From a virus: a stretch of DNA of 49,487 nt. Numbering within the stretch: the stretch's first letter is position 1; each line of letters starts with the position of its first letter. The position numbers were made by a program, and so were the translations under genes. The notes below the pieces were generated by a model. It saw only the letters and a program-made list of their open reading frames with translations. It did no database searches and was not told the origin of the DNA. The stretch lies in the IMG/VR virus record IMGVR_UViG_3300043446_004048, positions 1 through 49,487 of that record, one strand, 5' to 3'. Shown here one piece after another: positions 1 to 49,487 of the stretch.

Positions 1-1
1 T

Positions 2-1243
2 GATACAAAAAAGAATGTTAGTTATGATGGATTGGTAATCAATTACATTACTGAAAATTATCCTTTTGTAAATATCCTGAATGTAAGAGGAACTGACGAA
101 GAAAATCTTTTTGAAGGACAGACAGTTTCTCAACTGTATCAATACTGTTTAAAGAATGATGGATATGTTTTCTATTTCCATAATAAAGGAATGAGTTCTT
201 ACGCAACTCATATACCATCTGCTCTTAAAGATTGGCGGCATTATATGCAATATTTCAATATTGAAAGATGGCAAGATTGTGTTGCTAAACTTGAAGAAGG
301 ATATGATTGTGCTGGAGTAAGTTGGATTAAGAGAGAAGATTTAGCAGGAAATATTCCAACAGAAGGTAAGAGATATATTGGAAATCATTTCTCTGGCAAT
401 TATTGGTGGGCAAGAACTGATTATATTCGCAGACTTCCAGATCCATTAAAAGTTGAAGAATATGTTCATATTCCATCAATGATGGATCATTTCAAAACAT
501 ATCGTTATGCATTTGAACTTTGGATTGGTGATGAAAATACTAAGTATTATTCATTCCATCAAAGTAAAACACATCATTATTTTGAACATTTTCCAAGAGA
601 AAAATATGTATTGTCTGATGTTCCAGTAAAAACTCCTGAAATTAGTGTTTCAACTTTAATGCAGGAAGTTGGAAGTAAAAATTTTTTCAATTGGAGAGAA
701 CATATTAAGTTTGCTCAATGGATTGTAAAAAGAAAAAATCCAGATATTGTTGTGGATTTGGGTGTTGATTATGGATATTCTACTTTTTCCTTTGGACTTC
801 CAAAAATTGGTAAAATTTATGGAATAGATAGTTTTGAAGGAGATAAACACGCTGGAGAAAGAGACACCTATAATTATGTAATGGAAACTCAGAAAAAGTT
901 GAAATTAGATCACATTACTTTTATTAAAGGATATTTTGATGAGGTAGCAAAAATTTGGGATAAACCAATTGACATTCTTCATATTGATGGTCTTCATACT
1001 TATGAAGCAATCAAGAATGATTTTGATACATGGTCAAAATTTTTGAAAAATGATGGTATAATTTTGATGCATGATACTTGTGTTCAACATGCAGATTTTG
1101 GAGTTTATAAATTCTTTGATGAGATTAAACTTCCAAAATTAAACTTTAAGGTTTCTCATGGACTGGGCGTAGTCACTACTGATACAAAATTACTGGAAGA
1201 AATTAGAACAGAATTTAAGGAGACTTTGGATGAAAGATATTAA
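2..1243 (+). CDS. Glycosyltransferase-like / SAM-dependent methyltransferase fusion, 5' end cut by window
   Basis: The reading frame is open to the left edge, so the gene starts outside the window; the TTG at 32 is not needed as a start. The N-terminal half shares the block YPFVNILNVRG, a YFHNKG/YFHSKG motif and a NYWWARTDYI-type motif with the next gene and looks like a glycosyltransferase-type domain of phage sugar clusters. The C-terminal part (from about nt 740) is a class I SAM methyltransferase of the Methyltransf_24 type: DIVVDLGVDYG glycine-rich loop, the acidic IYGIDSFEG strand, then DILHIDGLHTYEA and MHDTC. The likely role is building or methylating a glycan on the virion or host surface; the substrate is unknown. 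It overlaps the next gene by 14 nt, so the two are probably co-translated. Confidence 0.7.
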   Translation, partial: DTKKNVSYDGLVINYITENYPFVNILNVRGTDEENLFEGQTVSQLYQYCLKNDGYVFYFHNKGMSSYATHIPSALKDWRHYMQYFNIERWQDCVAKLEEGYDCAGVSWIKREDLAGNIPTEGKRYIGNHFSGNYWWARTDYIRRLPDPLKVEEYVHIPSMMDHFKTYRYAFELWIGDENTKYYSFHQSKTHHYFEHFPREKYVLSDVPVKTPEISVSTLMQEVGSKNFFNWREHIKFAQWIVKRKNPDIVVDLGVDYGYSTFSFGLPKIGKIYGIDSFEGDKHAGERDTYNYVMETQKKLKLDHITFIKGYFDEVAKIWDKPIDILHIDGLHTYEAIKNDFDTWSKFLKNDGIILMHDTCVQHADFGVYKFFDEIKLPKLNFKVSHGLGVVTTDTKLLEEIRTEFKETLDERY

Positions 1244-2927
1244 TGTATTTTACCACCTTTATATTCCAGATACTTCTGGAATGTGGGTTTGGTGGGTTGA
1301 TGAACAACTTGGCATTCTTGACAAGTCTGGTCTTTCGGAAGTTGCCAAAGTTAATATGTGCATCACCATGCCTACTGGACTGGTGGGTAGAATTAAAAGA
1401 TTTAATCATACTGATAAATTTGATCCACTAACTCAAGATTCTGAATATATTGAAAAAACATATGAAGAAACTGTTCTTGGATATATCATTCATAGGTATC
1501 CATTTGTAAATATTTTGAATGTTCGTGGAATTAACGAAGAAAATATTTACGAAGGGCAAACACTTGCACAAGTTTATGAGTATGCAAAGAAAAATGATGG
1601 ATATGTTTTCTATTTCCACAGTAAAGGAGTTTTAGATTCTTTCTTTAAGGGATTCGGAATCTTTGGTCAGGATAGAAAATGGCGTCAATACATGCAGAAG
1701 CATTGTGTAGAGAATTGGAAAGAGTGTATTAAAAAACTTGATGAAGGATATGATGCTGTAGGAACTCATTTTGATAGTAATTACTATCCTTTTGCTGGAA
1801 ACTTTTGGTGGGCAACTACAGAGCACATTAAACGATTGGAAAACCCATTAAGACCAGAACTGTATAATGCATATTATACGAAAGACAATTATAGATTTAA
1901 TTTTGAATTGTGGGTTGGAACTAAAAATCCAAAAATATATTATATTGATACTATCAATGCTGAAGAATCCGAAAAAGTTTATTTACATGCATATAACGCT
2001 ATGAAAGATCATCCAGTAACTTCTTCTGCAAATAAAGAAGTAGCACCAATTCAACAGACAAAAGAATTTTCTTCTGTTAAGGCAGAAAAGTTTAATCTGT
2101 GTCGTATTGTACCTGATAATGGATTTTATATTCACTCAAATGTTTTTCATGAGATTGAAGCAGCGATGTTCTTTACTCTTCAGAGAATGGGATATGAAGT
2201 TACAAATAGTGTAAATGAGTTTAAGACTAATGCACGAAATATTGTGTTTGGTATGCATCACTGCCCTGTGGATGTTGTAAGACACGATCTTCCAAAAGAC
2301 ACAATCATCTATTCTCTGGAGCAGATGAGAGATCAACCAGAGTGTCTTCGTTGGTGTCGCAAATATCGTGGTCTTGAAGTATGGGACTACTCCATGAGGA
2401 ATGCTGAAATTCTTCGTAAGGCAGGAGTTGAGAACATTAAACATTGTAAGATTGGTTATGTTCCTGAAATTACTTATTTTGAAAGGAATAAACCACAAGA
2501 AAGAGATATTGATATTCTTTTTTATGGATCTCCTTCTCCGAGAAGAGTTCAAATTTTAGAACCATTTGATAAAGATCCAAACATTAACTTTGTTCATGTT
2601 CAGAGCACATATGGTGATGATAGAGATGCTTACATCAAAAGAGCAAAATTAGTGATTAATTTGCACAATAATGATAATAAGATCTTTGAAATGGTTCGTG
2701 TAAGTCATTTGATTCAAAACAAAGTCCCAGTTCTCTCTGAAAGAAATCCAGATACTGACTTTCCATCTTATATGGAAGGTACAGTTTATACTGCACCTTA
2801 TCATGAGTTTGTAAAAACTGCATATGAACTTCTTAAAAATCCAGCACAAATCGATAGAGATGCTGAAAATGCATTAGAGGCATTCAAAAAATCTCCTATG
2901 GAAAACTTCTTAAAAGAGGTATTGTGA
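1230..2927 (+). CDS. Two-domain glycosyltransferase
   Basis: 565 residues. Residues about 75-245 repeat the N-terminal domain of the previous gene (PFVNILNVRG, YFHSKG, a GNFWWATTEHIKRL motif), indicating a tandem duplication. The C-terminal half (about 290-565) reads as a GT-B-like transferase: YSLEQMRDQPECL, a DILFYGSPSPRR strand, then an AKLVINLHNND and EMVRVSHLIQNKVPVLSE block typical of the nucleotide-sugar-binding half of GT4/GT1-like enzymes in phage and bacterial surface clusters. It lies inside a three-gene sugar-transfer run with overlapping ends, so it probably acts in the same pathway. No signal peptide or membrane segment is visible. The acceptor and sugar cannot be read from the sequence. 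Confidence 0.65.
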   Translation: MKDINVFYHLYIPDTSGMWVWWVDEQLGILDKSGLSEVAKVNMCITMPTGLVGRIKRFNHTDKFDPLTQDSEYIEKTYEETVLGYIIHRYPFVNILNVRGINEENIYEGQTLAQVYEYAKKNDGYVFYFHSKGVLDSFFKGFGIFGQDRKWRQYMQKHCVENWKECIKKLDEGYDAVGTHFDSNYYPFAGNFWWATTEHIKRLENPLRPELYNAYYTKDNYRFNFELWVGTKNPKIYYIDTINAEESEKVYLHAYNAMKDHPVTSSANKEVAPIQQTKEFSSVKAEKFNLCRIVPDNGFYIHSNVFHEIEAAMFFTLQRMGYEVTNSVNEFKTNARNIVFGMHHCPVDVVRHDLPKDTIIYSLEQMRDQPECLRWCRKYRGLEVWDYSMRNAEILRKAGVENIKHCKIGYVPEITYFERNKPQERDIDILFYGSPSPRRVQILEPFDKDPNINFVHVQSTYGDDRDAYIKRAKLVINLHNNDNKIFEMVRVSHLIQNKVPVLSERNPDTDFPSYMEGTVYTAPYHEFVKTAYELLKNPAQIDRDAENALEAFKKSPMENFLKEVL

Positions 2928-4774
2928 TGAAAGTTATTGATGGATTTTCATTTTTTAATGAGTTTGATATTCTCATGTTAAGACTTGAATATCTTAGAGA
3001 TATTGTAGATTATTTTGTAATATCTGAGTGTAGTTATACACATGCTGGAAATCCAAAACCTTATTACTTGGATGACGTGATTGATCGGTTTGATGATGAT
3101 CTGAAAAAGAAAATTATCAATGTTCGTTATGAACCAGATATTAGTGGATATGATTTCTCTAATCGTGATGAATGTAATTTTGAATCTGGTTTCTGGAAAA
3201 TTGAAAGAGGTCAAAGAGAACATATTACTCAAGCAGTTAAACAATTCTCGTCAGATGACTTGTTTATGGTAAGTGATGCTGATGAAATTCCTAGAGTCGA
3301 AGCAATTGAATATCTAAAAAAACAACAAATTCAAAAGGATTTTGCTGCCACATCAAATTGTGAGTTGTTTTATTATAATTTTAATACTTTTTATAATATT
3401 AGATGGGGTGGAACTGTATTCACAACAGTTGCAAATGCAATTGAAAATGGGTGTAATTTTCTTAGAGATCATTCATACGAATTCCCTTTTGTTGAAAAAG
3501 GCGGATGGCACTTTTCTTATTTTGGAAATCCAGAAAGAATTAGAACCAAATTGCAATCCTTCGCTCATCAAGAATTTAATAAAGATGCTATAATTAATGA
3601 TGATAATATTCTAGATGCGATTGCATCAAAGAAAGATTTATTTGGAAGAAATGAAAACTTCCAACACTACCAATTTAATAATTTTCCAGAAGATTTAAGA
3701 AAAGTAATTAGTAAAATATTTCCAAAGGAGTATTACGAAATGTCTGAACCTGAAGTTGTGACAAAACCACAATACTTACATAATAATATGCCTCCTCTTT
3801 TGGAAGCATCATTAAATCCTGATGGTACTGGTGGCACAGAGATTATGGGTCGTGCCTGGCAGGATTTAGTTCTTCCTGCTGCTCCTGACCTTGCTGATTG
3901 GCACTGGTGTGTAATTCCTGGTGACAATGTAATTGCACCTGATAGTTCAAATATTGTGTGGTTGCATCCTCATCATAGAGAGCCTGGTCTTGAGCAATTG
4001 ATGGATAAACAATTTCAAAAACATTTCAAGGCATATGTCTTTGTTTCTGATTGGCAATATGAAAGATTTGGTGAAAGATTTCAACTTCCAATGGAAAAAT
4101 GTTATGTCTTAAAAAATGCTATTCATCCATTTGAACCTCATAAAAAACCAGAAGGAAAACTTCAACTGATGTTCCATCCGAATCCAATTCGTGGTTTGGA
4201 TATTCTTTTGGATGCGATTAAACTTCTTCCAGAAGAAGACTTTGATCTTCATATTTTTCATGAGATTGATCCTGATGAAAGAAAAAAACAATATGCCGAA
4301 GGGTTGCAGACTTATGAATATTCTCATGTTGAACCACAAGAAGAGCAGTTCCTTCGTTATTGTTTAAGTCTTGCTGTAAATGATAAGAGAGTTGTTCGTC
4401 ATACTCGTACAAATAACTCTAAGATTCGTGAGCAACTTAAGAATACTCATATCTTTGCCTATCCTTCTTATTTTGAAGAAACCTCTTGTATTTGTATGAT
4501 TGAAGCACTTGCTGCTGGATGCTCAGTGGTTGCTAGTAATCTTGCTGCACTTCCTGAAACTTCTTTAGGATTTGCTCGTCTATATGGATATATTCCTGAT
4601 CGCCAGAAGCATGTTGAAAGATTCGCCAGAGAATTGAAAAAAACAATCATCGAATATCGTGAGGGTAAATTTGACAATACTCTTCAGGTTGAAGTGACAA
4701 ATAAATATTACAGTTGGGAAACCCGAGTTCAAGATTGGGTTCAATTTTCGAAAGAACTTTGGAGAAAAGGTTGA
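2927..4774 (+). CDS. GT17-type plus GT4-type glycosyltransferase fusion
   Basis: The ATG at 2927 overlaps the previous TGA (TGATG), so it is preferred over the GTG three bases earlier. Residues 1-270 match the GT17 family (beta-1,4-N-acetylglucosaminyltransferase-like): start MKVIDGFSFFNEFDIL, an ECSYTHAGNPKP block, and an SDADEIPR motif near residue 116 that supplies the expected acidic metal site. Residues from about 273 are a GT4-like GT-B enzyme: GGTEIMGRAW, VWLHPHHREPG, VFVSDWQ, FHPNPIRGLD, and SYFEETSCICMIEALAAGCSVVAS, the usual donor-binding EX7E region. An internal ATG at 3740 with a good Shine-Dalgarno sequence marks the domain joint. It most likely modifies a surface or virion glycan; substrates are unknown. 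Confidence 0.75.
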   Translation: MKVIDGFSFFNEFDILMLRLEYLRDIVDYFVISECSYTHAGNPKPYYLDDVIDRFDDDLKKKIINVRYEPDISGYDFSNRDECNFESGFWKIERGQREHITQAVKQFSSDDLFMVSDADEIPRVEAIEYLKKQQIQKDFAATSNCELFYYNFNTFYNIRWGGTVFTTVANAIENGCNFLRDHSYEFPFVEKGGWHFSYFGNPERIRTKLQSFAHQEFNKDAIINDDNILDAIASKKDLFGRNENFQHYQFNNFPEDLRKVISKIFPKEYYEMSEPEVVTKPQYLHNNMPPLLEASLNPDGTGGTEIMGRAWQDLVLPAAPDLADWHWCVIPGDNVIAPDSSNIVWLHPHHREPGLEQLMDKQFQKHFKAYVFVSDWQYERFGERFQLPMEKCYVLKNAIHPFEPHKKPEGKLQLMFHPNPIRGLDILLDAIKLLPEEDFDLHIFHEIDPDERKKQYAEGLQTYEYSHVEPQEEQFLRYCLSLAVNDKRVVRHTRTNNSKIREQLKNTHIFAYPSYFEETSCICMIEALAAGCSVVASNLAALPETSLGFARLYGYIPDRQKHVERFARELKKTIIEYREGKFDNTLQVEVTNKYYSWETRVQDWVQFSKELWRKG

Positions 4775-4996
4775 ATGGAAACAACTCAAATACTTACAAT
4801 GCCTTTGATGCATGTTTATCACTTGACTTATGATGGTGCGAATACTGGGCATACTCTTGAAGAAGTGACAGAACTTATGAAAGAATACGGACCTGAGCAT
4901 CAAATTGAAATCGTGGTGACTACAACTATTTCTGAACCTCCAGCAGGAGAACAAATCATTGATGTTACTCCAGAAGAGATTTCAACAGAGGCTTGA
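4775..4996 (+). CDS. Small hypothetical protein
   Basis: 73 residues, starting directly after the previous stop (TGA then ATG), so probably translated by coupling. It has no recognised motif. It is acidic at the C-terminal end (IIDVTPEEISTEA) and contains a TLEEVTELMKEYGPEH helix-like stretch; no membrane segment is seen. Its TGA stop (4994-4996) lies inside the -35 box of the following promoter, which supports the frame being real and marks the end of the sugar-transfer operon. Function unknown. Confidence 0.55.
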   Translation: METTQILTMPLMHVYHLTYDGANTGHTLEEVTELMKEYGPEHQIEIVVTTTISEPPAGEQIIDVTPEEISTEA

Positions 4997-5021
4997 CACT
5001 TGACTCAAAATCCCTTATAAT
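4993..5021 (+). promoter_or_regulatory. Consensus sigma70-type promoter
   Basis: TTGACA at 4993-4998 and TATAAT at 5016-5021 with a 17-base spacer, a perfect host consensus. The stop codon of the preceding gene is embedded in the -35 box. The predicted start is near 5028. Confidence 0.85.
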
Positions 5022-5027
5022 ATTCAA

Positions 5028-5127
5028 GTCTTCAACATCCTTGTATCTTTGGGAATGAAGACCCTCTCTGTGGTGGGAGAGGTGAGTTGGTGGTTACTCA
5101 GGGGGGTTTTATACCCTCCTTTTTTCT
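5028..5127 (+). ncRNA. Candidate short early transcript (small RNA or leader)
   Basis: From the start expected for the promoter at 4993-5021 to the terminator ending near 5126 is only about 100 nt, with no convincing gene. It contains a hairpin with CCTCTC pairing to GAGAGG (about 5063-5082) followed by the terminator hairpin. Either it is a small phage RNA or an attenuated leader upstream of glutaredoxin. The inference rests on promoter and terminator spacing only. Confidence 0.45.
5099..5127 (+). terminator. Rho-independent terminator
   Basis: An AGGGGGGT arm pairs with ACCCTCCT (one G-U pair) across a short AT loop, followed by TTTTTTC. It separates the host-type promoter at 4993 from glutaredoxin. 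Confidence 0.75.
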
Positions 5128-5146
5128 TATATAAATTATTATAAAT
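5128..5146 (+). promoter_or_regulatory. T4-type late promoter(s) for glutaredoxin
   Basis: TATATAAAT (5128-5136) and TTATAAAT (5139-5146) resemble the late box TATAAATA and sit just downstream of the terminator and 12-30 nt before the glutaredoxin ATG. Confidence 0.45.
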
Positions 5147-5157
5147 CTTTAACAATT

Positions 5158-5394
5158 ATGAATTTTACAGTTTATTCAAAAGAAGATTGCCCCTATTGCT
5201 ACAAGGTCAAACAAGTTCTTGAGTTGACAGGAAGTAAGTTTGTGGTTTATAATCTTAATGAACATTTTACCAAAGATGAGTTTTATGCCGAATTTGGTGA
5301 AGGCTCTACCTTTCCCCAAGTATTATGCGATGATGTAAAACTTGGCGGATGTACTGATACAGTTAAATATCTCAAAGAGAAGCAAATTGTCTGA
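5158..5394 (+). CDS. grx: Glutaredoxin
   Basis: 78 residues, the usual length of a phage or bacterial single-domain glutaredoxin. The active site CPYC is at residues 11-14, followed by a TFPQVL block with the cis-proline and a GGCTDTVKYL helix that binds glutathione. It is a cytoplasmic thiol-disulfide oxidoreductase and in T4-like phages can supply electrons to ribonucleotide reductase. An upstream terminator and late-promoter-like boxes suggest it has its own transcription unit start. Confidence 0.93.
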   Translation: MNFTVYSKEDCPYCYKVKQVLELTGSKFVVYNLNEHFTKDEFYAEFGEGSTFPQVLCDDVKLGGCTDTVKYLKEKQIV

Positions 5395-5401
5395 TTCAAA
5401 C

Positions 5402-5520
5402 CTAAATAAAAGGGAAGACCACGGAATGAATCGTGGTGTTGAACTCATACTTAATGGAGGAAAAAGAAAGCAGACCAAACCATTCCACATCATCTTTGAG
5501 AAGATGGTTTGCTTTCTCAA
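5402..5520 (+). promoter_or_regulatory. Late promoter and structured leader upstream of 5592 gene
   Basis: CTAAATA at 5402-5408 matches the cyanophage late box. The following leader of about 180 nt has a perfect hairpin ACCACG / CGTGGT (5418-5437) and a longer one with CAAACCAT (5476-5483) pairing to ATGGTTTG (5504-5511), extended by GAAAG / CTTTC and an inner ATCTT / AAGAT helix. No good gene lies in this gap, so a structured 5' leader is likely. Confidence 0.5.
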
Positions 5521-5591
5521 TCGAGAGACTACCATCTATTTTGAGTTTTCCTTTATAACAAGGAAAAAAGTAGTTTCCCGGAGAGAAAGAA

Positions 5592-5816
5592 ATGTTGGCA
5601 ATTAGTCTAGTATTCGGTTCGTTTCTAACCGTTTTATTTCTTATAGTGGGACTTATAGGTGGTTGGGTGGCAAGAGAATATATGATGAATTATAGAGAGA
5701 TTCCTAGACCTCATCCTGAGATGTTTGATAATCAAGGAAATCTTATTCCTGACGAAGTAATTGCATTTAATTTTGAAAACTATGACTACGACGACACAGA
5801 AGAAGACGACGAGTAA
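5592..5816 (+). CDS. Small membrane protein, conserved cyanophage type
   Basis: 74 residues with a purine-rich ribosome-binding site (GGAGAGAAAG) before the ATG. Residues about 4-26 form one hydrophobic segment (SLVFGSFLTVLFLIVGLIGG), then a positively charged turn and a very acidic tail ending in DDTEEDDE, which suggests an N-terminal anchor with a cytoplasmic acidic tail. Its 3' end overlaps the next gene by 35 nt. Function unknown. Confidence 0.7.
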   Translation: MLAISLVFGSFLTVLFLIVGLIGGWVAREYMMNYREIPRPHPEMFDNQGNLIPDEVIAFNFENYDYDDTEEDDE

Positions 5817-6387
5817 AGCGAAAACTGTAGTGGCAAAAGAACCTGCAGTTATTCCCGATTTACCTAAAAATCCTTTTGCATTTGAAGTTCTGGACCTCGT
5901 ATCCAGACAGCGTTCGAATGTAAAAAAGGTAGAAATTCTTAAAAAATATGAGCATCCCTCTCTCAAAGCAATTTTTATTTGGAATTTTGATGAGAGTGTA
6001 ATTTCCATGCTTCCAGATGGACCTGTTCCTTATTCTGGATATTCCGAACAAACTTCTTACAGTGGTTCTCTGAGTACGAAAATCACTGAAGATATTCGTA
6101 GGATGCATGAGACTGGATCATTTTCTATGGGAATTAATGATTCTCAACAACGTACTACGATTCGTAAAGAGTTCAAGAACTTTTATCACTTCATTAAAGG
6201 TGGTAATGATGGTCTCAACAACATTCGTAGAGAATCAATGTTCATTAGTATTCTTGAAGGTTTGCATCCTCTTGAAGCAGAGATTATTTGTCTGATAAAA
6301 GATAAGCAACTTCAGACAAAATATAAGATTACAAAAGAAATTGTTTCAGAAGCTTACCCAGATATTACTTGGGGAGGACGTTCCTGA
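5782..6387 (+). CDS. Conserved cyanophage protein (DUF6433-like)
   Basis: 201 residues from the ATG at 5782; an in-frame TTG at 5761 is possible but less likely. The N-terminal 25 residues are Thr/Lys-rich and look disordered. The rest is a compact domain with PFAFEVLDLVSRQRSNVKKVEILKKYEH and a C-terminal EGLHPLEAEIICLIKDKQLQ stretch. It resembles a family widespread in T4-like cyanophages, for which I know no proven function. The C-terminal helical part has the look of a transcription- or DNA-associated factor, but that is only an impression. Confidence 0.6.
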   Translation: MTTTTQKKTTSKAKTVVAKEPAVIPDLPKNPFAFEVLDLVSRQRSNVKKVEILKKYEHPSLKAIFIWNFDESVISMLPDGPVPYSGYSEQTSYSGSLSTKITEDIRRMHETGSFSMGINDSQQRTTIRKEFKNFYHFIKGGNDGLNNIRRESMFISILEGLHPLEAEIICLIKDKQLQTKYKITKEIVSEAYPDITWGGRS

Positions 6388-6414
6388 AAAATAAAACTAA
6401 TTGAAATTATTAAT

Positions 6415-6786
6415 ATGGAAAAAAATATTAAAGAAAGAAAGATGTCTACAGAAAAGACTAGGGCATCCGAAAAGGATAAAAATGAAACTTGGACCCTACA
6501 AGAAAGAGAATCATTAAGGTCTCGTTACGGATGTGAGATATTAAAACATAATTGTACCTTAGAAGAAGCAAAAGTTACTGATGTTCCTAAAGATGCATAC
6601 ATCGTAACTTATGTCATGGACGGTAAGATTTGTTATGACCTTACCAGATCTGGTAAGAAAGTTAATCTTTTTGATATGTATTATGATAGTATGGGTGATG
6701 TGATTCGTAGTATTGAATGGGGATATGGTAAAATCAATCCGAAACTTTGGGGTTACGAAGCACCCAAAACCAAAAAGAGAAAGTGA
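6415..6786 (+). CDS. Hypothetical protein
   Basis: Up to 123 residues. An ATG at 6442 (MSTEKTRASEKDK) has a better purine-rich site (GAAAGAAAG) and may be the true start, giving 114 residues. The N-terminus is highly charged; the core contains WTLQERESLRSRYGCEILKH and an AYIVTYVMDGKICYDLTRSGKK beta-rich stretch, and the end is basic (PKTKKRK). I recognise no family. The basic tail could contact nucleic acid. It is followed by the intergenic region that carries the riboswitch cassette. Confidence 0.55.
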   Translation: MEKNIKERKMSTEKTRASEKDKNETWTLQERESLRSRYGCEILKHNCTLEEAKVTDVPKDAYIVTYVMDGKICYDLTRSGKKVNLFDMYYDSMGDVIRSIEWGYGKINPKLWGYEAPKTKKRK

Positions 6787-6872
6787 TTTCTAAAATAGTC
6801 GAAAAAAAATCGCCCAAAATTTTCTCACGCGAAGGTTTTTAAAATTGTATCAAACATTACAAAATTAATTAA

Positions 6873-6879
6873 CTAAATA
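6873..6879 (+). promoter_or_regulatory. Late promoter of riboswitch cassette
   Basis: CTAAATA matches the late box. The expected start, about 6-7 bases downstream, falls exactly at the first arm of the aptamer (6886). Confidence 0.55.
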
Positions 6880-6883
6880 ATCG

Positions 6884-6930
6884 AACGTTCACCCGTATGG
6901 GCGGAAGTAGGAATACCGAAGGAACGCACC
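6884..6930 (+). ncRNA. Glutamine riboswitch (glnA / Downstream-peptide RNA class)
   Basis: The sequence shows the hallmarks of this aptamer class, known from cyanobacteria and cyanophages to bind L-glutamine. Helix P1 is CGTTC (6886-6890) with GAACG (6922-6926). Helix P2 is CCC (6892-6894) with GGG (6899-6901). The conserved GCGGAAGTAGG runs 6901-6911, and ACCGAAGGAACGC runs 6915-6927. It lies 30 nt ahead of a small ORF with a strong ribosome-binding site, the arrangement that gave the Downstream-peptide motif its name. Assignment is by recalled consensus, not by covariance search. Confidence 0.85.
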
Positions 6931-6956
6931 AATACCAAAAGTAAAGGAGCACTCCA

Positions 6957-7055
6957 ATGAAAATCAAAAACAACTGGCAACTTATTTTAATTAAACAACA
7001 AAAAGAAAAAGAACAGCGCAAACATCAAGCAAAACTAGCGATGGCGATGCGCTGA
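6957..7055 (+). CDS. 32-residue basic peptide under riboswitch control
   Basis: The ATG at 6957 has a strong Shine-Dalgarno AAAGGAG (6943-6949) seven bases upstream. The peptide is almost entirely polar and positively charged (about seven Lys, two Arg, one His, against three Glu), with a KQQKEKEQRKHQAK helix, and is predicted to be a single basic helix. It is encoded between the riboswitch and a perfect terminator, so it is the only product of the unit. Cyanobacterial glutamine aptamers of this class can control the small basic inhibitors of glutamine synthetase (IF7/IF17). A similar role here is a hypothesis only. Confidence 0.8.
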   Translation: MKIKNNWQLILIKQQKEKEQRKHQAKLAMAMR

Positions 7056-7061
7056 TATTCT

Positions 7062-7087
7062 GGAGGGGTTGATCCCCTCCTTTTTTT
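7062..7087 (+). terminator. Rho-independent terminator
   Basis: A perfect seven-pair stem GGAGGGG (7062-7068) / CCCCTCC (7074-7080), five-base loop, and seven T. It closes the riboswitch-peptide unit. Confidence 0.92.
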
Positions 7088-7118
7088 ATGCTAAAATGAA
7101 TTGAAAGAATTATATCCT

Positions 7119-7280
7119 ATGGACAAAGACAAACTGAAACTGATTGTTCGAAACATGGAACTTCTTGTGGATTCTTTAAAAGCAGAAATTTATTCTGATG
7201 TGGATGCTTATAAGGCACCAACAAGAACTATTACAGACTACGATGAAATTTTTGAGGATGATGGTGGGTATGCCGACTGA
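7119..7280 (+). CDS. Small conserved cyanophage protein
   Basis: 53 residues beginning MDKDKLKLIVRNMELLVDSL, a likely amphipathic helix, then a TRTITDYDEIFEDDG acidic tail. No membrane segment and no known domain. The start is chosen because it gives the whole open frame after the terminator, and the TGA overlaps the next gene. It forms a small operon with the two following genes up to thyX. Function unknown. Confidence 0.65.
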   Translation: MDKDKLKLIVRNMELLVDSLKAEIYSDVDAYKAPTRTITDYDEIFEDDGGYAD

Positions 7281-7440
7281 CAGAGCAAGAAAAATGATGA
7301 AATTGCTTCGTAGATTAATTAAACAAGAACACTTGTATAGTTCCGAGCAATTGATTCAAATGAAATCTCAACTTAGAATTTTGGAAAAAGAACTTGCACA
7401 AATTGAAGTAAAAACATCAAAAGGATTTGGAAAAAAATGA
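7261..7440 (+). CDS. Small coiled-coil protein
   Basis: 59 residues from ATG 7261 (GAGG seven bases upstream); ATG 7270 (MPTDRARKMM) is an alternative start. The N-terminal part of the longer open frame back to 7198 overlaps the previous gene and is not likely to be used. The sequence is basic and strongly helical, with heptad-like spacing in LIQMKSQLRILEKELAQIE, suggesting a short coiled coil. The stop overlaps the thyX start (ATGA at 7437). Function unknown. Confidence 0.65.
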   Translation: MVGMPTDRARKMMKLLRRLIKQEHLYSSEQLIQMKSQLRILEKELAQIEVKTSKGFGKK

Positions 7441-8087
7441 CTGTAAAACTTATTAGCGTAACTCCAGATGCAGAAAAAACAATGGCATTTATTGCACGAG
7501 TTTCTAATCCTGCTAATCAGGCGTCAGAAAATTATGCCAAGTTGCTTGCTTATTGTATTAAGCATAATCATTGGTCTGTGTTTGAGCAGTCTTCTATGAC
7601 GCTTGAGATTGAAACGAATCGTGGTATTGCTGCTCAGATTTTGAGGCACCGTAGTTTTACATTCCAAGAGTTTTCACAAAGATATGCGGACACAAATTTG
7701 ATTTCAGAAAAAATTCCCCTTCCCGAACTTCGTAGGCAGGATACAAAGAACCGTCAGAACTCCACAGATGACCTTGGAGACTATGTGAAATTAAAATTGC
7801 TGGAAGATATCCGAGTTCACTTTAATGCCGCTCAGAATCTCTATAATCGCCTTCTAGAGGCAGAAGTTGCAAAAGAGTGTGCAAGGTTTGTATTGCCACT
7901 GGCAGTTCCTACCAGGATTTATATGACGGGTTCTTGCAGGTCTTGGATAACATACATTTCTCTCCGTGAAAAATCGGGAACACAAAAAGAACATATGGAT
8001 ATTGCAAAAGATTGTAAAGCAGTTTTTGCTGAACAGTTTCCTGTTTGTTATGAGGCACTTGGTGGTTCTAATGAATGGAATATATAA
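7437..8087 (+). CDS. thyX: FAD-dependent thymidylate synthase
   Basis: 216 residues, the normal ThyX size. The signature RHRSFTFQEFSQRY near residues 70-83 fits RHRX7S, which binds dUMP and FAD. The supporting N-terminal FIARVSNPANQ and the later YMTGSCRSWITYISLR block (substrate-binding Arg) are present. The enzyme methylates dUMP to dTMP using methylene-tetrahydrofolate with FAD/NADPH, feeding phage DNA synthesis. It is translationally coupled to the upstream coiled-coil gene. An HNH endonuclease gene follows 67 bases later. Confidence 0.96.
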   Translation: MTVKLISVTPDAEKTMAFIARVSNPANQASENYAKLLAYCIKHNHWSVFEQSSMTLEIETNRGIAAQILRHRSFTFQEFSQRYADTNLISEKIPLPELRRQDTKNRQNSTDDLGDYVKLKLLEDIRVHFNAAQNLYNRLLEAEVAKECARFVLPLAVPTRIYMTGSCRSWITYISLREKSGTQKEHMDIAKDCKAVFAEQFPVCYEALGGSNEWNI

Positions 8088-8116
8088 TGTAGTGAATGTA
8101 TAATATAAATTTATTT

Positions 8117-8146
8117 TATCCTATTATAAATATTTACGATAGGATA
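8117..8146 (+). promoter_or_regulatory. Hairpin with embedded late promoter, controlling HNH gene
   Basis: A perfect 8-base inverted repeat TATCCTAT (8117-8124) / ATAGGATA (8139-8146) encloses the late box TATAAATA (8125-8132). The right arm contains the Shine-Dalgarno AGGATA, eight bases before the ATG at 8155. Read-through RNA would hide the ribosome site; RNA starting at the late promoter (about 8138-8139) would lack the left arm. Confidence 0.7.
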
Positions 8147-8154
8147 GAATAAAT

Positions 8155-8640
8155 ATGAAACACAAACATCATATTATACCTAGGTATGAAGGAGGTTCAA
8201 ATTTATCTAAAAATTTAGTTGAACTAACAACTACACAACATGCTATGTGGCATTTTGCTGAATGGCAAAGAAAACAAAATCAGCGAGATTATCTAGCTTG
8301 GAAATGTCTTTCTGGGCAAATTGGAAAAGAAGAACTTCAGATGATAAAATCTAAATTAGGTTGGGAAAAGATGATTTCTTCACGAAAAACTCATCCAGCG
8401 ACTGGCAATAAAGGAAAACCTAAAACAAAAGAACATAGAGAAGCAATCAGTAAAGCTTTAAAGGATAAAGGAATAGTTCCCCCTACTAAATTAGCAAACC
8501 TTGCTAATCAAAAACTAACTGATGAAGAAGTTCTATATATTAGGAACTCTACAGAAAGCGGAGTTTTTCTTTCCAAGAAGTTTAATGTATCCACTAGCCT
8601 AATATCAAGAATACGATTAAATAAATGTAGGAGGATTTGA
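8155..8640 (+). CDS. HNH homing endonuclease
   Basis: 161 residues. It begins with an HNH-type site: HHIIPRYEGGSN (residues 5-16), a NLVELTTTQHAMWHF segment with the remaining His residues. A NUMOD3-like DNA-binding segment follows (GNKGKPKTKEHREAISKALK, about 80-105), and then a resolvase-like helix-turn-helix (SGVFLSKKFNVSTSLISRI) at the end. This nuclease plus modular DNA-binding layout is that of free-standing homing endonucleases. It sits between thyX and the gene at 8644, a typical intergenic insertion site. Expression is probably late only (see the hairpin just upstream). Confidence 0.88.
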   Translation: MKHKHHIIPRYEGGSNLSKNLVELTTTQHAMWHFAEWQRKQNQRDYLAWKCLSGQIGKEELQMIKSKLGWEKMISSRKTHPATGNKGKPKTKEHREAISKALKDKGIVPPTKLANLANQKLTDEEVLYIRNSTESGVFLSKKFNVSTSLISRIRLNKCRRI

Positions 8641-8643
8641 ATT

Positions 8644-8886
8644 TTGGCAATATATCCCATTATAAACAAGGAAACTGGTGAGACTAAAGTGATTGAAATG
8701 AGCGTTCATGACATCACACAGTGGTACAAGGACCATCCTGAATGGCAAAGGGATTGGTCGCAAGGATGTGCCACACCAGGAGAAGTTGGCGAGTGGAAAG
8801 ATAAACTCATCAATCGTAATCCTGGATGGAATGATGTTCTTGGCAAAGCAGCAAAAGCACCTGGTTCTCGTGTAAAAAAAATCTAA
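8644..8886 (+). CDS. Conserved cyanophage hypothetical protein
   Basis: 80 residues starting from TTG at 8644; the Shine-Dalgarno AGGAGG (8629-8634) lies in the last codons of the HNH gene and is well spaced, so the TTG start is credible. Motifs are VHDITQWYKDHPEWQRDWSQGCA and GEWKDKLINRNPGWNDVL. The protein looks familiar from T4-like cyanophages, where it precedes phoH, but I know of no function. The TAA overlaps the phoH ATG (TAATG), so the two are coupled. Confidence 0.7.
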   Translation: MAIYPIINKETGETKVIEMSVHDITQWYKDHPEWQRDWSQGCATPGEVGEWKDKLINRNPGWNDVLGKAAKAPGSRVKKI

Positions 8887-9644
8887 TGGCAAGAAGAAAA
8901 AGAACGACGAATGACCAACCAATCGGTGTTGGTCTTACAACCCGTCAGATGAAAAGGAAGAAGGCACTTGGAAGTGAATATCTATTAGATATTGACCCAC
9001 TTACAGAAAATCAAAGAAAACTTTTTGAATCGTATGCCGAACAAAAACACATTGTTGCTTATGGTTGTGCTGGAACTGGTAAAACTTTCATTACCCTTTA
9101 TAATGCTCTCAGGGAAGTTTTAGACGAAAGAACTCCTTATGAGAAAATTTATCTGGTTCGTTCTTTAGTTGCCACCAGAGAGATTGGTTTCCTTCCTGGT
9201 TCTTATGAAGACAAGTCAGACATTTATCAGATTCCTTATAAGAATATGGTAAAGTATATGTTCCAGATGCCTTCTGATGCTGAGTTTGAGATGCTCTACG
9301 GTAATCTTAAGGCACAAGAAACAATTAAGTTCTGGAGCACCTCTTTTCTTCGTGGAACAACCCTTGATAATTCTATTGTGATCGTAGATGAATTCCAAAA
9401 CTGCACGGCACATGAATTGGATTCAATCATCACTCGTGTCGGTGAGAACTCTAAAATTATGTTTTGTGGAGATGCTACTCAGTCCGACCTACAAAAGACT
9501 AATGACCGCAATGGAATTATTGATTTTATGAGCATCTTGCGTAAAATGCCATCTATTGATATAATAGAATTTGGTGTCGATGATATTGTTCGTTCTGGAC
9601 TTGTCAAGGAATATATTATTGCAAAATTAGAAGCAGGTTTTTAA
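8886..9644 (+). CDS. phoH: PhoH-like P-loop ATPase
   Basis: 252 residues. Walker A is GCAGTGKT (about residues 60-67), Walker B is VIVDEFQN (about 164-171), and the sensor region is MFCGDATQSDL, all in the standard PhoH order. PhoH-family proteins are ATPases/putative RNA or DNA helicases; in host bacteria they can be phosphate-regulated, and the gene is very widespread in marine phages. The real role in cyanophage infection is unproven. It is coupled to the upstream small protein and the downstream nuclease through overlapping TAATG junctions. Confidence 0.95.
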   Translation: MARRKRTTNDQPIGVGLTTRQMKRKKALGSEYLLDIDPLTENQRKLFESYAEQKHIVAYGCAGTGKTFITLYNALREVLDERTPYEKIYLVRSLVATREIGFLPGSYEDKSDIYQIPYKNMVKYMFQMPSDAEFEMLYGNLKAQETIKFWSTSFLRGTTLDNSIVIVDEFQNCTAHELDSIITRVGENSKIMFCGDATQSDLQKTNDRNGIIDFMSILRKMPSIDIIEFGVDDIVRSGLVKEYIIAKLEAGF

Positions 9645-10327
9645 TGTTCAATCATGTTGATTTGATTCTTCCCAAACTTGAACGGGAGACTATAGATGGT
9701 ATTCGATATTATAAAGTTCCAGATGATGAAGAACTACTTAAACTAGTTTCAATTACTTCTGTTACAAGTCATTTCAATAAAGAAATCTTTGTGAAGTGGC
9801 GCAAGAAGGTTGGTGAAGAGGAGGCAGAGAAGATTACTAAGGCAGCTACTGCTCGTGGTACGGATATGCATTCTCTTACAGAGATGTATTTAAAAAATCT
9901 TGATTTGCCTTCTGATGTTCTTCCAATTTCAGAATTCCTTTTTAATATTTCTAAGTCAACTCTTAAGAATATAAATAATATTCACGCTCTTGAAGGTTCC
10001 CTATATAGTAAGCAATTAGGTATTGCGGGAACTGTCGATTGTATTGCAGAATACAACGGCGAATTGGCAATTATCGATTTTAAGACTTCGAAGAAACCAA
10101 AACCACGAGAGTGGATTGAACACTATTTTGTTCAATGTATGGCATATGGTTGTATGTTGTACGAAATTACTGGTATAATGGTAAAGAAATTAGTCATTAT
10201 TATGGCATGTGAAAATGGAGAATGTGTTGTTTATGAAGAATACGACAAAGGAAAGTACATCAAATTGCTCTCCGAATATATTAGAACATTTGTTAGAGAT
10301 AAATTGGAACTCTATGGAACCAAGTAA
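9644..10327 (+). CDS. RecB-like PD-(D/E)XK exonuclease
   Basis: 227 residues with the PD-(D/E)XK core: GTVDCIAEYNG (about 129-139, catalytic Asp), then LAIIDFKTSKKP (about 141-152, acidic residue plus Lys), then the VQCMAYGCML helix with the Gln typical of RecB-family (Cas4/MGME1-like) nucleases. The upstream RGTDMHSLTEMYL helix corresponds to the family's first conserved helix. It probably degrades or processes single-stranded DNA ends during replication or recombination. It is placed between phoH and gp33, in the replication and transcription block. Confidence 0.85.
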   Translation: MFNHVDLILPKLERETIDGIRYYKVPDDEELLKLVSITSVTSHFNKEIFVKWRKKVGEEEAEKITKAATARGTDMHSLTEMYLKNLDLPSDVLPISEFLFNISKSTLKNINNIHALEGSLYSKQLGIAGTVDCIAEYNGELAIIDFKTSKKPKPREWIEHYFVQCMAYGCMLYEITGIMVKKLVIIMACENGECVVYEEYDKGKYIKLLSEYIRTFVRDKLELYGTK

Positions 10328-10574
10328 AGAACTAGAACAAGCAATAGAGGACAAGTTTCTAACTCCTTCCAAGTTTGCACTGGAAGTAGAGAAGATTGTT
10401 GCAGAAGAAAAGTGCAACTATATTGATGCAATTGTTCATTATTGTGAAGTGAATAATATTGAAGTGGATTCAATTACTAAATTGGTTTCTAAACCACTCA
10501 AAGAAAGATTGAAGTATGATGCTATCAATCTTAATTTTATGAAGAAAACTTCGAGAGCAAAACTTCCCCTATGA
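10314..10574 (+). CDS. 33: Late-transcription coactivator gp33
   Basis: 86 residues starting at ATG 10314 (MEPSKELEQAIEDKF), overlapping the nuclease gene by 14 nt. It is helical and charged, with VEKIVAEEKCNYIDAIVHYCE and a conserved end NFMKKTSRAKLPL. Position and sequence match the gp33 of T4-like cyanophages: in T4 the order is 33-59-32, seen here too. gp33 bridges the host RNA polymerase beta-flap to the gp45 sliding clamp for late transcription. It is translationally coupled to gp59 by ATGA. The longer open frame back to 10209 is a shadow of the nuclease gene. Confidence 0.85.
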   Translation: MEPSKELEQAIEDKFLTPSKFALEVEKIVAEEKCNYIDAIVHYCEVNNIEVDSITKLVSKPLKERLKYDAINLNFMKKTSRAKLPL

Positions 10575-11161
10575 GTCCTTTTGAGACATATCAACATTAT
10601 CTTTCTCTCAAAAGTCATTTCACAAATCCAAAATATGATTTCTTTAAGTATGGTGGGAAGTCTAGAGCAACTCTGACTTCCTTCAACAAACGCAAAGATA
10701 AATATTTTTTCGAAAAATCCTCAAGAAAATATTCTGATAAAGAAATCGTAGATTTTCTTGTATCAAATTTTGTTGCCACAGACAACCCACAGAATATATG
10801 GATTGGAGAAATTATCAATTCTGGAGAAAGAACATACACAGAGTGGATGAAACGACAGCAGAGTTTGACTTACTTGTTCAAAGAACAATCGGCAGAATTA
10901 CTCTCGGAAATAAAATTAGAAGATGCTTTCAATTGTTCGAAGGGTCATCCACCAGTTCTAAAAAAATTTCTAGGAGGAAAGATTTCTCCTGAAGTTCTGG
11001 TGATTTATGATATAATTTTCCAGTTCGGGAATGTGTTTGATAAGAAACTTATGGACCCTGTGTGGGAAACCGTAAGTCTAAAAATCAAGAAATACAAACC
11101 GTTTCTAAATATCGATGTGTTCAATTATAAAAAACTTTTACGGGAAATAGTCAATGAGTAG
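10571..11161 (+). CDS. 59: gp59-type loader of the replicative helicase
   Basis: 196 residues (T4 gp59: 217). It begins MSPFETYQHYLSLKSHF and has the NPKYDFFKYGGKSRATLTSFNKRKD segment and DIIFQFGNVFDKK near residues 140-155, as in cyanophage gp59. The protein loads the gp41 helicase onto gp32-covered single-stranded DNA at forks. Gene order 33-59-(DUF1825)-32 supports the call. Overlapping start and stop codons on both sides show it is part of one translational chain. Confidence 0.9.
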   Translation: MSPFETYQHYLSLKSHFTNPKYDFFKYGGKSRATLTSFNKRKDKYFFEKSSRKYSDKEIVDFLVSNFVATDNPQNIWIGEIINSGERTYTEWMKRQQSLTYLFKEQSAELLSEIKLEDAFNCSKGHPPVLKKFLGGKISPEVLVIYDIIFQFGNVFDKKLMDPVWETVSLKIKKYKPFLNIDVFNYKKLLREIVNE

Positions 11162-11486
11162 ATTTTTTGATTCTGAAATGATTCAGAATGAACTAAAAGA
11201 AATTAATGAACTCCAAGAATTTCTTTATGGAAGTATTCTGACTTTTGGTTCTATGTCCCGTGAAGATAAAATAGAACACGTTGAAAAAATGACACTGTTG
11301 CTTGAAAAGCAGCAAATTATGTACACAAGACTTTCTCTTTCTGATGACCCACAAGCGGTTGAGATGAAAGAGAACTTACGCAAGTCAGTTGCTCTGATGG
11401 GATTCCCACCAGATACTGATATGAATTTACTTTTCAATAGTATGAACAAAACCATTGAGTCTCTCAAGCAATTCATTGACAAGTGA
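11154..11486 (+). CDS. DUF1825 family protein
   Basis: 110 residues, start MSRFFDSEMIQNELKEINELQEFLY, then MSREDKIEHVEKMTLLLEKQ and DMNLLFNSMNKTIESLKQ. This fits DUF1825, a small helical family known essentially from cyanobacteria and their phages, which points to a cyanobacterial host and perhaps to capture of a host gene. Biochemical function unknown. It is inserted between gp59 and gp32 relative to T4 and overlaps gp59 by 8 nt. The gp32 promoter begins inside its last codons. Confidence 0.85.
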   Translation: MSRFFDSEMIQNELKEINELQEFLYGSILTFGSMSREDKIEHVEKMTLLLEKQQIMYTRLSLSDDPQAVEMKENLRKSVALMGFPPDTDMNLLFNSMNKTIESLKQFIDK

Positions 11487-11504
11487 GACCATCCTTGCTA
11501 TACT
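11476..11504 (+). promoter_or_regulatory. Sigma70-type promoter of gp32
   Basis: TTGACA (11476-11481) and TATACT (11499-11504) with a 17-base spacer. The start would be near 11511, giving a leader of about 37 nt. Confidence 0.85.
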
Positions 11505-11545
11505 ATCCGAGTAATCCCCCGAATCCAAACTATCCGAGGTAATCC
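11503..11545 (+). repeat. Direct repeat in the gp32 leader, possible operator
   Basis: CTATCCGAGTAATCC at 11503-11517 recurs as CTATCCGAGGTAATCC at 11530-11545, 27 bases apart. The second copy includes the gp32 Shine-Dalgarno (GAGG, 11536-11539). T4 gp32 represses its own translation by binding its leader, so a repeat over the ribosome site is a plausible operator. Confidence 0.5.
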
Positions 11546-11547
11546 AA

Positions 11548-12462
11548 ATGTCTTTTTCGGACCTTAAAAAACAATCCAAACTTGGTTCCCTGACTGCAAA
11601 ACTGGTCAAGGAAGTTGAAAAAATGAATAACAGCGCATCATCTGGTGATGATCGTGTATGGAAACTTGAATGCGATAAGAGCGGCAATGGTTATGCCGTC
11701 ATTCGTTTCCTTCCTGCTCCGAATGGTGAGGACCTTCCGTTCGTGAAACTCTACAGTCACGCATTCCAAGGTCCTGGTGGTTGGTATATTGAGAATTCTC
11801 TGACTACTCTGGGTCAGAAGGATCCTGTGTCGGAACTGAACTCCGAACTGTGGAACAATGGCACCGATGCTGGTAAAGAAGTTGCCCGTAAGCAGAAGCG
11901 TAAACTGACTTATGTGAGCAACATCTATGTGGTCAAGGACCCTGCTAATCCTGCTAACGAAGGTAAAGTATTCCTGTTTAAGTATGGTAAGAAAATCTTT
12001 GACAAACTGACTGCCGCAATGCAACCTGAGTTTGAAGATGAGCAAGCAATCGATCCGTTTGACTTCTGGCAAGGTGCCAACTTCAAACTGAAGGCGAAGA
12101 ACGTTGCTGGTTATCGTAACTATGATTCCAGTGAGTTTGCCGCACAAGGTTCTCTACTGGACGATGACGATGAAATGGAAGCAGTGTGGAAGAAGCAGTA
12201 TTCTCTTGCAGAACTCGTTGCTGCTGACCAGTTCAAGTCCTATGATGAACTGAAGAAGCGTCTTGAGTATGTGTTGGGTTCCAAGGGTTCCCGTCGTGTG
12301 GATGAGGAAGTTGCCGAAGAGGAAGAATATTCTCGTGGTCCCGTTCGTGACCTTGATGAAGATCTTCGAACTGAACTCAAGAATCTGACTCCTACCAAAT
12401 CTTCTTCTTATGATGAGGAAGATGATGATACTCTGTCCTACTTTGCAAAACTTGCTGAGTGA
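11548..12462 (+). CDS. 32: Single-stranded DNA-binding protein gp32
   Basis: 304 residues (T4: 301). It aligns along the T4 protein: EWKL-like VWKLECDKSGNGYAVIRFLP, GGWYIENSLTTLG, SNIYVVKDPANPANEGKVF, FKYGKKIFDKL, GANFKLKAKNVAGYRNYD, and an acidic C-terminus (DEEDDDTLSYFAKLAE) that contacts partner proteins. The N-terminal LAST-like basic segment is KKQSKLGSLTAKLVK. The zinc ligands of T4 gp32 (one His, three Cys) are missing. Codon use (many CTG, CGT, GGT) differs from the AT-rich neighbours, as expected for a highly expressed early gene. It has its own host-type promoter. Confidence 0.95.
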   Translation: MSFSDLKKQSKLGSLTAKLVKEVEKMNNSASSGDDRVWKLECDKSGNGYAVIRFLPAPNGEDLPFVKLYSHAFQGPGGWYIENSLTTLGQKDPVSELNSELWNNGTDAGKEVARKQKRKLTYVSNIYVVKDPANPANEGKVFLFKYGKKIFDKLTAAMQPEFEDEQAIDPFDFWQGANFKLKAKNVAGYRNYDSSEFAAQGSLLDDDDEMEAVWKKQYSLAELVAADQFKSYDELKKRLEYVLGSKGSRRVDEEVAEEEEYSRGPVRDLDEDLRTELKNLTPTKSSSYDEEDDDTLSYFAKLAE

Positions 12463-13049
12463 AGTCTGATTACACCATTGAACGTGTAAGTAAGTCCGAA
12501 GCCGCAGAGTTACTTCTGCGGTTTCATTATCTTAAGGACTTTTCAAAGGGTTTTAAATCTGGGTATAACTATGGTCTTTATAAGAATAATGACTTCTGCC
12601 CATTGAATATTGGTGGTATTCAGGGGGTCTGTGTTTTCACTGGACTTCCTGTTCCTGAAATTGCTAAAGGTGCTTTTGGATTAGAACGTAATGAACAACA
12701 GGGACTTTTTGAACTTTCGCGCCTCTGCATCCACCCAGACACACAATCTGACGAGCATAATATCACTTCTTGGTTTGTTTCAAGAGCGATTAGACAGTTA
12801 CGGAAGGATACTGAAGTTAAAGCAATCATCTCTTACGCTGATAGTGATTTCCATAATGGTACAATCTATCGTGCTTGTAATTTTAAATATTGCGGACTCA
12901 CAGACCCAAAGAAAGATTTCTACTATGCAGACGGAACTAAACACTCTAGAGGCAAAATTAAAGGTGCTGAAGGAGAATGGAAAGAACGCTCCCGCAAGCA
13001 CCGATATGTGATGGTTTTTGATAAGAATCTAGAACTCTTATGGGTTTGA
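12459..13049 (+). CDS. Mom-like DNA adenine modification protein (GNAT fold)
   Basis: 196 residues from a GTG whose last two bases are the start of the gp32 TGA. The pattern FHYLKDF, IQGVCVFTGLP, LFELSRLCIHPD, ITSWFVSRAIRQL, IISYADSDFHNGTIYRACNFKYCG matches the Mom family of phage Mu and relatives, which have an acyltransferase-like (GNAT) fold and convert adenine to N6-carbamoylmethyl-adenine to evade restriction. A similar role in protecting phage DNA is inferred. Placement directly behind gp32 suggests early expression. The 3' end overlaps the convergent gp53 gene by 12 nt. Confidence 0.75.
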   Translation: MKSDYTIERVSKSEAAELLLRFHYLKDFSKGFKSGYNYGLYKNNDFCPLNIGGIQGVCVFTGLPVPEIAKGAFGLERNEQQGLFELSRLCIHPDTQSDEHNITSWFVSRAIRQLRKDTEVKAIISYADSDFHNGTIYRACNFKYCGLTDPKKDFYYADGTKHSRGKIKGAEGEWKERSRKHRYVMVFDKNLELLWV

Positions 13050-13694
13050 TGCCCTAGTATTTTCCGTTCTAATCAAATTAGGATTTACATATTGCGATGA
13101 CTTGTCATAGGTCATCGCTTTTCTCATATCTGATATAAATTGCTGCAGATATACTTTCTTCAAAACATAGATTCCGCGCTTCTTATTATTTTTTTCAACT
13201 TCATATTCATAATTACTAATTCCAGAAACAACCTGACTTTGAGTTAAATTCTGAGTTGGTATGCTTGGATTTGGAATTGTAAAAGTTGAATCAACAACTT
13301 TACCTGCTGGAAGAATTAAACGACCTTTTGAATCTTTGATTTCTTGAGTTTCATAATGATGAATGTCATTTAAAGATTCCCCATAAATTGATTCTGCATA
13401 ATTATAAACATCTCTATCAGAAAGTGGCCATTGGTCTCTGACTCTTGTAATTCCAGCACTGATTAATATGACCCAATCATATTGAGTGCTTCCATAAAGT
13501 TCTTCTGCTACAGTGTCTGGGCGAGCGCCATCTGGAATTTGATACTTGTCAAAGAGAGTAAAGACATTCTGCAAGTCATCACGAAGTTTAGCACGACGAA
13601 ATATATTCTTCACAACAACATATTCATCAGATGCTTGTCTGCTTGATAAGAATGATTGATATTCTAAATTTGGTAGTTCTCTGAAATAAGTCAT
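13038..13694 (-). CDS. 53: Baseplate wedge protein gp53
   Basis: 218 residues from ATG (complement of 13692-13694), MTYFRELPNLEYQSF; the open frame further upstream only shadows gp48. Blocks YVVVKNIFRRAKLRDDLQN, FTLFDKYQIPDGARPDTVAEELYG, YDWVILISAG and RDQWPLSDRDVYNY are typical of T4-like gp53, which has a LysM-like fold and clips wedges together in the baseplate. The start overlaps the gp48 stop, so the two are co-expressed from the minus strand. The 3' end overlaps the Mom-like gene. Confidence 0.93.
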   Translation of the reverse strand: MTYFRELPNLEYQSFLSSRQASDEYVVVKNIFRRAKLRDDLQNVFTLFDKYQIPDGARPDTVAEELYGSTQYDWVILISAGITRVRDQWPLSDRDVYNYAESIYGESLNDIHHYETQEIKDSKGRLILPAGKVVDSTFTIPNPSIPTQNLTQSQVVSGISNYEYEVEKNNKKRGIYVLKKVYLQQFISDMRKAMTYDKSSQYVNPNLIRTENTRASNP

Positions 13695-14599
13695 TAGTAT
13701 CCAACTCCTGTTTTGCCTTGACCACTTTCGTAATCTTCTGCGTAAATTGGCGTCAATTCTTGGAAAGTTAATGTCAATTGCATATGAACTGGTGTTGCAT
13801 CGGAGTATGTTGCATAAGTTCCAGATGCAGTATAATTCACACCCATACTTGTAAGAGCACAAATCTTAAATTTATTCAAAAATGGATGTTGTTTATTTCC
13901 ACTCATGTATTGTAAACGAAAAACTTCTGGTGATTTGAGAAAAAGACCAGAAGCAGATCCAGAATTTAAACCTTTCTTAGCAGCAGAATAATATTTAAAG
14001 TTACGAATGATTTCTTTGATTTCTTTTGATTCTGAATCATCTCTAGGAACCATATCAAATTGAAATGTAACTGGAGATCTCAATTGAATTCCAGAAAATA
14101 AGAGTTCAATATTTTGATTGAAAGTAACTCCTTGTGCTCTTGAGATAATTGATCCAGAATCTTGTTTTCCCAGTGCTGCCTGAACAGCAGCAGCAGCAAA
14201 TCCTCCTTGAATTGCTCCTTGCCCAACTCCAGTTTGCGCTGCGTTTGCAACTTTATTTCCAAAACTAATTCCTTTTTCAAATAGAGATCCAGCTCCACCC
14301 TTAATAGCGCCAGTCGCCATATCATATAATCCACTTTCTAATGGATTTAGAGTTCCAGTTCCCCATTCAGCAGAATTTTGGTCACTAATTCCTTCTGGAA
14401 TTGGCAATATCACACTTCCTAGAATATCCTGATTTCCTTTCCCAGCATATATCTGTGCATATGTTTGGTCTGATGAATTCAAAGCAAAAGAGTTCCCCTG
14501 AGTTCCAAGTCCCGGAGGTTTATACCGAATAAAATCAATCTTTAAATAATCATCACTTTCACGAAGTTTTGCTTTTGGATATCTATATGAGAAAGCCAT
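13694..14599 (-). CDS. 48: Baseplate tail-tube cap protein gp48
   Basis: 301 residues beginning MAFSYRYPKAKLRESDDYLKIDFIRYKPPG, as in cyanophage gp48 (T4: 364). The middle (about 105-150) is Gly/Ala-rich with a GAIQGGFAAAAVQAAL hydrophobic helix, and the C-terminal part has tube-fold features (PVTFQFDMVPRDDSES, VHMQLTLTFQELTPIY). gp48 caps the baseplate hub and starts tail-tube polymerisation. Adjacent gp53 supports the call. Confidence 0.88.
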   Translation of the reverse strand: MAFSYRYPKAKLRESDDYLKIDFIRYKPPGLGTQGNSFALNSSDQTYAQIYAGKGNQDILGSVILPIPEGISDQNSAEWGTGTLNPLESGLYDMATGAIKGGAGSLFEKGISFGNKVANAAQTGVGQGAIQGGFAAAAVQAALGKQDSGSIISRAQGVTFNQNIELLFSGIQLRSPVTFQFDMVPRDDSESKEIKEIIRNFKYYSAAKKGLNSGSASGLFLKSPEVFRLQYMSGNKQHPFLNKFKICALTSMGVNYTASGTYATYSDATPVHMQLTLTFQELTPIYAEDYESGQGKTGVGY

Positions 14600-14610
14600 T
14601 TATATGTTTT

Positions 14611-14958
14611 CTAACTATTTATCCGTATTCTCCCATAAGGAATCTTTCTTAAATCTCCAACTTCGTTTCTGTCTACTATATGCAAAGGTCCGATGACTTC
14701 TTCCATCGTGTATTGTCTCTGCTCTCCCCAGTGAAAGTTAATTCCAACAAATCCCCACGAATAAACTTTTGTGACGGCAACTAATGGATTAGCATCATAT
14801 CTAATTCTAGGTGTCTTTGGTCGATAGACGAATGTATAAAACTTACCTGCTTCTGCTTTATTTGTGGTTTCTTTTAAAACATCTAAAATTTCCAGCATCA
14901 AATCATCTGGATCCTCAGTTCCAATAAGTTTTTTAACCAGACCTTTGACGCGATTCAT
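14611..14958 (-). CDS. Conserved cyanophage protein of unknown function
   Basis: 115 residues between gp48 and gp4, with its start overlapping the gp4 stop. Motifs: DPDDLMLEILDVLKETTNKAE helix, then a beta-rich FYTFVYRPKTPRIRYD, YSWGFVGINFHWGEQRQYT and EEVIGPLHIVDRNE. The family appears familiar from T4-like cyanophages at this position but has no T4 counterpart that I can name. A role in virion assembly is inferred from context only. Confidence 0.65.
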   Translation of the reverse strand: MNRVKGLVKKLIGTEDPDDLMLEILDVLKETTNKAEAGKFYTFVYRPKTPRIRYDANPLVAVTKVYSWGFVGINFHWGEQRQYTMEEVIGPLHIVDRNEVGDLRKIPYGRIRINS

Positions 14959-15389
14959 ATTCCTAGTTCGTTTTCTGTAATTAATTTGAACTCATAACCT
15001 CTGTCAATACACCATTCTTTTGCTGCTTCCCACTTTGCTTGATTTTTTGCATATTCATATACTTCGCTGATATATCTTTTCGTTTGTCTCTGTGGTTTTT
15101 GTGGAGGAGCAGTTTGTTTTTTAGGTTTAATCTCAATCATATATTTCTTAATTGCCCCAGTAGATTCTTTGACTTTTATAAGAAAATCTGGGAAATATCT
15201 ATGCACTTTACCATCCACGGGAGACCTATAACCAATACACATTTCTTCTGAGGACCATTCTAAAATTTTCTCATTAGTATCACAATAAATCATGAATTTG
15301 CGTTCCCAAAGAGAGCGGTAGATTATATTGGTTGGATCTCCTTTATATTTTTCTGGGTGAGAAGGTTTATATTTTCCTTTATATGACAT
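14955..15389 (-). CDS. 4: Head completion protein gp4
   Basis: 144 residues (T4 gp4: about 150). MSYKGKYKPSHPEKYKGDPTNI at the start, YRSLWERKFMIYCDTNEKILEWSSEE, then VHRYFPDFLIKV and MIEIKPKKQT: the last two carry the acidic and Lys residues of a TnsA/PD-(D/E)XK-like nuclease fold that this family shares. gp4 acts after DNA packaging in finishing the head before tail joining. Gene 4 next to 53 follows T4 order. Confidence 0.9.
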   Translation of the reverse strand: MSYKGKYKPSHPEKYKGDPTNIIYRSLWERKFMIYCDTNEKILEWSSEEMCIGYRSPVDGKVHRYFPDFLIKVKESTGAIKKYMIEIKPKKQTAPPQKPQRQTKRYISEVYEYAKNQAKWEAAKEWCIDRGYEFKLITENELGI

Positions 15390-15429
15390 CTAAATACTTA
15401 TAATTAAAAGCCCATAAAAGGTATTTAGA
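15389..15429. promoter_or_regulatory. Face-to-face overlapping late promoters
   Basis: The 9-base late box TCTAAATAC is on the plus strand at 15389-15397 and as an exact inverted copy on the minus strand at 15429-15421. They point toward each other, so the rightward transcript (from about 15403) and the leftward one (from about 15416) overlap by about 14 nt and drive the diverging gp54-like and gp4 genes. Confidence 0.6.
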
Positions 15430-16287
15430 GTGGTAAGACCTCGTAGAATATCGGATATAAAACCTTTAATAACCAATCTTGCCCAAACCTCTCACTATCA
15501 AGTGCAGTTTGGGAGTCTTCCTCCTGAATTAAGTTCATATCTTTTAGGAAAAGGAGTTGATTCTAGATTTATTGCAGAAGATGCTGGTCTTTTATGTTAC
15601 TCTGCAATTCTTCCTACAACAAGCCTTGCAACTGCAAATATTAGTGGGAACTTTACTGGAATCACAGAAAAATTTGCTCATACGAGACAATATGATTCAA
15701 TATCTCTTGATTTTTATGTTGATAAAAACTACAGAGCTCTCAAATTTTTAGAATGTTGGATGGAATTTATTGCAAGTGGATCTACAAATCCAGTTGGTTT
15801 GGCTGATGAAAATGCACCGATAAGTGTGAATGCTAATAATTATTTTATTCGAATGCAGTATCCCACATTTTATAAAGCAAATTCGGTAAAGATTGTCAAA
15901 TTTGATAGGGATTATAATAGGGAAATTGAATATAATTTCAGAGGATTATTTCCTTCTGCAATTAGTTCTATGCAAGTTAGTTATGTTTCTTCTGATACTT
16001 TAAAAATGTCTGCTACATTCCAGTATGATCGTTATATTGCTGGTAGAGCGACAAGTTTAAGTCAATTAATTGGCAATAATAATAATTTAAATCCCAATAA
16101 CCCACAAGTATCACAATCTAATATTAATTCTGTGCAATCTTTAGATGATATTAGTAAAAAGATAATCGATTCTCAGAAACAAGTTTTTAGTAATGATTAT
16201 TCTAATTACTTAAGCGCCTCATCATCCTCTCCTCTGAGTAATCAATCAAATCAAACTATTATAAGTGACTCGTGGAGAGCACTTTGA
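15430..16287 (+). CDS. 54: Baseplate tail-tube initiator-like protein (probable gp54)
   Basis: 285 residues from GTG 15430 (AAAAGG eight bases upstream). Tube-fold features: LAQTSHYQVQFGSLPPELSSYL, AGLLCYSAILPTTSLATANISGNFTGITEKFAHTRQYDSISLDFYVDKNYRALKFLECW, LFPSAISSMQVSYVSSDTLKMSATFQYDRYI, read in pieces. This matches proteins annotated gp54 or tube-like in cyanophages; T4 gp54 has 320 residues and seats the first ring of the tail tube. The C-terminal 70 residues are Asn/Ser/Gln-rich and likely flexible. Its location beside the baseplate genes supports the call; a plain tube-like paralog is the alternative. Confidence 0.6.
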   Translation: MVRPRRISDIKPLITNLAQTSHYQVQFGSLPPELSSYLLGKGVDSRFIAEDAGLLCYSAILPTTSLATANISGNFTGITEKFAHTRQYDSISLDFYVDKNYRALKFLECWMEFIASGSTNPVGLADENAPISVNANNYFIRMQYPTFYKANSVKIVKFDRDYNREIEYNFRGLFPSAISSMQVSYVSSDTLKMSATFQYDRYIAGRATSLSQLIGNNNNLNPNNPQVSQSNINSVQSLDDISKKIIDSQKQVFSNDYSNYLSASSSSPLSNQSNQTIISDSWRAL

Positions 16288-16296
16288 TATTTGACA

Positions 16297-16303
16297 ATAA
16301 ATA
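16297..16303 (+). promoter_or_regulatory. Late promoter of gp26
   Basis: ATAAATA, preceded by CA, lies 27 nt upstream of the gp26 ATG and fits the late box. Confidence 0.5.
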
Positions 16304-16329
16304 GTCACAACTGAATTTTATAGGTTATT

Positions 16330-17049
16330 ATGCCTTTACCAAAGATTGCTACACCAACATATGAGTTGGAAATTCCTTCAATTAAAAAGACAATTAAATA
16401 TCGCCCCTTTCTTGTAAAAGAAGAAAAGATTCTCATCATTGCGATGGAGAGTGAGGATCCAAAGCAAATTACTGAAGCAGTAAAAACAGTAATCGGGAAT
16501 TGCGTTCTTACCAAAGGAATTAAGATTGAACAACTTTCCACATTTGATATTGAGTATTTGTTCTTGAATATTCGTGGAAAGTCAGTAGGTGAGCAAGTTG
16601 ATGTTCTTATCACTTGCCCAGATGATGGAGTAACTCAAGTTCCTGTAAGTATTAATCTTGATGATATTAAAGTTCAAGTAAGCGAAAATCATACTAGAGA
16701 TATTAAACTTGATGACACTCTGACATTGAGAATGAAGTATCCTTCTATGCAAGAGTTCATTAAAAATAATTTTAATAATGAATCTGAAATTAGTGTTGAT
16801 GATACTTTTGATATGATTTCCTCTTGTGTAGAACAAATCTACAGTGAAGAAGAATCTTGGTCTACATCTGATGTGACCAAAAAAGAACTCATTGAATTTC
16901 TTGATGGATTGAGTTCGAAGCAATTTAAAGATATTGAGAAGTTTTTTGAAACGATGCCTAAACTTTCTCATACAATTAAAATTAAAAATCCAAATACTAA
17001 TGTGGAAAGTGAAGTAGTTCTTGAGGGTTTAACATCTTTTTTCGCGTAG
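16330..17049 (+). CDS. 26: Baseplate hub assembly protein gp26
   Basis: 239 residues (T4: 208), starting MPLPKIATPTYELEIPSIKK followed by YRPFLVKEEKILIIAMESED, the signature opening of the T4 gp26 family (PF12322). Later blocks: TFDIEYLFLNIRGKSVGE, TLRMKYPSMQEF and KQFKDIEKFFETMPKLSH. It assists assembly of the baseplate hub; in other tailed phages the gene before the tape measure is a tail assembly chaperone. The last codons contain the slippery heptamer TTTTTTC (17037-17043), and the next small ORF lies in the -1 frame two bases past the stop. Confidence 0.92.
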   Translation: MPLPKIATPTYELEIPSIKKTIKYRPFLVKEEKILIIAMESEDPKQITEAVKTVIGNCVLTKGIKIEQLSTFDIEYLFLNIRGKSVGEQVDVLITCPDDGVTQVPVSINLDDIKVQVSENHTRDIKLDDTLTLRMKYPSMQEFIKNNFNNESEISVDDTFDMISSCVEQIYSEEESWSTSDVTKKELIEFLDGLSSKQFKDIEKFFETMPKLSHTIKIKNPNTNVESEVVLEGLTSFFA

Positions 17050-17051
17050 GA

Positions 17052-17225
17052 ATGGCGCATGAAGATCTTGCGTCATACTACAAAACTAATTTTGCTTTGA
17101 TTCAGCATCATAAATATTCTTTAACAGAGCTGGAAAATATGATTCCTTGGGAAAGGGAAATTTATATTGGTCTTCTCCAGCAATACATCGAAGAAGAAAA
17201 TCTGAAGAATCAAGCAAATGGCTGA
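17052..17225 (+). CDS. Small tail/hub assembly partner (gp51 position)
   Basis: 57 residues. Sequence MAHEDLASYYKTNFALIQHH and an IPWEREIYIGLLQQYIEEEN helix; the WEREIYIxLL type of ending is common in second halves of tail assembly chaperone pairs. It occupies the place of T4 gene 51, between 26 and the hub genes, but is far shorter than T4 gp51 (about 249). It lies in the -1 frame of gp26 and stays open back to the gp26 slippery site, so it could be made alone or as a gp26 fusion. It overlaps the next gene by 8 nt. Confidence 0.75.
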   Translation: MAHEDLASYYKTNFALIQHHKYSLTELENMIPWEREIYIGLLQQYIEEENLKNQANG

Positions 17226-18723
17226 TATGGATCCTGTAGCGATTGCCCAGAGTGGGGTTGACCCCATTACAGGATCCCCCCTGTCTTCAGAAGTTCGTAA
17301 AGCACTTTTTAGAAAAACAGTTGTACCAAGTGCCATATTTGGTCGTGGCGGAGCACTTGTAAAAAGAGATGAAGGTGCTCTTGTTGCCCAACAAACTAAT
17401 CAACAGATTGTATCTCTTCAGAATCAAATACAAACTGTTAATGTTCAAGTTATAAATCTGACCAATGGATTGAATAATATTGCTGCACAATTGGCGGCAG
17501 ATAGTGCCTTAGAGAAGCAACAGATTTTAGCAGATAGGGAAAATGAAAGAAAGTTAAATGAAAGAAAAGTTAGAATTGGTAGAGAAAATCAATTAGAAGC
17601 AAAAATTACGAGTGCTCTTTTAAAACCAATAGCATCTATTCAACAAAAAGTTGGTGGTGTATTCTCAAGAATAATGAGCGCCATTGAGATTTTATTTCTT
17701 GGATGGTTGACTAATCAAGGAATTGAAGCACTTAAAGCAAATGCAGCAGGAAATAAGACAAAATTACAACAAATCTTCCAAGCAATTATTAATGGAGTTA
17801 CTGCTGCTGGTCGTGGATTTTTACTTGTTGGAAGAGTATTTGGAAATATTACTAGATTAATTATTAATGTCACTAAAGGAATTGCTAGATTAACTGCTGG
17901 ATTGATTGGTGGAATCTTTCGTGGCATTGCAGATCTTACACGAATGGGAATTGAAGGAGTTAAAGGTCTTCTTGGAATTGGTAAAGTGGCAAGAACTGCA
18001 GAAGCAGGAGTGGATGCTGCAAGAGTAGGTGGAGGTTTATTAAAAGCGGGTGGAAAGGCAGGTGGAAGAGCTGTTCCTCTTCTAGGTGCTGGGTTAGATT
18101 TTGCTTCTTCCTATCAAAATTTTAAAGAAGGTGATATTGGTGGAGGTGCTCTTGCCGCAACTTCTGGGGTATTGAATGTAGCAGCTTTAGCATTTCCAGT
18201 TTTAGAAATTCCCGCTCTTGCAGTTACTGGTGCTTCCATAACGCATGATTTAAGCAAAAACTTTACATCACCAACAACTCCATCAAAGGCAGGTGCTTAT
18301 CCACAAACAAAAGCTGTTCCACAAAAAAATACAAAATCATCTAAAAAACCACAAGCACCATCTCAACCACAAGCAACAGTTGCACCGACTATTAATAATT
18401 TCCAGTTAGGAATGGACAATTCTGCAGCACAAACTGCTCAGACACCAACTAGCACAACTCCACAAGAACAATCACCACAGACTTTACAATTTAATATTCC
18501 TCAGGCACAGGTTCAAACACCACAAATTACACCACCAAATGTTGGAGCACTTCCAGAAGCAAAACCAAATCTAATTATGGCACAATCTGCAGTTGCTGCA
18601 AATAATCAACCTCAAACTCCACCATCATCAAAACCATTAACTGATGTTCCTTTGATTAGTTCATCAAATCCTGATAATTTCTATACATTATATTCTCAAG
18701 TTAATTATAATGTGGTGATGTGA
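17218..18723 (+). CDS. Hydrophobic tape-measure / hub-like structural protein
   Basis: 501 residues. A coiled-coil region (about 60-125) is followed by a long Gly/Ala-rich hydrophobic region with SAIEILFLGWLTNQGIEALK and glycine-zipper-like helices (about 155-350, for example LTAGLIGGIFRGIADL), then a Pro/Gln-rich tail. This composition is that of tape-measure-type proteins (T4 gp29 occupies this place, 590 residues). The related hydrophobic region in the next gene suggests the function is shared between two proteins. The exact T4 equivalence is uncertain. Confidence 0.6.
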   Translation: MADMDPVAIAQSGVDPITGSPLSSEVRKALFRKTVVPSAIFGRGGALVKRDEGALVAQQTNQQIVSLQNQIQTVNVQVINLTNGLNNIAAQLAADSALEKQQILADRENERKLNERKVRIGRENQLEAKITSALLKPIASIQQKVGGVFSRIMSAIEILFLGWLTNQGIEALKANAAGNKTKLQQIFQAIINGVTAAGRGFLLVGRVFGNITRLIINVTKGIARLTAGLIGGIFRGIADLTRMGIEGVKGLLGIGKVARTAEAGVDAARVGGGLLKAGGKAGGRAVPLLGAGLDFASSYQNFKEGDIGGGALAATSGVLNVAALAFPVLEIPALAVTGASITHDLSKNFTSPTTPSKAGAYPQTKAVPQKNTKSSKKPQAPSQPQATVAPTINNFQLGMDNSAAQTAQTPTSTTPQEQSPQTLQFNIPQAQVQTPQITPPNVGALPEAKPNLIMAQSAVAANNQPQTPPSSKPLTDVPLISSSNPDNFYTLYSQVNYNVVM

Positions 18724-18724
18724 T

Positions 18725-20497
18725 ATGGCAATAGCATCTCCTCTCAATATAGGAAAATCTGCAAGTTCACTAAGATCTGTTGGTGGAGCAGTTTCTGGTG
18801 CAAATAGAACGATTAAAAATATTGGTGGGATTATATTTCGTAGAACTAAATTTAAAAGAGAATCAATTGCAACTTCAAAAACTCTAACAAATAAAAGAAT
18901 TGAAAATGAAAATAGAGCAGAAAGAGAAGCTGAATTAGAAGCACCAAATCTTACAAAAACCCCAACTGGAGCATCAAATTTAGCAAATCAATCTGGGGGT
19001 AGTTTTTTAGATAGAATTATTGGATTCTTAGGATATACAACTGCTGGATGGATTTTGAATAATCTTCCAACTTGGATTGGATTGGGTAAAGAATTTATTG
19101 CTAGATTACAAAAAGCAGGGCAAATTATTAGTTCTGTTGCTAGTGATGCAATTAATATAGTTGGTGGATTTGGTAATGTATTAGGAGCAGTTGGAAAAAA
19201 TATTCTGTCATTTGATATATTTGATAGTTCAAAGCGCCTACAAAATGCAGTAGGAGATTTGAATGCAACATTTGAAGATATGGGTAAACAATTTAATGAT
19301 GGATTCAAATTAGTTTCTACTCCAATAACTGATAAATCTGGAAAAGGAACTTATAGTGGAGCAAATATTCCACCTACAGGAACACCGTCTCCTAATCAAG
19401 GTGCTTATCCAGAAACTCCTACTCCCGGAAACTTAGGTCCAGCAACTAATCTTGTAAGTGGTGCAAGAGCAATAATGAATGCTGGATTTCCTGCAAAAGG
19501 TGCTGCATATCTTGCTGGAAATATTCAACAAGAATCTGGTTGGAGAGGTCAACGAGATCCTTGGGTTTTGAATGATGGTGCGGGAACAAATAAAGGTTTA
19601 GTAAGTTGGAATCGAGGAAGAATTACTAATGCGGAAAAATTCTTAGGAAAACCCCTGAATAAGGCAAGTAATTCGGATCAAATTAGGTGGATTAAGCAAG
19701 AAATGCAAAAGTCTTATCCAGATGCATATAAAATTTTTATGAATCCAAATGCAAGTGATGCGGATCTTCAAAGAGCTTCTTACATTTATCTCGGATATGG
19801 TGAGGTTGGAAGTAGATTTGCTTATGCAAATAAGGCATATGCAGCATTACAAAAAGGAGGTCCTACACCTCAACCAACACCAGCACCTACACAAGTTTAT
19901 ACATCTAATAAACCTCAAAATAAAGGAAATTTATTATCAGAATACATCACTGGAGATCCGAATACTCCACTGGGTAGATATGATAAATCTGGTCATGGTA
20001 CAACAAGAAATTATCATGACCATCTTGCATTTAAAGACAAAGAAACCACATTAAACGCATATAATTTCTTCAAATCTAAAGGATTTAAGGTTACTGAACT
20101 TAATGTTAGTAGTGGACATGCTAATGGGTCTCTTCACTATTCTGGAAGAGCATTTGATATTCCTGGGTCACAGTGGGGTGGATCTGGTGCTATAGGACCA
20201 AAAGAATATCAGGGATCTGCAAAAGTTAGAGCAACACTCGCACAATTCTTAGGAACTTCTCCATCTTTGGAAGGTGCAGCACAAGTTGCATCGACGCCAT
20301 CATCACAAATGGGGCAACAACTAACACCAGAAAGAACTGGGCAGAATATTCTTGTTTTTGATATTGGTGCTGGTCAATCTCCACCTCCTGCAGCACCTTC
20401 TGGTGGAGGTGGAGGAGCACCTATTTCTCCTGATGATTCTACTATGGTAAATAACTTTATCAAGAAAAAACTTCTTTTAGATTTGGTGTATCTATAA
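18725..20497 (+). CDS. Tape-measure/hub protein with lysozyme-like and M15-like domains
   Basis: 590 residues. Residues 1-190 contain a basic coiled coil and a hydrophobic FLDRIIGFLGYTTAGWILNN region resembling the previous protein. Residues about 240-380 look like the phage tail lysozyme family: AAYLAGNIQQESGW with Glu near 269, and a GLVSWN motif. Residues about 405-510 contain SGHANGSLHYSGRAFDI (about 462-478), the SxHxxGxAxD zinc motif of M15-type peptidoglycan peptidases. A Pro/Gly-rich tail follows. It likely cuts the cell wall during DNA entry, replacing the lysozyme that T4 carries on gp5. Confidence 0.7.
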   Translation: MAIASPLNIGKSASSLRSVGGAVSGANRTIKNIGGIIFRRTKFKRESIATSKTLTNKRIENENRAEREAELEAPNLTKTPTGASNLANQSGGSFLDRIIGFLGYTTAGWILNNLPTWIGLGKEFIARLQKAGQIISSVASDAINIVGGFGNVLGAVGKNILSFDIFDSSKRLQNAVGDLNATFEDMGKQFNDGFKLVSTPITDKSGKGTYSGANIPPTGTPSPNQGAYPETPTPGNLGPATNLVSGARAIMNAGFPAKGAAYLAGNIQQESGWRGQRDPWVLNDGAGTNKGLVSWNRGRITNAEKFLGKPLNKASNSDQIRWIKQEMQKSYPDAYKIFMNPNASDADLQRASYIYLGYGEVGSRFAYANKAYAALQKGGPTPQPTPAPTQVYTSNKPQNKGNLLSEYITGDPNTPLGRYDKSGHGTTRNYHDHLAFKDKETTLNAYNFFKSKGFKVTELNVSSGHANGSLHYSGRAFDIPGSQWGGSGAIGPKEYQGSAKVRATLAQFLGTSPSLEGAAQVASTPSSQMGQQLTPERTGQNILVFDIGAGQSPPPAAPSGGGGGAPISPDDSTMVNNFIKKKLLLDLVYL

Positions 20498-21837
20498 TGT
20501 CAATTAAAAGGTCTATATTTGAAGAACTATTATTAGAATCAAACGATCAAAGCAGAACGATTGATGTTTCTGGCGGAACAATATCAATTGATTATTATGA
20601 AGATATTTTTTCTCCAATGATTACCGCAACAGTTAAAGTTGTGAATACTGGAAGTTCAATTGCTCCAGAAGATAATAAAGATGGAGAAAAACAATCCATT
20701 TATAATGGTCTTCCTTTAAGAGGTGGCGAAAGAATTTCGATGAAGATTTCTGGAAATTCTGCAACTAATAAGGGACTAGATTTTTCAAAGAACGAAAAGG
20801 ATTATTTTTATGTCTCTAGTATTACCGATGTAATTTCAGAAACTCAACAAGAAAGTTTCACTCTTCATTTAGTTTCAAGAGAGGCAATTACAAATCTAAC
20901 GACAAGAGTAGCAAAGAAATATCCAACATCATTGACAATTGATGAATCAGTTCGTAAAATTTTAACTGATTATTTGAAGACAGATAAAATTGGAACTCTT
21001 GAGAAATCTTCAAACAAGTATGGATTTATTGGCAATCTAAGAAAACCATTCACAGTTTTAATTTGGTTGGCATCAAAAGCAGTTCCAGTAAGTTCTGGAA
21101 ATGGAACTGCTGGATTTGTTTTCTATCAAACTCAGGAAGGATTTCAGTTTAGATCAATTGATGGGTTAATTCAACAAAAACCAAAAGCAACCTATACTTA
21201 TAGTCAAGCAACAGTTAATTATGACGATGAAAGTGGAAAAGTCGAGAATGACTTTAAAATTTTAAATTACATCACAGAAAGAAATCAAAATCTAATTGAA
21301 AAACTTCAATTGGGAACTTATTCAAGTCATAGAATGTTTTTTAATCCATTAGATTTTTCATTCTCAAAATATGAAGAAGGTATTTTTAAACTTGAAGATT
21401 ATGCGGGTAAAGCAAAAAATCTGGGAAGTCAACTCAAACTTCCAAAAATTTCAAGTACTTCAAATCAAACTCTAGGTGACACTCCAACAAGAATTCTTAC
21501 TGCAATTCTTGATGTTGGTACAATGGAAAAGGATGCATCAACAGATATAAACTCTGATCCAAAACTACATCAATCACAATCGTTGATGAGATATAACATT
21601 CTATTCACTCAAACTTTAAGTGTGATTGTTCCTTGTAATACAAATTTAACTGCTGGAGATATTATTGAGTGTCAGTTTCCAAGAATTTCTGAATCTGAAA
21701 CCAAAGAATATGACAAGGAACAAAGTGGTCTATATATGATTAAGGAGTTATGTCATCATTTTGATTCGGAAAATTCTTATACATCGATGAAATTGGTAAG
21801 AGATACTTTCGGAATTAATGTAGAGGAAAAGAAATAA
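20497..21837 (+). CDS. 27: Baseplate central hub protein, gp27-like
   Basis: 446 residues (T4 gp27: 391), start coupled to the previous stop (TAATG). MSIKRSIFEELLLES, then TIDVSGGTISIDYYEDIFSP and FYVSSITDVISETQQESFTLHLVSREA match the first tube-like domain of gp27/VgrG-type hub proteins; LMRYNILFTQTLSVIVPCNTNLTAGDIIECQFPR, seen in pieces, is the second. It forms the trimeric ring that joins tail tube to spike. The following gene has a gp5-type OB domain, as in T4 hub architecture. Confidence 0.8.
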   Translation: MSIKRSIFEELLLESNDQSRTIDVSGGTISIDYYEDIFSPMITATVKVVNTGSSIAPEDNKDGEKQSIYNGLPLRGGERISMKISGNSATNKGLDFSKNEKDYFYVSSITDVISETQQESFTLHLVSREAITNLTTRVAKKYPTSLTIDESVRKILTDYLKTDKIGTLEKSSNKYGFIGNLRKPFTVLIWLASKAVPVSSGNGTAGFVFYQTQEGFQFRSIDGLIQQKPKATYTYSQATVNYDDESGKVENDFKILNYITERNQNLIEKLQLGTYSSHRMFFNPLDFSFSKYEEGIFKLEDYAGKAKNLGSQLKLPKISSTSNQTLGDTPTRILTAILDVGTMEKDASTDINSDPKLHQSQSLMRYNILFTQTLSVIVPCNTNLTAGDIIECQFPRISESETKEYDKEQSGLYMIKELCHHFDSENSYTSMKLVRDTFGINVEEKK

Positions 21838-23739
21838 ATGATTGATCAGTCATCACTTAAAAGTAATTTTATAGGAAGAGATGGATTTAGATGGTGGATT
21901 GGGCAAATTCCACCACTATCTTCTATGGGAAAACAGGTAGAAGGTGGTGGTTGGGGAAACAGATTTAAAGTCAGAATAATTGGTTATCATCCTTATAGTG
22001 CAGCAGAACTTCCCGATGAAGATTTACCTTGGGCACAATGCTTAATTCCAACAACTGCAGGAAGTGGTGCAGCAAATTGCGTAACTGGTGTTCAATTGCA
22101 ACCAAGTGACATAGTTCTTGGATTCTTTTTGGATGGTGATAATGCACAAATTCCTGTAATTCTTGCTACATTTGGTAGAAGCAATTCAGTTCCATCTACA
22201 GATTATCTGGGACCGTTTGTTCCTTTTACTGGATACTCTGATAAGATTCAAAAGAACGGCGGATTAACTTCAAATGAATCTAGTGAAGTAAAGAAAACAT
22301 CAAATCCATCTCCAAGAGATGTTTCTCCCGAACAAGCAAAACAAATTTCTCCTGATGAAAAATCTATTAGTGATTCAATTGGTTCGGAAGTAATTCTTGC
22401 AAATACAATTAACAATACTAAAGTTGCAGCAATTAAAAATGAAGTTAATAATTTGCTGAAAAAAATCAAAAGATTTTTAAACAGTGCAAAAAATGTTGCT
22501 CAAAAAATCAAACAAGAAATTGCAAAATCTGTAGATAAAATTGTAGCAATTTCAAATGATTTTGTTGGCAATTCATTTAATTTTTTATATAAGCAACTAG
22601 AAAAATTACTCAAGAAAGGATTAGATTTATTATATAAACAAGTTTTTGCTACTGTTCTTGCTGCTACGGGAAATCCTGCTGCAGCACATCTTGCTGGCGT
22701 TGCCGCTCAAACTGCTATGGTTGGTCCTGTAACAGTTTTAGAGAAAGCAATTTCTTGTGTTGCTGGAGCAGTCATAAATGGATTGAAGAGTGTAGTTTCA
22801 GGATTACTTAATTCTGTTGTTGACAATATACAAAGATTTGTAGGTTGTGCTGCAGAGCAGTTTACTGGTTCATTATTGAATAGTATTATTGATAATATTG
22901 AAAGTGGTCTTTCTAGTGGAATTGGTGGTGTTCAAAAACTTTTACAATTCTTTTCTGGATTTAGTGTTGGAAACACTGTGAGGAGTGCAGTTGATGCAAT
23001 TAAATCAGTTGGATCTGCTTTCGATTGTAATCAAGATAAGAGTAGTTTCCAAGGTTTAGTAAATGAATGGGTAGTTGGATATGGTCCAAAATCTAGTGGT
23101 GCCGATCCTTTCCAAAATATTTTGGAAGTAATTAATGGACAGAACATTAACAATTGCTTCACTGGAATACCAACAAATTGTAGTGTTCCAACAATCAATA
23201 TCTTTGGTGGAGGAAGTTCTGGTTCCGGAGCAACTGCAATTCCCTTATTGGGTTCTATCGTTGGAACTACTGCAAGTATTATAGGAGTTGAAGTTACAAA
23301 TGGTGGTTCTGGATACACTTATCCACCATTTGTAGAAATTGTTGATAATTGTGGTCAAGGATATGGTGCTGTTGCAAGAGCATTAATTAATGATGCTGGG
23401 CAAGTTGAATCAATCTATATTGTTTCAGAAGGTGAAAATTATCCAATTGGAGACGTTGGATATAATTCCGAATATTCGGTATTTGATGTCGTTGTTGACT
23501 TTGGTGGATCTGGATATGAAACTGGTGACATTGTAACCGATAATTTTGGAAACACATATTCAACACAAGTTGTCAATGGAGCAATCTATCAGGTTACGCC
23601 TCTAAATAATGTAGTTCAATCTCCTCCTGTTCTAACTGTTCAAACAAAAACTGGATCTGGAGCAGTTCTTCGTCCATTACTTGCAACTCCAAACTTTACA
23701 GGTGAAGTTCAACAAAGTATCGATTGCCCTACAAAATAA
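21838..23739 (+). CDS. 5: Central spike OB-fold protein, gp5-like without lysozyme
   Basis: 633 residues. The N-terminus (about 10-125) is a gp5/VgrG-type OB domain: GRDGFRWWIGQIPP, NRFKVRIIGYHPYSAAELPD, DLPWAQCLIP and DIVLGFFLDGDNAQIPVI. The T4-type lysozyme domain is absent. The middle (about 185-400) is helical and hydrophobic (VLAATGNPAAAHLAGVAAQ). The C-terminal third has a beta-repeat (VTNGGSGYTYPPFVEI and DFGGSGYETGDIV) common in cyanophage virion proteins. The beta-helical needle expected at the end of gp5 is encoded by the next gene instead. Confidence 0.78.
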   Translation: MIDQSSLKSNFIGRDGFRWWIGQIPPLSSMGKQVEGGGWGNRFKVRIIGYHPYSAAELPDEDLPWAQCLIPTTAGSGAANCVTGVQLQPSDIVLGFFLDGDNAQIPVILATFGRSNSVPSTDYLGPFVPFTGYSDKIQKNGGLTSNESSEVKKTSNPSPRDVSPEQAKQISPDEKSISDSIGSEVILANTINNTKVAAIKNEVNNLLKKIKRFLNSAKNVAQKIKQEIAKSVDKIVAISNDFVGNSFNFLYKQLEKLLKKGLDLLYKQVFATVLAATGNPAAAHLAGVAAQTAMVGPVTVLEKAISCVAGAVINGLKSVVSGLLNSVVDNIQRFVGCAAEQFTGSLLNSIIDNIESGLSSGIGGVQKLLQFFSGFSVGNTVRSAVDAIKSVGSAFDCNQDKSSFQGLVNEWVVGYGPKSSGADPFQNILEVINGQNINNCFTGIPTNCSVPTINIFGGGSSGSGATAIPLLGSIVGTTASIIGVEVTNGGSGYTYPPFVEIVDNCGQGYGAVARALINDAGQVESIYIVSEGENYPIGDVGYNSEYSVFDVVVDFGGSGYETGDIVTDNFGNTYSTQVVNGAIYQVTPLNNVVQSPPVLTVQTKTGSGAVLRPLLATPNFTGEVQQSIDCPTK

Positions 23740-24309
23740 ATGGCAGAAAGACCGAATCAAAATATCTACAAAAGACAATTAATTAGTTTCAATCCTAATT
23801 TTAGAATTGATACTGCCAATCCTCAAATGGGATTAAGTGGTAGTGACATTTATAAGATGTATGGAGTTACTGATGATGGAAATCAGTCATCCATTTCGTT
23901 AAGTAGCAGTGGAAAGGTTTCTTTTTTAAATGATAGAACGATTGAAATTGTTGCGGGAGAAAAAAACGAAGGAAAGAGTGTTGATATAGTTATTATTGGT
24001 AAAAATGGTGATGTTTGCATCACGGCAGAACGAACTGGAATGGTTCGTATTAAGGCAAATAATATTATGCTTGATGCTGATGAAGATATTCACTTAAAGG
24101 CAGGAAGAAGTATTAATATAACTGCAGGATCTGGCAGAATCTTACAACAAGCAAATAAAATTGATGTAAGTGCAACAACAGGAACTTTGATGCAAGCTAT
24201 GGGTCAAAGTTTTGTTAGTAGTGTATTTGAAGGAAGTTTTGTTGGACCTGATGTGATTCAAGCTTCTATTGGCGGAATCTTAAAGGCGGCAATCGATACG
24301 GTACTCTAA
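23740..24309 (+). CDS. Spike needle protein (gp5 C-terminal / VgrG-type beta-helix)
   Basis: 189 residues. From about residue 50 short beta repeats of eight to ten residues follow each other: GKVSFLNDRTIEIVAG, GDVCITAERTGMVRIKANNI, MLDADEDIHLKAGRSINITAG. This is the pattern of the trimeric needle of gp5C, VgrG and gpV. The ATG follows the previous stop directly, consistent with one spike made of two chains. The C-terminal 40 residues could cap or bind the tip. Confidence 0.7.
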   Translation: MAERPNQNIYKRQLISFNPNFRIDTANPQMGLSGSDIYKMYGVTDDGNQSSISLSSSGKVSFLNDRTIEIVAGEKNEGKSVDIVIIGKNGDVCITAERTGMVRIKANNIMLDADEDIHLKAGRSINITAGSGRILQQANKIDVSATTGTLMQAMGQSFVSSVFEGSFVGPDVIQASIGGILKAAIDTVL

Positions 24310-24310
24310 A

Positions 24311-27300
24311 ATGGCAGATATTACAGTAACAGGTAATGAGGCTTATTTTAACGAGGACGCTAAGTTCTTTAAAGATGTTTATGTTTACGGTAATCTATAC
24401 TACAAGTTTTCATCAATTTCAGATCCACTTCAACTTGGAAATATTAATGTTTTAGGAGATGCAAATTTTGTTGGTAATGTATACTTCCAAAGTGATGTAT
24501 ATTTTGAAAAAAATGCCTCAGTTGGAATTCTAACAGTAAGAGAAAAACTTGATGTTGGTATTGGTGGTACTATATTAACAACATCAACTGGAAGTATTGG
24601 TATAGGAACAACAAATCCACTACAAAATCTAAAATTACAAATTAATGATGCAGGAACTTCTGTAGTAGCAATTACTACACTAGGCTCTGTGGGAATTGGA
24701 AGCACAAATCCAGAGCAAAAACTTGATGTTTCTGGAAGCGTAAGAATAACCCAAGATATATACGATTCTTTGAATAGTTCTGGAAATATTGGAGGATTCT
24801 TAACAAAGGACGTGCAAGGAATTAAGTGGACTGATTTTACACCATCATTTACTGAAGGTATTTTTGTCTACAATGAAGGATTATTAGTTGGTGTTAGTTC
24901 TTTCAGAGGTCTTAATCTCTTAGCTGGTGGTATTGCTACTAGTGGAATTAGAAATTCTAGCACAGGATTAAATGTTGGTGTAGTAACCGACTCGATACAG
25001 GCATTTCCAAATCCTTCAAATCCTAGTATTGCAGATGTTTATACTTTTGATATTTGGGAATTAAACGGAATTAATATTTACAGGAATTCCAGAGTAGGAA
25101 TTAAAAATGCAAGTCCAAACTATGATCTTGATGTAAATGGAACAGCAAATATAAGTCAAACTTTAGATGTTGATGGTGATACAACACTTAATGCAAATTT
25201 AACTGTTATTGATAATACAAATCTTAATACATTAAATGTCGGTGGTGCAGCTACAATTGTTGGTGCTACGAGACTTCAAAATACATTAAATGTTACTGGC
25301 GCTACAATCCTTCAAAATACATTAAATTTATCTGGGTCTGCAACTCTTCAAGATATTTTAGATGTTACTGGCGCTACAAATCTTCAAAGTACATTAAATG
25401 TTGGTGGAGCTACAACAATCAATAGTACCTTAGGAGTCACTGCAGGTACAAATCTTCAAAGTACATTAAATGTTGGCGCTGCTACAACAATCAATAGTAC
25501 CTTAAAAGTCACTGCAGGTACAAATCTTCAAAGTACATTAAATGTTGGTGGTGCTACAAGTATTTCTAGTACATTAGGAGTTACTGGAGCAACATCACTC
25601 AATTCAACTCTTCAAGTTGGAATCGGTGGTTCAGTTATTACTACCACTGGAATTGGATCTGTTGGTATTGGAACCAATTTTCCGATTAAAGATATTGATT
25701 TGGCAAAAGATGTTATAATTAGAAAGTCACTTTATGATTCAAATAGAAACGTAGGATATGATACTAATTTTTATCAAACTCCAAGGTCAGTTTTAACTCA
25801 AGTTGGAGTTGGAACTACTGGTGAAATTATTGGTGGTAGATTCTTTGATGCTGCTAATATGATTCGTTTGAATCTTGATTTCATTGCAAATGAAGCAATT
25901 GGATTTATTACAAGTACAAGTTATAAGAATCCTGCATTTGTTGTTCCCGGTGTTGGTGGAGTTTCAACTTGTAGAAATGATATTAAGAAAATTCTAAAGG
26001 CGATCACTCTTGATATTACTAAGGGTGGAAACTCACAGTCTGTAGGTGCGGGTCTATCCTATTACAATGGACCTTCATTGATTCATATTACTGGAAATGA
26101 TACAAATGGATATTCTATTAAAGATGCCACGATTGTTGCAATCACAACAGCGGCACAATTAGCAAGATATGTAATTAATAATGTTACACTACCAAGATCA
26201 TATCAAAGTGGAGTAACTAGTATTCGTCAGATTAAAGATTTGACACTACAGGATGATCCTGCCGTAGGTTCTAATACAAGTTTGAGTGGATGTTCGAATG
26301 TAGTATCGGCAATTACTGTTTGTGCTGGGATTGTAACGACAATTATTGGTGGTGGCCCATCAGCATCGCCAAATATTACTTATCCCGATGGCAAGATAAT
26401 TTGGGCACCGGCAGGAGCAGACTCTAGAAATCTCATTTGGGTTTCTAAGTATGGTAATGATGATAATGGTGGTAAAACGGAAGGTGACGCAAAACTAACA
26501 ATTGGTGCTGCTTGTGCAATTGCTGAACCTGGAGATACTGTTATGATTCGTTCTGGCGTATATTATGAAAATAATCCGATTGGATTAAGAACGGATGTAT
26601 CTGTAAGTGGGCAAGATTTGAGACTTGTTACAGTCGTACCTAAAAATTTGGGTAAAGATGTTTTCCATGTAAGAAGAGGATGTTTAATTGAAAACATGAA
26701 CTTTGCTTGCGAAACTGGAGAATCTAATCCTGGTGGGGGAGCATTAGCATTCCCACCAACAACCACAGACATATCATTAGGAAAATCTTATGGTGCCGTG
26801 ACTGGATATACTGCTCCTGGACCTGCAACAGAAGGTCCAAGTGGAAGGTGGAGATCTCCATATGTAAGAAACTGCACCAATTTCATGCCATTGAGTATTG
26901 GTATGAAGATTAATGGAGACCACGCAACTGCTTCAACGATTGGGGCAGACCTCAAGTGTATGGTTTGTGACTCATTTACACAATATAATGAGGCAGGTAT
27001 TGGAGTTTCTCTTACAAATAATGCTTATGCTCAGTTAGTTTCCATCTTTACAATTAACTGCGATATTGCAATATATGCAGATACTGGTGGGCAGTGTGAC
27101 CTTACAAACTCTAACTCATCATTTGGTAATTATGGTCTTTATGCAGTTGGTTTGGGTAGAACAGAATTTACCGCAAAAGTAAATACTACGACAACTGCAG
27201 AAGCGGATATAATAACTTTCAAGAATGTTAGTGATGGTTCTCAAGTTAGGAGACCTTATGATGGTCAGGCATTATGGTTTAAAATTAATCTTTCAAATTA

Positions 27301-28012
27301 TAATACTGGGCAAACTGGAATTATTACTGCACCAATGCAAAGATTGCAAAGTATTGGGATAGGTACTACTGGTGTTTCTGGATACAACCAGTCTGCTCCT
27401 CCAGATATTACAATTTATGATGCCAATACAAATAGTACTGACCCATTAGGTCCAGAAGGAATTGTTGCTGAACTTTCACCAACAATTAATGATTCTGGAA
27501 CAATTACAGCAGTTGATATAATTAATAGTGGAAGAAATTATCTTCCCTCTCAAAATATCAAAGTTAGAATTAATGGGGTTCCCACCAATAACTTAACTGC
27601 TGTGATGGAACCAATTTATTACACAGTTTCTGAAGCAACAAATCCAACACCAGTAACTGGAATCAGTACTGTAACTTTAAATGAATTTATTCCCTATCTT
27701 GTTTATGCTGAAGATGATATTGAAATGAGAAGAATCAGTAGAATTCTTACAAGTGGGCATTCATTTGAATATATTGGTACTGGTACAGACATAAATACTT
27801 CAACTCCTTTGAAGGGTGCCGTACCCATCAAAGAAAATGAAATTGTTGCTTTAGATGGAGCTCAAATACCTTATACAAGCACTGACCAAAAAGGCAATTT
27901 TAATATTGGTGAAGGTATTCAAGTAGACCAAACAACTGCAACAATTCGTGGAAGAGATTTTAGTAAGGCAATACAGGCAGAAGTTACACCTTTAATTCTT
28001 GCATTGAGATAA
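24311..28012 (+). CDS. Large virion fibre-like protein with beta-repeats and pectate-lyase-like region
   Basis: 1233 residues. About 30-240: fibre motifs such as VGIGTTNP, LDVSGSVRI. About 290-460: tandem short repeats of the form NLQSTLNVGGATTINSTLGV. About 690-890: ILWVSKYGNDDNGG-type opening and GDTVMIRSGVYYENNP, which resemble right-handed parallel beta-helix (pectate-lyase-like) domains. It is a probable tail-fibre or baseplate-attached structural protein. T4 naming is not justified. It shares repeats and style with the genes at 28681, 37711 and 47143. Confidence 0.72.
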   Translation: MADITVTGNEAYFNEDAKFFKDVYVYGNLYYKFSSISDPLQLGNINVLGDANFVGNVYFQSDVYFEKNASVGILTVREKLDVGIGGTILTTSTGSIGIGTTNPLQNLKLQINDAGTSVVAITTLGSVGIGSTNPEQKLDVSGSVRITQDIYDSLNSSGNIGGFLTKDVQGIKWTDFTPSFTEGIFVYNEGLLVGVSSFRGLNLLAGGIATSGIRNSSTGLNVGVVTDSIQAFPNPSNPSIADVYTFDIWELNGINIYRNSRVGIKNASPNYDLDVNGTANISQTLDVDGDTTLNANLTVIDNTNLNTLNVGGAATIVGATRLQNTLNVTGATILQNTLNLSGSATLQDILDVTGATNLQSTLNVGGATTINSTLGVTAGTNLQSTLNVGAATTINSTLKVTAGTNLQSTLNVGGATSISSTLGVTGATSLNSTLQVGIGGSVITTTGIGSVGIGTNFPIKDIDLAKDVIIRKSLYDSNRNVGYDTNFYQTPRSVLTQVGVGTTGEIIGGRFFDAANMIRLNLDFIANEAIGFITSTSYKNPAFVVPGVGGVSTCRNDIKKILKAITLDITKGGNSQSVGAGLSYYNGPSLIHITGNDTNGYSIKDATIVAITTAAQLARYVINNVTLPRSYQSGVTSIRQIKDLTLQDDPAVGSNTSLSGCSNVVSAITVCAGIVTTIIGGGPSASPNITYPDGKIIWAPAGADSRNLIWVSKYGNDDNGGKTEGDAKLTIGAACAIAEPGDTVMIRSGVYYENNPIGLRTDVSVSGQDLRLVTVVPKNLGKDVFHVRRGCLIENMNFACETGESNPGGGALAFPPTTTDISLGKSYGAVTGYTAPGPATEGPSGRWRSPYVRNCTNFMPLSIGMKINGDHATASTIGADLKCMVCDSFTQYNEAGIGVSLTNNAYAQLVSIFTINCDIAIYADTGGQCDLTNSNSSFGNYGLYAVGLGRTEFTAKVNTTTTAEADIITFKNVSDGSQVRRPYDGQALWFKINLSNYNTGQTGIITAPMQRLQSIGIGTTGVSGYNQSAPPDITIYDANTNSTDPLGPEGIVAELSPTINDSGTITAVDIINSGRNYLPSQNIKVRINGVPTNNLTAVMEPIYYTVSEATNPTPVTGISTVTLNEFIPYLVYAEDDIEMRRISRILTSGHSFEYIGTGTDINTSTPLKGAVPIKENEIVALDGAQIPYTSTDQKGNFNIGEGIQVDQTTATIRGRDFSKAIQAEVTPLILALR

Positions 28013-28015
28013 GAG

Positions 28016-28678
28016 ATGGCAGTCGCACCAGTTAATAAGTTTATAACTCTTGCAGTTCCAGTTGCACCAGGAGAGCAAACAATTTACTCCACACCAACTG
28101 GCGTATCTGCAATTGTTCTTTACGCTCAGGTGGCAAATGTTTCCACTGGAACAACTTATCCAACAGTTACTTTTACTCATCGAAGAAAATCAAATAGAAC
28201 AGGAAATGTAAGAAATATTAGAGTTATAAAAGGAACAGAAGTTCCTCCAAATGATAATCTAATTATCATCGATGGTAGATTAGTTTTAGAAAGAACTGCA
28301 CTTGTTTCAGATTCGATTATAATTGAAGGAACACAATCAGGAATTGTTACAGTTACAAATTGTTTATATGATAATAATACTGGAGTAACCACAGTTACAA
28401 CATTAACCCCTCATAATTTTTCTTCTGGTAGTGAAATTACCATGAGTGGATTGGCATTCACTTGTAGTGCTTCAACTGGAATTACGACAACAATTTATCC
28501 ATCCCCACAATCATCATTCACAGTAACTTCAATTACTGGGAGTGTAGGAACATCACTTACATTTACTACAAATACTGGTGCGATTTCTGGAATTGCACAT
28601 ACTTATGTAAGTGGTGGTAAGGTTGGACCGCTTCAGATGGAATTTATTTGCAGTATTCTAGAAAATAGCACAGTATAA
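28016..28678 (+). CDS. Virion structural protein, beta-rich
   Basis: 220 residues, Thr/Ser/Val-rich and probably all beta. The N-terminal half (AVPVAPGEQTIYSTPTGVSA, VTFTHRRKSNRTGNVRNIRV, LIIIDGRLVLERTALVSDSI) looks like a small jelly-roll domain as found in phage structural proteins; the C-terminal half contains a TTLTPHNFSSGSEITMSG segment that recurs in the 37711 protein (TSTAHGLNSQTPIKIKG). It sits between two fibre genes with three-base gaps, so it belongs to the same structural operon. Exact place in the virion unknown. Confidence 0.6.
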   Translation: MAVAPVNKFITLAVPVAPGEQTIYSTPTGVSAIVLYAQVANVSTGTTYPTVTFTHRRKSNRTGNVRNIRVIKGTEVPPNDNLIIIDGRLVLERTALVSDSIIIEGTQSGIVTVTNCLYDNNTGVTTVTTLTPHNFSSGSEITMSGLAFTCSASTGITTTIYPSPQSSFTVTSITGSVGTSLTFTTNTGAISGIAHTYVSGGKVGPLQMEFICSILENSTV

Positions 28679-28680
28679 TT

Positions 28681-31600
28681 ATGGCAAAATACGGTAGTGG
28701 AAGTAAAAAGGTAACTCCTAATGTTGGTCTACGCACAAGTAGATACCAATATTTGACACTTGAGGATGCTGAACCTAATTTAGGATTTACAACAGAAAAA
28801 GTATTACCACTTAAAGATAATTATTATCAATTAGTATCTTTTGATGGGGGAACAGTATATGATAGATATTGGCAAGTAGCTCCCGCAGGAATTATTACTG
28901 GTATTTCCGTATTTGATGAAGGTGGTATTGTAGGTACGGGAAACAGTATTAATAAACTCGATTTTCGTGGAAATATTATTACTGCTACTGCAAATAATTT
29001 TGGAACAATTTCAACAATTACTGTTGCACCACCAGGAAGTGATACGCAACTTATCTATAATTCTGGTGGAAATTTTGCAGCATCGGCAAATCTAAGATTC
29101 TCTTCAAATATACTTTCTGTTACTGGACTTGGAAGTTTTTCTCAGGGTTCTTATAATCAATATATCAGAGTTGGCGTTGCAAGTAATAATATAATTGATA
29201 CAACAAGTGGCAATTTAGTTCTTGATGCAAATAGTGGTATTACTTCAATTAAGAGTGTTCTCCTGGCAGGAATCACAACATTTAGTGGATCTAATTCATC
29301 AAATTTAGTTACACTTTCTCAGAATGGAACTGGTAATGCTTTATTTGCAAATGGAACTGTAATTAGTGGTCTGGGATCGATTGGAGTTGGGACAACAGTT
29401 CCAACACAAGAACTTGATGTAAATGGCGATATTCGGTTAAGAGGAACAATTTATGATTATAACAACCAACCAGGAAACACTAGTGATATTCTCATAAAAA
29501 ATAGTGTTGGTGGGTTGGAGTGGGTAAATCAATCCACAGTTCAAACTGGTGCTGGTGGTACATATACAAATATTCAGTATCATACCTATGCTGGAAAACT
29601 GGGTGGTGCTCCCAATTTTGTATATGAATCCAATACTAGTAGGGTCGGCATAGGAAGCACACTACCACAATATCTTTTAGATGTTCTTGGATACTCTAGA
29701 TTTACTGGTCAGACAGAAATTAATAATTTACGAGTTACTGGTGTCGCTACTGTAGGATTTTTAACAGGAACTGATGCATATTTTTCTGGTATTGTAACTG
29801 CAACTACTTTTAATGGAAATGCTACATCTGCATCTTATGCATCAACTGCGGGAGTTTCCACATCAGTTATAGGTGGTATTGCTTCTATAACTCAACTTTA
29901 TGTTTCTTCTGGTGTTTCTACTCTTGCGTCTTTGGGAGTTATTGGACTTACTACGACTAAAGATTTTAAAGTAATTGGTATTGCAACAGTTGGATTTATT
30001 ACTGCATCTAACTTATATGTTTCCGGAATTTCGACATTAGGTGGGGCAAAAATTAATAATATAAATGTTGGAACAACTGATGACAATACAATCAGTACTC
30101 CTACTGGAAATTTAACTCTCGATTCTTCCGCAGGAACAACAGTCATTAAGGATATTGTTTCTGTAGATGATATATCAGCAACAACAAGTACAAGTGATGG
30201 GGCACTTGTTGTTAAAGGTGGTGTTGGTATTGCAGGAAGTCTTAATATTGGTGGGCATATTGCAGTTGGCAGTACTTTTGGAGTTACTGGAACTTCATTT
30301 TTAAAGCAATCAATTACATCTGGTATTGCATCTTTTACAAATACGACAGAATCGACAAATAAAGATACTGGATCAGTTATTGTTGAAGGTGGAGTTGGAA
30401 TTGAAAAGAATTTAAATGTTGGTGGTGCATCATCAATTAGTGGTATTACAACATTCGGTTCTAATATTCTTCCTTTTAACAATTCAACTCAAAATATTGG
30501 TAGTGAATCTCAAAAATGGAGTAATGTTTGGGCAACTACATTTAATGGAAAATTCCTAGGAAATGCAGACACCGCTGGTTATGCAACCACGGCAGGTATG
30601 TCAACCAATCTTATTGGAACTGTAGTTGGTTCAATTCCTTATCAATCTGGAAATAATCAGACTTCATTCACTCAAGTTGGAACTGCCAAATCTTTACTCC
30701 AATCTAATGGAACTAGTGCTCCTACATGGATAGATCCAGGTACTTTAAATGTTGCATATGCATCTAGTGCTGGTATAACAACTAATCTTAAAGGAGGTAG
30801 TGCTGGAGTTGTTCCTTATCAATTTAATACTGGAATAACTTCATTCACTCAAGTTGGAACTGCCAAATCTTTACTCCAATCTAATGGAACTAGTGCTCCT
30901 ACATGGATAGATCCAGGTACTTTAAATGTTGCATATGCATCTAGTGCTGGTATAGCAACTAATATAAAAGATGGTACTGCTGGTCAAATACCTTATCAAA
31001 TTGATGCAAATAAAACTTCATTCATTCAGGTTGGAACCGCAGGATCTTTACTACAATCTAATGGTGCGGGTGCTGCTCCTACATGGGTGCAACCATCTCA
31101 ATTGTCGGTTCAATTTGCTGGATATGCAACCACAGCTGGTATAGCAACTAATCTTAAAGGTGGCACTGTTGGTCAAGTACCTTGGCAAGTGGGAGTTGAC
31201 TCGACAAGATTTACTACTGGTGGGTCTACTGGACAATTATTACAATGGGGTGGTGCAACAGGTCCTACTTGGATTAGTCCATTGGGACTATTTGTTCAAA
31301 ATGCTGGTTATGCGACTACAGCAGGTATTGCTACTTATGCCACTAATGCTGGTGTAGCAACTTATGCAACCAAAGCAGGTTTATCAACCAATCTTGTAAG
31401 TATTGCTGCTACTGGTCAAGTACCTTATCAATCTGCAGACAATACTACATCATTTACTACTGGTGGAATAGGTGGTTATTTATTAACATATAATGGTCTA
31501 AGTGGTCCTATTTGGAGTTCACCACAAGGTCTAACAATTGGATATGCTGATACTGCAGGTATATCAACGTATGCTACTAAAGCAGGTATTGCTACTTATG

Positions 31601-33564
31601 CTGATAATGCTGGTATAGCAACTAATCTTAAAGGTATTTCTGGAAATATTGGTCAAATACCTTATCAATCTGGAATTAGTACTACTTCATTTACTACTGG
31701 TGGAATTAGTGGATCTAGTTTATTGCAGTATAATGGTACTAGTGCTCCTACATGGGTTTCACCAACGAATCTTACGGTTCAAAATGCTCTTTATGCCACT
31801 AATGCTGGTATAGCAACTAATCTTAAAGGTATTTCTGGAAATATTGGTCAAATACCTTATCAATCTGGAATTAGTACTACTTCATTTACTACTGGTGGAA
31901 CCAGTGGTGTATCATTATTGCAATATGGAGGATCTACAGGTCCCACATGGGTTTCACCAACGAATCTTACGGTTCAAAATGCTCTTTATGCCGCTAATGC
32001 TGGTATAGCAACTAATATTAAAGAAGGTTCTGCCGGAAACATTCTCTATCAAACTGGGTCTAATAGCACTGGATTCGTGCCAAATGGATCTAAAGGGCAA
32101 TTACTTACTTCTGATGGTTCAAGTCAACCTACATGGAGTTCACCACAAGGTCTCTTAGTCAATAGAGCCCTTTATGCCGATAATGCTGGTATAGCAACTA
32201 ATATTAAAGGTGGTGGTTATGGACAAATACCATATCAACTCGAAGCCAACAGAACTGAATTATTACCAGCAGGGTCAAATGGTCAATTACTTACTTCTTT
32301 GGGCAATGTTTCTCCTTTTCTTGCTTGGAGTTCACCACAAGGTCTCTTAGTCAATAGAGCTCTTTATGCTGATAATGCTGGTATAGCAACTAACATTAAA
32401 GGTGGTTCTGGTGGACAAATACCTTGGCAAACCGAAGCCAATAAAACTTCATTTACTACTGGTGGAAGTAGTGGATCTAGTTTGTTGCAATATGGAGGAT
32501 CTACAGGTCCCACATGGGTTTCACCAACGAATCTTACGGTTCAAAATGCTCTTTATGCCGCTAATGCTGGTATAGCAACTAATATTAAAGGTGGTGGTTA
32601 TGGACAAATACCATATCAACTCGAAGCCAACAGAACTGAATTATTACCAGCGGGGTCAAATGGTCAATTACTTACTTCTGGAGGTAATGCAGAACCTTAT
32701 CTTTATTGGAGTTCACCACAAGGTCTTACGGTTCAAAATGCCAATTTTGCGCTTGTAGCAGCTGCAGCAACTAATATTAGGGGCGGTGGTGCTGGTTGGA
32801 TACCTTATCAAACTGGGGCTAATGCTACTAGTTTTGTTCAAGTAGGAACTGCTGGATCTATTTTAGAATCACAAGGATCTGGTGCTCCTAGATGGATAAA
32901 TCCAAATACAACCGCATCTAAATCATTAGTTTCAGTTGATACAAACAACAATAATCCTCGATATATAACTTTTGTTGAAAATACTTCTGGCGGTCAAACT
33001 CTATTAACAGAATCATCTTTAACTTATACCACAGCAACAGATACACTTAGCGTACCAAAAGTTAATTTAACTAATATTCTTAATGGTGGTATTACTATTG
33101 CTACTTTTAGTGGTAGTGGGCAGCAAGTCACTTCTTTTGGTGTAGGAACTGTGCCATCATCAACTGCTGGCGAAATTCGTGCAACCAATAACATCACAGC
33201 ATATTACTCCGATGAAAGACTTAAAGAGAATATAAAACCAATTCCAAGTGCTCTCTCAAAACTTCTTTCTTTAAGAGGAGTCACATTTAACAGCAATAAA
33301 ACTGCGGAACAGTATGGTTATACTGATAAGAAAGAGCAAGTTGGTGTCATCGCTCAAGATGTTGAAGCAGTTCTTCCACAAATTGTAGTTCCTGCTCCAT
33401 TTGACATTGCACAAGACGAAGATGGAAATGAATATTCGAAGAGTGGTGAGAATTATAAAACTGTCCAGTATGATAAACTTGTCCCTCTTCTAATTGAAGC
33501 AATTAAAGAACAGCAAGAAACAATTATAAATTTACAAAGAAGAATCGAATCTTTGGAGAAGTAG
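28681..33564 (+). CDS. Giant repetitive tail fibre with S74 intramolecular chaperone
   Basis: 1627 residues. About 1-600 has fibre motifs (IGVGTTVPTQELDVNGDIRL). About 640-1430 is a tandem array of modules of roughly 60 residues with motifs YATTAGIATN, GQIPYQ, TSFTTGG, LLQYNGTSAPTW and SSPQGLTV. The last 120 residues are a peptidase S74 domain (YYSDERLKENIKPIPSAL, VGVIAQDVEAVLPQIV, YDKLVPLLIEAIKEQ), which helps trimer folding and is normally released by autocleavage just before the Asp of SDERLK. A leucine-zipper-like C-terminus follows. It probably contacts the host cell surface. Confidence 0.85.
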   Translation: MAKYGSGSKKVTPNVGLRTSRYQYLTLEDAEPNLGFTTEKVLPLKDNYYQLVSFDGGTVYDRYWQVAPAGIITGISVFDEGGIVGTGNSINKLDFRGNIITATANNFGTISTITVAPPGSDTQLIYNSGGNFAASANLRFSSNILSVTGLGSFSQGSYNQYIRVGVASNNIIDTTSGNLVLDANSGITSIKSVLLAGITTFSGSNSSNLVTLSQNGTGNALFANGTVISGLGSIGVGTTVPTQELDVNGDIRLRGTIYDYNNQPGNTSDILIKNSVGGLEWVNQSTVQTGAGGTYTNIQYHTYAGKLGGAPNFVYESNTSRVGIGSTLPQYLLDVLGYSRFTGQTEINNLRVTGVATVGFLTGTDAYFSGIVTATTFNGNATSASYASTAGVSTSVIGGIASITQLYVSSGVSTLASLGVIGLTTTKDFKVIGIATVGFITASNLYVSGISTLGGAKINNINVGTTDDNTISTPTGNLTLDSSAGTTVIKDIVSVDDISATTSTSDGALVVKGGVGIAGSLNIGGHIAVGSTFGVTGTSFLKQSITSGIASFTNTTESTNKDTGSVIVEGGVGIEKNLNVGGASSISGITTFGSNILPFNNSTQNIGSESQKWSNVWATTFNGKFLGNADTAGYATTAGMSTNLIGTVVGSIPYQSGNNQTSFTQVGTAKSLLQSNGTSAPTWIDPGTLNVAYASSAGITTNLKGGSAGVVPYQFNTGITSFTQVGTAKSLLQSNGTSAPTWIDPGTLNVAYASSAGIATNIKDGTAGQIPYQIDANKTSFIQVGTAGSLLQSNGAGAAPTWVQPSQLSVQFAGYATTAGIATNLKGGTVGQVPWQVGVDSTRFTTGGSTGQLLQWGGATGPTWISPLGLFVQNAGYATTAGIATYATNAGVATYATKAGLSTNLVSIAATGQVPYQSADNTTSFTTGGIGGYLLTYNGLSGPIWSSPQGLTIGYADTAGISTYATKAGIATYADNAGIATNLKGISGNIGQIPYQSGISTTSFTTGGISGSSLLQYNGTSAPTWVSPTNLTVQNALYATNAGIATNLKGISGNIGQIPYQSGISTTSFTTGGTSGVSLLQYGGSTGPTWVSPTNLTVQNALYAANAGIATNIKEGSAGNILYQTGSNSTGFVPNGSKGQLLTSDGSSQPTWSSPQGLLVNRALYADNAGIATNIKGGGYGQIPYQLEANRTELLPAGSNGQLLTSLGNVSPFLAWSSPQGLLVNRALYADNAGIATNIKGGSGGQIPWQTEANKTSFTTGGSSGSSLLQYGGSTGPTWVSPTNLTVQNALYAANAGIATNIKGGGYGQIPYQLEANRTELLPAGSNGQLLTSGGNAEPYLYWSSPQGLTVQNANFALVAAAATNIRGGGAGWIPYQTGANATSFVQVGTAGSILESQGSGAPRWINPNTTASKSLVSVDTNNNNPRYITFVENTSGGQTLLTESSLTYTTATDTLSVPKVNLTNILNGGITIATFSGSGQQVTSFGVGTVPSSTAGEIRATNNITAYYSDERLKENIKPIPSALSKLLSLRGVTFNSNKTAEQYGYTDKKEQVGVIAQDVEAVLPQIVVPAPFDIAQDEDGNEYSKSGENYKTVQYDKLVPLLIEAIKEQQETIINLQRRIESLEK
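30661..30954 (+). repeat. 117-bp perfect direct repeat in fibre gene
   Basis: Bases 30661-30777 recur exactly at 30838-30954 (offset 177). The identical DNA, including silent positions, points to a very recent duplication or gene conversion of one fibre module. Confidence 0.9.
31918..32590 (+). repeat. 106-bp direct repeat in fibre gene
   Basis: Bases 31918-32023 recur at 32485-32590 (offset 567). A further near-identical pair lies at about 32185-32297 and 32565-32678 (offset 380). All are in phase with the fibre modules. Confidence 0.85.
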
Positions 33565-33567
33565 TAG

Positions 33568-35595
33568 ATGACTTTACCTTGCCCCGCAAACATAGGAAAT
33601 CCTACTCCAGGAACAGATGCTATTAGTCTTTTAGATATTCAAAATGAATTTGATGATGGTTCAGCTAGAAATCCAATTGCGATTACTGAGTATTATCGTG
33701 ATGGACCTACGGGTTATGTTGTAACTAATAGTGAAGGAACTACAGATAATATTCCCAAAGGTCCCGCACCCAATCAAATAAGTTTTGCTGATTTTTTCTG
33801 TACGAATGGAGAAGTTGTCATACACATTAACACAAATAGGTTAAATCCAGATATAAGTTTGCTTTTCGGCAAGTATTGGAAATTGCTTAGACCTAAACGA
33901 TTAATCATTGATAGTGGTGTTTATGTTTATAACACAAATCCATATAAAACTTCACAATTTGATGGATATGCCATGAGAGTTTGGGACACATTACTTGGAC
34001 AACTAACAATTGAAAATTATGGGTTTATTCAAGGAGCAGGAGGTCGTTATGGTGGTAGTTCAATTATTGCTGGCGAGACTAGAACTAATGAAAATGCTGG
34101 TGGTCAAGGAGGAAATGCAATTTATATTGGTCCAACTGCAATTTTAACTAAGTTTAATAGATATTACAATCCGTCTACATCTAAACATTATTATGGAGAA
34201 ACTCCTCCTACAACAGGATATAATGTAGAAGCATCAGATTATTTTCGAGTATATTTAACTCAAGCAAGCGGTACAACACTACTTTATCGATTATCGAATC
34301 CCGTTACTGGAGCGCAATTATTGGCACTTGACACCGAATATACTGCTGCAACTAAGACCACTGCATCTGCGATCGTACCTGTAGGTGCAACAACAGTTAC
34401 GGGGTTGAATTATATACCAGGATATATTACTGCAGTTTATGTAAATAATTTAGCAGTAACTAACTATAGTGCAAATGATGGTACAAGTATAACCTTTTCC
34501 TCACCATTACCAGCTTATGGAGGTGTATTACCCAATAGTGCTATTGTTCAGATAGCAAAATCTAGAACATGGACTGGTGAAGGAGTTGTAGGTTATGTAT
34601 ATTATTCTTCCGCCCCAAATTATATCCCAATATATAGATCGTACACGGGACCATCAAATGCGCTAGCAACCGATTTTCTTCTTTCTACTTCCTCTACTGA
34701 AGGACCTAACGCAGGATATACTTCTCAAGGAATTGCTTTTTATGCCCCTCCACTAACAGGTGCTGCAGCTAATCCAAAACCTACAATTTACATTAAAAAT
34801 TATGGTCAAATTGCTGCTGGTGGTGGTGGTGGTGGTAAAGGTGGTGATGGAGATTCAGTGAGTTTTTATTTCGATAATGGTCAAATTGGTGGTTTTGGGG
34901 GAACTGTTACAAATAGAGCAACTGTTGGTGGTTTGGGTCAAGGATATGGGCAAGTTAATACTTCATCCGATAAAAACCTTATTGCATCTGCACAGAATGT
35001 TATAGCAAGTAGTTCAGCAACCGGCATTAATATTAGTGTTCCAACTGGATCTGATAATGTTAGAGCTAGTTCTTCAGCTGCAGGTATTATTATTTCTATT
35101 GATTCATACTCATCCAATATTGTTGCTTCTAGTTCAGGTGGAAGTATCACCGCTTATATTGCACCATATGTAACTGATGTCACTCTTAGTAGTTCAGGTG
35201 GAAGTATTACTCTTTATGTATCATCAAATACATCTAATATTAGAGCTAGTAGTTCAGGTGGAAGTATTTTCATTTATGGTGCTGGAGCGTCTGGGGTTTC
35301 TGCTTCCACTTCAGCTGGAACTGTCATAAGAGATAATAATGGGCAAAATTATCCTCAGAATATTCCCAATCTTAGTGCTTATCTTAATGACAACTATTAT
35401 AATGCTCCTTCCCCCTCTGGCGCAGCAGGGGCTGGTGGAGATGGTGGAACTTTTGGAAATCCTGGTGGTAATGGGCAAAATGGTTCTACAAGTAATGGAT
35501 CTCCCGGAGGACCTGCAGGTGTCGCCATATACGGAATTTCATATGTGGTTGGTGGAGTTACTGGAAATGCAGTTCTGGGCAGTACAACAGAATAA
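33568..35595 (+). CDS. Glycine-rich tail/virion structural protein
   Basis: 675 residues. The N-terminal ISLLDIQNEFDDG and PIAITEYYRDG motif is common in phage tail and adhesin proteins. A beta-rich middle follows, a GGGGGGKGGDG patch (about 413-423), then four or five tandem units with the pattern ASSSGGSI (about 475-580), and a Gly-rich end. Short Gly-rich runs can form polyglycine-II tips as in gp38-type adhesins. It is likely part of the fibre or baseplate periphery. The stop is followed by a late promoter for the next gene. Confidence 0.65.
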   Translation: MTLPCPANIGNPTPGTDAISLLDIQNEFDDGSARNPIAITEYYRDGPTGYVVTNSEGTTDNIPKGPAPNQISFADFFCTNGEVVIHINTNRLNPDISLLFGKYWKLLRPKRLIIDSGVYVYNTNPYKTSQFDGYAMRVWDTLLGQLTIENYGFIQGAGGRYGGSSIIAGETRTNENAGGQGGNAIYIGPTAILTKFNRYYNPSTSKHYYGETPPTTGYNVEASDYFRVYLTQASGTTLLYRLSNPVTGAQLLALDTEYTAATKTTASAIVPVGATTVTGLNYIPGYITAVYVNNLAVTNYSANDGTSITFSSPLPAYGGVLPNSAIVQIAKSRTWTGEGVVGYVYYSSAPNYIPIYRSYTGPSNALATDFLLSTSSTEGPNAGYTSQGIAFYAPPLTGAAANPKPTIYIKNYGQIAAGGGGGGKGGDGDSVSFYFDNGQIGGFGGTVTNRATVGGLGQGYGQVNTSSDKNLIASAQNVIASSSATGINISVPTGSDNVRASSSAAGIIISIDSYSSNIVASSSGGSITAYIAPYVTDVTLSSSGGSITLYVSSNTSNIRASSSGGSIFIYGAGASGVSASTSAGTVIRDNNGQNYPQNIPNLSAYLNDNYYNAPSPSGAAGAGGDGGTFGNPGGNGQNGSTSNGSPGGPAGVAIYGISYVVGGVTGNAVLGSTTE

Positions 35596-35598
35596 ATA
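35592..35598 (+). promoter_or_regulatory. Late promoter
   Basis: ATAAATA within a short AT-rich gap, 23 nt upstream of the next ATG. Confidence 0.45.
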
Positions 35599-35620
35599 AA
35601 ACAGTTAAATTGAAAACTAA

Positions 35621-36097
35621 ATGACTTCGTATATTTTAGAAAATTCTTCCCTTATAGATAATATTCAATATGAATGGAATATTTCAGGTTTACATGCAAT
35701 ATCACAACCATTAGATGGATTTTCTAATATCATCAGAAAAATTGATTGGAATGTTTGGGCAAAATTAGAAGTATCTGGGCAAACTTATGCCGAATTTATT
35801 TACGGTGAAATAATCTTTGATATTTCAAATTTGGATTTAAATTCTGATACTTTTATTTCTTATGAAGATTTAACTCTCGACAACGTTGTTTCGTGGATTG
35901 AAGAAAATAATCCAACCATTCGAGAAAATTTAAAAAATAAGTTACTAGATAGAAAAATATACATGACGAATATGGTTCCTCTGCCGTGGGAAACTTCACA
36001 GTCGGTAGAAACTGAAGAACCTACAACGACTGAGGAACCTGCAGCAACGACCGAAGAACCTACAACGACTGAGGAACCTCCATCAGAGACCCCTTGA
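35621..36097 (+). CDS. Hypothetical protein with acidic TEEP repeats
   Basis: 158 residues. A folded domain (about 1-125) contains YEWNISGLHAISQPLDGFSN, KIDWNVWAKLEVSGQTYAEF and VVSWIEENNPTIRENLKNKL. The tail (about 130-158) is a low-complexity series of TTTEEP units; 27 bases at 36014-36040 recur exactly at 36053-36079. The N-terminal domain looks familiar from cyanophage genomes, function unknown. The TGA is embedded in the -35 box of the following promoter. Confidence 0.6.
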   Translation: MTSYILENSSLIDNIQYEWNISGLHAISQPLDGFSNIIRKIDWNVWAKLEVSGQTYAEFIYGEIIFDISNLDLNSDTFISYEDLTLDNVVSWIEENNPTIRENLKNKLLDRKIYMTNMVPLPWETSQSVETEEPTTTEEPAATTEEPTTTEEPPSETP

Positions 36098-36122
36098 CAG
36101 GCGCCGCCAGATGCCCTATAAT
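36094..36122 (+). promoter_or_regulatory. Consensus sigma70-type promoter
   Basis: TTGACA (36094-36099), 17-base spacer, TATAAT (36117-36122). It starts the early-gene and tRNA island. The -35 box contains the stop of the previous gene. Confidence 0.88.
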
Positions 36123-36147
36123 ATCAAGGTAATCAACACAAGACCAC

Positions 36148-36339
36148 ATGCCTACCAACACCGAAGAGTTTCTGTCCCGCTGTGTCGTGGATACTCTGGC
36201 ACGTAAGTTCTATCTTTATTCAAGTGAAGGTAGTGAAAGAGTTGTAGAATGTGAAAATGTTGAGCAGTTCATGAATGTACTGGAAGTTGTGCGTACTCAG
36301 GTAAGTGATGATTGCCTCGCATACACTGACCCCCTGTGA
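36148..36339 (+). CDS. Small hypothetical protein
   Basis: 63 residues: MPTNTEEFLSRCVVDTLARK, then a strand-rich YLYSSEGSERVVECENVEQF and VLEVVRTQVSDDCLAY. No membrane segment or known motif. It is the first gene after a consensus host-type promoter and is followed after three bases by the antitoxin-like ORF, so the two are probably expressed early as one operon. Function unknown. Confidence 0.65.
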   Translation: MPTNTEEFLSRCVVDTLARKFYLYSSEGSERVVECENVEQFMNVLEVVRTQVSDDCLAYTDPL

Positions 36340-36342
36340 GCA

Positions 36343-36516
36343 ATGGAAGTTTTTACTGTCGAAGAATTTCAAGAACGTTGGGATGAACTCATGGAACGAG
36401 TTGAAAATGGAGAAAGTTTAGGAATAATAGATGAAAATGGTAACGCAGCGGTTATGTCGCCCGCAGATGACGAACTCATACGAATACACACCGAGTGTAA
36501 CAACGAAGCACCTTGA
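36343..36516 (+). CDS. Phd/YefM-like antitoxin, solitary
   Basis: 57 residues: MEVFTVEEFQERWDELMERV then ENGESLGIIDENGNAAVMSP. The pattern (short strand, helix with a DELMERVENGE end, then a hairpin strand IIDENGNAAVMSP) is that of Phd/YefM antitoxin N-terminal domains, which dimerise and bind palindromic DNA. No toxin gene is next to it: the following features are tRNAs. The DNA-binding role is inferred from similarity. The promoter just downstream has a perfect palindrome around its -10 box. Its TGA lies in the next -35 box. Confidence 0.65.
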   Translation: MEVFTVEEFQERWDELMERVENGESLGIIDENGNAAVMSPADDELIRIHTECNNEAP

Positions 36517-36549
36517 CAAAGAGTTCCAGATCCTCTATAATTGATCTGG
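36513..36549 (+). promoter_or_regulatory. Sigma70-type promoter with palindromic operator-like site, before tRNAs
   Basis: TTGACA (36513-36518), 17-base spacer, TATAAT (36536-36541). The -10 box lies in the middle of a perfect 7-base inverted repeat CCAGATC (36526-36532) / GATCTGG (36543-36549), a good operator candidate. Confidence 0.85.
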
Positions 36550-36556
36550 ATTTTAA

Positions 36557-36628
36557 GGGAGTATAGCTTAATGGTTAGAGCGGGCTCCTTATAAGGGCTT
36601 AGTCTGGGTTCAACTCCCAGTATTCCCA
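36557..36628 (+). tRNA. tRNA-Ile (anticodon UAU)
   Basis: Full cloverleaf: acceptor GGGAGTA/TATTCCC, D-stem GCTT/GAGC, anticodon arm GGCTC-CTTATAA-GGGCT, T-arm CTGGG-TTCAACT-CCCAG, discriminator A. The 7-base loop gives anticodon UAU, reading AUA. CCA is not encoded. Confidence 0.85.
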
Positions 36629-36651
36629 TTCGCTGTTTGCGAATAGCGAAT

Positions 36652-36724
36652 GCTGGTTTAGCAATCTGGCGAATGCAATCGACTCATAATCGATGGGAGG
36701 CGAGTTCGATCCTCGCAACCAGCA
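36652..36724 (+). tRNA. tRNA with CAU anticodon (Met or lysidine-type Ile)
   Basis: Acceptor GCTGGTT/AACCAGC, anticodon arm ATCGA-CTCATAA-TCGAT, T-arm GCGAG-TTCGATC-CTCGC, discriminator A. CAU is elongator Met, or Ile2 if C34 is changed to lysidine; the CGACTCATAATCG core equals that of bacterial Ile2 tRNAs, so Ile2 cannot be excluded. Confidence 0.9.
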
Positions 36725-36725
36725 C

Positions 36726-36754
36726 TTGACCACTACAACTCTTTGAGTTATAAT
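36726..36754 (+). promoter_or_regulatory. Sigma70-type promoter before tRNA-Leu
   Basis: TTGACC (36726-36731), 17-base spacer, TATAAT (36749-36754). The spacer contains the inverted repeat AACTC-TTT-GAGTT (36737-36749). Confidence 0.8.
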
Positions 36755-36766
36755 GGTCTTATACAC

Positions 36767-36839
36767 GGGCGTGTAGTCCAGCGGCAGAGACAGGGCGCTT
36801 AAAACGCCTCCAGGGTCGGTTCGAATCCGACCACGCCTA
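36767..36839 (+). tRNA. tRNA with UAA anticodon (Leu), short variable loop
   Basis: Acceptor GGGCGTG/CACGCCT, D-stem GTC/GAC, anticodon arm GGGCG-CTTAAAA-CGCCT, T-arm GTCGG-TTCGAAT-CCGAC, discriminator A. The anticodon UAA reads UUA (Leu), but the variable loop has only five bases, unlike the long arm normal for bacterial tRNA-Leu. Confidence 0.8.
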
Positions 36840-36850
36840 CTTAAAATAAC

Positions 36851-36889
36851 GGAAAAGGCATATAAATAACTATACAGTTTCCTTATTCC
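36851..36889 (+). promoter_or_regulatory. Hairpin with embedded late promoter, before second HNH gene
   Basis: GGAAAAGG (36851-36858) pairs with CCTTATTCC (36881-36889; one bulged A). The loop holds the late box TATAAATA (36861-36868). The right arm ends three bases before the HNH ATG, so it covers the ribosome-binding region. Confidence 0.6.
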
Positions 36890-36892
36890 ATT

Positions 36893-37357
36893 ATGGCAGC
36901 ACCTAGAACTTATACTGATGAGCAATTTATAGAAGCAGTTGAAACCTCAACAAGTATTAGGCAAGTATTAAACAAACTTGGATTAAAAGAAGCAGGTGGA
37001 AACTATCAGGTAGCTCAAATTAGAATGAAGAGATTGGGAGTTAATCTTTGTTCTGGACCTAATGGGCAGGGTTGGAGTAAAGGAAAAACACTTGGACCTA
37101 AAAGACCTATAGAATACTACTTAACTGAAAACTCTCATCACCAATCCTTCAAATTAAAAGGTCGTTTAATAACAGAAGGTCTCAAACAACACAAATGTGA
37201 GTGTTGTGGTATAACCGAATGGAATGGAAAACCAGCACCTATAGAATTAGATCACATAAACGGCAATCATCACGATAATCGTTTAGAAAACCTTCGTATT
37301 CTGTGCCCCAACTGTCACGCTCAAACAGATACTTACAGGGGTAAGAATAAAAAATAA
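36893..37357 (+). CDS. HNH endonuclease (homing type)
   Basis: 154 residues. The N-terminal DEQFIEAVETSTSIRQVLNKL region resembles a helix-turn-helix. The C-terminal HNH module is complete: HKCECCG (about 98-104), IELDHINGNHHDNRLENL (about 116-133) with catalytic His, and LRILCPNCHAQT (about 134-145). Two CxxC pairs bind structural zinc. Such genes next to tRNAs and in intergenic gaps of T4-like phages are typical homing endonucleases. Expression probably late only, judging from the promoter-in-hairpin upstream. No obvious Shine-Dalgarno. Confidence 0.88.
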   Translation: MAAPRTYTDEQFIEAVETSTSIRQVLNKLGLKEAGGNYQVAQIRMKRLGVNLCSGPNGQGWSKGKTLGPKRPIEYYLTENSHHQSFKLKGRLITEGLKQHKCECCGITEWNGKPAPIELDHINGNHHDNRLENLRILCPNCHAQTDTYRGKNKK

Positions 37358-37379
37358 ATATAAGATATGGGAAAACCCT

Positions 37380-37679
37380 ATGTCTTATCGTATCGATCAC
37401 GCATACTGCTGGTACAATAATGGCAGTATGATTGTGAAGATGTACTTTATCAATCACGTTCCTTTCACGTTTGACGAACTTCCAGACGGGCATTTATATG
37501 ATGTAGAACTTTGTAAGGCAGCAGACAAAGAAAGAACTTTTGAACCAGAAGATTTATACAAAAACTCGTTCTATCTAATAGATGAAGAGGCACATCCCTG
37601 CTTCTTTCCAGTTGAGTTAGAGAATCCTGAAGACCTTCCAGACGACCTTGAATTTGAATATGATGAGGGAGCTAAATAG
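37380..37679 (+). CDS. Hypothetical protein
   Basis: 99 residues: MSYRIDHAYCWYNNGSMIVK, then FINHVPFTFDELPDGHLYDV and an acidic end DLPDDLEFEYDEGAK. No membrane segment or known fold. The start codon lies in the right arm of a weak GGG/CCC hairpin, and the ribosome site is poor. It is followed by the late promoter of the giant structural gene. Function unknown; appears to be of conserved cyanophage type. Confidence 0.6.
   Translation: MSYRIDHAYCWYNNGSMIVKMYFINHVPFTFDELPDGHLYDVELCKAADKERTFEPEDLYKNSFYLIDEEAHPCFFPVELENPEDLPDDLEFEYDEGAK
37672..37678 (+). promoter_or_regulatory. Late promoter of giant structural gene
   Basis: CTAAATA, ending just before the stop of the previous gene and 32 nt upstream of the next ATG. 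Confidence 0.55.
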
Positions 37680-37710
37680 AAGATAGAAATATTTTGGTCG
37701 CCATAATCCG

Positions 37711-40700
37711 ATGCCTCTTAATAAGTTAGATAATTTCATTAAGAATACTGAAGGTCGTATTCTTTATGTAAATCCAAATGACCTTGATGCAACTGATGCG
37801 ATTACTAATCAGGGAAATTCTCTTGCCCAACCATTTAAAACAATTCAAAGAGCATTATTAGAGGCAGCGAGATTTTCATATGTAAAAGGATATAATAACG
37901 ATATTGTAGAGAAGACAACAATTCTATTATTTCCAGGTGAACATTTAATTGATAATAGACCTGGTTATGCAATTTATGATAATGGTGGAGCAGCATATGC
38001 GGTTTCAAGAGCAGGTGGAACGGGAGTTTTAGCATCAAGCGTATTATCATTAGGTACGGATTCTAATTTTGATTTAACTCAAACTGACAATATTCTTTAT
38101 AAGTTTAATAGTTACTATGGTGGTATTGTAGTACCCAGAGGAACTTCAATCGTTGGTCTTGACTTAAGAAAGACCAAGATTCGTCCTAAGTATGTTCCCA
38201 ACCCAACAGATTCTACAGTAGCAAAATCAGCAATCTTTAGAATTACAGGTGCTTGTTATTTCTGGCAGTTTTCTATTTTTGATGGAGATGAGAGTGGATT
38301 AGTTTATACAAATCCAGATAATTTTGATTCCATATATCAATCAACTCCGTTATTCTCTCACCATAAACTCACTTGCTTTGAGTTTTGTGATGGTGTCAAC
38401 AATATTGGTTCCTATGGAATTACTGACCTTGACATGTATTATAGCAAAGTCTCAAACGCTTTTAATGCGGTTCGAGATATTGATCAGAAATTCCCATCAG
38501 AAGCATTAGGGTTCGCAAAGCGTCGTCCAGAATGGGAAATTGTTGGAGCATTTGCATCAGACCCAATTACGATTTCTAATATTATTTCTGGAAATGGTTC
38601 AGTAGCAAGTTCAATTGTCACAGTAACAACAAGCACTGCTCACGGATTAAACTCTCAGACTCCAATCAAAATCAAAGGAGTAAGTGGATCTGGTGTTACT
38701 GCTCCTTATAATATTTCTACAAAAGTTCAAAATGTTTTGAATGACACAACATTTACTTATGTAATTCCTGGATTTGATTCTTATCCAAATATAAATGCAT
38801 CTCCAGATTATTCTGCAGCAACTGTAACGATTGAGACTGATACAGTTGCTGGCGCATCCCCTTACATCTTTAACTGCTCTCTGCGTTCAGTATGGGGAAT
38901 GAATGGTCTTCATGCTGATGGTAGTAAAGCATCAGGTTTCCGAAGCACTGTTGTTGCACAATTTACTGCAGTTTCTCTACAAAAAGACGACCGTGCTTTT
39001 GCAAAATATGATAAAGTAGGAAGAACATATCAAACGGTTGATTATACTGCAGTTTATGGTTCTAAACTTCCTGAAGGTGCATCTCAGACAGATTCTACCA
39101 AAGTATATCACTTAGATCCAAGAGCAGTTTATAGACAAGGTTGGGAATCGAGCCACATCAAGATTACAAATGATGCTTTCATTCAAATCGTTTCTGTGTT
39201 TGCGATTGGTTTTAATAAGCATTTTGATGCAGAAACTGGTGGTGATGCTTCTATCACCAACTCTAACTCAAACTTTGGTCAAATTTCATTAAATTCTAGT
39301 GGATTTAAGAGAAAGGCATTTGCTAAAGATAATAATGCATTTATTACATCAATTATTCCACCTAGAGCAATTGATGTAAATACAGAAGAAAAAGTTGATT
39401 GGTTGTCGTTAGATGTTGGTCTTACAACTTCTGTAGGAATTTCAAGTCATCTTTACTTGTATGGATATACTTCTGCAGGAAATTCTCCAGCATCACTAAC
39501 ACAGGGATATAGAATTGGTGCTCGTGATGGAGAAAGTCTTTATGTGGTTGGTGCAGGAGTTACTTATTCTGCCAATATTTACATGTGTGATAATGTAATT
39601 ACTGATACATCAGTTATTGCTACTGGAACCAATAGTGCTAGAAAATCATATGATGTAACTTCTGGTCCAACAAATAATATCTTTACAATTGGACTACATA
39701 AACTTCAAACTGGTGAAAAAGTTATTATTACCAGTGATGATGGAGATTTACCAGAAAATATCATTGAGCATACTGTATATTATGCGATTGTAAATGATAC
39801 AACGAGTATTAAACTTGCAGCATCATACAATGATGCTCTAAGTGGAAATGCCTTAACAGTTTATCTTGGAACTAATTTACATATTACCAGTAGAGTTTCT
39901 GATAAGAATTCTGGAGAGATTGGATCTCCAATTCAATATGATGCAATTAATTCCAATTGGTATGTTCATGTAAATGCAAATAATGACATTTACAATGCTC
40001 TGAATACACTTGGAGTTGGTGGATTATCAGAAACAACTGATCTCGCTTATGTAAATAGAATTCCTGATAATAGAAGTTTGGATGAAAAACTCTATAAGGT
40101 TAGAGTTGTAATTCCAAAAGAACTTTCCAATGGAAAAGACCCACAAACTGGATTTATCATTCAAGAGACTAGCTCTACTGGAGCAAGAAGTAATGCAGAT
40201 TTTACAAGAACCAGTATTGCAAGCACTGATTATGGATATAATAAAAATCTAAGATTCATTAAATCTTGCTCCTTAGCAACTAATACTGTAACTGTTGTTT
40301 CTGAACTTCCGCATAATGTGCAGTCTGGTGAGACGGTTACAATTAAAAATGTAACTGATAGTTCAAATACTAGTGGGGCAGATAATGTTGGATATAATGG
40401 GGTCTTTGTAGTTACTGAAGTTACTGATGAATACACTTTTAAATATTTAACCACAGATATTTTCAGTTCTACACATACTCCAGGAACATTTACAAATAAT
40501 GTAAATACCAGAACGACTTCTTTACCTAGATTTGAAAGAACTGATTGGAGTGGAAATCTCTTTGTTTATAGAAACGAAGTAATTTCAAATTATATTGAAG
40601 GTTCTCAAGATGGCATTTATCATCTCTATGTTTTAAATGCAAGCAATACTATACCAAATCAATTTACTAATTTAAGATTCAGTCAACTTTCGAAAGATCT

Positions 40701-43164
40701 TTATCCACAATTAGATAGAGATAATTATGATTCAAATCCTCCTGCAGCAAAAACATTTGCTAAACGCTCTCCAATTGGTGATGTAATCACCAATGATCTT
40801 AAGAAAAGCGTTACGAGAGAATCTGCTGACTTACTACTCAAAGATATTGGTATTGGACTAACAATTTCTTCAGTATCCTCATCAACAAGTAGTGCAACGA
40901 TTACATTTGGAAGAAATCATGGATTATCTGGAATCGTAACCTACAGCAATACAACTGCTGGAAGTTTCCCATTAGCAACTGGAAATGGTTATACGGATGG
41001 AACTTATTATAATGTAAAACTTTTTAGTAATGCTGGTCTCACAATTTGGAAAGGAGCAACTGCAAAAGTTGTAGTGAGTGGAGGTGCATTATCTTCGGTA
41101 GATATTACCGCATCAGGTTCAGGTTATGCAAATGGTGATGTTTTGTATTTCGATACTGCGGTAATTGGAAGTGGAAATAATGGAAAACTTACCTTATCCA
41201 CAGCAGGTCTGAATACAAATATAGGAGATGTTGTTCAGTTTACTGGAATTGGAACAACAACAGGTGGTCATTATCGTATCACTTCTGTTCCTGCAGTGAA
41301 TCAAATTGCAATTGCCAAGACTGCAGGTGATCCAACTATTGTTTCTACTCAATATGGATTTGTAGTCGGACCATCGATTGTTGTTTCGAGTACAACATAT
41401 TCTTCTGCAACAGGAATCACTACATTTACTTGCTCTTCTGCTCATGGATTAGTTGCAGGAAATAGATTTACAGTTGTTGATTCCAGCAACAATAATGCTG
41501 GTAATTATATTGTTAAGGATAGAAATAGCGTTACGGCATTTACTGCAGTTACGAATAAGTCTCTGTCTGTAAATAGTGGACGTATTCTGAAGCATGGTCT
41601 CTCTTCAAATGATGGAGTTTCTGATACGAGCACAGAGAACTTTGGTGCTAGAACTGTTACTTTCTATGATAGTGATAAATTCACTCTTTCCTCTGCTATT
41701 ACTATAGAAACATCATTAACAATCTCTAGTTCTGGTATTGGAACTGCAAATAGATTATCACTTGGATCTTATATCCAAATTGATAATGAAATTATGAGAG
41801 TTGTCAGTACTGGTAGTCAATCTACATTTACTGTCATTCGTGGTGCTCTTGGAACTCGCCAAGAATCTCATGATGCAAACTCTTTAGTTCGTAAGATTAA
41901 TCCAATTGCTGTTGAATTTAGAAGACCTTCTATTCTTAGAGCATCTGGTCATACATTTGAATATCTTGGATATGGTCCAGGAAACTATTCAACTGGTTTG
42001 CCTGATGTTCAGGTTAAAACCAATACAGATAAAGAAGATTTTCTTGCTCAGGCACAAGAAAGATCTTGTGGTGTAGTTGTTTATAATGGTATGAATAATA
42101 ATGGTGATGTCTTCAATGGCAATACCAAAACATCAGCATCAAGTGGTGAAATTGTTTCCTTTGATATTCCATTGCCATCAGTTACTGGACAAGATCCATC
42201 GAAATTGAGTGTTGTGTATGATGAAGTTACTATTAAAGAAAAATTACTCGTAGAGGGTGGTGCTTCTGGTACTGTTCTATCTCAATTTGATGGTCCAGTC
42301 ACATTCAATAAACAAATCAGAGCAAAAGATAAAACAACATTTAGTTCACTTGTAAAAATTTCCGATTTAAGTGCAACTCAATCCACAAGTACAACTACTG
42401 GTTCATTAGTTATTAATGGTGGTGTTGGAATTGCCAAGAATCTTAATATTGGAGGAAACACCAATCTTACAGGAACTCTTGTAGTCACTGCTGCTACTAC
42501 ATTAAATTCTACTCTTTATGTTGGTGCTGCTACTACGTTAAATTCTACATTATCAGTAACTGATAATGTAACTCTTAATAACAATGTAACTATTGTTGGA
42601 TCTAATAGTGCTTCCACTGAGTACTTTAAAATTCAAAATGGATCTTCTGCAGATAGATTTGTAGTTGATAGTTCTACTGGCGATACTATAATTTCTGGAA
42701 TATTAAGTGTTACTGGTGATACTACACTTTCGAACACTTTATCAGTTACTGGTGACACTACAATCAACGGAACTTTAAATATTAATGGAACTATCAATGG
42801 TAGTGCATCTTTAATTACTTTAAATGACAATGTTCAAATTAATGGAAAATTATATGTACAAGATGATATCTATGCATTCTATACTTCTGACCAAAGACTT
42901 AAGGATAATATTACTCCAATTCCTAATGCACTTGATAAAGTTCTTTCAATTAGTGGAAATACTTTTGATTGGAATGAGGAATCAGGTAAACAAGGAACAG
43001 AAGTTGGTGTGATTGCACAAGAAATTCTTGAAGTTCTACCAGAAGTAGTTACTACAAGAGATAATGGATACCTTGCAGTTCGTTATGAAAAACTTGTTCC
43101 TCTCTTGATTGAAGCAATCAAAGAACTTAAATCAGAGATTAATGAACTCAAAGGAGGTAAGTAG
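37711..43164 (+). CDS. Giant virion structural protein with beta-helix and S74 domains
   Basis: 1817 residues, the largest gene here. The N-terminus (GRILYVNPNDLDATDAITNQ, LAQPFKTIQRALLEAARFSY, TILLFPGEHLIDNRPG, GTSIVGLDLRKTKIRPK) fits a pectate-lyase-like parallel beta-helix. Repeated small beta modules follow (TSTAHGLNSQTPIKIKG, VSELPHNVQSGETVTIKNV, CSSAHGLVAGNRF), then fibre repeats (TTLNSTLSVTDNVTLNNNV) and a C-terminal S74 chaperone (SDQRLKDNITPIPNAL, VGVIAQEILEVLPEVV, YEKLVPLLIEAIKEL). Conserved as a virion structural protein of cyanomyoviruses; precise location in the tail is not readable. Confidence 0.85.
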   Translation: MPLNKLDNFIKNTEGRILYVNPNDLDATDAITNQGNSLAQPFKTIQRALLEAARFSYVKGYNNDIVEKTTILLFPGEHLIDNRPGYAIYDNGGAAYAVSRAGGTGVLASSVLSLGTDSNFDLTQTDNILYKFNSYYGGIVVPRGTSIVGLDLRKTKIRPKYVPNPTDSTVAKSAIFRITGACYFWQFSIFDGDESGLVYTNPDNFDSIYQSTPLFSHHKLTCFEFCDGVNNIGSYGITDLDMYYSKVSNAFNAVRDIDQKFPSEALGFAKRRPEWEIVGAFASDPITISNIISGNGSVASSIVTVTTSTAHGLNSQTPIKIKGVSGSGVTAPYNISTKVQNVLNDTTFTYVIPGFDSYPNINASPDYSAATVTIETDTVAGASPYIFNCSLRSVWGMNGLHADGSKASGFRSTVVAQFTAVSLQKDDRAFAKYDKVGRTYQTVDYTAVYGSKLPEGASQTDSTKVYHLDPRAVYRQGWESSHIKITNDAFIQIVSVFAIGFNKHFDAETGGDASITNSNSNFGQISLNSSGFKRKAFAKDNNAFITSIIPPRAIDVNTEEKVDWLSLDVGLTTSVGISSHLYLYGYTSAGNSPASLTQGYRIGARDGESLYVVGAGVTYSANIYMCDNVITDTSVIATGTNSARKSYDVTSGPTNNIFTIGLHKLQTGEKVIITSDDGDLPENIIEHTVYYAIVNDTTSIKLAASYNDALSGNALTVYLGTNLHITSRVSDKNSGEIGSPIQYDAINSNWYVHVNANNDIYNALNTLGVGGLSETTDLAYVNRIPDNRSLDEKLYKVRVVIPKELSNGKDPQTGFIIQETSSTGARSNADFTRTSIASTDYGYNKNLRFIKSCSLATNTVTVVSELPHNVQSGETVTIKNVTDSSNTSGADNVGYNGVFVVTEVTDEYTFKYLTTDIFSSTHTPGTFTNNVNTRTTSLPRFERTDWSGNLFVYRNEVISNYIEGSQDGIYHLYVLNASNTIPNQFTNLRFSQLSKDLYPQLDRDNYDSNPPAAKTFAKRSPIGDVITNDLKKSVTRESADLLLKDIGIGLTISSVSSSTSSATITFGRNHGLSGIVTYSNTTAGSFPLATGNGYTDGTYYNVKLFSNAGLTIWKGATAKVVVSGGALSSVDITASGSGYANGDVLYFDTAVIGSGNNGKLTLSTAGLNTNIGDVVQFTGIGTTTGGHYRITSVPAVNQIAIAKTAGDPTIVSTQYGFVVGPSIVVSSTTYSSATGITTFTCSSAHGLVAGNRFTVVDSSNNNAGNYIVKDRNSVTAFTAVTNKSLSVNSGRILKHGLSSNDGVSDTSTENFGARTVTFYDSDKFTLSSAITIETSLTISSSGIGTANRLSLGSYIQIDNEIMRVVSTGSQSTFTVIRGALGTRQESHDANSLVRKINPIAVEFRRPSILRASGHTFEYLGYGPGNYSTGLPDVQVKTNTDKEDFLAQAQERSCGVVVYNGMNNNGDVFNGNTKTSASSGEIVSFDIPLPSVTGQDPSKLSVVYDEVTIKEKLLVEGGASGTVLSQFDGPVTFNKQIRAKDKTTFSSLVKISDLSATQSTSTTTGSLVINGGVGIAKNLNIGGNTNLTGTLVVTAATTLNSTLYVGAATTLNSTLSVTDNVTLNNNVTIVGSNSASTEYFKIQNGSSADRFVVDSSTGDTIISGILSVTGDTTLSNTLSVTGDTTINGTLNINGTINGSASLITLNDNVQINGKLYVQDDIYAFYTSDQRLKDNITPIPNALDKVLSISGNTFDWNEESGKQGTEVGVIAQEILEVLPEVVTTRDNGYLAVRYEKLVPLLIEAIKELKSEINELKGGK

Positions 43165-45309
43165 ATGACTATCATATCTTCTGGTTCTTCACTTTCATTT
43201 ACAGACATTTATACTGAATTTGGTCTTCCTCCAGGAAAAAATCTTGGTGCTTATAGATTAGATGGTGGTATAACAGTTTCTGGATTAGAAAGTCTTGCAT
43301 TAGATAATGAAGTCAATAGTTCTGGAATTATTACTGCTCTAATACCAAAATCAGGAACTATAAAATTTAGTGATTTTTATGGTAAAAAATTAAATATAGT
43401 CATTGACTGTACAGTAAATCAAGATTCATATGAAATAACAAAAGGAATATCTCAAACAAATAGAAAAGCATTTGTTTCATTTATTACACCACAATCAACA
43501 CTTTGCCCATTTGTTGTTGGTCAATGGATTACAGTATCTGGAATGGTATCAAATTTATTTAATGGTGATTTTATAGTTGAAGAATGCACATCTATACCAG
43601 CTCAAGCAGTTCAAATAACTAAAACATATACAAATGATACTAATATTACATTACCAAATGATGCATCAAATATTTCTATAACTCTTGCTGCAGCAAAAGG
43701 TGGAACAGGTGGAAAAGATGCAGGTGGATCTGGAGGTGGTGGTGGAGCGGGTAGAGTAGGAACATTTACATTACCAAATGGAGGAAGGACACTACAGTTT
43801 AAAATTGGAAAAAATGGAGGTGATGGAAGTACTCTATACCAATCACAATCTGGAGGTGGAACTGCTGGAACAAGTAATGTATCTGCTGGCGGTAAAGGAG
43901 GCGGTGCAGGTGGTCACGGTTCTTCTGGTGGTGGTGGAGGAGGAGGAGGTGCTACAGGTGTTTTTGATAGTGTAGCAAATTCTTATATTATTGTTGCTGG
44001 TGGCGGAGCAGGTGGAGGAGGAGGATCTTTAAATCGTGGTGGTACAGCAGGAAGTGCAGGTATTGATTGGAGCTCTTCTTCTGGATCTTTTTCTATTGCT
44101 CCAGGTTTAAAAGGACAAGATAAGGGAGCTAGTCCTGCAGATGGTGGTGGAGGAGGTGCTGGTGGTGGTGGAGCTATAGGTATAGGTGGTAAAGGAGGAA
44201 ATGCAGGAAATGATAATTCTGCTTCAGCAACAGGAGGAATTGGAGGTGGAAGTAAATATAATTCAAATTTTTCTACTCTTACATCAAATAGTTCAGGTAC
44301 TAATAATGGAGATGGATATGCAACTCTTACTTATACGACTTATGCTTATACTGCAACAGTAAGATACACTATTCCAATAAAGTCATATATTTCATATATT
44401 AGTGAATATGGTTATGCAGTTTTTCCTGCTTTGACAGCTAGTACATTAGGTACTATAACTGGAGGACCTCTAGGAAAAACAAACGCAAAATCAAAATATA
44501 TTAATAGGAGTAATGATCCCAGTGTCATTTCTCTTGGATTTCATTTTAAAGATACAGAAAAAAATTCAAAAGTTTGGATTCATACAAATAGCGAACTCGC
44601 ATCTGATAAACCAGCATTAATTAATAAAAATAATTGTTCATTATTGGTTGGAGGTTGGGATGCGACAACAGATTTAAGACTTGATATTGGACTTAATGGA
44701 AATATAATGGGTGCTGGTGGTGCTGGTGGGAAAGGTGGATATGCATTTCAGTCGAGTATTAGTGTTGGGGAAAAAGGTAATGATGGAAATTCTGGTATAG
44801 GTATAACTGTAGCAAATATTATAATCACTAATCGCGGTCGTATTGCTGCTGGCGGCGCTGGCGGCGGTGGCGGTGGCGGCGCCGAAGGAGAAAACCGCAG
44901 AAGAAATAAAGGTAAAGATCAGCATGGAGGAGCCTCAGGCGGTGGGGGTGGTGGTGGTATGGGATATCCAGTTGGATCTGGTGGAGCAGCTGGTGGTGGA
45001 GATACTGTAGGTACTGCTGGACAAAATGGAACTAAAACTGGTGCTGGTGGTGGTGGTGGTGGTGGTGTTAGGACTGGGCAAACAGCTGCTACAGGTGGAA
45101 AAGGTGGTGATGGTTCAGTTCCACCAGCAGTAGGTGGAACTGGTGGAACTGGTGAAGCCCAAGGAAGGAATGGAGGAAGTGCTAAAACTGGAGGAGGAGG
45201 TGGAGCTTCTGGAAATGCGATTATTATTTCTAATAATGGATCTGGAGTAAATATTAAAACATATGGAACAATAGTTGGGATTATTACATATAACACAAAT
45301 CCAGTATGA
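43165..45309 (+). CDS. Polyglycine-rich tail adhesin-like protein
   Basis: 714 residues. The N-terminus has the tail motif LSFTDIYTEFGLPPGKNLG and IKFSDFYGKK. Then come long glycine runs (about 180-390 and 510-690), such as GGGGGAGRVGTF, AGGGAGGGGGSLNRGG and SGGGGGGGMGYPVGSGG, with repeated NGG/GAG units. Gly-rich parallel helices of the polyglycine-II type form the receptor-binding tips of T4-like gp38 adhesins, so a similar tip role is plausible. Gly codons switch from GGA/GGT to GGC in 44840-44890, a local GC-rich patch. Confidence 0.65.
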   Translation: MTIISSGSSLSFTDIYTEFGLPPGKNLGAYRLDGGITVSGLESLALDNEVNSSGIITALIPKSGTIKFSDFYGKKLNIVIDCTVNQDSYEITKGISQTNRKAFVSFITPQSTLCPFVVGQWITVSGMVSNLFNGDFIVEECTSIPAQAVQITKTYTNDTNITLPNDASNISITLAAAKGGTGGKDAGGSGGGGGAGRVGTFTLPNGGRTLQFKIGKNGGDGSTLYQSQSGGGTAGTSNVSAGGKGGGAGGHGSSGGGGGGGGATGVFDSVANSYIIVAGGGAGGGGGSLNRGGTAGSAGIDWSSSSGSFSIAPGLKGQDKGASPADGGGGGAGGGGAIGIGGKGGNAGNDNSASATGGIGGGSKYNSNFSTLTSNSSGTNNGDGYATLTYTTYAYTATVRYTIPIKSYISYISEYGYAVFPALTASTLGTITGGPLGKTNAKSKYINRSNDPSVISLGFHFKDTEKNSKVWIHTNSELASDKPALINKNNCSLLVGGWDATTDLRLDIGLNGNIMGAGGAGGKGGYAFQSSISVGEKGNDGNSGIGITVANIIITNRGRIAAGGAGGGGGGGAEGENRRRNKGKDQHGGASGGGGGGGMGYPVGSGGAAGGGDTVGTAGQNGTKTGAGGGGGGGVRTGQTAATGGKGGDGSVPPAVGGTGGTGEAQGRNGGSAKTGGGGGASGNAIIISNNGSGVNIKTYGTIVGIITYNTNPV

Positions 45310-45340
45310 TATGATATAATGAATTTAGAATGGTAAATTT

Positions 45341-45973
45341 ATGAATATGAAAAAAATACCAATTTTTCCAATCTTATATTTTAAGGACAATATAGAAGAT
45401 AATCAAGAAATTAAAGATCTTCTTGTTGATAAAATCGTAAGAGATTCAGAAAATTTAAAAATTCCTGAAAATTGGTCTACAAACAAAATAAGGACATCAT
45501 TTTTAGGAGAAACTCCAGGAAAAGAAATCTTCTTTGGTGAAGATAGAACTTACCAGTCAGTTCTTGAGAAAAGATATTCTAGGTGTTTAGATAATTTTTT
45601 TGAAAATGTTTCATATACAATTTCTATAGATGAAATTTGGTATAATTGTTATATTAATGGAGAATATCAAGAATTTCATGATCATTTGGGTGGACCATTA
45701 AGTATTAGTCATTATTCTTGTGTTCATTTCCTATCTTTTGATTCTAACAGACACAAACCAATTAAATTTCAAGATCCTTCCGCACCAATAAGAACAGCTA
45801 TAGAATTGAGTAATAATTATAAACCAAATTATTATCCAGATATCAAAGAAGGAGATTTTATCATGTTTCCATCATATCTTAGACATTCTGTAGAACCATC
45901 TCCAAGCACTCCAGATTATCCTAGAATTACAATTGCTATGAATATTAAAATTTTAGAATATGGTGAAGAATAA
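45341..45973 (+). CDS. 2OG-Fe(II) oxygenase (PF13759-like)
   Basis: 210 residues. The segment NGEYQEFHDHLGGPLSISHYS (read in parts) carries the HxH-type pair near residues 113-115, then HFLSFDSNRHKPIKFQDP, and GDFIMFPSYLRHSVEPSPST followed by PRITIAMNI, giving the distal His and the Arg for 2-oxoglutarate. This fits the putative 2OG-Fe(II) oxygenase family of cyanophages. Such enzymes hydroxylate proteins, nucleobases or sugars; the substrate here is unknown. First of three adjacent oxygenases, overlapping or abutting the next. Confidence 0.82.
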   Translation: MNMKKIPIFPILYFKDNIEDNQEIKDLLVDKIVRDSENLKIPENWSTNKIRTSFLGETPGKEIFFGEDRTYQSVLEKRYSRCLDNFFENVSYTISIDEIWYNCYINGEYQEFHDHLGGPLSISHYSCVHFLSFDSNRHKPIKFQDPSAPIRTAIELSNNYKPNYYPDIKEGDFIMFPSYLRHSVEPSPSTPDYPRITIAMNIKILEYGEE

Positions 45974-45974
45974 T

Positions 45975-46505
45975 ATGAACATTAGAGTCGTAGATAATTT
46001 TTTATCGGATGAAGATTCTGAATTTGTTTTAAAATATTGTTACTCTTCTTCTTATAGTTATGGAGAAACCGATGAATATATTGTTGGATTTGAACCAACA
46101 AAATGTACAGGTCTTGTTCACAATATTTCGTATGATGATTCTGAAAATAGTAGAAAAATTTATACTAAGTTTAAAGATGAATGTAAATCACAGTTTTCAG
46201 AATTAGATGAAATGCAAATTTACAGAATGTCTATCAATTGCTTTGCGCCATCAGAAAATCCATACTTTCATACTGATGGTGAGTGTGGGTATACTGCTTT
46301 ATACTATCCAAATATTGAATGGAATTTAGATGATAATGGAGAAACTCAACTTTATATGGATGACATTCTTTATGGAATTCCACCTTTACCAAATCGTATG
46401 CTTTTATTTCCAGCAAATATAAAACACAGAGCAACTACTTTTAGAGATAAGCATAGATTTACAGTTGTAGTGAGATATGAACCAATCAATAATCCATCAA
46501 ATTAA
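45975..46505 (+). CDS. 2OG-Fe(II) oxygenase
   Basis: 176 residues from ATG 45975, just after the previous stop (an ATG at 45960 is also open). It has the canonical metal triad: FHTDGE (H-x-D), KHRATTFRD (distal His) and HRFTVVVRYEP (Arg for 2-oxoglutarate). The N-terminal IRVVDNFLSDEDSEFVLKY is the usual opening of prolyl-hydroxylase-like phage oxygenases. Substrate unknown. The 3' end overlaps the third oxygenase by 29 nt. Confidence 0.85.
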   Translation: MNIRVVDNFLSDEDSEFVLKYCYSSSYSYGETDEYIVGFEPTKCTGLVHNISYDDSENSRKIYTKFKDECKSQFSELDEMQIYRMSINCFAPSENPYFHTDGECGYTALYYPNIEWNLDDNGETQLYMDDILYGIPPLPNRMLLFPANIKHRATTFRDKHRFTVVVRYEPINNPSN

Positions 46506-47112
46506 AAATCCATTTCCTTTTTTACAGATAGAAAATTTTTATTCTGAAAATGAATTAAAATTAATCTGGCAAGAATTGGATTTTTTAAACTATCCCAATA
46601 AATTAAAAAATCCAGAAAATACAGGAAGTGCTAAAGATGATGAAAATAAAATACTAAAAAACAATAATGGATTATTCTTAGATGATATTTACGCAGAAAG
46701 AAATATATCAAACATTTTATCAGTTAATTCAAAAATATTTTTACCAGAAATATTAGAAGCATTTTCAGAATTATCTTTTGGATATCAAAATATTAAAAAA
46801 ACAGATAATGATAAAACACTTATAAGTTATTATGAAAACGGTGGATATTATAAACCTCATGAAGATAATGCTCTGTATACGGCAATAACCTGGTTTTTTA
46901 AAGAACCAAAGGCATTTACTGGTGGGGATCTATACTTTACCGATTATGATGTAAAAATAAACATAAAAAATAATATGACGGTTATATTTCCATCATTTGT
47001 CATACATGCTGTAGATGAAATAATTTTAAATGATAATTTAAATGGATATGGAAGATATTCTATGAGCCAATTTCTATATCTTTTAGGCACAATTGTTTCT
47101 GACGATAAATAG
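46477..47112 (+). CDS. 2OG-Fe(II) oxygenase
   Basis: 211 residues. FPFLQIENFYSENELKLIWQ opening; KPHEDNALYTAITWFFKEP gives H-x-D; FTGGDLYFTDYD; VIFPSFVIHAVDEI gives the distal His; GRYSMSQFLYLLG gives the Arg/Ser pair. This is a prolyl-4-hydroxylase-like oxygenase fold. It is very AT-rich, even more than its neighbours, and the set of three may act together on one target such as fibre residues or a glycan, but this is inference. Confidence 0.83.
   Translation: MNQSIIHQIKNPFPFLQIENFYSENELKLIWQELDFLNYPNKLKNPENTGSAKDDENKILKNNNGLFLDDIYAERNISNILSVNSKIFLPEILEAFSELSFGYQNIKKTDNDKTLISYYENGGYYKPHEDNALYTAITWFFKEPKAFTGGDLYFTDYDVKINIKNNMTVIFPSFVIHAVDEIILNDNLNGYGRYSMSQFLYLLGTIVSDDK
47105..47111 (+). promoter_or_regulatory. 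Late promoter
   Basis: ATAAATA, overlapping the stop of the oxygenase and 31 nt before the next ATG. Confidence 0.45.
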
Positions 47113-47142
47113 TGTTAAGAAAAAGATAAAAGAACTCATAAG

Positions 47143-48861
47143 ATGTCAAATTATACTAAGTCATTTAATCTTAGATATGGGGTTCAAGTTGATAATGACC
47201 ATTTCTATGTAAATCCTAATGGTTTGGTTGGAATTGGTACATCTATTCCGACTGAAATTCTTGATGTTCGTGGAAACGCAACAATATCAGGTTTTGCTAC
47301 TGCACCAAATATTTTTACTAAAAATTTGAATGTAAGTGGTGTTTCAACTATTACAACATTAAAAGTTGGAATTGTAACAGCATCTTCTGGTGTTGCAACT
47401 TATTATGGTGATGGATCTAAATTAACGAATATTCCAACATCACAGTGGGTTGATATTGATGTGGGGCTTGGATTTACTAGCATTTATAACTCAGGATATG
47501 TTGGAATTTCAACAAACGATCCTAGATATGCATTTCAAGTTGGTGGAAACCCAGATACACAATCTGGTGTAGGTTTTAATTCATCAGGTAATATAAAGGC
47601 AACTGGAATTATTACAGCATCATCTTTTAGTGGTGCTGGGGCAGCTTTAACATCATTAAGTGCAAGCAATATTTCAAGCGGTATATTAGATAATGCAAGG
47701 TTACCATCGAATATTAATGTTGGTATAGTTACAGCAACTACATTTTATGGAAGTTTGTCTGGAACAGCATCATTATCTTCAGGTCTTACTGGATCTCCCG
47801 ATATTACTGTAGGAAATATAAATGCAACAAGTATAACTGCATCAACTTATAATAATGGAGTTATAAGTGCTGTTAATATTGTAAGTGGACTTTCATCAGT
47901 AGGAGTTTCGACAGTATCCACACGACTTTATGCAGAATCGGTTGGAGTTGGAACTAACTCTCCAGCAAGTGATATTCATATTAGAAGAACTTCATCATCT
48001 AAATTACAACTCACTAGTGATAGTGCAGAATCAATTGTCATATTAGGTAGAACTACCACACTACCTGGAAATAATGGTGCAATAAGATTTGGAAATACTT
48101 CTGCACAACAAAGATATAGTACCACAAAATCATTAGATATTATCAATTATGATACTGGAAATATTAATAGTTACTTACAACTTGGAGATACTGGTTTAAA
48201 TCCAGGATCATTCCATTGGTTTTATGGTCAGACAGTGCCTAATACGCCATTAATGACACTGACATATACTGGAAATTTGGGATTAGGTGCCACTAATCCA
48301 ACAGAAAAATTAAAAGTTTCGGGTAATACGAGTATTACAGGAACTCTTTCTGTAGATCAAAGTATTACTGTAAATGCTGACATAACTGGAAATAATCTAA
48401 CAGTAAATAATACCACAACATTAAATGGTGATACAACAACTAATGGAGATTTAACTATTGGTGGTAATTTAGTTGTTAATGGAACATTTAACCCACCTCC
48501 ACCCAATTATATATCAGGAATCGCAACATTTTATGATCTTAAAGTATCAAGTAATTTATATTCTGCAAGTATTGGAATTAATACAAATTCAATTAATGGA
48601 GTAGCATTAGATGTTTTAAATGGTGATGCTACTTTTGGTTTTGTGGGTGTAGGTACAACAAATTTACTTTCTGCAGTTGACTTCTCTAATGCTGGAAAAG
48701 GTTATGATGAAACTTCATCATTCATGCTTCCTCCTAAAGTTTCATCATCAGAACGAGTAGGTCTTGCAACTGTAGAGGGAGCATTAATCTATAATACTAC
48801 AAGTAAAAGATTAGAACTTTATATTGGAACTAAATGGGTAGGAATATCTACAATAGCATAG
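47143..48861 (+). CDS. Tail fibre-like structural protein
   Basis: 572 residues. Opening MSNYTKSFNLRYGVQVDNDH, then classic fibre motifs (GLVGIGTSIPTEILDVRGNA, YYGDGSKLTNI, ATNPTEKLKVSGNTSITGT, NTTTLNGDTTTNGDLTIGGN) and a compact C-terminus (LPPKVSSSERVGLATVEGAL, YNTTSKRLELYIGTKWVGIS) without S74. The C-terminal block resembles the globular end found in many phage fibre proteins. Likely part of the fibre set along with 24311, 28681 and 37711. Last gene before a transcription break. Confidence 0.75.
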   Translation: MSNYTKSFNLRYGVQVDNDHFYVNPNGLVGIGTSIPTEILDVRGNATISGFATAPNIFTKNLNVSGVSTITTLKVGIVTASSGVATYYGDGSKLTNIPTSQWVDIDVGLGFTSIYNSGYVGISTNDPRYAFQVGGNPDTQSGVGFNSSGNIKATGIITASSFSGAGAALTSLSASNISSGILDNARLPSNINVGIVTATTFYGSLSGTASLSSGLTGSPDITVGNINATSITASTYNNGVISAVNIVSGLSSVGVSTVSTRLYAESVGVGTNSPASDIHIRRTSSSKLQLTSDSAESIVILGRTTTLPGNNGAIRFGNTSAQQRYSTTKSLDIINYDTGNINSYLQLGDTGLNPGSFHWFYGQTVPNTPLMTLTYTGNLGLGATNPTEKLKVSGNTSITGTLSVDQSITVNADITGNNLTVNNTTTLNGDTTTNGDLTIGGNLVVNGTFNPPPPNYISGIATFYDLKVSSNLYSASIGINTNSINGVALDVLNGDATFGFVGVGTTNLLSAVDFSNAGKGYDETSSFMLPPKVSSSERVGLATVEGALIYNTTSKRLELYIGTKWVGISTIA

Positions 48862-48865
48862 GGTC

Positions 48866-48894
48866 TTGACATAATTCCATAATACTGCTAGAGT
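48866..48894 (+). promoter_or_regulatory. Sigma70-type promoter for helicase operon
   Basis: TTGACA (48866-48871), 17-base spacer, TAGAGT (48889-48894). Shifts control from late structural genes to an early gene. Confidence 0.65.
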
Positions 48895-48934
48895 ACCTTT
48901 GTTAGGGTTGGAGATGAGGATCTAGGACACTTTA

Positions 48935-48979
48935 AGAACCGTCTACTGGGTCGCACCAGAGGCGGTTTTCTGCTATAAT
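48935..48979 (+). promoter_or_regulatory. Leader hairpin and second -10-like box
   Basis: AACCGTCT (48937-48944) pairs with AGGCGGTT (48959-48966), followed by a short T-run (TTTTC), a weak terminator or attenuator. A TATAAT follows at 48974-48979, without a good -35 box. The helicase ATG is 25 nt further on. Confidence 0.45.
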
Positions 48980-49003
48980 AGTTCCATACGCAATGAGGAA
49001 CTG

Positions 49004-49487
49004 ATGCAACTCCGTCCCCACCAGCAAGATGCTCTCGATGCCCTGCAACGGCATTCTAAGGGCATCTGCGTGTTTCCTACGGGTGGTGGCAAGACCAATG
49101 TGGGTATCTTTGATGCTATGGAGCAATTCAAGTCTGATGCTCCCAAGACCATCGTAGTGGTTGCTCCCCGTATTCTGCTGGCAGAGCAACTCTCCAGCGA
49201 GTATCTTGAGTTTATCACCACTGTTGCCGTGATGCACGTTCATAGTGGTGAGACTCATCACTATTCTTCTACCAAACCTGCTGATATTCATAACTGGTCT
49301 CGCCGTGCCTATAAGCATCAACTCATCTTCACCACTTACAATTCTCTGCAGCAACTGCAACGTGCGGAGATTAAGGTGAATACGATTTACTTTGATGAGG
49401 CACACAATTCTATTCAACGTCATTTCTTTCCTGCCGTAGAGTATTTTGCAGCAGAGGCAGAGCGTTGTTACTTCTTTACTGCAACTC
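49004..49487 (+). CDS. DEAD/DEAH-type superfamily II helicase, 3' end cut by window
   Basis: 161 residues visible. The ATG at 49004 follows GAGGA with good spacing. MQLRPHQQDALDALQRHSKG is a Q-motif-like start; VFPTGGGKT is Walker A; VVAPRILLAEQL is motif Ia; IYFDEAHNS is the DEAH box; FFTAT is motif III at the window edge. The fold matches phage UvsW-type and restriction-helicase-like enzymes; it starts directly with the helicase core, so identity with UvsW is not certain. Codon use is markedly more GC-rich than the neighbouring fibre genes. Confidence 0.88.
   Translation, partial: MQLRPHQQDALDALQRHSKGICVFPTGGGKTNVGIFDAMEQFKSDAPKTIVVVAPRILLAEQLSSEYLEFITTVAVMHVHSGETHHYSSTKPADIHNWSRRAYKHQLIFTTYNSLQQLQRAEIKVNTIYFDEAHNSIQRHFFPAVEYFAAEAERCYFFTAT

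Follow-up and report, generated by a model that had tools for sequence, protein, structure and literature searches.

A marine cyanophage glutamine-I riboswitch and small-peptide cassette that appears to borrow a nitrogen-surplus circuit from picocyanobacterial hosts

Results

The DNA analyzed here in full, hereafter called the window, is a virus contig of 49,487 bases. Its PHROG matches include ThyX, PhoH and a T4-like baseplate hub/tail lysozyme, and its gene order resembles that of the cyanophages S-SKS1, S-WAM2 and SynMITS9220M01. Judging from these matches and this gene order, we place the virus among the T4-like cyanophages. Between a phrog_485 gene on one side and a phrog_878-thyX-phoH block on the other, amid neighboring genes that mostly lie on the same strand, is a cassette of approximately 240 bases comprising an NtcA box, a TAAATA element, a glutamine-I aptamer, a Shine-Dalgarno (SD) sequence, a 32-codon ORF and a terminator. 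A first-pass annotation of this DNA had proposed a self-contained transcript unit, and all the elements it named were located where it had placed them: the predicted mRNA is approximately 205 nt long and ends at the terminator. Relatives were gathered by an aptamer pattern search, which returned at least 119 viral stretches, and by a family-specific pattern search, which returned 36. Directly 3´ of thyX, at window positions 8155-8640, lies a homing-endonuclease-like gene (phrog_655), a place with no such annotation in the cyanophage regions compared.

The aptamer (6884..6930, + strand) had been named a 'glnA/Downstream-peptide' aptamer, with an Infernal search suggested as a check. That search yields a match to the Rfam model for glutamine-I (glnA, type 1) riboswitches, RF01739, covering model positions 1-53 and scoring 54.5 bits (gathering score 35; E 2.5e-9 for the window), and it finds one glutamine-I aptamer only in the whole window. 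The glnA half of the original name is therefore retained, whereas the Downstream-peptide half is dropped: RF01704 (glutamine-II) is a separate Rfam family, and this model, which matches host loci above its cut-off, was not reported at 6884-6930. In the RF01739 match (+ strand), P1 pairs 6886-6890 with 6922-6926, P2 pairs 6892-6894 with 6899-6901, and P3 pairs 6910-6911 with 6916-6917. The P2 stem is preserved in all 12 distinct P2 inserts of the window family. Likewise, among the phage matches listed, 60 of 61 distinct type-1 inserts form at least 3 bp in P2, compared to a mean of 23 when the partners are re-dealt. These counts point to a P2 hairpin maintained by compensatory change, and the aptamer class makes L-glutamine the probable ligand.

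The ribosome binding site was correctly described as strong, with an SD sequence of AAAGGAG (6943..6949, + strand) located 7 nt 5´ of the ATG at 6957. The segment running from the 3´ strand of P1 to this ATG folds as one SD-covering hairpin (6921..6955, + strand; -7.8 kcal/mol, z -2.6), which we predict to be the expression platform. Its stem uses G6922, A6923 and G6926, which P1 also requires. Each of the 14 distinct leaders of the window family has this same SD-covering hairpin as its minimum; the helices are small and z is modest, averaging -1.1. Of the 65 other phage type-1 leaders listed, 61 pair the SD region with P1-adjacent bases (mean z -2.1). A simple duplex test of anti-SD pairing is not significant in the phage families, and the fold test gives an SD-covering hairpin no support in phage glutamine-II leaders (mean z -0.1). 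A terminator scan identified no terminator between the aptamer and the ORF. Because the 3´ strand of P1 is shared with the SD-covering hairpin, stabilization of P1 by ligand should free the SD and turn translation on, and these modeled folds thus lead us to predict a translational ON switch. Both glutamine aptamer classes are ON in experiments conducted elsewhere (PMC6316151).

The ORF (6957..7055, + strand; TGA at 7053-7055) is intact and encodes a basic, helical peptide of 32 amino acids, MKIKNNWQLILIKQQKEKEQRKHQAKLAMAMR. The initial description of this product as small, basic and helical agrees with its AlphaFold2 model, a single helix spanning residues 2-31 with a mean pLDDT of 87. In related phages the peptide is intact at every readable locus, 33 besides the window. 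Over 18 distinct coding sequences of 96 nt, pN/pS is 0.097 (pS 0.52) with many synonymous changes, demonstrating that the 32-codon ORF is under strong purifying selection and is selected as a protein. This result bears on the idea that the cassette functions through its RNA, which would be a small regulator carrying the ORF as a passenger, the view originally taken of Prochlorococcus Yfr6. A terminated transcript of about 205 nt would be in keeping with that idea, and Yfr6 (244 nt, with a 33-aa ORF behind such a leader) was initially described as a noncoding RNA (PMC1242208). However, the low pN/pS amid so many synonymous changes, together with the recurrence of the peptide module in other RNA contexts (as a second ORF and in fusions) and in hosts, makes a regulatory RNA a very improbable explanation.

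The predicted transcript ends at a strong intrinsic terminator, GGAGGGG-TTGAT-CCCCTCC-TTTTTTT (7062..7087, + strand), whose 7-bp GC-rich stem (7062-7080) and run of seven T residues bear out its earlier description as perfect; the hairpin is predicted at -14.8 kcal/mol (z -3.2). The 32 bp across this terminator are identical in S-RSM4, S-WAM2 and AG-345-P14, although the upstream content differs. Within positions 7062-7097, an extended -10 promoter, TATGCTAAAAT, comes immediately after the terminator, with TTGATC located 17 bp upstream, inside the hairpin.

Upstream of the aptamer, the NtcA box GTATCAAACATTAC (GTA-N8-TAC; 6847..6860, + strand) has its center 32 nt upstream of the P1 strand CGTTC. 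It is followed by CTAAATA (6873..6879, + strand), whose TAAATA lies 13 bp 3´ of the box, a -10 or T4-late-like element from which we predict a transcription start at approximately 6884-6886 (+ strand). An NtcA box occurs within 110 nt in 27 of 29 window-family leaders, where 0.94 is expected from shuffling, and its center is nearly constant at 31-32 nt 5´ of the aptamer. Spacing controls from GTA-N4 to N12-TAC in the same leaders give 0 or 1, and this confinement of the enrichment to the N8 spacing alone rules out a chance origin of the box. The TAnATA element is conserved throughout the window family at about 6-7 nt 5´ of the aptamer. Its 13-bp distance from the NtcA box recurs in phage glutamine-II loci, 75 of 115 of which carry the box (3.7 expected). 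The composite of GTAN8TAC and TAnATA marks a single promoter-like place in the window.

The CTAAATA element had been read as a late box. It is present, and its TAnATA core is conserved, but late expression is doubtful because the repressor-like geometry of the NtcA box (see below) points to regulation by the nitrogen state of the host rather than by infection stage alone. Examined as a T4-type late promoter (TATAAATA-like box), the sequence is also not enriched in the window, with 6 occurrences on the + strand against approximately 9-10 estimated from composition. What makes the copy at 6873-6879 significant is the fixed distance of TAnATA from the aptamer, rather than rarity. A plain T4-type late gene, preceded by a leftover riboswitch that no longer responds to ligand, would accommodate both the resemblance of CTAAATA to cyanophage late promoters and the shared strand of most neighbors. 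This scenario is nevertheless quite improbable given the full-length RF01739 match well above cut-off, the covariation of P2 and the retention of a fixed NtcA-box spacing.

Judged by its geometry, NtcA is likelier to repress the cassette promoter than to activate it, because the position of the box resembles that of reported repressor sites of gif genes (-30.5 and -7.5, -28.5 in Anabaena) more than the activating position near -41 (PMC6316151). The opposite reading is that NtcA activates the promoter, such that the cassette would need NtcA activity (nitrogen stress) plus enough glutamine. Sullivan et al. (2010) counted NtcA boxes in all 16 cyanophages they studied, read them as activating and proposed that phages exploit NtcA activation (PMC3037559). 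Also in keeping with activation, no -35 hexamer is evident at the cassette promoter, and the promoter scan of the window found no sigma-70 site there. Several observations make activation unlikely, however. The 13 bp from TAC to TAAATA fall short of the approximately 22 needed in activated promoters (center near -41), and joint nitrogen stress and high glutamine would be contradictory requirements. Moreover, the best 20 host RF01704 loci (L421-L440) all carry GTAN8TAC centered 10-14 nt 5´ of the aptamer, which is a repressor place. In these host loci the box overlies the promoter/start region, and the genes encode YRG (DUF4278) peptides of approximately 33-59 aa. In phage glutamine-II loci, the box lies approximately 50 bp 5´ of a sigma-70 start, and its effect there is less clear.

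The peptide belongs to what we define here as the glutamine-riboswitch helix-peptide family, found in phages and picocyanobacteria and delimited by a profile match and a place directly behind a glutamine aptamer. The window peptide was in the profile seed and matches by construction; the host matches do not. Among the phage loci listed, matches to the peptide HMM lie 27-261 nt 3´ of a glutamine aptamer, except for two marginal ones (E 0.38 and 0.88). Three arrangements occur in phages: the helix alone, as in the window; the helix encoded by a second ORF that follows one for a YRG/DUF4278 peptide (S-PM2, L009, L056, L084 and others); and the helix fused to YRG (L070, L103, L111, S-WAM2, S-H9-2).

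Of 386 cyanobacterial genomes sampled, one per species and not phylogenetically independent, the profile matches 33, with E values down to 3e-9. The best 12 of the 33 host loci all have RF01704 directly upstream, with two of these riboswitch matches scoring slightly under the curated cut-off. Every one of the 20 genomes matched at E <=0.003 is included in the 50 of 386 that hold RF01704. Because the host search used protein only, the riboswitch constitutes independent evidence. Host members are either standalone peptides (L409, MNTLALIRAQILKAQRLHQAQLATVSNPRAQIF; L412) or helix-YRG-YRG fusions (L410, L411). Thus, the link to host nitrogen control that was suspected at the outset has been strengthened by the conserved NtcA box, by host orthologues under glutamine-II riboswitches and by the partnership with DUF4278. 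Positions 1-24 of the PHROG 545 profile, which has no assigned function, likewise correspond to the helix module and are followed by YRG; this profile matches a hybrid phage relative (E 4e-7) and a host peptide (E 3e-7), and is not reached by the window peptide alone.

Other searches with the peptide were negative. A tblastn search of phages gave no match, likely due to the 32-aa length and the low-complexity filter, and neither did a PDB sequence search with the peptide profile. The window peptide has no match in Pfam, including the DUF4278 (PF14105) YRG domain, and the weak Pfam matches of its relatives (MXRA7_helical, SpoIISB antitoxin, DUF826) all fall below cut-off. The first-pass annotation had likened the peptide to the glutamine synthetase inhibitors IF7 and IF17, a kinship that neither HMM nor profile-profile comparison detects as homology. 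Specifically, with an HMM of the IF7 core derived from IF17 loci of cyanobacteria, the best member of the peptide family ranks 25th, below decoy ORFs (E >10), and hhalign against IF7/IF17 scores 8.2, compared to a permuted mean of 9.1.

Several unrelated short basic peptide families stand behind the aptamers of phage glutamine-I loci L001-L120: MTWQDFCRKREL.., M(T/I)DRFTHLFK..ARKEVDIN..NNW, MTKYQ..RAVKK..NPFYP, MNFKWDL..KRSKD and MTMWTRYCREQ... Peptides resembling some of these families are also present in bacterial genome records (L143, L162, L229).

At the syntenic place, other cyanophages carry tandem glutamine-II aptamers, the second of which holds an ORF of approximately 50-65 codons inside a hairpin loop. 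Such nested ORFs were observed at L241:3015-3210, L242:2330-2730, L243, L246, L248, L251 and IMG/VR loci L289-L408. A glutamine-II pattern search, which required a TRA stop and not an open frame, recovered 125 aptamers, of which 94 contain a nested ORF and 24 have a short loop. The distinct long inserts number 87: in 84 of them the frame that terminates at the stop in the aptamer 3´ half is open, compared to 0 and 1 for the other frames, and in 86 the 3´ motif of an upstream aptamer lies <=70 nt before the nested ORF. The ORFs correspond to phrog_504 / phrog_13397, start mostly 3-5 nt 3´ of CGTTCA and stop within the conserved aptamer 3´ half. Their proteins have exactly two cysteines in 90 of 90 distinct cases and a pN/pS of 0.35 outside the aptamer-coding part, and the closing stem of the surrounding aptamers covaries (mean 5.7 bp, versus 4.4 when re-dealt, maximum 4.7). 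A loop insert of this kind is structurally plausible because the crystallized glutamine-II aptamer can be split into a pair of RNAs, which come together via the pseudoknot helix (PMC6698751). Translation of the nested ORF and folding of the surrounding aptamer should be mutually exclusive. Two members of the window subfamily (L266, L285) carry a nested-ORF insert upstream, after which comes a type-1-like 3´ half, CCGAAGGAACGCACCAATAC, making these loci apparent hybrids of the two aptamer classes.

Discussion

We propose that the cassette is a viral copy of a picocyanobacterial nitrogen-surplus circuit, in which an NtcA-repressed, glutamine-ON peptide acts on nitrogen assimilation. The phage appears to have borrowed this signal circuit from its hosts. 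Transcription would begin from the TAAATA element at, or just 5´ of, the aptamer. In a nitrogen-poor host with high 2-oxoglutarate, NtcA bound at 6847-6860 would overlap the promoter and most likely act, we infer, as a repressor, whereas a nitrogen-rich host would produce the mRNA. Without glutamine, the P1 3´ strand and adjoining bases would fold over the SD. With glutamine, P1 would form, the SD hairpin would lose part of its stem and the opened ribosome site would yield the 32-aa basic helix. The peptide would then influence nitrogen assimilation in the host, probably through binding to one of its enzymes or regulators.

We regard this proposal as reasonably probable. It draws support from the spacing-specific NtcA box, the covariation of P2, the occurrence of the hairpin in 14 of 14 leaders, the low pN/pS and the host family behind RF01704. 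It is weakened by the possibility of activation (PMC3037559), the modest z of the hairpin and the lack of homology to IF7/IF17.

The molecular target of the peptide is a guess; the example of IF7/IF17 puts glutamine synthetase first among the candidates. Use of IFs is not known in marine picocyanobacteria, which counts against the proposal. It is possible, with clearly lower probability than our proposal, that the same circuit serves another target or works in another direction: the peptide might bind PII, PipX, NtcA or a transporter, or, as a lone helix serving as a decoy, antagonize DUF4278/helix peptides of the host. Nitrogen assimilation would then stay on during infection, which would suit a lytic phage that needs glutamine. 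Sequence comparison, as noted, provides no tie to glutamine synthetase inhibitors, and the phage helix stands without the DUF4278 module, its usual companion in other phages and in some hosts. This last point loses force because standalone helix peptides are found in hosts as well (L409, L412), and a missing DUF4278 is not special to the phage.

If the cassette is indeed a viral copy of the host circuit, one may tentatively imagine that the phage took over the whole of it, both NtcA repression and glutamine riboswitch, and that a timed peptide throttles glutamine synthetase or PII signaling to form a closed viral homeostat. Throttling would raise 2-oxoglutarate and re-activate NtcA, such that NtcA-dependent phage promoters would be favored and the cassette turned off. 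Such a homeostat would be built on a previously unrecognized picocyanobacterial family of effector peptides.

Together with its host relatives, the cassette adds to DUF4278 a second peptide module under riboswitch control, one small enough for synthesis. The viral cassette would be a case in which a lytic phage reads two nitrogen signals of its host simultaneously, and its 240 bp offer a defined element for asking if infection responds to the nitrogen state. Already known are the aptamer and its occurrence in cyanophages and methylophages, the location of DUF4278 genes downstream of glutamine-II switches, and cyanophage NtcA boxes. The literature examined does not describe the helix-peptide family in phages and hosts or its tie to DUF4278, a conserved NtcA box at fixed spacing at phage riboswitches, or the replacement of a glutamine-II by a glutamine-I aptamer at the cassette locus; priority for each is uncertain.

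As in the window, an RF01739 aptamer has been described in the marine myophages S-CREM1 (PMC9964418), Melnitz, Mosig and AG-345-P14 (PMC9004378), and that of Melnitz adjoins its tmRNA. The available portions of these two accounts describe the aptamer and do not mention an NtcA box, an anti-SD hairpin or the peptide family. Among SAR11-type marine alphaproteobacteria (L126, L132, L150, L158, L204 and similar loci), glutamine-I aptamers precede apparent glutamine synthetase and ammonium transporter genes, with two aptamers each in L158 and L204.

The cassette shares with the gifB / IF17 system of Synechocystis a repressor-like NtcA box, a glutamine-I aptamer, a small basic protein and, for the cassette by prediction, ON logic (PMC6316151). 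It differs in that its peptide has neither the IF7 core nor DUF4278, is 32 rather than approximately 150 aa long and is phage-borne. By these comparisons, the cassette would be gif-like in its inputs, and its peptide falls outside the IF7/IF17 family as judged by sequence. Some cyanobacterial glutamine-I aptamers (L124, L157, L165, L191) precede minimal IF7-like peptides of 46-53 aa that lack DUF4278 and the usual C-terminal part. Others (L122, L129, L133, L149, L159, L167, L171, L195) precede DUF4278 plus a C-terminal helix, VHRxNIxRxLxxRLxxAxxxGDQxLVxxLExE, which replaces the IF7 core.

How marine picocyanobacteria tune glutamine synthetase without IF7/IF17 has been stated to be unclear (PMC6316151). 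Their aptamers are of the glutamine-II class, whereas the window carries a strong glutamine-I aptamer, and in the RF01704-bearing genomes sampled glutamine-I matches are at most weak (<=38.9 bits). In other respects, the picocyanobacterial glutamine-II genes (such as Yfr6, PMM1846 and SYNW1950) are like the cassette, with a short mRNA, an NtcA box, an aptamer and a peptide of approximately 33-65 aa, and helix-module peptides of the cassette's own family occur among them.
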